Shown here piece by piece: positions 1 to 39,999 of a stretch of 39,999 bases of DNA; position 1 is the stretch's first letter, and the number at the start of each line of letters is the position of its first letter. Both the position numbers and the translations under genes were made by a program. This DNA comes from a bacterium. Its GTDB lineage: Bacteria > Actinomycetota > Aquicultoria > Aquicultorales > Aquicultoraceae. The stretch spans positions 1-39,999 of the forward strand of contig CADDYS010000009.1 in assembly GCA_902810715.1 (NCBI GenBank), read 5' to 3'. The notes under the pieces were generated by a model. It did not search any database. It worked only from the letters and a program-made list of their open reading frames with translations, and was not told where the DNA came from.

Positions 1-1
1 A

Positions 2-85
2 TGTAGACCAGCCGAGGAACCTTGCAAAAAGCGTGACGGTGGAGTAAGCCTGCTTGAAGCAGAGGTAGAATCACCTGTCTTCTAA
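2..85 (+). pseudogene. C-terminal tail of a possible TnpB-like (IS200/IS605) protein, cut by the window edge
   Basis: An open frame enters from the left edge and stops at 83-85 after 27 visible residues. The tail is charged and Cys/Gly containing (it begins CRPAEEPCKK), which resembles the poorly conserved tails that follow the CxxC zinc ribbon of TnpB proteins. An imperfect palindrome follows directly at 88-120, as expected near the right end of an IS200/IS605 element. The catalytic core lies outside the window, so whether the gene is intact is unknown. It could equally be the end of an unrelated protein. Confidence 0.3.
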
Positions 86-87
86 TA

Positions 88-120
88 CGCAACCAATATG
101 GAAAATCATTCCACATTGCG
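88..120 (+). mobile_element. Possible IS200/IS605-type right-end imperfect hairpin
   Basis: CGCAA (88-92) pairs with TTGCG (116-120) and TGGAA (99-103) pairs with TTCCA (109-113) around a 5-nt loop, leaving an asymmetric internal loop. It lies just after the stop of the partial frame at 2-85. IS200/IS605 transposons end in such subterminal imperfect hairpins instead of inverted repeats. It has no U-tract, so it is not an obvious terminator. Confidence 0.3.
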
Positions 121-201
121 GTAGACTTACTGCAAATCTAATCTTAAATCTGCTACAAAGTAATTAAGACCTTATAACAACTGCCGTGGAGGTGACGGCA
201 A

Positions 202-1653
202 GTGATAGTTAACATTATCCGCCTGGATGAGATATTGCGGACGAATATGGTTCTTATCATATTCTTTTACGGCCTTGTCTTCTTCATGCTGGGGATAGCC
301 ATCTTCTTGAAATATATAAAAGACAGTAACTTTAAAATGGCTGAGAGTTTAGGGTGGCTGGCAGGTTTTGGTGTAATCCATGGGCTCGCGGAATGGGGAG
401 ATGTTTTTATCCCTATTCAGGCTACTTATCTGCCCGAGCATACTATATTTCTGATGCGCGTCCTTCAGATGTTTATGGATGCCGTCTCTTTTACTCTTCT
501 TTTCTATTTTGGCATACAGCTCGGCAGCAAAACTTATAACCGGCGGCTGCCGGTAACCATTATTCCGTGGGCCATGTTTTTAATTTGGCTGCTACTTATA
601 GCTGTTAATTACCATCAGCTTGCCTATGCAGAGCCAGAGCACTGGCTAAGGCACGGCGATATTTTAGCCCGCTATATCCTGGGATTTCCCGGAGCCTTAA
701 TATCGGGTTTGGTACTATGGAGTCAGAGATCAGAGTTGGCTAAGCTAAGAAACGAAGAGGTGCTAAAAAATCTAAAAGGTACATCTATTTTTCTTATGGT
801 TTACGCGTTAGCCACCGGTTTGGTGGTTCCCTCAGAGCGATTCTTCCTTGCCAATGAAATAAATACTGCGTGGTTCTTTGCTACATTTCGTTTCCCTGTC
901 CAAATTCTAAGGACGATTTGTGGTCTGGGTGTTCTTTACTATGCTATCGGGCTTTTAAAGATTTTTGACTGGGAAAAATACAAGCGTCTGGAAGAAGCAG
1001 AAAAGAAACAGGCGGTTCTACATGAGAGAGAGCGGATAGCACGTGACCTTCACGATGGCATCATACAGTCTATTTATGCCGTTGGCTTGAATATGGAAAA
1101 TAGTGTTTTTTTAATGAAAGAAGATACCGGTAAGGCCCAGGAATCTCTTGCCTTGGGTATGGATAAACTAAACGGCGTCATAAATGAGATCAGGGCTTAC
1201 GTGCTAAACCTGCGACCGTTGCGACTCCAAGACCAGGGCCTAAGGCAGCGACTCAACGATCTTATCTCTGAGTTTAAAGCCAATTCTATGGTTGATGTTG
1301 ATGTGGACATTACAGACGATGGTGCAATCGATGGCCTATCGCAGATTCAAGTCGATCAGTTGTATCATGTAGTGCGGGAGGCGTTGGGCAATGTCTTGCG
1401 TCATGCTAATGCTACGCTGGTACAGATAAAGGTTGCAACTCATGGGGGCCGGTTAAACCTGTTTATTAGGGATAACGGCCAGGGATTTCAACCGCCGGAA
1501 GATATCTGCCAGCGTAAAAACGGAGATAGACAACAGGGGCTGTGTAATATGGCTAAGCGAGTCGAGTCTATATGGGGCGAGTTAGAGATAAAATCCAATA
1601 AAGCTCGCGGGACCGAAATTAAGGTGAGCATACCGCTGAAGGGAGACGACTAA
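202..1653 (+). CDS. Membrane sensor histidine kinase, NarL/DesK type (HisKA_3)
   Basis: Sensor kinase of 483 aa. Residues 17-250 hold about seven hydrophobic segments with no recognisable ligand domain, so the signal is probably sensed in or near the membrane. A short coiled linker (255-275) leads to a HisKA_3 dimerisation domain with the H-box RIARDLHDG; His284 is the predicted phosphoacceptor. The HATPase_c domain shows the N-box REALGNVLRHANA (392-404), the G1 box DNGQGF (424-429) and a G2-like GLCNM (446-450). The GTG start has a good ribosome site, GGAGGTG at 188-194. The response regulator gene begins one base after the stop, so the two form a co-transcribed pair. What it senses is unknown; the downstream cytochrome operon hints at respiratory control, but a terminator separates them. 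Confidence 0.93.
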   Translation: MIVNIIRLDEILRTNMVLIIFFYGLVFFMLGIAIFLKYIKDSNFKMAESLGWLAGFGVIHGLAEWGDVFIPIQATYLPEHTIFLMRVLQMFMDAVSFTLLFYFGIQLGSKTYNRRLPVTIIPWAMFLIWLLLIAVNYHQLAYAEPEHWLRHGDILARYILGFPGALISGLVLWSQRSELAKLRNEEVLKNLKGTSIFLMVYALATGLVVPSERFFLANEINTAWFFATFRFPVQILRTICGLGVLYYAIGLLKIFDWEKYKRLEEAEKKQAVLHERERIARDLHDGIIQSIYAVGLNMENSVFLMKEDTGKAQESLALGMDKLNGVINEIRAYVLNLRPLRLQDQGLRQRLNDLISEFKANSMVDVDVDITDDGAIDGLSQIQVDQLYHVVREALGNVLRHANATLVQIKVATHGGRLNLFIRDNGQGFQPPEDICQRKNGDRQQGLCNMAKRVESIWGELEIKSNKARGTEIKVSIPLKGDD

Positions 1654-1654
1654 A

Positions 1655-2296
1655 ATGGCGGAGATGATAAAAGTTTTAATAGCCGATGACCATGAGGTTG
1701 TACGGGAGGGACTTAAAGCTTTGTTCCAGAGACAACCTGAGTTTGTGCTGGCGGGCGAAGCTGAGATGCCAACAGAGGCAGTTGAAAAAGCCATAGTCAC
1801 CCGACCCGATGTTGTGGTTATGGATATAAGGTTTCCTGAAGGCAGCGGAATTGAGGCCTGCCGTGAGATTATCCAGAATAACCCTTCTTGCAAAGTTATT
1901 ATGCTGACATCTTACGCCGATGACGAGGCAGTCTTTGCCTCTATCATGGCTGGTGCATCCGGCTATGTTCTTAAGCAAATCGGCAGCCAAAAGCTCATTG
2001 AAGCAGTTCATGCTGTTTACTCTGGTCAATCCTTGCTTGACCCAATGATTGTCCGAAAAGTGCTGGATCGCATGAAGCATATGATGCAAGAGCCGAAAGG
2101 AAAATCGCTAACCACACAGGAGAAAAAGATTCTCGGTCTCATGGCAGAAGGTAGAACCAACAAGGAGATTGCGGCCGAGGTTTATCTAAGCGAAAAGACC
2201 GTGCGTAACTATGTAAGCAATATCCTCAGTAAATTAAATTTAAGCAATCGGTCTCAAGCAGCCGCCTATGTCTTAAAACGGGATGAATTCGACTAA
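1655..2296 (+). CDS. Response regulator, NarL/FixJ (LuxR-HTH) family
   Basis: Protein of 213 aa with an N-terminal receiver and a C-terminal LuxR-type helix-turn-helix, the usual partner of HisKA_3 kinases. The acidic pair Asp11/Asp12, the phosphoacceptor Asp57 (VVVMDIRFP), Thr85 and Lys107 are all present, so it should be phosphorylatable. The HTH spans about 148-205 (LTTQEKKILGLMAEGRTNKE and the recognition helix SEKTVRNYVSNIL). It starts one base after the kinase stop with GGGAG just upstream, suggesting translational coupling. The family includes DevR/DosR and LiaR; sequence alone does not say which stimulus or regulon applies. A strong terminator ends the operon. Confidence 0.94.
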   Translation: MAEMIKVLIADDHEVVREGLKALFQRQPEFVLAGEAEMPTEAVEKAIVTRPDVVVMDIRFPEGSGIEACREIIQNNPSCKVIMLTSYADDEAVFASIMAGASGYVLKQIGSQKLIEAVHAVYSGQSLLDPMIVRKVLDRMKHMMQEPKGKSLTTQEKKILGLMAEGRTNKEIAAEVYLSEKTVRNYVSNILSKLNLSNRSQAAAYVLKRDEFD

Positions 2297-2335
2297 AACT
2301 AGCTTAATAGCTATCCCCGGCTAGGTAATTGCTTG

Positions 2336-2382
2336 AAGGACAAATGTCCCAACTTTAGTTGGGACATTTGTCCTTTTTTTTT
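2336..2382 (+). terminator. Strong intrinsic terminator of the two-component operon
   Basis: A near-perfect inverted repeat (2336-2354 with 2357-2375; the effective loop is about 4 nt) contains GGACAAATGTCCCAAC and is followed by an uninterrupted T run to 2382. It separates the regulator gene from the cytochrome operon. Confidence 0.95.
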
Positions 2383-2491
2383 CAGGTAAAACGTCCACCG
2401 ATTTCATGACTACTGACTCTACCTTGTGTATTTCGTGCGTGGAACAATTAGGACAAGAGATAGATAAATTTCTATAAGGAGGAGAGGTCTG

Positions 2492-3022
2492 ATGGAGACC
2501 AAGCTTCCGAAAGGCCGCGAAACATCGCAAGACCATAATGGCGCCGGCGTATCAACAGAAAAGTTATCCAGGCGCAAGTTCCTCAGCTATGGCATTGGCG
2601 GAATAGCAACGGCAATATTTGCAGCCTTGGCTTATCCCCTGGCCGGCTATGCGGTCTCACCAGCCTTACGCAAACAGGAAGAGCACTGGATAGCAATCGG
2701 CTCAATCAAAGATTTTAAACCTGGTAATCCTAAAAAGGTAGACTTCAGCTTTCGCAAGCATGATGGTTGGACGTTGGTCAACCAGAAAAGCAACGTCTGG
2801 GTGGTCGCTAAGGGAGAAGGGGAGTTCAATATATTCTCGCCTAAGTGTACACACCTAGGCTGTGCCTATCATTGGGATGATAACCAGAAGAAGTTTATGT
2901 GTCCGTGCCATGGTGGCGTCTTTGATATTACCGGCAAGGTTTTGGCCGGGCCGCCACCTCGCCCGCTAGAGAAGGTATCCTATCGCGTGCAGGATGGCAA
3001 GTTAACGGTAAAGGGGGTCTAA
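2492..3022 (+). CDS. qcrA: Rieske iron-sulfur subunit of menaquinol:cytochrome c reductase
   Basis: Rieske protein of 176 aa, the electron-transfer subunit of a bc-type complex. A twin-arginine motif SRRKFL (26-31) precedes one hydrophobic anchor (about 33-58), so export by Tat with a retained membrane anchor is expected. The 2Fe-2S motifs are complete: CTHLGC (Cys119, His121) and CPCHGG (Cys137, His140); Cys124 and Cys139 form the usual disulfide. The proline-rich GPPPRPL loop (153-159) follows. The ATG has a strong AGGAGGAGAGG site. It is the first gene of an operon with cytochrome b6 (2-nt gap), subunit IV-cytochrome c and a c-type lipoprotein. It should pass electrons from quinol to cytochrome c. 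Confidence 0.95.
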   Translation: METKLPKGRETSQDHNGAGVSTEKLSRRKFLSYGIGGIATAIFAALAYPLAGYAVSPALRKQEEHWIAIGSIKDFKPGNPKKVDFSFRKHDGWTLVNQKSNVWVVAKGEGEFNIFSPKCTHLGCAYHWDDNQKKFMCPCHGGVFDITGKVLAGPPPRPLEKVSYRVQDGKLTVKGV

Positions 3023-3024
3023 TA

Positions 3025-3675
3025 ATGGTGCTGAGGATTTACGATTGGCTGGATCGCAGGTTTGACTTGCGCCCGGCAATGGAGAAGATACTTATCCACC
3101 CGGTGCCGAGCTGGGTCAACTGGCTATATTGCTTTGGCGGAATCACTTTTTTCCTTTTTGTATTACAGGTAATCACCGGTATCTTTCTCATGCTCTATTA
3201 CGTGCCGTCGCCAGACCACGCCTATGCAAGCGTTAGCTTCATCAGCCACGATATTCAGTTCGGTTACCTGGTCCGCGGGATGCATCATTGGACGGCAAGC
3301 CTTATTGTAGTCATGGTTGTTGTGCACATGCTGCGCGTATTCTGGCATGGTGCCTACAAAAATCCGCGTGAACTCAATTGGGTGGCTGGCGTTTTTCTCT
3401 TTCTTTTGATGATGGGATTTGGTTTTACCGGTTATCTTCTGCCCTGGGACCAGAAGGCTTATTGGGCAACGAGTGTAGGGACAAATATCGCCGGCTCTGC
3501 CCCAATCATTGGCTCTTTCATATTAAAGGTAATTCGTGGCGGCACTGACCTGGGTGCTGTTACCCTGGTACGGTTCTTTACCATCCACGTCATGGTACTG
3601 CCTGCGATAACGGTAGTCTTCCTGGTGGCCCACTTTTTAATGATCCGTCGGCAGGGGATATCCCGGCCATTTTAA
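3025..3675 (+). CDS. qcrB: Cytochrome b6 subunit (split cytochrome b) of the bc complex
   Basis: Protein of 216 aa, the length of cytochrome b6 and Bacillus QcrB, not the 380+ aa of a full cytochrome b. Four transmembrane helices carry the heme ligands His87, His101, His188 and His203 at b6-like spacing (14 residues between ligands in helix B, 15 in helix D). Cys36 in LYCFGGIT aligns with the cysteine that covalently holds heme c_n (c_i) in b6f and Bacillus-type complexes. The gene starts 2 nt after qcrA and is followed 15 nt later by the subunit IV-cytochrome c gene. Its role is quinol oxidation and transmembrane electron transfer. The split architecture differs from the single long QcrB of Mycobacterium. 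Confidence 0.95.
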   Translation: MVLRIYDWLDRRFDLRPAMEKILIHPVPSWVNWLYCFGGITFFLFVLQVITGIFLMLYYVPSPDHAYASVSFISHDIQFGYLVRGMHHWTASLIVVMVVVHMLRVFWHGAYKNPRELNWVAGVFLFLLMMGFGFTGYLLPWDQKAYWATSVGTNIAGSAPIIGSFILKVIRGGTDLGAVTLVRFFTIHVMVLPAITVVFLVAHFLMIRRQGISRPF

Positions 3676-3690
3676 CAAGGAAGTGAAGCG

Positions 3691-4413
3691 ATGGCTAGAA
3701 GAATTGAAGAGATACATAAAGAAAGCGAAACGGTACTTGAACAAAGCAATACGGTCCCCGGAAAAGCCCGCAGCGAGCGGCCATTTTATCCAGATCACCT
3801 ATTTCGCGAAGCGGTAGTGGCGGCAATAGTCTTGGCAGTGGTTATGCTCATAGCAAGGTATCTACCTGTGCCGATGGAGCGGGTAGCCGATCCCACCGAT
3901 ACAAGCTATGTACCGCGACCCGAATGGTATTTTCTTTTCCTGTTCCAGATGCTTAAGTACTTTCATGGGCCACTTGAAGTGGCGGGAACGATTCTGATGC
4001 CTACGATCTTTGTCCTAATATTAATACTATTGCCGTTTTATGACCGCAGGCCAGAAAAAAGAGCATTAAAGCGCCCTGTAGCTATCAGCCTGGCCTCGAT
4101 AACCGTGGTTAGTGTAATAACGCTAACGGTTTTGGCGCTGCAGCTATCTATGATTACCCTTTTTGCCAATCCACAGCACGGCAGGAAGCTTTTCATATCG
4201 GAGAACTGCTATTCCTGTCATGCAATTAATGGCAAAGGGGGAACTGAAGGGCCAGACCTGGCACACGAAGGCAGCCTGCGCGATGCCAATTACGTTTACC
4301 TGCACTTTAAAAATCCACAAGCCTTCGTCAAGGATTCAGAGATGCCGTCTGTTGATGACTTAAAAGACAAAGACCTTAAGGATCTTACGGCTTACATAAT
4401 GAGCCTGAAATAA
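3691..4413 (+). CDS. qcrC: Subunit IV-cytochrome c fusion of the bc complex
   Basis: Protein of 240 aa fusing the C-terminal half of cytochrome b (subunit IV-like, three membrane helices at about 40-58, 98-116 and 130-155) to a cytochrome c domain. The quinol-site motif PEWY is at 77-80. The c domain has CYSCH (Cys173 to His177) and a likely axial Met218 (SEMPS). This layout matches Bacillus QcrC. The ATG has AAGGAAGTGA upstream. With qcrA and qcrB it makes a complete quinol:cytochrome c reductase with a tethered electron carrier, which would hand electrons to an oxidase or another acceptor outside this window. Confidence 0.94.
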   Translation: MARRIEEIHKESETVLEQSNTVPGKARSERPFYPDHLFREAVVAAIVLAVVMLIARYLPVPMERVADPTDTSYVPRPEWYFLFLFQMLKYFHGPLEVAGTILMPTIFVLILILLPFYDRRPEKRALKRPVAISLASITVVSVITLTVLALQLSMITLFANPQHGRKLFISENCYSCHAINGKGGTEGPDLAHEGSLRDANYVYLHFKNPQAFVKDSEMPSVDDLKDKDLKDLTAYIMSLK

Positions 4414-4496
4414 ACTCCATATTTGAAAAGGTGGTGGTAACAGCAAAGTTAGTTTTTGGTATACAAAAAGACTTTAACTTAAGGAGGAGTGATTAA

Positions 4497-5057
4497 ATGT
4501 TAAAAAGCAAAAGAGCCAAGATCGCAACAATACTTGGTGCCATGCTGGTATTGTTGGCGATCGTAGTTGCCGGGTGCACCAGCGGCGGAGGCAGTGCAGG
4601 TACAAATACAAATAGCGACTTAAGCAAGAAGGTGGATGATCTACAAAAATTTGCTGCTGTGCAGCAGAAATCGATCAACCCCGGTCTCGGTACGATTATG
4701 ATCGAATACAGCACCCGCATGGCAAAGGCCTGGTTTGCAGCTCAGGCAGGTAATTGGGATATGGCCAGGTATCAGATCGATGAGATGAAGGAGATACAGG
4801 AGACAGGCGAGATCACCCGGCCAAAGAGAGCACCTCAACTTAAGAAATTTGAAAGCAAATATCTCGACACAATGGATAAGGCTGCCGAGGACAAGGACCT
4901 TAATAAATTCCAGGCTGCATATACAGATGCGATTAAGGGCTGCAATGACTGCCATACGCAAGTTAAGAGCGACGAGTTTTCGAACTATGGCTTCATAAAA
5001 GTACAAATTCCGAAAACCGATCCTACGGGCGGTTTACAAAATTACTCAGGTAAGTAG
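4497..5057 (+). CDS. c-type cytochrome lipoprotein at the end of the qcr operon
   Basis: Protein of 186 aa with a lipoprotein signal (basic start, hydrophobic 9-25, lipobox VAGC with Cys27), a Ser/Gly/Thr-rich linker, then a mostly helical domain. A single CNDCH heme motif (Cys149, Cys152, His153) lies near the C-terminus. A heme motif at the end of a helical bundle resembles class II (cytochrome c'-like) proteins, but the family is not certain. The start is set by AAGGAGGAG. It lies 83 nt after qcrC with no terminator between, and a hairpin follows it, so it is probably co-transcribed. It is likely a membrane-tethered electron acceptor or gas-binding cytochrome on the outer face. Confidence 0.8.
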   Translation: MLKSKRAKIATILGAMLVLLAIVVAGCTSGGGSAGTNTNSDLSKKVDDLQKFAAVQQKSINPGLGTIMIEYSTRMAKAWFAAQAGNWDMARYQIDEMKEIQETGEITRPKRAPQLKKFESKYLDTMDKAAEDKDLNKFQAAYTDAIKGCNDCHTQVKSDEFSNYGFIKVQIPKTDPTGGLQNYSGK

Positions 5058-5084
5058 AGTTCAAAATAGCCTATCTCGCCTGGT

Positions 5085-5122
5085 AAGTAAAAGGGTGGCT
5101 TAGCGCCGCCCTTTTACTTGTT
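5085..5122 (+). terminator. Terminator of the qcr operon
   Basis: A 15-bp stem (5085-5099 with 5105-5119, one G-T wobble) around TTAGC ends in CTTTTACTTGTT. The T run is partly inside the stem, so it is weaker than the one at 2336. It lies between the plus-strand qcr operon and the convergent prenyltransferase gene. Confidence 0.7.
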
Positions 5123-5174
5123 CTCAAGTTCCTAAATCAAGTACTTCTAGTTCAATGACAGGAATATATTCTGG

Positions 5175-6092
5175 CTAGAGGCTTCTAAGGGCTAGAAACG
5201 GCACTAGAGTGACCAAAACAACCAACGGGAAAAAGCTTGCTCTGTTAAAATAAATTGAAGCCTGCTCACTGGTGGGTATGCGAAGTAGCATGATCGAGGG
5301 AACTCCCATAGCCCAGAGGGTAACACCAAGTGTAGCTAATCTTGCCGCAAGCGATATCGGTAGGAACATTGCTGAGGCAACTGTCATCCAGGCGCTAATA
5401 AAGATCGCAGTAGCCGATGTGCGGTTCCCAAACGTGGTGGCAACTGTTCTAATGCCGACTCCTCTGTCTGATTCGGCATCGGCCAGGTCATTTGCCAGGT
5501 TTCGACCGGCTATCTCCCAGAGAGCAATAAACAAGAAAAACCCAACCGCGCCTATGTTTAGCGGAGCAACCGCGGCCCATCCGGCGAGTCCTCCCATCGC
5601 GACCATTATTCCCGTTGGGAAAGTTTTAATCCAGGATACTGTGCGCATGGAGCAGTAGGCGGTTTCAAGAGCAATGCACCCGACGAACAGCCAAAGGCAC
5701 AAGGGATTTAGTATATAAGCAAAAGTCCCACTGATCAGCATCAAAAACGCGACCCAAGTTATTGCGACAACTAGCGAGATATCACCATGTGCCAAGGGGT
5801 GTTTAAAGACAGTAACACCGATATCGTGTGCGTCACGCTTTGCCTTTCCTATCCCGATGGATTCCCTATCGGTTTTGTGATCCAGGATATCGTTTAGTGA
5901 GAACACTGCAAAATAGCCCGCTGTTGCGGCAATAAGCCCCAGGATGAGAACTCGCGGGCCGGGCAACGCCCGCAATGCGATTACCGCACCAAGAAGTGGC
6001 TGAGGTAGCGAAAGCGGCGATTGAATGCCCCTTGCCAGGTCAAAGAACCTCACAAAATAATTGCTTTTAACTACGCCGGATAAGGGTTCCAT
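5175..6092 (-). CDS. UbiA-family prenyltransferase, probably quinone biosynthesis
   Basis: Integral membrane protein of 305 aa with about eight helices. The two Mg-diphosphate-binding motifs of UbiA enzymes are clear: NDILDHKTD (67-75) and NDLADAESD (201-209). The start at 6092 is chosen because GGAGGAG lies just upstream; the open frame extends to 6281, but that extension crosses the hppA terminator and looks non-coding. The enzyme should attach a polyprenyl chain to an aromatic acceptor. MqnP/MenA-like menaquinone synthesis would suit the quinol reductase encoded opposite, but heme or chlorin-type UbiA members share these motifs. Substrate assignment is inference. Confidence 0.88.
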   Translation of the reverse strand: MEPLSGVVKSNYFVRFFDLARGIQSPLSLPQPLLGAVIALRALPGPRVLILGLIAATAGYFAVFSLNDILDHKTDRESIGIGKAKRDAHDIGVTVFKHPLAHGDISLVVAITWVAFLMLISGTFAYILNPLCLWLFVGCIALETAYCSMRTVSWIKTFPTGIMVAMGGLAGWAAVAPLNIGAVGFFLFIALWEIAGRNLANDLADAESDRGVGIRTVATTFGNRTSATAIFISAWMTVASAMFLPISLAARLATLGVTLWAMGVPSIMLLRIPTSEQASIYFNRASFFPLVVLVTLVPFLALRSL

Positions 6093-6210
6093 TTCTCCTC
6101 CAGTTAATCGGATGCTGCAAACTGGATTCTTGTACCCAACAGTAAAAATATTTTTAAAAATCGCTAAAGTTTGTGTATAAATGTGCCGATAACTATAAAT
6201 TAAGCACAAT

Positions 6211-6250
6211 AAAAAACGCCTCGCTCTTACAAGTTGCGAGGCGTTTTTGT
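6211..6250 (-). terminator. Terminator of hppA (may act on both strands)
   Basis: A 13-bp perfect stem (6212-6224 with 6236-6248) with CGCCTCGC/GCGAGGCG at its core is flanked by A6 on one side and T5 on the other. It sits just after hppA on the minus strand and upstream of the ubiA-like start at 6092. Confidence 0.92.
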
Positions 6251-6292
6251 TATTCGGTTTGTCCCTCGGCACAATGGCCAAGATATATGTGA

Positions 6293-8323
6293 TTACTTCA
6301 CTAGATAAGGAACGATCAATAGAGCAACAATGTTAATAACCTTGATCATCGGGTTGATTGCCGGACCAGCGGTGTCCTTGTAAGGGTCGCCGACTGTGTC
6401 GCCGGTAACTGCTGCCTGGTGTGCAAAGCTCTTTTTACCACCATGGTGGCCATCCTCGATGTACTTCTTGGCGTTATCCCAAGCACCGCCGCCGGTGGTC
6501 ATCGAGATAGCAACGAACAGGCCGGTTACGATACTTCCAACGAGAACCCCACCGAGCATGGTAGCGCCGATATGCCCGCCCTGCGAGGCGAGGGCTGCGC
6601 CGATACCAAGGATAATTAGCGGGGTGAGAACAGGGATAAGTGCCGGAACGATCATCTCTTTAATAGCGGCCGCCGCTACAATCTCGACAGCTCTGCCATA
6701 CTCCGGCTTGCCGGTGCCTTCCATAATGCCCTTAATCTCACGGAACTGGCGCCTTACCTCTTCAACAACTGTGCCTGCAGCGCGTCCTACCGCACCCAGA
6801 CTAAACGATGCGAAGAGATACGGCAGAAGACCACCGATGAAAAGACCGATGATAACATATGGATCTGAGAGCTTAAAATCTAGGTTTACCCTATACTTAA
6901 TAAGCTCTTGCGTATATGCAGAGAAGAGAACGATAGCGGCAAGACCAGCTGAACCTATAGCATAACCTTTGGTAACGGCCTTGGTTGTATTACCAACAGC
7001 GTCGAGAGCATCGGTGACATCCCTTACACTACCCTCAAGACCGGCCATCTCAGCAATGCCACCGGCGTTATCAGTGACCGGGCCGAAAGCATCGATAGCT
7101 ACAACGATACCGGTCATGCTAAGCATAGCCATCGCGGCAATAGCGATACCATAAACCTCGGCGAAGCTGAATGCAGTCAAGATACCGGCTGCGATAACTA
7201 TAACCGGTAGTGCGGTTGCCTGCATACCAACTGCAAGACCCTGGATAACGTTTGTCCCATGTCCATGCTCGGAAGACTTAGCGATGAGTCTAACCGGTGA
7301 GTATTTTGAAGATGTGTAGTAGTCGGTAATGATAACCAAACCAGCAGTGACCGCAACACCGACTAGCGCGGAACCGAAAAGCGCACCGGTTGAGTACTTA
7401 CCGTTATCGGCCATAAACCAATTGGTAACAAAGTAGAAAGCTACCGATGCTAAACCTGCTGACCAGATTAGTCCTTTATAAAGGGCGCCCATAATGTTGT
7501 TCTTCTTGCCAAGCCTTACGCCAAAAGTACCAAGGATTGAAGCGAAGATTGAAACACCCGCCAGCAATAGCGGATAAACTGTTGCAGCTGGGAAGTCGGG
7601 GAAACGAAGACGTCCAAGTAGCATTGCTGCGATTGCGGTTACAACATAAGTCTCAAACAGGTCGGCTGCCATACCTGCATCGTCACCAACATTGTCACCA
7701 ACATTATCGGCGATAACGGCTGGGTTCCTCGGATCATCTTCAGGGATTCCTGCCTCGACTTTACCAACGAGGTCGGCACCTACGTCAGCTGCTTTTGTAA
7801 AGATACCGCCACCGATACGGGCAAATACCGAGATGAGGCTTCCACCAAAACCAAGTCCGATTATTGCATCCATATTCTTCGTTACCATCCAGAAGATAGT
7901 AATAACGAGGATGCCAAGTCCTACTACCAAGATGCCTGTAACGGCACCTCCTTTAAAAGCTAGACCTAGGGCTTTTTTAAGGCCACCCCTAGCGGCCTCT
8001 GCCGTTCTAACGTTAGCGCGAACAGCTACGGTCATTCCAATAACGCCAGCTGCTGCCGAAGCAACGGCGCCAATTAGGAAACCGATAGCGGTTGTCCAGG
8101 AAAGTGCGAAGCCAAGAATTGCAAATATAATAATTGCTACGAAGGCGACAGTCGAATACTGTCTCTTCAGAAAGGCGGTAGCGCCTTCTTGGATCGCTTT
8201 TGCGATCTCCTGCATTTTCTGGTTGCCCTGAGGATGCTTAAGAGTCACGGCGATCAAGTATAAACCAAAAATAATGGCCGCAACGCCTGCAATCAAGGCA
8301 AATACAATTGCGTTGTTCTCCAT
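6293..8323 (-). CDS. hppA: Membrane-bound proton-pumping pyrophosphatase, K+-independent type
   Basis: Protein of 676 aa, typical length for vacuolar-type H+-PPase, with about 16 membrane helices. It hydrolyses pyrophosphate and pumps protons outward. Substrate loops are intact: [11 protein letters not shown] (180-190), the [13 protein letters not shown] region (206-218) and DNAGGIAEM (418-426). Lys448 in [10 protein letters not shown] replaces the alanine of K+-dependent enzymes, the known marker of the K+-independent, H+-transporting subfamily. The ATG is preceded by AAGGAGTGG. It is a single-gene unit with its own promoter (about 8391-8420) and terminator. It would conserve energy from biosynthetic PPi, a common trait of energy-limited organisms. 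Confidence 0.97.
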
Positions 8324-8390
8324 ATTCCACTCCTTCTTTTTAGATTTTGCGCCACATACCGAGGAAGCCTTCTCTGAATGAGGTTACTTT

Positions 8391-8420
8391 AATATAGCAA
8401 AATTGCGATCGCAAAAGCAA
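8391..8420 (-). promoter_or_regulatory. hppA promoter with an internal 12-bp palindrome
   Basis: On the minus strand TTGCTT (8415-8420) and TATATT (8391-8396) are 18 nt apart. The spacer holds the perfect palindrome TTGCGATCGCAA (8403-8414), which overlaps the promoter as an operator would. No regulator is identified. The rest of the 311-nt gap 8324-8634 contains no convincing gene, only this promoter, a small GGGATAATCCC motif at 8454-8464 and the promoter/operator at 8555-8582. Confidence 0.5.
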
Positions 8421-8554
8421 GCATTTTGTGAATTTACCAGCATTTACCGTAAGGGGATAATCCCTAATCAGAGACATAGTGGCCCTCTTTGACGCCAAGA
8501 AATTGTCACAAAAGTTACGATAATCTTCAGGCGAATGTTTGCCAACGGACTAAT

Positions 8555-8582
8555 TTGCATATACCCCGGCAGGGTATATTAT
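8555..8582 (+). promoter_or_regulatory. Promoter with CsoR/CstR-like operator for the methyltransferase gene
   Basis: TTGCAT (8555-8560) and TATTAT (8577-8582) are 16 nt apart. The inverted repeat TATACCC-CGGCA-GGGTATA (8560-8578) fills the spacer, the classic repressor position. The form (ATACCC...GGGTAT) resembles operators of CsoR/RcnR/CstR-family repressors. Assignment to that family is by resemblance; no such regulator gene is in the window. Confidence 0.55.
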
Positions 8583-8634
8583 GTTAAAATTTATGTGACC
8601 TATTATATTGTTTTAAGGATTATAAGGAGTGCGC

Positions 8635-9237
8635 ATGGGAGGACATAAGTTTCACGGCGACCCGTCCAGGTTAGATAATCCAAAGAGACGCGAGATATTC
8701 CCAATCGAGGCTTTAATCGAGGCCATCGGCGAATTAGGGGAGAGTATAGCAGTAGCCGACCTTGGCTGCGGCACGGGCTATCTGACTATACCGCTGGCAA
8801 AACACCTTAACGGGAAGGGAATTATCTATGCTGTGGATATTAATCCCGATATGCTCGAAATTCTAAGAGAGAAAGCCGGCGGTCTTAAAAACATCGAGAC
8901 TTTAAAATCCGAGGAAAACAGCTTTCCCATTCATAACAGTACGATTGATGTATCCTTTATGCTTACGGTTTTTCACGAGCTGGACGACCCGGATAAATTC
9001 TTAATGGAAATTCGTCGTATATCTAAGCCTTTTCACAAGATTGTTGTCATTGATTGGAACCAGGTACAGGGAGAGATGGGCCCGCCGCTTCACGAGCGTA
9101 TTCCGGAGGGCGAGGTCATAGGATTCTTTAAAAAGCGTGGGTATGCTCTGATTAAGAGATTTGAACCAAGTCGCTTTGCTTATGGGCTAGTGTTTTGTGT
9201 ACCTACTTGCAAGCCGCTTGATAGAGCATGGTCTTAA
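8635..9237 (+). CDS. Class I SAM-dependent methyltransferase
   Basis: Protein of 200 aa with a Methyltransf_11/25-type Rossmann fold. Motif I is VADLGCGTG (40-48), the acidic residue ending strand 2 is Asp68 (YAVDINPDML), and a post-I region with the strand-4 segment DVSFMLTVFHELDD follows. The ATG at 8635 is preferred because AAGGAG ends 5 nt before it; the frame could also open at GTG 8629, but that codon overlaps the ribosome site. The substrate is unknown. The gene lies behind a CsoR/CstR-like operator and before a persulfide/CoA-disulfide enzyme, which suggests metal, arsenic or sulfur stress, but nothing in the protein fixes this. A repeat element begins directly after its stop. Confidence 0.85.
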   Translation: MGGHKFHGDPSRLDNPKRREIFPIEALIEAIGELGESIAVADLGCGTGYLTIPLAKHLNGKGIIYAVDINPDMLEILREKAGGLKNIETLKSEENSFPIHNSTIDVSFMLTVFHELDDPDKFLMEIRRISKPFHKIVVIDWNQVQGEMGPPLHERIPEGEVIGFFKKRGYALIKRFEPSRFAYGLVFCVPTCKPLDRAWS

Positions 9238-9240
9238 GAG

Positions 9241-9360
9241 AGGCCAAAAGGCCACTGATACGATGGTCTAGATATGTGGGTCCGCCAAAAGGCCAAAAGG
9301 TGAAAAGATAGTAAAAATCCCCTTTTGGCCCCCTGGCCTTTTCGCCTTTTGGCCCGCATA
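9241..9360 (+). repeat. Dispersed hairpin-forming repeat, copy 1 (full)
   Basis: The first 68 nt (9241-9308) match 20093-20160 at 64 of 68 positions. The right half completes a large imperfect hairpin: TATGTGGG (9273-9280) faces CCCGCATA (9353-9360), with many GGCCAAAAGG/CCTTTTGGCC units between. Both copies start just after a CDS stop. It has REP/MITE-like character and may also act as a transcription end. Confidence 0.8.
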
Positions 9361-9417
9361 TTCTCGAGCTGTTTGGGATTAACTGGTAGCTAAATTAAGC
9401 GGAGGTTTTGAATATTG

Positions 9418-11085
9418 ATGAAAGTTCTAATAATTGGTGGGGTTGCGGGCGGCGCGAGCGCTGCGGCCAGGCTTCGCAGGCTGGACGAAGACGCCGAGAT
9501 CATCCTCTTTGAGAAGGACGAGCACATCTCATTTGCGAACTGTGGCCTACCTTATTACGTAGGAAAAGTTATTAAAGAGCGCGATAACCTGCTGGTTCAA
9601 ACGCCGGAGGGAATGCGTGAACGATTCAATATAGACGTAAGGGTCCAGTGTGAGGTAAAGCGCATCATCCGCGACAAGAAAAGCGTTGAAGTATATAGCC
9701 ACGCCACGGGTAAAACCTATTGCGAGACATACGACAAACTCATCCTCTCGCCGGGGGCGGTCCCGTTTAAGCCCAATATTCCCGGCCTTGATCATCCAAG
9801 GGTCTTCACATTAAGAAATATCCCCGACGTGGACGCGATAAAAGAGTTTGTCGACCAGTTGCATCCCGAGAAGGTGGTGGTTGTCGGTGCGGGTTTTATC
9901 GGGCTTGAGATGGCGGAGAACTTAAGACGCCGTGACGTTGAGGTGACCATAGTAGAGCTTGCCGACCGCATTCTGCCATCGCTTGATTTTGAGATGGCGG
10001 CTATAGTGCACCAGCATATCCTTGAGAAGAATGTAAACGTAATTAGGAACAACGGTGTCCACGCGTTTCACCACAAGGACGAGCGAACTGTGGTTGAGCT
10101 GACCGATGGGCAGAGACTTTACGCAGATATGGTAATCCTTGGCATCGGTGTTCGCCCGGAGGTAACGCTTGCCAAAGAGGCGGGACTTGACCTTGGCGTA
10201 ACCGGAGGAATCGCGGCCGATGAGTTTTTAAGGACCTCAGACCCCGATATCTACGCCGTCGGCGACGCCATAGAAGTAAAAGACTTTGTAAGCGGGAACC
10301 CCGCACTTATCCCGCTTGCCGGGCCTGCCAACAAGCAGGGTAGAATTGTTGCCAACAATATCTGCGGGCGTGAAGACAGGTATGTCTCGACGCAGGGCAC
10401 GGCCATTCTAAAGGTCTTCGACATGGCGGTTGCGGTAACGGGTCTAAACGAAAGCTTTCTTAAGAAATATGGCATCCCGTACATGAAATCGATCAGTCAC
10501 TCGAGCTCGCACGCATTTTATTATCCAGGTTCAAGCGGGCTTTCAGTCAAGACCCTTTTTAACCCGGAAGATGGCAAGCTCCTTGGAGCCCAGGTTGTCG
10601 GTAGCGGGAGTGTTGATAAGACAATCGATGCGTTCTCGATTGCGATACGCGCCGGTATGACCGTTTTCGACCTTGAGAAGCTGGAGCTATCCTACGCGCC
10701 GCCCTTCTCAAATGCAAAAACCCCGGTAAATATTGCGGGGTACGTGGCATCAAATATCTTGCGGGGCGACTGCAACATCTACTACTGGGACGACGTCGCA
10801 AAGCTTGACCCTGATAAGAGCGTGTTGGTAGATGTTCGAACTCCATTTGAGCACAAAATGGAGGGAACCATCGAGGGAGCGATAAATATCCCGATCGATC
10901 ACCTAAGGGCAAGGTTTGATGAGATTCCCAAGGATAAAGAGATATACGTTTTCTGTGCGATAGGGCTTAGGGCCTATGTTGCCTGCAGGATACTTGTGCA
11001 AAAAGGCTTCAAGGTTAAGAACCTGAGCGGCGGGTACAAAACCTACTCGGCTGCCTACGATACGTTGCATAATATTATATTGTGA
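9418..11085 (+). CDS. CoA-disulfide reductase with C-terminal rhodanese domain
   Basis: Protein of 555 aa. Residues 1-440 are a flavoprotein of the CoA-disulfide reductase/NADH oxidase group: the FAD motif is GGVAGGASAA (7-16), redox Cys42 lies in FANCGLPYYVG, the NAD(P) motif is VVVGAGFIGLEMAE (154-167), and VGDA is at 281-284. Residues about 458-545 form a rhodanese domain with active Cys513 (CAIGLR). This CoADR-RHD fusion reduces CoA disulfide, CoA persulfide or polysulfide with NAD(P)H. Start choice: GGAGG at 9401-9405 would also serve a TTG at 9415. It links the cell to sulfane-sulfur or low-oxygen thiol chemistry. No terminator is clear downstream. Confidence 0.93.
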   Translation: MKVLIIGGVAGGASAAARLRRLDEDAEIILFEKDEHISFANCGLPYYVGKVIKERDNLLVQTPEGMRERFNIDVRVQCEVKRIIRDKKSVEVYSHATGKTYCETYDKLILSPGAVPFKPNIPGLDHPRVFTLRNIPDVDAIKEFVDQLHPEKVVVVGAGFIGLEMAENLRRRDVEVTIVELADRILPSLDFEMAAIVHQHILEKNVNVIRNNGVHAFHHKDERTVVELTDGQRLYADMVILGIGVRPEVTLAKEAGLDLGVTGGIAADEFLRTSDPDIYAVGDAIEVKDFVSGNPALIPLAGPANKQGRIVANNICGREDRYVSTQGTAILKVFDMAVAVTGLNESFLKKYGIPYMKSISHSSSHAFYYPGSSGLSVKTLFNPEDGKLLGAQVVGSGSVDKTIDAFSIAIRAGMTVFDLEKLELSYAPPFSNAKTPVNIAGYVASNILRGDCNIYYWDDVAKLDPDKSVLVDVRTPFEHKMEGTIEGAINIPIDHLRARFDEIPKDKEIYVFCAIGLRAYVACRILVQKGFKVKNLSGGYKTYSAAYDTLHNIIL

Positions 11086-11192
11086 GCTATCAGCTGTGAG
11101 CTAAATCGGTGACATATCAGCCCATTTTTTGTACTATATAAGAGGGACGATGTAATAAAATGCAATTAAGCAAGACCGGCAAAAGGGACACC

Positions 11193-11570
11193 ATGATAAA
11201 AGGAATCGGCATCGATATTGTCGAAGTAACCCGTATAGAGAAGGCAATAAGTCGCCGTGGGAGATTTACCGAACGCATCTTTACCGAATCTGAGAGGGAT
11301 TATTGTCTTAGTAAACGCCGCCCGCATCTGCACTTTGCAGCCCGATTCGCAGCAAAAGAAGCCGCAGTAAAAGCACTCGGTACCGGAATGCGCGGCGTAA
11401 AATGGACGGATTTTGAGATTCGTCGTGACAAGTGGGGCAGACCGTATCTTCAACTTAGCGGCAGCGCGGCGGAGTTTGCCAAAGAAAGGGGTATCTGCGA
11501 TATCTTTATCAGCCTATCTCTTAGCCGTGAATCGGCGATAGCCTCGGCAATAGCCGTTGGAACGGAGTAG
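11193..11570 (+). CDS. acpS: Holo-[acyl-carrier-protein] synthase
   Basis: Protein of 125 aa, normal family length, which transfers phosphopantetheine from CoA to apo-ACP for fatty acid synthesis. Mg-binding Asp8 lies in GIGIDIVEVTRIE, and the second signature FAAKEAAVKALG carries Glu56 and Lys60. The frame stays open to an ATG at 11160, but the family always begins near M-I-x-G-I-G-I-D, and AAGGG sits 5 nt before the ATG at 11193. It overlaps the start region of the next gene, and acpS-nnrD-alr is the usual actinobacterial order. Confidence 0.94.
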   Translation: MIKGIGIDIVEVTRIEKAISRRGRFTERIFTESERDYCLSKRRPHLHFAARFAAKEAAVKALGTGMRGVKWTDFEIRRDKWGRPYLQLSGSAAEFAKERGICDIFISLSLSRESAIASAIAVGTE

Positions 11571-11574
11571 ATTT

Positions 11575-13098
11575 TTGCGAGCAACCACAAGCAGTGAGAT
11601 GCTTAAAATAGAAGAGCAGGCCGAAGCCACCTTTGGCTTAAACACGGGCTTGCTCATGGAACGAGCAGGACAGGCCGTAGCCGAGGAGGCCAAGCGGATG
11701 CTGCCCGAACCGGGAAACGTCTTGGTTGTATGCGGTAAGGGTAACAATGGTGGTGACGGCTTTGTCGCCTCCCGGCTTCTAAGTCGATCAGGATACAAGG
11801 TTATTACTATTTCTCTTGCAGAAAGAGATGCCTATCCCCCGGTTGCAAGAGAGGCTTATGACAGAGTGCCGCCGGAAGTCAACCTGGTAACCAACCTTGA
11901 TCTTAACTTTCTTGATGAGGCGCTGGTTAGGTCTGACCTTGTAATCGATGCTATTTTCGGCTTTAGCCTTAAAGGGGCGGTAAGAGGCCCTGCAGTCGAT
12001 GTTATAGAGCGTATTAACAAGTCCCAAAAGTTGGTTCTCTCTGTGGATTTGCCGTCAGGTCTCGAAGCGGATACCGGAAAAGTCCACGGCGTCGGGGTTA
12101 CGGCAGATGTAACTGTTACCTTTAGCGCACCAAAAATCGGCATGCTGCTTCATCCCGGCTCAGAACATGCCGGCGAGTGGTTGGTCGCCGATATAGGTAT
12201 ACCGGAGAGCCTCATCAACGAGTACAGCACCTTCAGGCACCTTGATAGAACAGATATCTACGAACTTTTCCCTGCAAGGGACATAAGTGCGCACAAAAAA
12301 TCAGTCGGTCGGGTTTTGGTTATCGCGGGGTCAAGGGGCATGAGCGGCGCGGCTGTTCTTACCGCCCATGGGGCTTACAGGATGGGGGCCGGGATTGTCG
12401 TTTTTGCCCCACCGGCGGGGATAACGCCCATTCTTAATACATCGCTGACCGAGGCGATCGTGCGCCCGCAAGCCGAAACGGATGCCGGGACTCTTTCATT
12501 GACCGCCTACGATTCATTACTTAGACTTTCATCGGAATATGATGTGGTTGCAATCGGCCCCGGCCTTACGCGACATCCAGAGACCGAAGAGCTGGTGCGA
12601 AAGCTTGTCGGCAGTATTGAAAAGCCCATGGTTATAGATGCCGATGCGCTAAATGCAATTGCCGGGCACACCGATGTTTTTGCGAAGAGAAAGGCGGCGG
12701 CGGTAATAACGCCGCACCCCGGCGAGATGGCCCGCTTGTTCAGTGTAACAACGAAAGATATTTTGGATGATCCGGTTGGTTTTGCAGAGCGTGCTGCCGA
12801 CGAATTTGGAGTCGTTACCGTTTTGAAAGGCTCAAGGACGATAATAAGCAAAGCTAGCGAATCGACGATTAACACGACGGGGAACCCGGGTCTTGCAACG
12901 GCGGGAACAGGAGATGTTTTAACCGGCTTTATAGCAGCCCTCATAGGGCAAAAGCTTACTGTTTATAACGCGGCATCCGTGGCGGTATACCTGCACGGCC
13001 TTGCAGCGGATATCGCTGTTGAGGATATGAGCGAATATTGTCTGATGGCATCGGATGTTATAAACTACCTGTCGGAAGCGATCGCTTGGATATTGTGA
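11575..13098 (+). CDS. nnrD: Bifunctional NAD(P)H-hydrate epimerase / ADP-dependent dehydratase
   Basis: Protein of about 507 aa that repairs damaged NAD(P)H hydrates. The N-terminal YjeF_N epimerase (about 1-215) shows GKGNNGGDGF (54-63). The C-terminal ribokinase-like dehydratase (about 225-505) shows KKSVGRVLVIAGS and the nucleotide motif NPGLATAGTGDVLTGF. The TTG at 11575 is preferred because GGAG (11564-11567) lies 7 nt upstream and the protein then begins RATTSSEMLKIEEQ, like other NnrE starts; the frame also permits a TTG at 11557. It follows acpS almost without a gap. Confidence 0.93.
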   Translation: MRATTSSEMLKIEEQAEATFGLNTGLLMERAGQAVAEEAKRMLPEPGNVLVVCGKGNNGGDGFVASRLLSRSGYKVITISLAERDAYPPVAREAYDRVPPEVNLVTNLDLNFLDEALVRSDLVIDAIFGFSLKGAVRGPAVDVIERINKSQKLVLSVDLPSGLEADTGKVHGVGVTADVTVTFSAPKIGMLLHPGSEHAGEWLVADIGIPESLINEYSTFRHLDRTDIYELFPARDISAHKKSVGRVLVIAGSRGMSGAAVLTAHGAYRMGAGIVVFAPPAGITPILNTSLTEAIVRPQAETDAGTLSLTAYDSLLRLSSEYDVVAIGPGLTRHPETEELVRKLVGSIEKPMVIDADALNAIAGHTDVFAKRKAAAVITPHPGEMARLFSVTTKDILDDPVGFAERAADEFGVVTVLKGSRTIISKASESTINTTGNPGLATAGTGDVLTGFIAALIGQKLTVYNAASVAVYLHGLAADIAVEDMSEYCLMASDVINYLSEAIAWIL

Positions 13099-13272
13099 TT
13101 TTCGATTTACGATTGAATTGTAGTTGCTCCATTTATGGAGCGTGCAGTTGCATAAGCCAGGAGCCAGGGAACAGAGAATTGGGTCCGGGATGTAGAAGCA
13201 TTTATATCTTGTTTCTGGGTCGTGCAAGTGCGGGCCCGATAAATCAGGCAACTGCTAAGGATAAAAAAAGAT

Positions 13273-13740
13273 ATGGCAGAGCTTAGAAAAACTGCAAAAG
13301 GCATAATGACTAAAAACCCGATAACGTTTACCCCGACAATGTCGGTAAAAGAGGCCGCCAAGATATTGGCCGAAAAGGATATCGGCGGTGCGCCCGTTTT
13401 GGATAAGGATGGACGTTTGGTTGGGATAGTAACCGAGAGCGATTTAATAATCCAGGATGTTCGCCTCCACTTCCCAACATATATAGAGCTTCTTGATGGA
13501 TATCTTTTTCTTCCTGGCAGTTTAGAGTATTTCGAGGAAGAGTTTAAGAAGGCGATCGGTGCTGAAGTTGCCGATGTCATGACAATGGAAGTTATAACCG
13601 TCGATGAAAATGCAAGCGTTGAAGATATCGCCACTTTGATGGTGGAAGAAGACATAAGCCGGGTGCCGGTTATGTCGGATGACAAAGTGGTCGGGATAGT
13701 AACCAAAGGCGATTTGGTAAGAGCGATTAGTAGGAGCTAA
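13273..13740 (+). CDS. Tandem CBS-domain protein
   Basis: Protein of 155 aa made of two CBS motifs (about 8-62 and 99-153) joined by a linker. The first has IGGAPVLDKDGRLVGIVTESDL and the second SRVPVMSDDKVVGIVTKGDL. Paired CBS domains bind adenine nucleotides and report energy status; free-standing ones often act on a partner enzyme. Here the stop codon overlaps the ATG of alr by one base, so translation of the racemase is probably coupled to it, but a regulatory link is only inference. AAGGAT precedes the ATG. The 174 nt upstream hold only a small GCTCCA/TGGAGC hairpin (13126-13141) without a T run. Confidence 0.9.
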   Translation: MAELRKTAKGIMTKNPITFTPTMSVKEAAKILAEKDIGGAPVLDKDGRLVGIVTESDLIIQDVRLHFPTYIELLDGYLFLPGSLEYFEEEFKKAIGAEVADVMTMEVITVDENASVEDIATLMVEEDISRVPVMSDDKVVGIVTKGDLVRAISRS

Positions 13741-14858
13741 TGACAACCAGGCCTCTATGGGCTGAAATAGACCTTTCGGCAATTAAGCACAACGTAAGAG
13801 AGGCAAGAAAAGTAACCGGCAAGCAGGTTGAGATAATGGCTGTCGTTAAGGCAAACGCGTACGGGCACGGAGCCGTGCAGGTTTCGAGGGCGGCGTGCGA
13901 GGCCGGCGCGACCTGGCTGGGGATAGCACTTCCCGAGGAGGGTGTCCGGCTTAGAGAAGCCGGCCTCACGCAGCCCATCCTCATACTATCCGAGCCGTCT
14001 ATCGGCACAACCCCGCTGGTTCTTGAAAACGATTTAACTGCAACCGTATTCTCCCTAAAGCTGGCGCAGGCCTTGTCATACGAGGCGATCAAGCGTGGCA
14101 GAAAAGCAAAAGTTCATGTAAAAGTCGATACCGGGATGAATCGCGTGGGCTTGACCCCCGAGCACACCGTCTCATTTATACGAAAACTAAGAGAACTCCC
14201 CGGCCTTGAGGTAGAGGGGATATTTACCCATTTTGCCGATGCCGACAATCCGGAAAGCGATTATACGGATTATCAATTAAGAAGGTTTCAGTGTCTTCTT
14301 GAAGAATTAATAAGTGATGGGATTTGCCCGCCGGTTAAGCACGCGGCAAATAGTGCGGCTGTGTATCTGCATCCGGGGTCTTATTTTGATTTGGTAAGGA
14401 TCGGTATCTCTATGTACGGTCTTCATCCATCAAAAGGGACGGAGGGCAGGGTTAACCTAAAACCGGCGCTCTCTCTTAAAGCAAGATTGTCCTTTGTTAA
14501 AGAGCTTGCATGCGGCGATAGTGTGAGCTACAACAGAACTTACAGAGCGATATGCGATACAAAGATTGGCACAGTTCCCGCAGGATACGGCGACGGGTAC
14601 TCGAGGCTTCTCTCAAATAAGGCGCAAATCCTTATAGGTGGGCAAAGGTACCATGCTGTAGGAAATATCTGCATGGACCAGTTTATGGTTGATTTAGGTC
14701 CCGGCTCGATAGCCCAAGTTGATGATGAAGTGGTCTTAATCGGTCGCCAGGGCGAAGAAGAGATAAGCGTCGATGAGATTGCAGCAACTCTAGGCACTAT
14801 AAATTACGAGATTGTTTGCATGATAAATGGACGCGTTCCACGGGTATACAAGGAGTAG
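13740..14858 (+). CDS. alr: Alanine racemase
   Basis: PLP enzyme of 372 aa that makes D-alanine for peptidoglycan. Lys37 in VVKANAYGHG is the PLP lysine; Tyr264 in SVSYNRTY is the second catalytic base (more often SYGRTY, so the Asn is unusual); Arg135 in DTGMNRVG and the CMDQ motif (311-314) are present. The ATG overlaps the stop of the CBS gene (TAATG). Position between nnrD and the tsa genes is the conserved actinobacterial arrangement. Confidence 0.96.
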   Translation: MTTRPLWAEIDLSAIKHNVREARKVTGKQVEIMAVVKANAYGHGAVQVSRAACEAGATWLGIALPEEGVRLREAGLTQPILILSEPSIGTTPLVLENDLTATVFSLKLAQALSYEAIKRGRKAKVHVKVDTGMNRVGLTPEHTVSFIRKLRELPGLEVEGIFTHFADADNPESDYTDYQLRRFQCLLEELISDGICPPVKHAANSAAVYLHPGSYFDLVRIGISMYGLHPSKGTEGRVNLKPALSLKARLSFVKELACGDSVSYNRTYRAICDTKIGTVPAGYGDGYSRLLSNKAQILIGGQRYHAVGNICMDQFMVDLGPGSIAQVDDEVVLIGRQGEEEISVDEIAATLGTINYEIVCMINGRVPRVYKE

Positions 14859-14861
14859 TCG

Positions 14862-15413
14862 ATGTCCGCTTTGCGGATAGTTATAGCAATCGTAGCAGTA
14901 ATTCTACTTGGTGCGGTTTATTTTGCCGCCGGTTGTCGGGGTGCACAAGCTCCGAGTAAGAAGCCAGATATCCAAAATCCGGAAGGTAAAGGGGCGAGTC
15001 CTGTAGCCGGGAACACAAAGGCCGATAGGATAGTCGATAACTTAAAGATATCCATCGTCATTTCATCCAGTCAAGTCAAGGTAAACGAACCGCTGCGCTT
15101 AAACCTCTCAGTTGAAAATATGGGCTCGGAGCCCCGCGAACTTACCTTCACCTCAGCTCAAAAATTTGATATTCGCATCACAGAAGCCTCAGGCCAAAAG
15201 GTTTGGCAATGGTCAGACGGGAAGATGTTCGCGCAGAGCATCGAGACCATCACTGTAGAGCCGGGTAAAAGCATCTCGTACGGCGCAGAGTGGCCGTTAA
15301 AAGACTCGGCCGGGAAAACAGTTGCCCCCGGTGATTACAATGTTTTCGGTAAGATCGTTGCGCGAGGTTTAAGGGATAAAGAAGTTGAGATTGGTATTAC
15401 GGTTAAACCTTAA
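14862..15413 (+). CDS. BsuPI-domain protein, probable lipoprotein
   Basis: Protein of 183 aa. A hydrophobic stretch (4-23) ends in AAGC, so Cys25 may be lipidated, although the -3 residue is not the usual Leu. A Ser/Lys/Pro-rich linker leads to a beta-sandwich (about 60-182) resembling the BsuPI (intracellular proteinase inhibitor) fold: LRLNLSVENMGSEPRELTF, FDIRITEASGQKVWQWS and an APGDYNVFGKI stretch. These domains occur on many secreted proteins and the protease-inhibitor name is historical. It starts 3 nt after alr, so it is the last gene of that operon. Function is unknown. Confidence 0.78.
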   Translation: MSALRIVIAIVAVILLGAVYFAAGCRGAQAPSKKPDIQNPEGKGASPVAGNTKADRIVDNLKISIVISSSQVKVNEPLRLNLSVENMGSEPRELTFTSAQKFDIRITEASGQKVWQWSDGKMFAQSIETITVEPGKSISYGAEWPLKDSAGKTVAPGDYNVFGKIVARGLRDKEVEIGITVKP

Positions 15414-15544
15414 CAAATCCATTGAGAGGAGGCGGTGCCCAGTGTTTTAGCTAATACAAGACCGAGTAATTCTTTCGACACCGTTCTAAGACTACTCAGG
15501 GATGTGGAAGACGCGAACCCGCGTGTTTGAAGGAGGTAGAATGC

Positions 15545-15970
15545 ATGAGTACAAAGATTTGTTCGAGATGCATGGCAGTATTTGACGGACACAAATGGTT
15601 CTACGACGAAGGAGAGCACACAAGACTCATGCGGAACCGAAAGATAGAACTTGCCCTCTGCCCAGGACATCAACGGATCGAGAAAAGAAGGATAGACGGT
15701 GTTGTAACGCTCAGGGGGACTTTTTTGAGGAATCACTTCGACGAAGCAGTAAATTTAATCAACAATATTGCTGATAGACAACTCCATCGCAACGTTGCTG
15801 CGAGAGTATATAACATGAAAGAAAATGGAGACGGCCTAACTGTTGAGACAACAGATACATCTTTGGCGGAGCGCATAGGAAGAGAGTTTGAAAAGGCCTT
15901 TAGCGGGAATCTTATGATTCAGTGGTTGCGTGACGCCGAATTTGTTCGTGTGAATTGGCAGAGAGACTAA
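15545..15970 (+). CDS. BCAM0308-type small zinc-binding protein
   Basis: Protein of 141 aa. The N-terminal zinc-site residues Cys6, Cys9, Cys39 and His42 (CSRC and CPGH) flank VFDGHKWFYDE. The middle RIDGVVTLRGTF and the C-terminal half (TTDTSLAERIGREFEKAF) match my memory of the BCAM0308 family, related in pattern to the archaeal/eukaryotic ribosome export factor NMD3. The ATG at 15545 has AAGGAGG 8 nt upstream; a longer frame starting at a TTG (15527) overlaps that site. It is a single gene ended by a strong terminator. Function is unproven; RNA or ribosome binding is a guess from the family. Confidence 0.75.
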   Translation: MSTKICSRCMAVFDGHKWFYDEGEHTRLMRNRKIELALCPGHQRIEKRRIDGVVTLRGTFLRNHFDEAVNLINNIADRQLHRNVAARVYNMKENGDGLTVETTDTSLAERIGREFEKAFSGNLMIQWLRDAEFVRVNWQRD

Positions 15971-15975
15971 ATGAA

Positions 15976-16013
15976 TAAAAAAATCAGCCCTCAATTTGAG
16001 GGCTGATTTTTTA
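15976..16013 (+). terminator. Bidirectional intrinsic terminator
   Basis: The stem AAATCAGCCCTC / GAGGGCTGATTT (15981-15992 with 15998-16009, extendable into the A and T runs) has A7 before it and T6 after it, so it can serve the gene ending at 15970 and the convergent minus-strand gene ending at 16043. A perfect palindrome TTAATCTTTG/CAAAGATTAA follows at 16011-16030. Confidence 0.93.
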
Positions 16014-16042
16014 ATCTTTGCAAAGATTAAGACGCATTAAAA

Positions 16043-16234
16043 TTAACCCATACCCTTAACTTTCTTGTAGTAGTCGCAATCCATGCAGTTTGCAAGTTTC
16101 TGGGCAAATGTTCCCTGAACCTTGCCTCCGCACATAGTACCGGCTACCCGCCAGCATTCCATCCCGTTGCTTGGATATGCCGGACAGTCGTTGCTCTTGT
16201 CCCGACCGCAGTTCTTAAACTCCCAGCAGTTCAC
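16043..16234 (-). CDS. Two-CW domain small cysteine-rich protein
   Basis: Protein of 63 aa with eight cysteines arranged as two CW units: NCWEFKNCG...CPAY and ECWRVAGTMC...CMDCDYY. This matches the two-CW domain, found alone or attached to redox and signalling proteins in anaerobes. The start is taken at the GTG at 16234 (becoming M-N-C-W-E-F) because GGGAG lies 8 nt upstream; a GTG at 16243 overlaps the ribosome site. It probably binds metal or forms disulfides. It is divergent from the FmdB-type gene, with a 16-bp palindrome between them. Function is unknown. Confidence 0.82.
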   Translation of the reverse strand: MNCWEFKNCGRDKSNDCPAYPSNGMECWRVAGTMCGGKVQGTFAQKLANCMDCDYYKKVKGMG

Positions 16235-16300
16235 CCGTATCACTCCCTAGTAAGTAGTAAGATATTAAATACCATCGGGTTAGCGAAGAAGTTCTGAAAT

Positions 16301-16316
16301 TCCCCAATATTGGGGA
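16301..16316. promoter_or_regulatory. Perfect 16-bp palindrome in a divergent intergenic region
   Basis: TCCCCAATATTGGGGA reads the same on both strands. It lies between the minus-strand two-CW gene (start 16234) and the plus-strand FmdB-type gene (start 16426), about 40 nt upstream of the latter's promoter. It has the form of an operator for a dimeric regulator; no regulator is known here. Confidence 0.45.
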
Positions 16317-16354
16317 CATCGCTTGCATCCAGCAAGTTTGCCTTGTCGTACACT

Positions 16355-16382
16355 TTGCTATCTTTCATAAAATTGATAGAAT
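16355..16382 (+). promoter_or_regulatory. Probable promoter for the FmdB-type/udg genes
   Basis: TTGCTA (16355-16360) and TAGAAT (16377-16382) are 16 nt apart, 44 nt before the GTG start at 16426. Confidence 0.45.
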
Positions 16383-16425
16383 TTATTATGATATCCAGTA
16401 ATTTTTAGATTCTTGGCGGTTTAAT

Positions 16426-16641
16426 GTGCCTTTATATGAGTTTAAATGCGCAAATTGCGCTGAAGTTTTCGAAAAGTTTATCCAATCCTCAGAAAATGTG
16501 TCTTCGACGTGCCCGAAATGCGGCGGTGAAGATGTCAAAAAGCTCTTTTCCTCGTTTGGGTTCTCATCCAGCGGGAAAATGAGCTCAAGCAGCTTATGCA
16601 GCGGTTGTTCAAGTACAAATTGCTCTACTTGTGGGAAATAG
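16426..16641 (+). CDS. FmdB-family zinc ribbon protein
   Basis: Protein of 71 aa beginning PLYEFKCANCAEVFEKF, the signature start of FmdB-type zinc ribbons. The ribbon is Cys8/Cys11 with Cys29/Cys32. The Ser-rich tail adds four more cysteines (CSGCSSTNCSTC). The start is GTG with only a weak GGCGG upstream. The stop precedes the udg start by 8 nt, so the two are likely co-transcribed. FmdB proteins are small predicted regulators or RNA/protein binders without an agreed function. Confidence 0.85.
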   Translation: MPLYEFKCANCAEVFEKFIQSSENVSSTCPKCGGEDVKKLFSSFGFSSSGKMSSSSLCSGCSSTNCSTCGK

Positions 16642-16649
16642 GTGATAGA

Positions 16650-17267
16650 ATGACAAAACTTACCAGTTTAGCGGAATCATCGAGGGGCTGCGAACTCTGT
16701 CCGTTGGCAAAACAGGGACGCACCCAAGTAGTTTTTGGTGATGGTAACGAAGATGCCGATATTATGTTTATCGGCGAGGGCCCGGGATTCTACGAAGACA
16801 AACAGGGAAAGCCTTTCGTGGGGGCTGCCGGGAAGCTTTTAACCCAACTTCTTGAATCCATCGGTCTTAGACGTGAGGATGTTTATATAACAAATGTTGT
16901 CAAATGCAGGCCGCCGCAGAATCGCGACCCTAAGCCCGAGGAGATTGAGGTTTGCACGAACGAGTACCTTTTTATGCAGGTCCAAGAGATCGAGCCCAAG
17001 ATAGTTGCAACCTTGGGCCGTTTCGCGTCCGCAGTTATCCTGGGATTAAAAGATGTTTCAATGGGGCGCGTTCATGGGCAAAAATTCAAAAAGGACGGCT
17101 ATTTTGTGGTGCCGATTTACCATCCGGCCGCCGCGCTTCATTCGCGGGCAAATTTGGAGCCGCTGGCGGAGGATTTCAAGAAATTAAAAGAGTACTTGGA
17201 AGAGAAATCTGAAGTTAGGGCCGAAGTATCTCAAGAGGTTGAAGTAGAACAAATGGGACTGTTTTAG
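16650..17267 (+). CDS. udg: Uracil-DNA glycosylase, family 4 (4Fe-4S), with clamp-binding-like tail
   Basis: Protein of 205 aa that removes uracil from DNA. Cluster cysteines are Cys14, Cys17, Cys86 and Cys102; the catalytic motif is GEGPGFYEDKQGKPFVG (42-58) and the DNA-binding motif is HPAAALHS (158-165). The ATG at 16650 follows AGGTGA; the longer open frame from 16596 overlaps the FmdB-type gene and adds no family sequence. The last five residues, QMGLF, match the bacterial sliding-clamp-binding pattern QxxLF, on a flexible acidic tail, suggesting recruitment to the replication clamp. Upstream of the tsa genes as in many actinobacteria. Confidence 0.94.
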   Translation: MTKLTSLAESSRGCELCPLAKQGRTQVVFGDGNEDADIMFIGEGPGFYEDKQGKPFVGAAGKLLTQLLESIGLRREDVYITNVVKCRPPQNRDPKPEEIEVCTNEYLFMQVQEIEPKIVATLGRFASAVILGLKDVSMGRVHGQKFKKDGYFVVPIYHPAAALHSRANLEPLAEDFKKLKEYLEEKSEVRAEVSQEVEVEQMGLF

Positions 17268-17355
17268 AGGGAACAGGGATAGAGTAAATTGAAGACCAAG
17301 CGATTATTGAGACTTTGAGTCGGTAAATTCTGATTGTGGATTATGAGCAGGAGCA

Positions 17356-17823
17356 ATGATTTCTGTAATCTCTCATTCGCCTGAGGAGACTTGGGAGCTG
17401 GCAAGCAAGCTGGCTCCCATCTTATCTAAGGGTGACCTTATTAACTTAAGCGGTGATTTAGGGGCCGGCAAGACGGTCTTCACAAAGGGACTTGCCGCCG
17501 GCTTAGGTATTGTCGAGCCCGTTACCAGCCCGACATTTACCATAATCAAGGAATATGAAGAAGGGCGGCTTCCACTTTATCATTTTGATGTTTACCGGCT
17601 TTTCTCACCGGATGAGCTCGAAGAGCTTGGGTTTGACGAGTACTTCTATGGGGAGGGCATAACTGTTATCGAGTGGGGCGATAGGGTTGAGGAGCTTTTG
17701 CCCGACATCCGTCTTGATGTGAAGATCTTAAGGCTGGTCGATGAGACCTTCCGCCGTATAGAGATATCGCCTTACGGCGATATCTGGCAGGAAAAAGTTA
17801 AAGAATGGCAACCGGGGGACTAA
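17356..17823 (+). CDS. tsaE: tRNA t6A synthesis ATPase TsaE
   Basis: P-loop ATPase of 155 aa with Walker A GDLGAGKT (33-40), the conserved SPTFTIIKEYE and HFDVYRL segments, and EWGDRVEELLP. TsaE works with TsaB and TsaD to transfer threonylcarbamoyl to A37 of ANN-decoding tRNAs. GGAG precedes the ATG. tsaB begins one base after its stop; tsaE, tsaB, rimI and tsaD form a tight operon. The 88 nt upstream hold nothing I recognise. Confidence 0.96.
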   Translation: MISVISHSPEETWELASKLAPILSKGDLINLSGDLGAGKTVFTKGLAAGLGIVEPVTSPTFTIIKEYEEGRLPLYHFDVYRLFSPDELEELGFDEYFYGEGITVIEWGDRVEELLPDIRLDVKILRLVDETFRRIEISPYGDIWQEKVKEWQPGD

Positions 17824-17824
17824 A

Positions 17825-18532
17825 TTGCTGGTACTTTCCTTTGATACATCAAGCCCTGTGCTGACCATTGCGGTCGGCGATGAAGCAGGAATAATAAGTG
17901 AAATAGATCTCTGGCTTCCGAGGGGTCACATGGCTAAGCTGATCCCGACGGTAAGCGGTGTATTAGATCAATCCCATCTGAATATCCAAGACATCGAGGT
18001 TGTTGTTATCGGAAGTGGGCCGGGCTCTTATACCGGTCTTCGCATAGGTATGGTGATGGCCCGCACCTTTGCCCAGATGCTTGAGGTACCCATTATTGGT
18101 ATTCCAAGCCTGGATGCGATTGCCCACCGCAATGCAAAAGACAAATCGCTTATTTGTCCCGTTATAGACGCAAAAAGAGGAGAAGTTTATACAGCCTTTT
18201 ATAAAGCAGACAATGGCAAAGTAAATCGCTTAACAGAAATTAGGGCAATCACACCAGATGAGCTAGCTAATGTTTTATTGATTGAGGGCTATGGGAATAT
18301 TGTTTTTGCGGGGGATTCGTTGAAGCTTTATTCCGACATCATAGCTTCGGTACTTGGGGACAAAGCCGAGTTCGCTCCAGAGGAGAATTGGTGGCCGAAG
18401 GCATCAGACTTGATCCTTTTGGCAAGACCGCGAATTTTGGCGGGAGATTTTGATGAGCTATATCAGCTTACGCCAATTTACGTTAGGTTGTCTCAAGCCG
18501 AGGAAATGTGGGAAAAACGTCATCGGGGGTGA
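17825..18532 (+). CDS. tsaB: tRNA t6A synthesis protein TsaB
   Basis: Protein of 235 aa, an ASKHA-fold paralogue of TsaD without its own catalysis, acting as the heterodimer platform. The start LVLSFDTSSPVLTIAVGD and the conserved GSGPGSYTGLRIGM segment are diagnostic. It starts at TTG one base after tsaE with GGGG upstream, so coupling is likely. The C-terminal PIYVRLSQAEEMWEKR tail is typical of the family. Confidence 0.95.
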   Translation: MLVLSFDTSSPVLTIAVGDEAGIISEIDLWLPRGHMAKLIPTVSGVLDQSHLNIQDIEVVVIGSGPGSYTGLRIGMVMARTFAQMLEVPIIGIPSLDAIAHRNAKDKSLICPVIDAKRGEVYTAFYKADNGKVNRLTEIRAITPDELANVLLIEGYGNIVFAGDSLKLYSDIIASVLGDKAEFAPEENWWPKASDLILLARPRILAGDFDELYQLTPIYVRLSQAEEMWEKRHRG

Positions 18533-18540
18533 AAAGTTAA

Positions 18541-19059
18541 ATGATTACAATGAAGCCAGAGATTCGCCAGATGGCAATGACCGACGTCGATCAGGTCTAT
18601 AACATCGAGAAGCGTTCACACTCGGCCCCTTGGAGCAAACTCACTTTTCAAAGAGAGCTACTCGGCAACCATCATAACTTGTGCTTGGTTGCCCAGGTAG
18701 GTGAGCGAATCACAGGCTTTATCTGCCTGTATTATGTGCTTGACGAGGCCCACATAACCAATATCGCAGTTGACGTACCGTATCAGAATAGGGGGGTAGC
18801 TACGAGGCTGATGCTCTCCGCAATCGAATCGGTTATGCAAAAAGGTATCAAACACTTGACGCTTGAAGTGCGTAAATCAAATGCTAAGGCCCAGCACCTT
18901 TATATAAAATTTGGTTTTAGGATGAAGGGACTTCGCAAAGGCTATTACACGGATAACTACGAAGACGCACTTATATTTTGGACCGGAGATGTAACCAGCG
19001 ACTACTATAAGAAACTCTTCAACGAAATAAGGAGGGACCTCGAAAGAAGAAGTGTTTAA
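18541..19059 (+). CDS. rimI: GNAT N-acetyltransferase, RimI type
   Basis: Protein of 172 aa with the GNAT fold: IRQMAMTDVDQVYNIEK, the acetyl-CoA pyrophosphate loop YQNRGVATRL (about 81-90) and LEVRKSNAKAQHLYIKFGF. RimI acetylates protein N-termini (ribosomal S18 in E. coli; TsaD-associated in other lineages). It sits between tsaB and tsaD with its stop directly abutting the tsaD ATG, the classic actinobacterial order. The substrate here is not determined. Confidence 0.93.
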   Translation: MITMKPEIRQMAMTDVDQVYNIEKRSHSAPWSKLTFQRELLGNHHNLCLVAQVGERITGFICLYYVLDEAHITNIAVDVPYQNRGVATRLMLSAIESVMQKGIKHLTLEVRKSNAKAQHLYIKFGFRMKGLRKGYYTDNYEDALIFWTGDVTSDYYKKLFNEIRRDLERRSV

Positions 19060-20091
19060 ATGATCGAAAATCCACGCAGGAACATACACATTTTAGGTAT
19101 AGAGACTTCTTGTGATGAGACGGGAGCGGCGGTTGTAAGAGATGGTCGCGAGGTCATCTCAAGTGTTGTTGCATCCCAAATCGAGTTCCACCAAAAGTTC
19201 GGCGGGATTGTTCCTGAGATAGCTTCAAGAAAACACCTCGAGATGCTAAACCCCATCATTGACGAGGCGATGACTAAGGCAAACCTGGCTTATGAGGACT
19301 TAGACGCCGTGGCCGTGACCGTTGGGCCCGGGCTGGTCGGTGCCCTTCTTATGGGGCTGGGCTCGGCCAAGGTGATATCTTATGTCAAGGACTTGCCGCT
19401 CGTTGGAGTGAATCATCTTGAAGGGCATATCTACGCCAACCTTATTGACCATCCCGACCTTAAGCCGCCTCTTGTGTCGTTAATTGTCTCGGGCGGGCAC
19501 ACCATGCTTGTCTACATGGAGGACTTTGGCAAGTACGAGGTGCTCGGCCAGACGCTTGATGATGCGGTGGGCGAGGCATACGATAAAGTAGCCGCATTTT
19601 TGGGCCTGGGTTATCCCGGCGGCCCAGTAATCGACCAGATGGCAAAAGAGGGAGACCCGCACGCTATACAGTTCCCGCGGGCTATGATGAAGACTGGTGA
19701 TCTTAACTTCAGCTTAAGCGGTCTAAAGACGGCCGTTCTCACCTATGTCTCGCACTTGAATCTGGATGCACATGAGCTTCCGCTGCACGACATCACTGCG
19801 AGTTTTCAAGCCGCTATTGTAGATGTCCTTGTCTCAAAAACAATCCAGGCAGCAAAGGGCAAGAATGTAAAGACCATTGTCTTGGCCGGGGGAGTCGCAG
19901 CAAACACCTACCTCCGAGAACGCATGACTAAAGAGACGAAAAGCGAGGGGGTTGAGCTTTACTACCCGCACGCGTTTTTATGTACCGACAACGCTATTAT
20001 GGTTGCGGTGGCCGGATACTATAGGTATCTTACAGGTGATAGAATATCTCTTGAGGCCAACCCGGTCCCAAACTTGAAGCTTGGACAGTAA
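19060..20091 (+). CDS. tsaD: tRNA N6-threonylcarbamoyladenosine transferase TsaD
   Basis: Protein of 343 aa, the catalytic subunit of t6A37 formation. GIETSCDETGAAVV (13-26) is the ASKHA phosphate-1 motif; His119 and His123 in NHLEGHIYAN bind the metal; SGGHTML and AGGVAANTYLRE complete the nucleotide site. The ATG immediately follows the rimI stop. A dispersed repeat begins two bases after its stop. Confidence 0.97.
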   Translation: MIENPRRNIHILGIETSCDETGAAVVRDGREVISSVVASQIEFHQKFGGIVPEIASRKHLEMLNPIIDEAMTKANLAYEDLDAVAVTVGPGLVGALLMGLGSAKVISYVKDLPLVGVNHLEGHIYANLIDHPDLKPPLVSLIVSGGHTMLVYMEDFGKYEVLGQTLDDAVGEAYDKVAAFLGLGYPGGPVIDQMAKEGDPHAIQFPRAMMKTGDLNFSLSGLKTAVLTYVSHLNLDAHELPLHDITASFQAAIVDVLVSKTIQAAKGKNVKTIVLAGGVAANTYLRERMTKETKSEGVELYYPHAFLCTDNAIMVAVAGYYRYLTGDRISLEANPVPNLKLGQ

Positions 20092-20092
20092 A

Positions 20093-20160
20093 AGGCCAAA
20101 AGGCCACTGATACTTGGGTCTAGATACGTGGGTCCGCCAAAAGGCCAAAAGGTGAAAAGA
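20093..20160 (+). repeat. Dispersed repeat, copy 2 (left 68 nt only)
   Basis: It matches 9241-9308 at 64 of 68 positions without gaps, and then the similarity stops; the right hairpin arm of copy 1 is missing and a different repeat follows at 20165. Like copy 1 it starts just after a CDS stop. Confidence 0.8.
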
Positions 20161-20164
20161 ATTG

Positions 20165-20227
20165 GTCATTGCGAGGAGGGTGAACCGAAGCCCTGAGCGT
20201 AGTCGAAGGGGAAGTGACGTGGCAATC
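20165..20227 (+). repeat. REP-like composite repeat running into lnt
   Basis: It begins TCATTGCGAGGAGGG and ends GTGACGTGGCAATC, the form of a dispersed repeat common in subsurface bacteria (ATTGC at 20168 facing GCAAT at 20222). Embedded is CCCTGAGCGTAGTCGAAGGG, another common REP-type hairpin sequence. The likely lnt start codon and its ribosome site fall inside it. Recognition is from memory, and no second copy is present in this window. Confidence 0.55.
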
Positions 20228-21727
20228 TTGAAACGAGGTTATATTTTAGCTGCAATCTCTGGGATTCTGCTTGCAATTCCCTTCATTTATCCATCAGCTG
20301 GCGTCATAGTGTGGTTTGGATTAAGCCCTCTATTCTTTGCAGCTAAAAGCAGCAATCTAAAAAATGCTCCTTTCTTGGGGCTTGTTTTTGGAGTTGTCTT
20401 TTTCGCAACCGCGCTTTACTGGATACGCATTTTCGGGTTTTTAGCTTGGGGTTCCTTAAGCCTGCTCCTCTCAGTTTGGGATGTCCTTTTTGCAGTTGGT
20501 CTGTGGATGATACTGAAAAGCTACCGGGGAGTTGCACAGTTTGCCCTGGTACCGTCGCTTTGGGCTTTGTGCGAGTTTGGAAGGTCTCTCGGCCCGTGGG
20601 GATTTTCTTGGGGCTTTCTCGGGTCAACTGTTGATAATCCCTTTCTACTTAAAATTGCGTCTTACTCGGGAGAGCTCGGGCTCGGGTTTATCATTGTCCT
20701 GGTTAACCTGGGTTTATTCCGGGCCCTTACGGGTAGCGGGATAAGGGAGCGAGTAAGGGGCGTTGCGGGCGGAGTCGCAATTGCTTTAGCTGCGGTTTTA
20801 ATCTGGCCGGCAGTCGGGTTAGCCTTGCCCAACACAGATGAAGGCTCTAAAGCTGAAACCATTAAGGTGGCGGTTATCCAGCCCAATATTGCGCAGGCGG
20901 TAAAACTTGATACATCCAACAACAATGAGATTAAAGCGCGCTATTTGGTTATGACGAGAGAGGCCTTAAAATCAAAACCCGACCTTATTATCTGGCCGGA
21001 GAACATCCTGGCATCTTATATCAGCGATGAGGACATTTACCTCGCACGTGTTAAGTTGCTGCTCGCGCCGACAAAAACCCCGCTTATAATGGGCGGCTTA
21101 AACTACGTAGACGGCGATACTTATAACAGCGCGTTTTACATTAACGCGCAAGGCGGCCGCCAGGAGTATCGCAAAATCCACCTGGTTCCCTTCGGTGAGT
21201 ATATGCCTATGCGCTCACTTGTTGAGCGGCTAAACAGCATGGCTAAGATCGTAAGAAACATTAAACAAGGGAGCGACTACAAGGTATTTAGCACTGCTAA
21301 GAATGCACAGGGACCGGTGGGTAAATTCTCGGTTATCATATGCTTTGAATCATCCGACCCCGCGCTTGTGAGCAGGATGGTAAGAAACGGCGCAAGGATG
21401 ATTGTTGTAATTACAAATGATGCGTGGTTTAGAAAGACCGCCGCCCTTGTGCAGCATTTTCGTGTCACACGCATGCGGGCGGTAGAAAACGGGATTCCTT
21501 TCATCCAGGCAGCAAATACAGGGGTTTCGGGAGTAATCGATAGCAGCGGGAAGGTTATATCAAGAACCGGAATTGAAAAGCAGCAGTTGCTCCACGGCAC
21601 GGTAACATTTGCTTCAAGGCCCAGCTTTTTTGCGAGGTTTGGCTACCTGATGACCTATCTTTATCTTGCGTTTTTGATGGTAGGATTGCTATACAGGCTT
21701 TCTTCCCCTGCGCAAAGCCGGCAATAA
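20219..21727 (+). CDS. lnt: Apolipoprotein N-acyltransferase
   Basis: Protein of about 502 aa: six or so membrane helices (8-200), then a nitrilase-fold domain (213-465), then a final helix (about 472-493). The catalytic triad is present: Glu261 (WPEN), Lys319 (YRKIHLVPFGEYMP) and Cys375 (IICFES). It N-acylates lipoproteins such as those at 4497 and perhaps 14862. The GTG at 20219 (AAGGGGA upstream) is chosen; the frame runs back to a TTG at 20162, but that extension is entirely repeat sequence. A TTG at 20228 is also possible. It is inserted between tsaD and groES, which are often closer neighbours in actinobacteria. Confidence 0.92.
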   Translation: MAILKRGYILAAISGILLAIPFIYPSAGVIVWFGLSPLFFAAKSSNLKNAPFLGLVFGVVFFATALYWIRIFGFLAWGSLSLLLSVWDVLFAVGLWMILKSYRGVAQFALVPSLWALCEFGRSLGPWGFSWGFLGSTVDNPFLLKIASYSGELGLGFIIVLVNLGLFRALTGSGIRERVRGVAGGVAIALAAVLIWPAVGLALPNTDEGSKAETIKVAVIQPNIAQAVKLDTSNNNEIKARYLVMTREALKSKPDLIIWPENILASYISDEDIYLARVKLLLAPTKTPLIMGGLNYVDGDTYNSAFYINAQGGRQEYRKIHLVPFGEYMPMRSLVERLNSMAKIVRNIKQGSDYKVFSTAKNAQGPVGKFSVIICFESSDPALVSRMVRNGARMIVVITNDAWFRKTAALVQHFRVTRMRAVENGIPFIQAANTGVSGVIDSSGKVISRTGIEKQQLLHGTVTFASRPSFFARFGYLMTYLYLAFLMVGLLYRLSSPAQSRQ

Positions 21728-21802
21728 TGCCCCAGGAGTAAGTGGGCTAACAAGACAGATGTTTGCAATACTGCAATTTTGGCAAAAATACATTTTGTGG
21801 TC

Positions 21803-21832
21803 TTGATTTTAGCAAAGACACTGTTGTAATAT
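21803..21832 (+). promoter_or_regulatory. groESL promoter
   Basis: TTGATT (21803-21808) and TAATAT (21827-21832) are 18 nt apart; the CIRCE operator begins 5 nt downstream, over the expected transcription start. Confidence 0.75.
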
Positions 21833-21836
21833 ACTT

Positions 21837-21863
21837 TTAGCACTCTCATAGTGTGAGTGCTAA
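21837..21863. promoter_or_regulatory. CIRCE operator (HrcA binding site)
   Basis: TTAGCACTC - 9 nt - GAGTGCTAA is a perfect match to the CIRCE consensus, located between the promoter and groES. It shows heat-shock control by the HrcA repressor. Confidence 0.97.
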
Positions 21864-21887
21864 AGATACTGTTAGGAGGGTTGATTT

Positions 21888-22178
21888 ATGAATCTTAAGC
21901 CGCTAAGCGATCGCGTGCTGATCAAACCAATGGAGGCGGAGGAGACGACTAAGAGCGGAATCGTCATTCCGGAAACCGCGAGGAAGGAGAGGCCGCAGGA
22001 GGGTGAGGTAGTTGCGGTAGGCCCGGGAAAAATAGGAAAGGATGGTAAAACCATCCCGATGTCGGTAAAGGCCGGCGACAAAATTATTTTTTCTAAGTAC
22101 GGCGGCAGCGAGATAAAGATCGACGACCAGGATTATCTCATCATGAGGGAAGAAGATATTCTGGCCGTGGTTGACTAA
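21888..22178 (+). CDS. groES: Co-chaperonin GroES
   Basis: Protein of 96 aa, the 10-kDa lid of the chaperonin. LKPLSDRVLIKPMEAEETTKSGI and the mobile-loop and dome segments are standard, ending EEDILAVVD. GTTAGGAGGG precedes the ATG. It is first in the CIRCE-controlled groES-groEL operon, 75 nt before groEL. Confidence 0.98.
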   Translation: MNLKPLSDRVLIKPMEAEETTKSGIVIPETARKERPQEGEVVAVGPGKIGKDGKTIPMSVKAGDKIIFSKYGGSEIKIDDQDYLIMREEDILAVVD

Positions 22179-22253
22179 TAGCTGCTGCGAGGATAAAACG
22201 CAATTTAAGTTTAATTGATTTTAGTTGACATTTTAAGGGAGGGAAAGCATTAA

Positions 22254-23885
<1,632 letters not shown>

Positions 23886-23920
23886 GACGCCAAACAACCT
23901 GAGAGGGTATTTACAAGCTA

Positions 23921-23949
23921 AAAACGGGGTCTTTTTGACCCCGTTTTTT
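23921..23949 (+). terminator. groESL terminator
   Basis: The 11-bp perfect stem AAAACGGGGTC / GACCCCGTTTT (23921-23931 with 23937-23947) with loop T5 is followed by further Ts to 23949. Confidence 0.95.
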
Positions 23950-23985
23950 ATCGATATTATACTCACCTGTTCACCTGTTATTTTC

Positions 23986-24015
23986 TTGACATAACCCCCT
24001 CCGCAGGTGTAAGAT
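23986..24015 (+). promoter_or_regulatory. Promoter of the guaB3 leader
   Basis: A consensus TTGACA (23986-23991) and TAAGAT (24010-24015) are 18 nt apart. Transcription would start near 24022 and give a leader of about 170 nt before guaB3. Confidence 0.65.
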
Positions 24016-24058
24016 AATCAAAATTTTACCCATGAAATTGAGCAAGAATATGATTTAT

Positions 24059-24129
24059 AACCAGTTAAATAATTGGTTAGAAGGCCCAGATTGCTAAGCC
24101 CGGTAGGGACAAATAGCGCTGGGTTTTTT
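24059..24129 (+). promoter_or_regulatory. Probable transcription attenuator/leader RNA of guaB3-guaA
   Basis: An 8-bp stem (24059-24066 with 24071-24078) is followed by a nested terminator-like hairpin: CCCAG (24085-24089) with CTGGG (24119-24123), GCTA (24093-24096) with TAGC (24114-24117) and CCC with GGG inside, ending in T6 (24124-24129). The terminator stands between a promoter and the guaB3 start, so read-through is probably regulated. No known riboswitch class was recognised. TATAAT at 24129-24134 with GGGACA 17 nt upstream could be a second promoter instead. The 306-nt gap 23886-24191 holds nothing else. Confidence 0.5.
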
Positions 24130-24191
24130 ATAATAGTAAACAGGAAAAAGCAGGAAAAACATCCCAACACTTAAATTTTTCAGGAGGAAGT

Positions 24192-25349
24192 ATGGAGATA
24201 GAGATAGGGAAAGGTAAAAAGGGAAGAAGAGCGTACGGTTTCGATGATATCGCAATCGTCCCGAGCAGGAGAACCCGTGACCCCGAGGATATCGATATAA
24301 GCTGGGAAGTCGCCGGGCATAAGTTTGAGCTGCCGCTTTTGGCGTCGGCCATGGACGGTGTTGTCGATACCAAGCTTGCAATAGCATTGGGTAAGCTCGG
24401 TGGATTAGCGGTTCTTAACCTTGAGGGTATTTACACGCGCTATGATGATACCATCCCTATTCTCGAAAAAATAGCAAGCCTTTCAAGAGAAGAGGCGACC
24501 CGCGGTCTTCAAGAGATCTACAAAGAGCCGATGAAAGAAGAGCTCGTAGCAAAGCGCATCAAAGAGATTAAGGATGCCGGTGTTTTAGTTGCGGCATCTT
24601 TAACGCCGCAGAGGGTCGAGCAGTATTATAAGACTGCGATTGAGGCCGGGCTTGATATCTTAATCATTCAGGGAACGGTGGTTTCTGCCGAGCACGTTAG
24701 CACGCAGGTCGAGCCGCTTAACCTTAAAAAGTTTATTAGCGAGCTTGATATACCGGTAATTGTCGGCGGATGCGCTTCATACTCTACGGCCCTTCACTTG
24801 ATGAGAACCGGTGCGGTCGGCGTGCTGGTAGGAGTCGGCCCGGGTGCCGCGTGCACAACCAGGCGGGTTCTCGGTATAGGTGTACCGCAGGCGACCGCGA
24901 TTGCCGACGCATCCGCGGCGAGAATGACTTATCTTGAAGAGAGCGGCCGCTACTGCCATGTCATAGCCGATGGCGGGATGCGCACCGGCGGCGATATCGC
25001 TAAGGCGATCGCATGCGGTGCGGATGCCGTTATGATCGGGTCTCCTTTTGCAAGCGCAAAGGAGGCCCCTGGTCTTGGCTACCATTGGGGTATGGCAACG
25101 TTCCACCCGACTCTTCCCAGGGGAACCCGCGTCTTTGCCGGGCAGAAATGTACGCTTGAGGAACTTCTCCTCGGGCCGGCCCGCGAAAACGACGGTACGC
25201 TTAATCTCTTCGGTGCATTGAGGACATCGATGGCGACCACGGGATACCAAAACATAAAAGAGTTCCAGAAGGCAGAGGTTATGGTCGCCCCAGCACTACA
25301 GACTGAGGGCAAAGCGCTGCAGCAAGCCCAGAGGGTAGGAATGGGATAG
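24192..25349 (+). CDS. guaB3: GuaB3-family IMP dehydrogenase/GMP reductase-like protein
   Basis: TIM-barrel protein of 385 aa with no CBS insertion, matching the GuaB3 family of actinobacteria and cyanobacteria rather than canonical IMPDH (about 490 aa). [21 protein letters not shown] is the family start. Catalytic Cys221 lies in GPGAACTTR, where canonical IMPDH has a GSICTTR-type loop; the phosphate-binding [13 protein letters not shown] follows. AGGAGGAAG precedes the ATG. guaA starts 7 nt downstream, so it belongs to guanine nucleotide metabolism. Family work on a cyanobacterial member points to GMP reductase activity, so the reaction direction should not be assumed. Canonical guaB is not in this window. 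Confidence 0.92.
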
Positions 25350-25356
25350 GATAGTA

Positions 25357-26892
25357 ATGAATGATTTCCAGACAGTTTTAGTAGTTGATTACGGGGCTCA
25401 GTACGCGCAGCTTATTGCGCGGCGTGTGCGCGAGTGCAAGGTCTATTCTGAGATAGTTCCGCACGATATATCAATCAAAGAGTTAAAGGCGAAAAATCCG
25501 AACGGGCTCATTTTCTCAGGTGGGCCTGCAAGCGTATATGCAGATAACGCTCCATCCGCCAACCCTGCATTTTTTGAGCTTGGAGTTCCTATTCTGGGTA
25601 TCTGCTACGGCATGCAGCTTATGGCACACTCGCTTGGAGGTGAAGTAGCACGCACAGGTAACAGAGAATACGGCAAGACCAACCTAGCTGTGGATAATGG
25701 CGAGGGCTTATTTAAGGATGTACCACTTGGGCAGATTGTTTGGATGAGTCACCAAGATGCGGTTAAAACAGTGCCCGAGGGATTTGGGGTATCGGCCCAC
25801 ACAGGTGGCTCGCCGGTTGCCGCTATGGAAAACCCCGAGAAGAAATTTTACGGTGTACAGTTTCATCCAGAGGTAATGCATACCGTATATGGAATGGATA
25901 TTCTTAAAAACTTCCTATACGATGCTTGCGAGTGCGTACCCAACTGGACGATGGTCTCTATCATCGAGGATGCCGTAGCTAAGATAAGACAGCAGGTTGG
26001 CGACAATAAAGTAATCTGTGGCTTAAGCGGTGGGGTTGACTCATCCGTTGCCGCAATCCTGGTCCACAAAGCAGTTGGCGATAATCTGACCTGTATTTTT
26101 GTCGACCATGGCCTTCTTCGCAAGGGAGAGGCCGAGAAGGTCGAGGAAGCATTTAGAAGGCACTTCCGCATAAATCTAATCCATGTCAAAGCGCAGGATC
26201 GGTTCTTAGAAAAGCTAGCAGGCGTAACTGACCCTGAGCGTAAGCGAAAGATCATAGGTGAAGAGTTTATCCGGGTTTTTGAGGAAGAAGCGGCTAAGTT
26301 TCATGATGCCAAGTTCTTAGTCCAGGGAACTCTTTACCCGGATGTTATTGAGAGCGGCACGCGCAATGCCGCAAGGATTAAGACTCATCACAACGTCGGT
26401 GGTCTGCCGGAGGACATGGTATTAGAGCTTGTCGAGCCACTTCGCGCGCTTTTTAAAGACGAGGTACGTGCGGTCGGCGAGGAGCTGGGTTTGCCTGACG
26501 AGATCGTCTGGAGACACCCATTCCCTGGCCCTGGGCTTGCCGTGCGCATAATCGGTGAGATAACCGAAGAAAGGCTCGGGGTTCTTCGCAACGCGGATGC
26601 GATCTTTGAGGAAGAAATTAAGCGGGCCGGGCTTTACCGATCAATTTGGCAGTCGTTTGCGGTTCTCCCGGCGATAAAAAGTGTCGGCGTTATGGGAGAT
26701 GAAAGAACGTACGCCTATCCGGTTATTTTAAGGGCTGTAACCAGTGAGGATGCGATGACCGCCGACTGGGCAAGAATCCCATATGATGCGCTAGAAAAAA
26801 TTTCTAATCGTATAATAAATGAAGTTGACCACGTAAATCGCGTGGCATACGATATTAGTTCCAAGCCTCCGGCGACGATTGAATGGGAATAA
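25357..26892 (+). CDS. guaA: GMP synthase (glutamine-hydrolysing)
   Basis: Protein of 511 aa, full length, converting XMP to GMP. The class I glutaminase domain (1-190) has Cys83 (GICYGMQ), His170 and Glu172 (FHPEV). The ATP pyrophosphatase domain has the PP-loop SGGVDSS (224-230), and the dimerisation domain ends in the conserved KPPATIEWE. It lies 7 nt after guaB3; the chorismate mutase gene starts 13 nt after its stop, making one purine-aromatic operon. Confidence 0.98.
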
Positions 26893-26905
26893 TAGGAGGA
26901 CAACA

Positions 26906-27178
26906 ATGAGCGAGGAAGCAAAGCGCCAAATAGATGAGTTGCGCAAAAAAATCGATGTTATTGATGGCCACCTGGTTGAGAAGCTAAATGAGAGAGCGGG
27001 ACTCGCGCTCGAAATCAGAAAAATTAAAGCGGAGAGCAAGTTGCCTCTTTATGACCCGGGAAGAGAGGAAGATATCTTCCAAAAGATCACATCGGTAAAC
27101 AACGGGCCCTTATATGACGATGATTTAAGAGTGATATATGAGACCATTCTGCATGCGATGAAGAATGTTGAATCGTAG
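26906..27178 (+). CDS. aroQ: Chorismate mutase, AroQ class
   Basis: All-helical protein of 90 aa that converts chorismate to prephenate for Phe/Tyr. The fold signature IDELRKKIDVIDGHLVEKLN, the ALEIRKIK helix and DPGREEDIF match AroQ. The ATG at 26906 has AGGAGG upstream; an earlier in-frame ATG (26879) lies inside guaA and is unlikely. The DAHP synthase gene follows after 10 nt. In Bacillus these two domains are one fused protein; here they are separate adjacent genes, so the mutase may bind DAHP synthase as a regulatory subunit. Confidence 0.9.
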   Translation: MSEEAKRQIDELRKKIDVIDGHLVEKLNERAGLALEIRKIKAESKLPLYDPGREEDIFQKITSVNNGPLYDDDLRVIYETILHAMKNVES

Positions 27179-27188
27179 GTGGATTTGA

Positions 27189-27953
27189 ATGATTTCAAAC
27201 GGTGATTTAACAATTATCTCCGGCCCTTGTGCGGTTGAGAGCCGCGAGCAGGTTATGGAAGTAGCAAAGACAATTTCCGAGATCGGCCTTACCTATTTGA
27301 GAGGCGGGGCTTTCAAGCCAAGGACGTCGCCTTACAGCTTCCAGGGTCTTGAAGAAGAAGGTTTGAAATATCTGTCAGAAGCTGCAGATGCCTATGACTT
27401 AAAAGCGGTAACCGAGGTTATGGATACCGAGCATGTCGCTTTGGTTCTAGAGTATGCGGATATTATCCAAGTCGGTACGCGCAACATGGCCAATTTTGCA
27501 CTTCTAAAGAAGATCGGAAAGCTTACATCCGAAAACCATATCCCCGTGCTTCTAAAAAGAGGCATGTCCGCAACCATCGACGAGTGGCTGCTGGCGGCCG
27601 AGTATATTACTACTGCAGGCAATCCAAACGTTATTCTCTGCGAAAGGGGAATTAGGACTTTTGAGACCGCAACTCGTTTTACCCTTGATTTAGCTGCGGT
27701 TCCTGTAATAAAGAAGCTAAGCTCACATCCGATAATCGTGGATATAAGCCATGCAATGGGACACAGCGACTATATCATTCCAATGAGTCGTGCTGCTGCC
27801 GCTGTGGGCGCTGACGGTCTTTTAATCGAGGTGCATCCCAATCCTAAGAAAGCCCTTTGCGACGGTGCACAATCTTTGACACCGGATCAATTAAGACAGT
27901 TGGTAAGAGAAGTTAGAGCAGTAGCTGAAGTTGTTGGAAAGCGCGTGGTCTAA
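27189..27953 (+). CDS. aroF: 3-deoxy-7-phosphoheptulonate synthase (type I beta, core only)
   Basis: TIM barrel of 254 aa catalysing the first step of the shikimate pathway from PEP and erythrose 4-phosphate. The metal/PEP motifs include [10 protein letters not shown] (Cys14), [39 protein letters not shown] and [13 protein letters not shown]. It lacks the N-terminal ferredoxin-like regulatory domain of Thermotoga-type enzymes, and its length fits the core-only form of Pyrococcus. The adjacent AroQ gene may supply feedback control. The convergent antiporter gene ends 10 nt downstream and no terminator is visible between them. Confidence 0.95.
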
Positions 27954-27963
27954 TATAACTATG

Positions 27964-29169
27964 CTATCCTTCTTCACCCAAATCTCCTTCTAAATATAAT
28001 GCTTTTGCATGATCTCCTGGTTCAGGCAAAAGATGTTTGGGCAAAAAAGCAAATCCGGCGATAAGGGTTGGCACAACTGCACTAGCAATAACCGTTGCTA
28101 CAAGAAAAGAGTATTGTGCTTGGTTTACAATCCCGTGAGAAAGACCATAAAGTGCTGAGATTGTACCAAATGTTAATCCGGTAGACATCATTAGAGTGTA
28201 GTACCATTTTTCATTACGCTCACTCCGAAACATCCCAACGACAGGATATAGGCCGAAGATCTTCGATACCACTTTTGCTAATATCAATGCTAGAAAGACA
28301 AATGGAGCTCCGATTAGAGCAGGTAGAGAAACAAAAGTTCCCGCGCGTATAAAATAAAAGGGGGTAAGGAATCCTACCGTTAAAGTCCGTAGGCGTCGGA
28401 TCCACGAATCATCATTTTTAGAAAATTCAGCCAAAGTCATGCCAATGAGATATGCGGGGAGTACCGCTTCACTGCCAGACCAAACAGCCAGAACGCCTAG
28501 ACCGAAAAGAATTAGCATGATCCATTTTGTCCTGATCGCGGCAGTTCTGTAAGCATAGATTTGGGTTAGCCAACGAGAAAGAAATGGCAACGTTGATAGA
28601 ACAGCAATGGTTGCAGCTATAAAAATAACGGTTTTATATGTAAATGGTGCAAATATAAGACCCAGTGCGATAACTGTTCCGAGGTCATTTATAAAGCAAG
28701 CCCCAAGAATTCCTTTGCCAAACTCGGTTTTGTTAAATCCGGTCTCCAGCATAACTGCATAGACGACTGCCATTGAAGTTGTGGAAAGCGCCACGCCGGC
28801 TAACAAACTAGCCCGTAGTGTCCAGCCAATTATATAATGTGCGATTACTGTGCTGCCAAGAAACGGTGCAAAAAAACCAATTAAGCCAACAACAGATACT
28901 TCTTTTAACTTCTTTTGCATTACCTCTCGCTCAAGTTCAGCTCCGGCCAGGAAAGTCAGCAAGATAGCCCCGGATGAAGCAAGAAAACTTAGCCATTGTT
29001 GATTTGAGCCCAAAGCTTCAAATTTACCAAGATAAGTAGCTATGGCAGCTACAACTACTCCAACGCAAATTTCTATTAATGCAATTGAGATGCGTAAGTG
29101 GTAAGCAAGAACGGCTGAAATGACAGCCAGCCCAAGCCATATGGATGCCACGATATAAATTTGCTCCAT
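27964..29169 (-). CDS. Cation:proton antiporter (CPA2 type) behind a fluoride riboswitch
   Basis: Integral membrane protein of 401 aa with about 12 helices. Conserved CPA motifs are TFLAGAELE (72-80) and an Asn161-Asp162 pair in ACFINDLGTVIALG, the ion-binding signature of Na+(K+)/H+ antiporters. The family exchanges monovalent cations for protons at the cytoplasmic membrane. The leader of this gene is a fluoride riboswitch (29232-29315), and CPA antiporters are a known class of fluoride-riboswitch-controlled genes, so a role in fluoride tolerance is likely. Whether it moves fluoride or restores pH/Na+ balance is unknown. The ribosome site is weak (AAAGG at some distance). Confidence 0.9.
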   Translation of the reverse strand: MEQIYIVASIWLGLAVISAVLAYHLRISIALIEICVGVVVAAIATYLGKFEALGSNQQWLSFLASSGAILLTFLAGAELEREVMQKKLKEVSVVGLIGFFAPFLGSTVIAHYIIGWTLRASLLAGVALSTTSMAVVYAVMLETGFNKTEFGKGILGACFINDLGTVIALGLIFAPFTYKTVIFIAATIAVLSTLPFLSRWLTQIYAYRTAAIRTKWIMLILFGLGVLAVWSGSEAVLPAYLIGMTLAEFSKNDDSWIRRLRTLTVGFLTPFYFIRAGTFVSLPALIGAPFVFLALILAKVVSKIFGLYPVVGMFRSERNEKWYYTLMMSTGLTFGTISALYGLSHGIVNQAQYSFLVATVIASAVVPTLIAGFAFLPKHLLPEPGDHAKALYLEGDLGEEG

Positions 29170-29231
29170 GTTATTCTATCACTGCCTTTCTTTGCTTTTT
29201 AACCTTTTAGGGGAGATGCTATAAGTTAACA

Positions 29232-29315
29232 TAAAAAAGCTCCTACAGCCCTATAAGGTCCTGTAGGAGCTATTAGCAAACATGCTTTTGCATATACGGC
29301 GAGCTCCATCGCCAT
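29232..29315 (-). promoter_or_regulatory. Fluoride (crcB-type) riboswitch upstream of the antiporter
   Basis: Read on the minus strand: the P1/loop element GGCGATGGAGCTCGCC (29313 to 29298), a short joining hairpin GCAAAAGC, then GCTAATAGCTCCTAC, all features of the fluoride aptamer as in the Pseudomonas syringae crcB RNA. The CTCCTAC strand is then reused in a terminator stem AGCTCCTACAG/CTGTAGGAGCT (29261-29271 with 29238-29248) followed by T6. Fluoride binding should prevent termination and switch on the antiporter. The loop GATGG/CTCC pseudoknot partners are intact. Confidence 0.93.
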
Positions 29316-29331
29316 TATTGCTTATTAAAAG

Positions 29332-29360
29332 ATATTAACGGGTATTAACATAAATGTCAA
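29332..29360 (-). promoter_or_regulatory. Promoter of the antiporter riboswitch transcript
   Basis: On the minus strand the consensus TTGACA (29355-29360) and TAATAT (29332-29337) are 17 nt apart, 19 nt before the aptamer. Confidence 0.85.
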
Positions 29361-29362
29361 GC

Positions 29363-29378
29363 ATACCTGGCCAGGTAT
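29363..29378. promoter_or_regulatory. Perfect 16-bp palindrome between divergent fluoride-riboswitch promoters
   Basis: ATACCTGGCCAGGTAT lies 2 nt from the -35 box of the minus promoter and 14 nt upstream of the -35 box of the plus promoter. It has the form and place of a shared protein-binding site. No local regulator gene was identified. Confidence 0.5.
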
Positions 29379-29392
29379 TTTTAGGGACTCGA

Positions 29393-29421
29393 TTGACGGC
29401 ATCCCAAGTTATATTTATACT
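29393..29421 (+). promoter_or_regulatory. Promoter of the dynamin-like operon
   Basis: TTGACG (29393-29398) and TATACT (29416-29421) are 17 nt apart, 21 nt before the second fluoride aptamer. Confidence 0.85.
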
Positions 29422-29442
29422 TATCTTTTAAAATGAATATGA

Positions 29443-29512
29443 ATGCGATGGAGCTCGCATATATCGCCACAGGGCTGATAGCTCCTACGGAATTGCGTAG
29501 GGGCTATTATTT
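29443..29512 (+). promoter_or_regulatory. Fluoride (crcB-type) riboswitch upstream of the dynamin-like gene
   Basis: ATGCGATGGAGCTCGCAT (29443-29460) is the P1/loop element; GGGCTGATAGCTCCTAC (29472-29488) is the conserved 3' aptamer half. The stem ATAGCTCCTAC / GTAGGGGCTAT (29478-29488 with 29497-29507) competes with the aptamer and is followed by TATTTG, a weaker U-tract than in the left copy, so control may be by termination or by access to the ribosome site 20 nt downstream. Apart from the antiporter aptamer opposite, the 357-nt gap 29170-29526 contains no genes. Confidence 0.9.
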
Positions 29513-29526
29513 GTGGGGTGGTTTAT

Positions 29527-31287
29527 ATGTCGATTAATTATGCAGAGGCGAGAGCAGAGATACTTATGATTTTAGGTGAGCTTAAAGCAAGCTTGAATCA
29601 TGATGATTCGCTTGGGAATAGTAATATGCTTGAGTATGCGCTTGAAAAACTTACAGATAACAAATTCAACCTGGTGGTAATGGGTGAGTTTAAACGGGGT
29701 AAAACATCGTTTATTAATGCGTTGCTCGGCGAAGCCGCGCTACCGGTGGCCGTGGTCCCGCTTACCTCAATTATAACCGAACTAATCTACGGGGATACTC
29801 CTTCAGCAGAGGTCATTTTTGAAAACGGCCAGAGAAAGACTGTATCTCTTGAGATGCTTAACGATTATGTAACAGAGCGTAGGAATCCCAACAACGAAAA
29901 AGGTGTTAAGAAAGTTATCGCAAAGTATCCTTCTGAGTATTTGCGTGAGGGTGTTATTCTGGTCGATACTCCGGGTGTCGGCTCGATCTACGAGCACAAT
30001 ACCGAGGTTTCCTACGACTATCTGCCTGAGGCCGATGCTGTTATATTTCTGGTCTCTTCTGACCAGCCGATAAGCAAGGCCGAGCTCGCATATCTTATCG
30101 ACATTAAGGAGTATATAGATAAAATCTTCTTTATCCAAAATAAGATTGACTACTTATCCGAGAGCGAGCGAAAAGAGTCCCTGGAATTTAGCAGAAAAGT
30201 TCTAGAGCAGACACTGGGCGGCGGTGTTACCCTGATACCGCTTTCTGCGAGGCTGGCTCTTCAGGCCAGGCAGAACGGTAACCAGGAGATGCTTCTTCAA
30301 AGCAACCTACCCGAGTTTGAGCGCGAGCTTTCAGAGTTTTTGCTTAAAGAGAAGGGTCTGCTTATATTAACTGTTGCGATTAACCGCGGTCTGCAGGTTA
30401 CGAACAACATTCTGCGGCACATCGAGCTTGAGCTTAAATCGCTTGAAGCTCCCATCGAGATTATTGAAAAACAGTTGGGGGATTTCAAAAAATATGTCGA
30501 GCAAATCGAGCGCAAGCGACTTGATGCCCACTATCTAATGAAAGGCCAGCTCGGCGAGTTAATCAAGCAGTATGACGAAGACACGGAGGGCTTAAAAAAA
30601 GAAAAGTTGCCGGAGGCGATTAAAGAGCTCGATGAAGCCTTTGAAAAGGTAAAGGCCGGACCAAAGGGGCAAATTTCAGATGCCCTGGACGATGCCGTAA
30701 AAAGTATTATTCTTTCGGTGTTTACTCGTTGGCGAAGCGAACAGGAGAAAAAAGTCTCTGCCGGTTTTGAGGATATTGCAAAGCGCCTTATCGACGAGAC
30801 CAACGGTATCGCTCAAGAAATTGTTGACAAGGCATCCGATATATTTGGCCTTTCACTTTCGCAGATTGTAGGTACGGTTATGCTGATTGACAGCAAGTGG
30901 TTCTATTATATGTCTAAAGAAGCATCAACCAGTATAGAATTGCTTGCCGCTCCCGTTAAGAGTATACTTCCCAAGGTATTTGCTGCAAAAGTGATGTACG
31001 CAGATGCCAAAGAGAAATTAATAAGGTATTTTGATATGCATTGCGGGCGCATTCGGGGCGACCTTTATGCAAGGCTGGATGACAGTTTGCTTGCATTAAA
31101 AGGAATGCTCGATGAGCGTGTAACGGAGATGATATCAAGCATAGAGTCGGCCGTCACAAGAGGCCTTGAGTATCGGCAGAAAAATGAGGTTGAGATACAG
31201 AAAAGAAAACTTGAACTTGAATCCTACAAGGAAAGAATTGAGAGAATTGAGCTGGAGTTGACCTCATATGCAAATAAAATTGGATAG
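29527..31287 (+). CDS. Bacterial dynamin-like GTPase under fluoride-riboswitch control
   Basis: Protein of 586 aa. The GTPase domain (about 45-290) has P-loop GEFKRGKTS (53-61), switch Thr80 (VPLTS), DTPGVGS (147-153) and NKID (205-208), the pattern of bacterial dynamin-like proteins. The C-terminal half is helical with coiled coils; a hydrophobic stretch around 440-480 may be the membrane paddle. ATG 29527 is preferred (GGGGTGG upstream); a GTG at 29518 is in frame. Family members remodel or repair membranes. The gene is first after a fluoride riboswitch and overlaps the MFS gene by 20 nt, so a role in the fluoride response is expected; such a link is not one I know of. Confidence 0.9.
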   Translation: MSINYAEARAEILMILGELKASLNHDDSLGNSNMLEYALEKLTDNKFNLVVMGEFKRGKTSFINALLGEAALPVAVVPLTSIITELIYGDTPSAEVIFENGQRKTVSLEMLNDYVTERRNPNNEKGVKKVIAKYPSEYLREGVILVDTPGVGSIYEHNTEVSYDYLPEADAVIFLVSSDQPISKAELAYLIDIKEYIDKIFFIQNKIDYLSESERKESLEFSRKVLEQTLGGGVTLIPLSARLALQARQNGNQEMLLQSNLPEFERELSEFLLKEKGLLILTVAINRGLQVTNNILRHIELELKSLEAPIEIIEKQLGDFKKYVEQIERKRLDAHYLMKGQLGELIKQYDEDTEGLKKEKLPEAIKELDEAFEKVKAGPKGQISDALDDAVKSIILSVFTRWRSEQEKKVSAGFEDIAKRLIDETNGIAQEIVDKASDIFGLSLSQIVGTVMLIDSKWFYYMSKEASTSIELLAAPVKSILPKVFAAKVMYADAKEKLIRYFDMHCGRIRGDLYARLDDSLLALKGMLDERVTEMISSIESAVTRGLEYRQKNEVEIQKRKLELESYKERIERIELELTSYANKIG

Positions 31288-32515
31288 AGCGCAGCAACCA
31301 GCAAATAAAAAAATCTTTGGCTTCTCAAGAAATGTTTTCTTTCTCGGACTGGTTTCTCTTTTTACAGATATCTCTACCGAGATGATTTATCCGCTAATTC
31401 CGATATTTCTGACGACAATTCTTGGGGCGCCGGTTGCTGTCGTTGGCCTTATCGAAGGTATTGCTGAATCAACCGCAAGCGTTCTTAAGGTCTTCTCTGG
31501 TTGGCTCTCAGACCGCCTTCGTGGACGAAAGAAACTTACCGTTATAGGATATGGGCTTGCAGCGCTTGGAAAACCGATACTTGCTCTGTCTTTTGTTTGG
31601 TGGGAAGTGCTAATCGCCCGATTTGTCGATAGGTCTGGAAAAGGTGTAAGGACCTCGCCAAGAGATGCTTTAATAGCTGATTCGAGCAGTAGCGAAGAGT
31701 ATGGCAAGTCTTTTGGCTTTCACCGAAGCATGGACACATTTGGTGCTGCCTTTGGGCCCTTGCTTGCTTTTGCAGTATTGCCGCTGCTTCATAATAATTT
31801 TAGGGCGTACTTTAGTCTGGCAATCATCCCGGCATTTATCGGGGTTGCCGTTCTTGTCTTGTTTATTAAAGAGAAAGCAGGAACGGTTAAGCTCGCGAAC
31901 ATAAAACTCAGCCTCAAGCCTTTTGATAGATCATTTAAACTGTTTTTATTGGTAGTGCTGGTGTTTACTATCGGTAACTCAAGCGATGCTTTTTTAATTT
32001 TAAGAGCAAGAAATGTCGGCGTTGCCATTGTCTTTATTCCGCTTATCTACTTCGTCTTTAATATGGTTTATGCTGTTGCCTCAACACCCATCGGTTCTCT
32101 ATCTGATCGAATAGGAAGAAAAACAGTAATTATTGCCGGATATCTAATATTTTCCCTGGTTTATCTCGGCTTTGCTTTGGTTAAAAGTCCCTTTACTATC
32201 TGGCTTCTATTTGCCGCCTATGGCCTGTATTATGCATTTACAGAAGGTATCTTTAAAGCTTTTACTGCCGATATCGTCCCCAGTAATTTGCGAGGAACGG
32301 CATATGGCTTTTTAAATCTGGTTCTTGGCATCGCGCTTCTGCCCGCAAGTCTTATCGCCGGTTTTCTCTGGGATAAGATAAACCCAAGCGCACCGTTTTT
32401 CTTTGGAAGCGCCATATCGCTGTTAGCGTTGATTATTTTTATCCTTTTAATTCCGGGCGATGGCAAGAAGAGATTACCGCATGAAATTGAAGGGTTGCCG
32501 GAAGCCGATATCTAG
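31268..32515 (+). CDS. Major facilitator superfamily transporter
   Basis: Membrane protein of 415 aa with 12 predicted helices. Motif A GWLSDRLRGRKKL follows helix 2, a second copy GSLSDRIGRKTVI follows helix 8, and DRSGKGVRTSPRDALIADSS is a conserved loop of a drug/solute-efflux subgroup. The ATG overlaps the end of the dynamin-like gene by 20 nt, so the two are translated from one fluoride-controlled message. The substrate is unknown; export of fluoride or a fluoride-linked ion is possible but untested. Confidence 0.9.
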   Translation: MQIKLDRAQQPANKKIFGFSRNVFFLGLVSLFTDISTEMIYPLIPIFLTTILGAPVAVVGLIEGIAESTASVLKVFSGWLSDRLRGRKKLTVIGYGLAALGKPILALSFVWWEVLIARFVDRSGKGVRTSPRDALIADSSSSEEYGKSFGFHRSMDTFGAAFGPLLAFAVLPLLHNNFRAYFSLAIIPAFIGVAVLVLFIKEKAGTVKLANIKLSLKPFDRSFKLFLLVVLVFTIGNSSDAFLILRARNVGVAIVFIPLIYFVFNMVYAVASTPIGSLSDRIGRKTVIIAGYLIFSLVYLGFALVKSPFTIWLLFAAYGLYYAFTEGIFKAFTADIVPSNLRGTAYGFLNLVLGIALLPASLIAGFLWDKINPSAPFFFGSAISLLALIIFILLIPGDGKKRLPHEIEGLPEADI

Positions 32516-32575
32516 GGGTGTGATCTGGCAATGATTGCATTTTGCCCCTCTTGCTGGAGCGAATGTAAAGCGCAA

Positions 32576-32600
32576 GAAAAGATTCTTCACTTTTCTTTTT
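32576..32600 (+). terminator. Weak terminator-like hairpin after the MFS gene
   Basis: GAAAAG (32576-32581) pairs with CTTTTC (32590-32595), followed by T5. The stem is AT-rich and short; it may only partly separate the MFS and CHR genes. Confidence 0.45.
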
Positions 32601-32680
32601 AGGTCAGCTGTAGTTAGATAGTGCTAAAATTATAAGTAAAATCACGCAGGGTTAACCCAAAGCATACCGAAAGGTTAGAA

Positions 32681-33937
32681 TTGGACTACGAGGCGGTTGA
32701 CGAGAAAACCAGCGGACAATCTAAAGTTATAAGCTATTTTGAGCTTGCTGCAACTTTCCTGCATATCGGCTTTATATCTTATAGTCTTGCAGCTTTGGGA
32801 GAAGCAAAGAAAATACTCGTTGCAAAGAAAAACTGGCTAACCGATGACGAGTATTTAAGCGGGGTTGGCCTTTCTCAACTACTGCCGGGCGCACCCACAG
32901 TTAACCTATTTACTTACGCCGGGTACCTCCTAAGAGGTTTCCCCGGAGCACTGGTTTCCAGCGTCTTCTTTGTTTTCCCATGTTTTGTTGCTATGGTGCT
33001 GCTGGCTCATCTTTATCTCAATTACAACGATGTTCCCATTATGTCGTCTCTATTCAAGGGCATCGGAGCTTTGGTTGTCGGCTTGGTGTTAAACACAATA
33101 ATTGATCTCTGGAAAAGTGGCGTCGATAATCTTCAACTGACTGCTCTAGCAGTTGCCGGGTTTATCATGGTATTTTTTCTTCATTTTAATATCGTGACAA
33201 TTATTCTAGTTGCCGGTATAGCTAGCCTTGCTTTTGCTTATTTAACAGCCAGGTTTAATTGGTGGAAGGCTTCTATGGATAAAGCCTTCTGGCGATCAAA
33301 GAAATCTGAACAAAAGCCCGTCCAGGCCACTCGCTTTGTGTTTAGTCGGAATAAATATCTCACCATGCTGGTTATGCTCTTGGCTCTGCTGTTGTTAAAT
33401 TTTATTATTAACTTCAGCAACCCCACGTTTCAAAAACTTGGCAACACCTTATTTGCAATTGGTGGGCTAACCTTTGGCAGCGGTTATGCGATGCTGCCGT
33501 TTATACAGGACACCATGGTAAATCAGTTCCAATGGGTTACTCAAAAAGAGTTTGGCGTGGCTTTGGCGCTAAGTCTGATCACACCTGGGCCGGTAACAGT
33601 CATATCTGCTTTTGTTGGCTATAAGGTGGCGGGTATCTTCGGAGCAGCATTGGCCATGATCAATATGTACCTCCCCTCCTTCGTGGTTGTAAATATAATT
33701 ACCGACATTTACAGCCGCGCTCGCAGGGCTGAAAATATAAAATTAATGGTTAAAGGGATTGTTGCGGCTTTCATCGGTACGCTTTGGGCCGTAATCATCA
33801 AACTAACAGGAAGTTCATTGATAGACATCCCAACTTACGCGCTTGCTCTCGGCGCCTTTTCCATACGGCGTTTTTCAAAGATTGACACCATTTGGATAGT
33901 GCTGGGTGGGGCAGTTCTATCTATATTTTTGTTTTAA
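32681..33937 (+). CDS. CHR-family (chromate-type) ion transporter, two-domain
   Basis: Membrane protein of 418 aa with two CHR repeats. The first holds VGLSQLLPGAPTVNLFTYAGYLLRG, the second FGSGYAMLPFIQDTM and SLITPGPVTVISAFVGYKVAG, matching the GxSQxxPGP motif of long-chain ChrA proteins. The start is TTG with AAAGG 6 nt upstream. CHR proteins are named for chromate efflux, but many have unknown anion substrates. It lies 165 nt downstream of the MFS gene on the same strand, and may or may not belong to the fluoride-controlled transcript. Confidence 0.88.
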   Translation: MDYEAVDEKTSGQSKVISYFELAATFLHIGFISYSLAALGEAKKILVAKKNWLTDDEYLSGVGLSQLLPGAPTVNLFTYAGYLLRGFPGALVSSVFFVFPCFVAMVLLAHLYLNYNDVPIMSSLFKGIGALVVGLVLNTIIDLWKSGVDNLQLTALAVAGFIMVFFLHFNIVTIILVAGIASLAFAYLTARFNWWKASMDKAFWRSKKSEQKPVQATRFVFSRNKYLTMLVMLLALLLLNFIINFSNPTFQKLGNTLFAIGGLTFGSGYAMLPFIQDTMVNQFQWVTQKEFGVALALSLITPGPVTVISAFVGYKVAGIFGAALAMINMYLPSFVVVNIITDIYSRARRAENIKLMVKGIVAAFIGTLWAVIIKLTGSSLIDIPTYALALGAFSIRRFSKIDTIWIVLGGAVLSIFLF

Positions 33938-34035
33938 GTCGCTATATCAAAAGCCTTGGACGGCTGCTTTTTTCATTAAGAACCGCTATTTGTTAAACTA
34001 TCTCTGATTACTAAATTTTACTTGAAGGGTGAGCT

Positions 34036-35268
34036 ATGCCGGAATTTTTTAAAGTTATAACGCCCCAGCAGGTGTTTGATGCGCTGGCTGGGTTTTCTAG
34101 ATTAACGTTTGAGCAGATAAACCTGGAACACGCATTAGGCCGGGTTCTTGGCCTGGATGTGGTTTCTGGTGATGATCTTCCGCCTCAGGCAAGGTCAACA
34201 ATGGACGGGTACGCCGTGAGGGCAGCGGATACGTTTGGGGCCTCGGATGCTATACCCGCATTGCTTACAACTGTTGGGCGAATTGCTATGGGGACTCTTC
34301 CTGACATGATAATTGCCCCGGGCCAGGCAGCAGAAATCCCAACAGGAGGATTTTTGCCCGAGGGTGCTGATGCGGTGGTTATGGTAGAATACACGAATCA
34401 TTTAGCCGACGGAGAGATAGAAGTAACCAGGCCCGTAACAAAGGGTGACAATGTGCTGGATCGGGCGGCGGATGTCACCCTCGGTGAGACCGTGCTGAGA
34501 GCAGGCATGCGGCTAAGGCCGCAAGATGCCGGCATGCTGGCCGGGCTTGGCGTTACCGAAGTCACCGTTTTTAAAAAACCCAGGGTGGCCATTATTTCAA
34601 CGGGTGACGAGATCATCCCGGCAACACAAAGACCGTCTCCGGGACAGATACGAGATATCAACAGCCATGCTATCCGCGCGTTGGTCGAGACCGTGGGCGC
34701 ACTACCGATTCCCTATGGTATTGTCCGGGATGAGCCAGATACTTTAAGGTCTGCACTCTTGAGTGCGCTTGATATGGCAGACGTGGTTGTCGTCTCCGGC
34801 GGCAGCTCCGTGGGCGAGCGGGATCATATTGTTGCGGTAGTAAGCGGCTTTCCCCAGGCGGAAGTCTACGCGCACGGCGTTGCCATAAGTCCGGGAAAAC
34901 CAACGCTTCTGGCAAAGGTAAACGACAAACCTGTTTTCGGTCTTCCGGGACATCCGGTATCTGCAACGGTTGTGGCCCAGGTATTTCTGCTTCCCTGTCT
35001 AAAACATCTTGAAGGCGAAAAGCTTACGAGAGAACCGGCAGGGCAGCGGGTTAGCGCCGTACTAGCCACATCCGTTCATTCACCGCACGGGCGTGAGGAA
35101 TATATCAGGGTAAAGCTGGAGCAGGAGCAGGACCGACTGCTCGCCCGCCCTGTCTTTGGGAAATCCGGCATGATGTCAACCCTTGTAAAAGCGGATGGTT
35201 TCTTTGTTGTGCCAATCCACACAGAAGGCGTGGCGGATGGAGAAACGGTCGATGTGTATCTATTTTAA
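34036..35268 (+). CDS. moeA: Molybdopterin molybdenumtransferase MoeA
   Basis: Protein of 410 aa, full length, which inserts molybdate into adenylylated molybdopterin. Standard motifs are ARSTMDGYAVRAADT (about 53-67), PTGGFLPEGADAVVMVEY, ISTGDEI and VVSGGSSVGERDHI. GAAGGGTGAG precedes the ATG. The second MoeA-type gene starts 14 nt downstream. Two MoeA paralogues in tandem are common in organisms using both Mo and W enzymes. No ModABC or MogA is in the window. Confidence 0.96.
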   Translation: MPEFFKVITPQQVFDALAGFSRLTFEQINLEHALGRVLGLDVVSGDDLPPQARSTMDGYAVRAADTFGASDAIPALLTTVGRIAMGTLPDMIIAPGQAAEIPTGGFLPEGADAVVMVEYTNHLADGEIEVTRPVTKGDNVLDRAADVTLGETVLRAGMRLRPQDAGMLAGLGVTEVTVFKKPRVAIISTGDEIIPATQRPSPGQIRDINSHAIRALVETVGALPIPYGIVRDEPDTLRSALLSALDMADVVVVSGGSSVGERDHIVAVVSGFPQAEVYAHGVAISPGKPTLLAKVNDKPVFGLPGHPVSATVVAQVFLLPCLKHLEGEKLTREPAGQRVSAVLATSVHSPHGREEYIRVKLEQEQDRLLARPVFGKSGMMSTLVKADGFFVVPIHTEGVADGETVDVYLF

Positions 35269-35282
35269 AAAGGAAAAATAAT

Positions 35283-37211
35283 ATGGAGCGAAAAAAGAGA
35301 GTATACCGCAATCTAAAACCGCTGGGTGAAGCCAGGCAGATTATTGTTGAAGCCTTTAAAGATATCCGTGTCGAAACGGAGTTGGTGCCGGTGCGGGAAG
35401 CTCTGGGGCGCATATTGGCTAAACCCGTAATTGCAAAACAGTCCGTTCCGGCTTATCATGCCGCCGCTATGGACGGTATCGCGGTTAAAGCCTCCGAGAC
35501 GTTTGGAGCACTGCCTGAAAAACCCCTCACCCTTCCCAAGGGCGGCCATACTGTCATGATTGACACGGGCGACCCCATGCCGGAAGGCACCGATGCCGTG
35601 GTTATGATCGAGAAGGTCGAGGATACAGAAGAAGGCTGGCGAATTCGCGAGGCTGCCTATCCGTGGAGAAACGTGCGAAAAGCAGGGGAAGACATGGTAA
35701 AGGGAGAAATTATTCTGCCAACCCGCCAGCGCATCCGTGCTTTCGACCAGGCTGCATTGCTTGCTGCCGGTGTATATAACGTGGGAGTCATGCGCAAACC
35801 CCGCGTCTTAATCATCCCTACGGGTAGCGAGATAGTTATTCCTGAAAAAGCCCCCGATCCGTTGCCTAAGGGGGCGATACTTGAAGTTGATGGGCAGATG
35901 CTGGCTTCAATGTCTGAGGAATGCGGAGCAAACGTGGAGATTCATGAGCCGGTTAGAGATGTTGAAACCGAGCTTAGAAGGGCCCTTAAAGAAGCTCTCT
36001 TAAAACAATACGATTTAATTATGGTTATAGCCGGCTCTTCCGCAGGATCCGAAGATTTTACCCCTTCCCTTCTTGAGGAAATGGGCCGTTTGCTTGTCCA
36101 TGGTGTGACTGTAATGCCGGGCAAACCGGCTTTGATTGCCGAGGCGGAAGGCAGGCCGGTTATCGGCATTCCCGGATATCCGGTGTCGGCAGCGGTTGCT
36201 TTCAGGGAGTTTGTGCGTCCTCTTCTATACATACTTCAAGGACTTGAGGCTCCCGAGCCGGAGAAAGTTATTGTTGCGGTCGGGCGGAAGATACCCTCTA
36301 AACTAGGGCTCGAAGAGCATGTGCGGGTTATCATCGGCAACGTCGGCGGCAGGCTCGTGGCCACTCCCCTTGCCGGGGGCGCAGGGGTTCTTTCATCCAT
36401 TGTGCACGCCGATGGGATCATCCGTATACCGCAGGAAACCGGCGGCTTATCTGAGGGAGAAGAGATCGAAGCGGAACTGCTGGCCTCACCCGAAGCTATT
36501 AACGGCAGGCTCATAGCCATCGGCTCCCATGATCTAACAATTGACCTCATTGGCAGTATGCTTAAAGAAAAAACCGGTGGCAGAGTGCAGATTTCATCCA
36601 GCAACGCCGGAAGCCTTGGGGGACTTATCGCGCTTAAGAAACAAACAGCACATTTTGCGGGTTCCCATTTGCTGGACGAAGAAACAGGTGGATACAATGA
36701 GTCGTTTATTAAACGCTATCTGCCCTCGATACCGGTAAAACTGATCACCCTTGTTCATCGCTGGCAGGGCTTTATGGTAGCCAGCGGCAATCCAAAAGGC
36801 ATTCAAAGCGTTGAAGATCTCAAACGCCCCGATATCGTCTTCGTTAACCGCCAAGCCGGTTCCGGCACCCGTATACTTCTCGACTACGAACTCCGTAAGG
36901 CCGACATATCGGCGGACAACATCGTAGGTTACTACAACGAAGAGTACACGCATATGAATGTAGCGATGGCTGTGGTCTCGGGGGCCGCTGACGCCGGTCT
37001 AGGTATCCAAGCTGCCGCCAAAGCCCTTTCGCTAGATTTCATTCCTGTTACAAAAGAAAGATACGATTTAGTAATACCGAGCGGTTATACGGATGACGAA
37101 AAGGTTCAGGCCATGCTGGAGGTCATTCGCTCAGACGAATTTAAACAACAGGTTCTTGCAATGGGCGGATACGAGGTTGATGAAACCGGCAGAATCACCA
37201 GCATACCTTAG
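35283..37211 (+). CDS. MoeA-like protein fused to a periplasmic-binding-like domain
   Basis: Protein of 642 aa. Residues 1 to about 405 are a complete MoeA (AAAMDGIAVKASETF, DTGDPMPEGTDAVVMIEK, IIPTGSEIV, AGSSAGSEDFTPSLLEEMG). Residues about 410-635 form a type 2 substrate-binding-like domain: IGSHDLTIDLIGSMLKEK, FVNRQAGSGTRILLDYELRK and AVVSGAADAGLGIQAAAK. No signal peptide, so the binding domain is cytoplasmic and may sense or hold molybdate/tungstate. This fusion recurs in anaerobes and archaea. It is paired with moeA (14-nt gap), suggesting one works with Mo and the other with W, which is inference. Confidence 0.93.
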   Translation: MERKKRVYRNLKPLGEARQIIVEAFKDIRVETELVPVREALGRILAKPVIAKQSVPAYHAAAMDGIAVKASETFGALPEKPLTLPKGGHTVMIDTGDPMPEGTDAVVMIEKVEDTEEGWRIREAAYPWRNVRKAGEDMVKGEIILPTRQRIRAFDQAALLAAGVYNVGVMRKPRVLIIPTGSEIVIPEKAPDPLPKGAILEVDGQMLASMSEECGANVEIHEPVRDVETELRRALKEALLKQYDLIMVIAGSSAGSEDFTPSLLEEMGRLLVHGVTVMPGKPALIAEAEGRPVIGIPGYPVSAAVAFREFVRPLLYILQGLEAPEPEKVIVAVGRKIPSKLGLEEHVRVIIGNVGGRLVATPLAGGAGVLSSIVHADGIIRIPQETGGLSEGEEIEAELLASPEAINGRLIAIGSHDLTIDLIGSMLKEKTGGRVQISSSNAGSLGGLIALKKQTAHFAGSHLLDEETGGYNESFIKRYLPSIPVKLITLVHRWQGFMVASGNPKGIQSVEDLKRPDIVFVNRQAGSGTRILLDYELRKADISADNIVGYYNEEYTHMNVAMAVVSGAADAGLGIQAAAKALSLDFIPVTKERYDLVIPSGYTDDEKVQAMLEVIRSDEFKQQVLAMGGYEVDETGRITSIP

Positions 37212-37281
37212 TAGCGCGGGTTGCCGGCTAATTTATACTGACTTATACTGGCGGTTGGCTCGTTATAGAATTTAAGCGAAA

Positions 37282-37310
37282 TTGCTTGAAACAGTAAAAT
37301 GGTTTATAAA
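37282..37310 (+). promoter_or_regulatory. Probable promoter of the PcrA/UvrD gene
   Basis: TTGCTT (37282-37287) and TATAAA (37305-37310) are 17 nt apart, 43 nt before the ATG. Confidence 0.5.
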
Positions 37311-37353
37311 TAACAAAGCATACAGTCGTAAATTAAAACAAGAGGTTGCAATA

Positions 37354-39999
37354 ATGCTGGATGATTTAAATCAGGTTCAACTTGAAGCAGTAACACATCA
37401 TGAAGGCCCTTTACTTATTATAGCCGGTGCGGGAAGTGGAAAGACCAGAATATTAACGTATAGGATCGCTCATTTAATAAGAGAGTACAGCGTAAGCCCC
37501 TTAGAAATCCTAGCGATAACCTTTACCAACAAAGCCGCCAACGAGATGAAAGAGCGAATTGCATCTCTGGTTGGTCGAATCAGCCGTGCGATGTGGATAA
37601 GCACGTTTCACTCCACCTGCGCAAGAATCCTGCGCCAGGAGATAGATCGGCTTGGGTTTAGCAAAAGCTTTGTTATCTACGACGATAACGACTCCAAAAG
37701 GTTGGTATCCTATTGCCTGAAGGATTTAAATATCGACAGCAAGCGGTACCCGCCAAACAAAATTGCCGCCGCTATATCCAAGGTAAAGAACGAGCTTATA
37801 GACGCCGAGACGTTTGCATCTCGCGCGACGACCTACATCGAGCAGACGGTTGCAGAAGTCTATAAGCTATATCAGGAGCGGCTTTACCAGAGTAACGCGC
37901 TTGACTTCGACGACTTGATTATGATGACGGTCAACATGTTTCAAATCTTCCCTTCTGTATTGGACAACTACCAGGAAAGATTTAAACATATATTAATTGA
38001 CGAGTATCAGGACACCAACTACGCGCAATATGAGTTGATAAGGCTTTTGGCGGGAAAATACCGCAATATATGCGTGGTGGGGGACGATAATCAATGTTTG
38101 CCGGCAGGGACACTGGTTTCTACCGATAAGGGCAATCTGCCAATTGAAAAAATTAAGAAAGGTCAGAATGTTCTAACAGCGGTTGGAAGAGGTGGGATAT
38201 CCATCAGCAGAGTAACTAATGTTAGCAAGAAAACCAAAATTGCAAGGCATATCACTTTTATAACAAAATCGGGAGCTAAGGTTACAACAACTGATAACCA
38301 CCAAATGTTTGCTTTGGTTCCCCAAAAATCGAATCGTGAGCACCATTATGTTTACTTGATGCATAAGCAAGAACTAGGTTGGAGAATTGGAGTTACCAAT
38401 GACCTTGTCACCAGGCTGCGCTTAGAGTCGTCTGCAGATAAAATCTTAGCAATTAGATCTTGTAAATCTGATGTGGAGGCAAGGTACTGGGAAACCTACT
38501 ACTCTCTTCTTTATGGGATCCCAACCTCTTGTTTTAAAGCGAGAGGCGTGCCAGTAATCTACGGAGAAGCTCAAAAGGAGCTTTATAGCAAGCTTGATGT
38601 TGATAGCCGAATAGAAAGATTTACAAACGATCTTGGGATTAACCCTAACTATCATGCTTTCTGTTTAGGGGCTGTGAAAAGGGGATCTAAAACTAGACTT
38701 AAAGTAAAAGTAGAATTCTGTTATCGTGCATATGCTCCTAAGTCAAAGGATGTATTAAAAAATCCTCAAATATTACATTTACTAAGCCTGGAGACTAGTG
38801 ATGAAGGAACGTTCAGAGAAATCGAGACTTTAGGTTATAAATTAGAGAAAGCGAAAAAAGGTAAAAGATTAAGAATTGCAAGCACTGATATAACAAGACT
38901 TGAATATATTGCCCATGAAATAGCTGAAAAAACAGGCGCCGTACCCGAGTTTAATTTCAAACTGGGAATTTTTAATCAGCAAAGCTTGCCAACCTTGGTT
39001 ATGCCAGCCAGTAATGTAAAAGAAGGTTTTTGGTTGCCTATACTGAGAAATAATCAAATATTCTATGATGAAGTAATTAAGGTTGGAGAAGAGATTAAAG
39101 ACGAACCGGTATATGATCTAGAGGTCGGTCGAACCCATAATTTTATTGCAAATGGAGTAGTGGTTCATAACTCAATCTATAAATTTCGCGGAGCCGATAT
39201 CCGAAACATCCTTGAATTCGAGCGCGACTACCCCGAGTGCCGGGTCATAAAGCTTGAGCAAAATTACCGTTCAACCAAGACAATACTTAAGGCGGCAAAT
39301 CAAGTAATGCAGAACAACCGGGCAAGAAAACCGAAGCACCTCTGGACGGAAAACGACGAGGGCGAGCTTATCACCCGCTACCAGGGAGAAAACGAGCACG
39401 AAGAGGCGACCTTTGTTGCAAGTGAGATCGAGCAGATGGTCAAGGCAGGGAGGCGGTATAAGGAGTTTGCTGTTTTCTACCGCACGAATGCCCAGTCTCG
39501 AGTTCTTGAGGAGATATTTCTTCGCTACGGTGTCCCTTACAAAATCGTTGGGGGACTTAAATTTTACGACCGCGCCGAGATAAAGGATGTCTTGGCATAC
39601 TTGCGCGTGTTATCCAATCCACAGGATACGGTAAGTTTAAAAAGGATTATAAACGTACCTAAGAGGGGGATTGGTAATACAACAATCGCCAAGATAGACG
39701 CCTACGCATTAAAAAACAACATGAGTTTTTATCAGGCGTTAAATAACGTTGATGGCATTCATACTCTATCGGCTGGCGCGCAGAAAAACATCAAGAAGTT
39801 TCTCGCCCTGATGGATGAGATTCAAGCGATAAAAGAAAGAGAGACTTTGGGGAACCTTGCGCGGGCGCTAATTGATCAAACCGGCTACCTTGCGGCTTTT
39901 GAAGCCGAAGGTACGATAGAGGCGGAAAACCGCGCCGAAAACGTAAAAGAGTTTATAGGAGTTATCAAGGAGTTTGAGGAGAGTCGTGAGTCTTGCGAC
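37354..39999 (+). CDS. pcrA: ATP-dependent DNA helicase PcrA/UvrD with intein (3' end outside window)
   Basis: The frame is open from ATG 37354 to the window end (882 codons). Superfamily 1A helicase: motif I AGAGSGKT, Ia ITFTNKAANEMK, II DEYQDTN, III GDDNQ/SIYKFRGA (split by the intein), IV NYRSTKTIL and FYRTNAQSR. It unwinds DNA in repair and replication. The intein (38095-39171) sits exactly between Gln247 and the following Ser of motif III, so splicing must occur for activity. After removal the visible helicase is 523 aa, with the C-terminal 2A/2B part and tail missing here. AGAGG lies 9 nt before the start. Confidence 0.96.
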   Translation, partial: MLDDLNQVQLEAVTHHEGPLLIIAGAGSGKTRILTYRIAHLIREYSVSPLEILAITFTNKAANEMKERIASLVGRISRAMWISTFHSTCARILRQEIDRLGFSKSFVIYDDNDSKRLVSYCLKDLNIDSKRYPPNKIAAAISKVKNELIDAETFASRATTYIEQTVAEVYKLYQERLYQSNALDFDDLIMMTVNMFQIFPSVLDNYQERFKHILIDEYQDTNYAQYELIRLLAGKYRNICVVGDDNQCLPAGTLVSTDKGNLPIEKIKKGQNVLTAVGRGGISISRVTNVSKKTKIARHITFITKSGAKVTTTDNHQMFALVPQKSNREHHYVYLMHKQELGWRIGVTNDLVTRLRLESSADKILAIRSCKSDVEARYWETYYSLLYGIPTSCFKARGVPVIYGEAQKELYSKLDVDSRIERFTNDLGINPNYHAFCLGAVKRGSKTRLKVKVEFCYRAYAPKSKDVLKNPQILHLLSLETSDEGTFREIETLGYKLEKAKKGKRLRIASTDITRLEYIAHEIAEKTGAVPEFNFKLGIFNQQSLPTLVMPASNVKEGFWLPILRNNQIFYDEVIKVGEEIKDEPVYDLEVGRTHNFIANGVVVHNSIYKFRGADIRNILEFERDYPECRVIKLEQNYRSTKTILKAANQVMQNNRARKPKHLWTENDEGELITRYQGENEHEEATFVASEIEQMVKAGRRYKEFAVFYRTNAQSRVLEEIFLRYGVPYKIVGGLKFYDRAEIKDVLAYLRVLSNPQDTVSLKRIINVPKRGIGNTTIAKIDAYALKNNMSFYQALNNVDGIHTLSAGAQKNIKKFLALMDEIQAIKERETLGNLARALIDQTGYLAAFEAEGTIEAENRAENVKEFIGVIKEFEESRESCD
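38095..39171 (+). mobile_element. Intein (359 aa) with GIY-YIG-like insert in PcrA motif III
   Basis: Starts CLPAGTLVSTDKGNLPIEKI (block A, Cys1) and has block B TTTDNHQMFA (64-73), block F VYDLEVGRTHNFIANG (339-354) and block G VVVHN with penultimate His358 and Asn359; the +1 extein residue is Ser. All splicing residues are present. The insert contains YVYL (85-88), RIGVT (97-101), Arg107 and Glu133 in VEARYWETYY, the order of GIY-YIG nuclease motifs, with Arg replacing the second Tyr. A further helical region (about 160-300) is unassigned. No LAGLIDADG motif was seen. Confidence 0.93.

Follow-up and report, generated by a model that had tools for sequence, protein, structure and literature searches.

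Divergent fluoride riboswitches point to a putative dedicated fluoride-response family of dynamin-like GTPases in the Actinomycetota

The window, by which we mean the whole stretch of 39,999 nucleotides analysed here, derives from a bacterium of the Aquicultoraceae (contig CADDYS010000009.1). Exactly two Rfam 15 matches at the gathering threshold were identified in this 40-kb window with cmscan, both to the fluoride riboswitch model RF01734. The two aptamers point outward, with 112 nt between them, and are flanked by genes for an antiporter on one side and a dynamin-like protein followed by a transporter on the other:

27964..29169, minus: CPA2 (Na+/H+ exchanger fold) antiporter gene, 401 aa (PF00999, E=6e-29)
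29271-29238, minus: left terminator hairpin, 11-bp stem, followed by TTTTTATGT; T-tract at 29237-29229
29257-29322, minus: left fluoride riboswitch aptamer (RF01734, 38.6 bits, E 2.3e-7 for the window)
29360-29332, minus: left promoter, TTGACA-17-TAATAT
29393-29421, plus: right promoter, TTGACG-17-TATACT
29435-29494, plus: right fluoride riboswitch aptamer (RF01734, 37.5 bits, E 5.6e-7 for the window)
29479-29506, plus: right expression-platform hairpin, 11-bp stem reusing CTCCTAC, followed by TTATTTGTG
29527..31287, plus: dynamin-like GTPase gene, 586 aa from ATG (PF00350, E=2e-28)
31268..32515, plus: MFS transporter gene, overlapping the end of the dynamin gene in the same operon (PF07690, E=8e-43)

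A sequence-only reading of this DNA had placed two outward-facing crcB-type aptamers on these strands, and the covariance search of both strands agrees with it, since both matches are full length (1-64 of 64) and exceed the gathering score of 34 bits. A scan of the whole 2.43-Mb genome yielded no third copy of RF01734. Both aptamers contain the pseudoknot between GGAG in the loop and CTCC in the 3' strand, and their sequence, structure, pseudoknot and overlapping terminator are the same as in the RF01734 class, for which a covariation model of the whole switch including the overlapping terminator has been described (PMC13273304). The two predicted switches are ordinary members of the known fluoride (crcB) class, and we infer fluoride binding and termination at both leaders from the riboswitch family. 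The locus differs from the usual RF01734 loci in that two copies are arranged in close divergent orientation, one of them putatively controlling a dynamin-like GTPase.

The near-consensus promoters proposed in the same reading are also present at the coordinates given there, one for each aptamer. Both are of the sigma-70 type, match the consensus at 10 of 12 bases with 17 nt between the boxes, and are kept in the sister species G007. The start sites expected from the -10 boxes lie about 3 nt (left) and 7 nt (right) before the aptamers, which is the position expected for transcriptional riboswitches. A perfect 16-bp palindrome, ATACCTGGCCAGGTAT, is located between the two -35 boxes at 29363-29378. 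It was rejected as a shared operator, because it is absent from G007 at that place, and the genome contains a single further near match to it, the same number as for the reversed control.

The CUCCUAC strand of each aptamer doubles as the 5' arm of an 11-bp hairpin, so that the proposed reuse of this strand by an expression-platform stem was found on both sides. The left terminator is strong, whereas the right terminator is weaker with an interrupted T-tract, and termination there may therefore be weak. The right hairpin stem was also identified in G005, G006, G007, G009 and G010, mostly with longer T-tracts. The predicted design of both leaders is that of the usual fluoride ON switch. Downstream of the right hairpin, a Shine-Dalgarno-like GTGGGGTGG lies just upstream of the dynamin gene start, and an alternative in-frame GTG start is located at 29518.

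The Pfam matches support the suggestion of an antiporter on one side and a dynamin-like/MFS operon on the other. The nearest solved structure to the antiporter is NapA (4BWZ, E=2.4e-12), with which it shares the family and fold of the CPA2 Na+/H+ antiporters. It differs from NapA in its location behind a fluoride switch and in its ion site, which has Asn-Asp (INDLGT) where NapA has Asp-Asp, a substitution that suggests electroneutral exchange in the CPA2 family. The chorismate mutase and DAHP synthase genes adjoining the antiporter (26879-27953) form a block without a switch of its own; chorismate mutase is reported to be common in the neighbourhoods of fluoride exporters (PMC11139923). On the other side, the MFS gene also follows the dynamin gene in G005, G006, G007 and G009, and a chromate-transporter-like gene is located 165 nt after it. 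MFS proteins resembling the one in the window were observed after CrcB-DUF190 or behind a fluoride switch in another family (L063 in G193, L075 in G383 and L065 in G256), and this MFS group may thus represent a fluoride-response transporter.

To place the divergent pair in context, we surveyed 12 genomes from the order and 396 from the phylum for RF01734, which was found in 90 genomes. Outward pairs less than 250 nt apart were identified in seven genomes, six in the first survey (G000, which carries the window, G007, G006, G018, G066 and G103) and one in a later sample (G408); one of the two aptamers falls short of the gathering threshold in G006, G066 and G103. Thus, the layout is unusual, as had been suggested, but it is not unique. 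G007 retains the whole arrangement of the window with both aptamers, both promoters and both hairpins, and its antiporter behind the same switch is about 89% identical. In G408, which belongs to another family (f38), the pair likewise has a CPA2 antiporter on one arm, 40% identical to that of the window, and a dynamin on the other. The recurrence in an unrelated family makes more than one origin of the layout probable. The pair in G006 leads into a hydrogenase/NADH-dehydrogenase-like operon on one arm and CrcB-DUF190 on the other, and the dynamin is located behind a separate switch 8 kb away.

We also considered the possibility that the aptamer pair is a relic of a duplication, with only one copy still switching. 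The two aptamers share a core, the right terminator is the weaker one, and decay of this kind is seen in G010, where a fluoride switch precedes the remnant of an antiporter gene (L024:2048-2400). However, we find this very unlikely, given that both copies, their promoters and their hairpins are kept in G007, and that right-copy orthologues precede the dynamin in six of the six genomes of the window's family carrying it.

Other arrangements of fluoride switches were recorded in the survey. The divergent aptamers in G018 (L086:7568-7731) are only 41 nt apart, and their promoters must therefore overlap or lie inside the aptamer DNA. A gene for a 147-aa protein without a Pfam match is located on the right arm. 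Fluoride islands were found in G103:C39, with six riboswitches within about 20 kb on both strands (L094, L095), and in G051:C89, with five within about 10 kb (L079). A candidate tandem aptamer in G010 was rejected, because the first switch precedes the antiporter remnant and reflects gene decay. The first gene downstream of a fluoride switch in G006 (L019:1543-2259, minus) and in G066 (L089:431-1186, minus) encodes DUF6062 (PF19538), which also occurs near such switches in several other genomes, albeit as weaker matches. It is possibly another overlooked fluoride-switch target.

The control of a dynamin/MFS operon had been regarded as part of the oddity of the locus, which was not borne out. 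In a reverse test, a profile built from six Aquicultorales dynamins was searched in the 396 Actinomycetota genomes, and the region upstream of each match was inspected. Among the top 30 matches (at least 148 bits), 29 begin shortly after a fluoride switch, the exception being G066. The covariance model found 28 of these switches, and one was found by eye in G133, where a recognisable aptamer at the contig end was not scored by the model. None of the 14 lower-scoring, more distant dynamins of the same phylum has a fluoride switch within about 2 kb, a difference (29/30 vs 0/14) with p=1e-10 in Fisher's exact test, not corrected for relatedness. Fewer than 0.01 linkages are expected by chance placement. 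Several relatives have aptamers of 22-33 bits, short of the gathering score. A second sample of 299 fresh genomes provided 11 new dynamin relatives, nine of them with the switch directly upstream; in G446 about 500 nt separate the switch from a broken reading frame downstream of it, and in G438 it is found only downstream of the dynamin. A further search of the class retrieved no previously unseen genomes.

The members of this dynamin family span about 13 family-rank groups, and those outside the window's own family are 24-38% identical to the window dynamin. In the phylogeny, 22 switch-linked dynamins form one group with support 87/88, and the remaining ones fall in two further, only loosely placed lineages; several branches of the tree are long. 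Much of the linkage could have been vertically inherited within each family. Of the 117 phylum switches examined, 28, including six from the window's own family, have the dynamin as their first gene, making it commoner in this position than the antiporter and rarer than CrcB. Across the phylum, the dynamin-like gene thus emerges as a regular target of fluoride switches, and we consider this a more important result than the divergent layout. The genome is placed in the order Ca. Aquicultorales, and relatives of its dynamin among the GTDB records include Ca. Aquicultor secundus. A contig scan combined with a dynamin alignment recovered four loci, all from Aquicultor relatives, as can be explained by its narrow patterns, and plasmid records contained only distant dynamins (<35% identity), with no match covering 80% of the query.

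Across the 117 phylum switches, the pseudoknot pairs are GGAG/CTCC in 34, GAAG/CTTC in 25 and GAGG/CCTC in 7, and GGGG/CTCC and GAGG/CTTC also occur, indicating changes on both sides, i.e., covariation. Of 27 dynamin-linked switches, 26 contain a switching hairpin that reuses the pseudoknot strand, and in 21 a T-rich tail follows it; the loose 6-bp criterion for such hairpins is satisfied by 40% of shuffled sequences, and the observed stems are mostly 9-13 bp. In G+C-rich genomes such as G018, the hairpin has no T-rich tail, and an AGGAG in its 3' arm precedes the start codon, which suggests translational control by the same strand.

The genes that accompany the dynamin vary, with genes in the G+C-rich genomes read by six-frame profile searches. 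Antiporter and dynamin are transcribed divergently in G000, G007 and G408, lie head to tail in G005, G074 and G388, and share an operon in G409, G421, G452 and G462. In G074 and G388, the CPA2 gene has its own switch beside the dynamin, and in G005 the dynamin is accompanied by CPA2 and a universal stress protein. The MFS transporter is the partner in the Aquicultorales, and in G284 and G356 the dynamin occurs with a hydrogenase-like NuoH, with CrcB-DUF190 upstream. Taken together, the data point to a putatively dedicated, fluoride-induced family of bacterial dynamins in about 13 families, often near a CPA2 antiporter or CrcB.

The window protein resembles solved bacterial dynamins. Profile comparison with proteins of solved structure places it nearest to Nostoc BDLP1 (best PDB match BDLP 2J68, E=1.7e-52), a Campylobacter dynamin and IniA. 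The Dynamin_N domain (PF00350) was identified in 28 of 28 aligned family members, in which G53, K56-K59, T80, D147-G150 and D208 are invariant and N205 nearly so. The P-loop, the switch Thr, the DxxG and the N/TKxD motifs are intact. An AlphaFold model (mean pLDDT 80.5) displays a GTPase domain and a long trunk of antiparallel helices of 60-70 residues, with a flexible tip at the place of the BDLP paddle, where confidence is low (about 441-473; pLDDT <50 at 448-473). Foldseek searches with the model recovered IniA and BDLP with E ~1e-20, with TM-scores of only ~0.5, as these molecules are hinged. The G1-G4 GTPase domain and, in the model, the antiparallel helical trunk and flexible tip are shared with Nostoc BDLP1 (2J68/2J69) and mycobacterial IniA (6J72), whereas the window protein, of ~590 aa, belongs to a separate clade and is predicted to be under fluoride-riboswitch control. 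No transmembrane segment was predicted in the window dynamin, nor does the most hydrophobic stretch of the trunk (436-454) correspond to one, and with its tip modelled at low confidence, a membrane action would be an extrapolation from the dynamin family.

Among stress-related bacterial dynamins, DynA of Bacillus subtilis is involved in membrane surveillance and phage tolerance (PMC8844932). The window dynamin is likely a functional analogue, although DynA is a double dynamin and the window protein a single one. We know of no riboswitch for B. subtilis DynA. Our tentative suggestion is that the most likely role of the window dynamin would be to tether, patch or reshape the cytoplasmic membrane under HF or acid stress.

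Metal-fluoride complexes trap GTPases. Another hypothesis is that the dynamin is itself a fluoride-sensitive target, in which metal-fluoride mimics the gamma-phosphate and traps the enzyme, so that the cell makes more of it. The intact GTPase motifs would agree with this, as would the frequent location of the fluoride-inhibited enzymes enolase and pyrophosphatase behind fluoride switches (PMC11139923). Yet the distant dynamins of the phylum have the same GTPase chemistry and are not found behind fluoride switches. Furthermore, the dynamin is usually present in one copy per genome and apparently induced by fluoride only, leaving no house-keeping enzyme to rescue, and we consider this explanation unlikely.

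Rather than mending the bilayer, the dynamin might act on transport, by clustering or stabilising the antiporter, the MFS transporter or CrcB, or by export through vesicles. This would fit with its recurrent linkage to CPA2, MFS and CrcB genes in several orders, but shared regulation by itself could produce such linkage. Nor are the partners constant, and the dynamin often stands by itself behind the switch in f27 and f43. We therefore judge a transport role to be somewhat unlikely, and tentatively retain a role at the membrane itself.

The sequence-only reading had noted no crcB or CLC-F gene nearby, and this extends to the genome as a whole: crcB (PF02537) was not found anywhere in the assembly (98% complete, 153 contigs), and the single CLC has the chloride-type GREGP and none of the CLC-F signatures GNNLI/GMGLI, GREGT/V and GEVTP as quoted in PMC11139923. 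CrcB is likewise missing from a total of ten switch-carrying genomes (G000, G005, G007, G009, G010, G408, G074, G388, G322, G178), and no CLC-F motif was seen in their CLCs. Within the window's family, CrcB and the switch-linked CPA2 alternate, which suggested that CPA2 replaces CrcB. These observations would be expected if CPA2 was the fluoride exporter in crcB-less genomes and the dynamin an accessory. As a general rule, however, replacement fails, because nine genomes with a switch-linked CPA2 also carry CrcB (G036, G061, G116, G272, G339, G409, G421, G452, G462). Moreover, CPA2 has a cation/proton antiporter fold, and a role of antiporters as partners in pH homeostasis is accepted (PMC11139923). 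We thus find an exporter function for CPA2 quite unlikely.

The interpretation that we favor, with a probability of about three in four, is that two independent fluoride ON switches facing outward co-induce a CPA2 antiporter and a dedicated fluoride-response dynamin with its MFS partner. It builds on the switch class, the layout, the promoters, the hairpins and the dynamin-switch linkage, all of which are established at the sequence level. The back-to-back promoters would fire the two switches independently. In the absence of fluoride, the CUCCUAC strand in each nascent leader would pair downstream to form the terminator hairpin and transcription would stop, whereas with fluoride the strand would be kept in the aptamer pseudoknot, no terminator would form and both arms would be transcribed together. 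The CPA2 arm may then correct acidification or ion imbalance as HF enters, and the other arm would provide the GTPase of the fluoride-dedicated family and the MFS transporter. A broader possibility, to which we assign somewhat less than even odds, is that this dynamin family is ancient in the Actinomycetota, guards the membrane or its transporters against HF and, together with CPA2, supports survival without CrcB and CLC-F.

Previously described targets of fluoride switches include antiporters, formate hydrogenlyase, enolase, pyrophosphatase and others (PMC11139923). A full-text literature search found no paper joining the fluoride riboswitch with a dynamin, and the matches for crcB with dynamin and for fluoride with bacterial dynamin-like proteins were off topic by title; the founding study (Baker et al., 2012) and its gene tables were outside this comparison, and priority for the dynamin target is therefore unproven. 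What appears to be new relative to the known fluoride response is chiefly the dedicated dynamin, together with the divergent pair.

Known defences against fluoride consist of exporters, antiporters and over-made target enzymes. If our interpretation is correct, a fluoride-switched membrane-remodelling GTPase in about 13 bacterial families would represent a new arm of this defence, and the bacterial dynamins, whose roles are mostly obscure, would gain a defined natural inducer. It would also give a clue to how cells that have neither CrcB nor CLC-F withstand fluoride. The dynamin looks like an overlooked part of fluoride survival in these and related bacteria.
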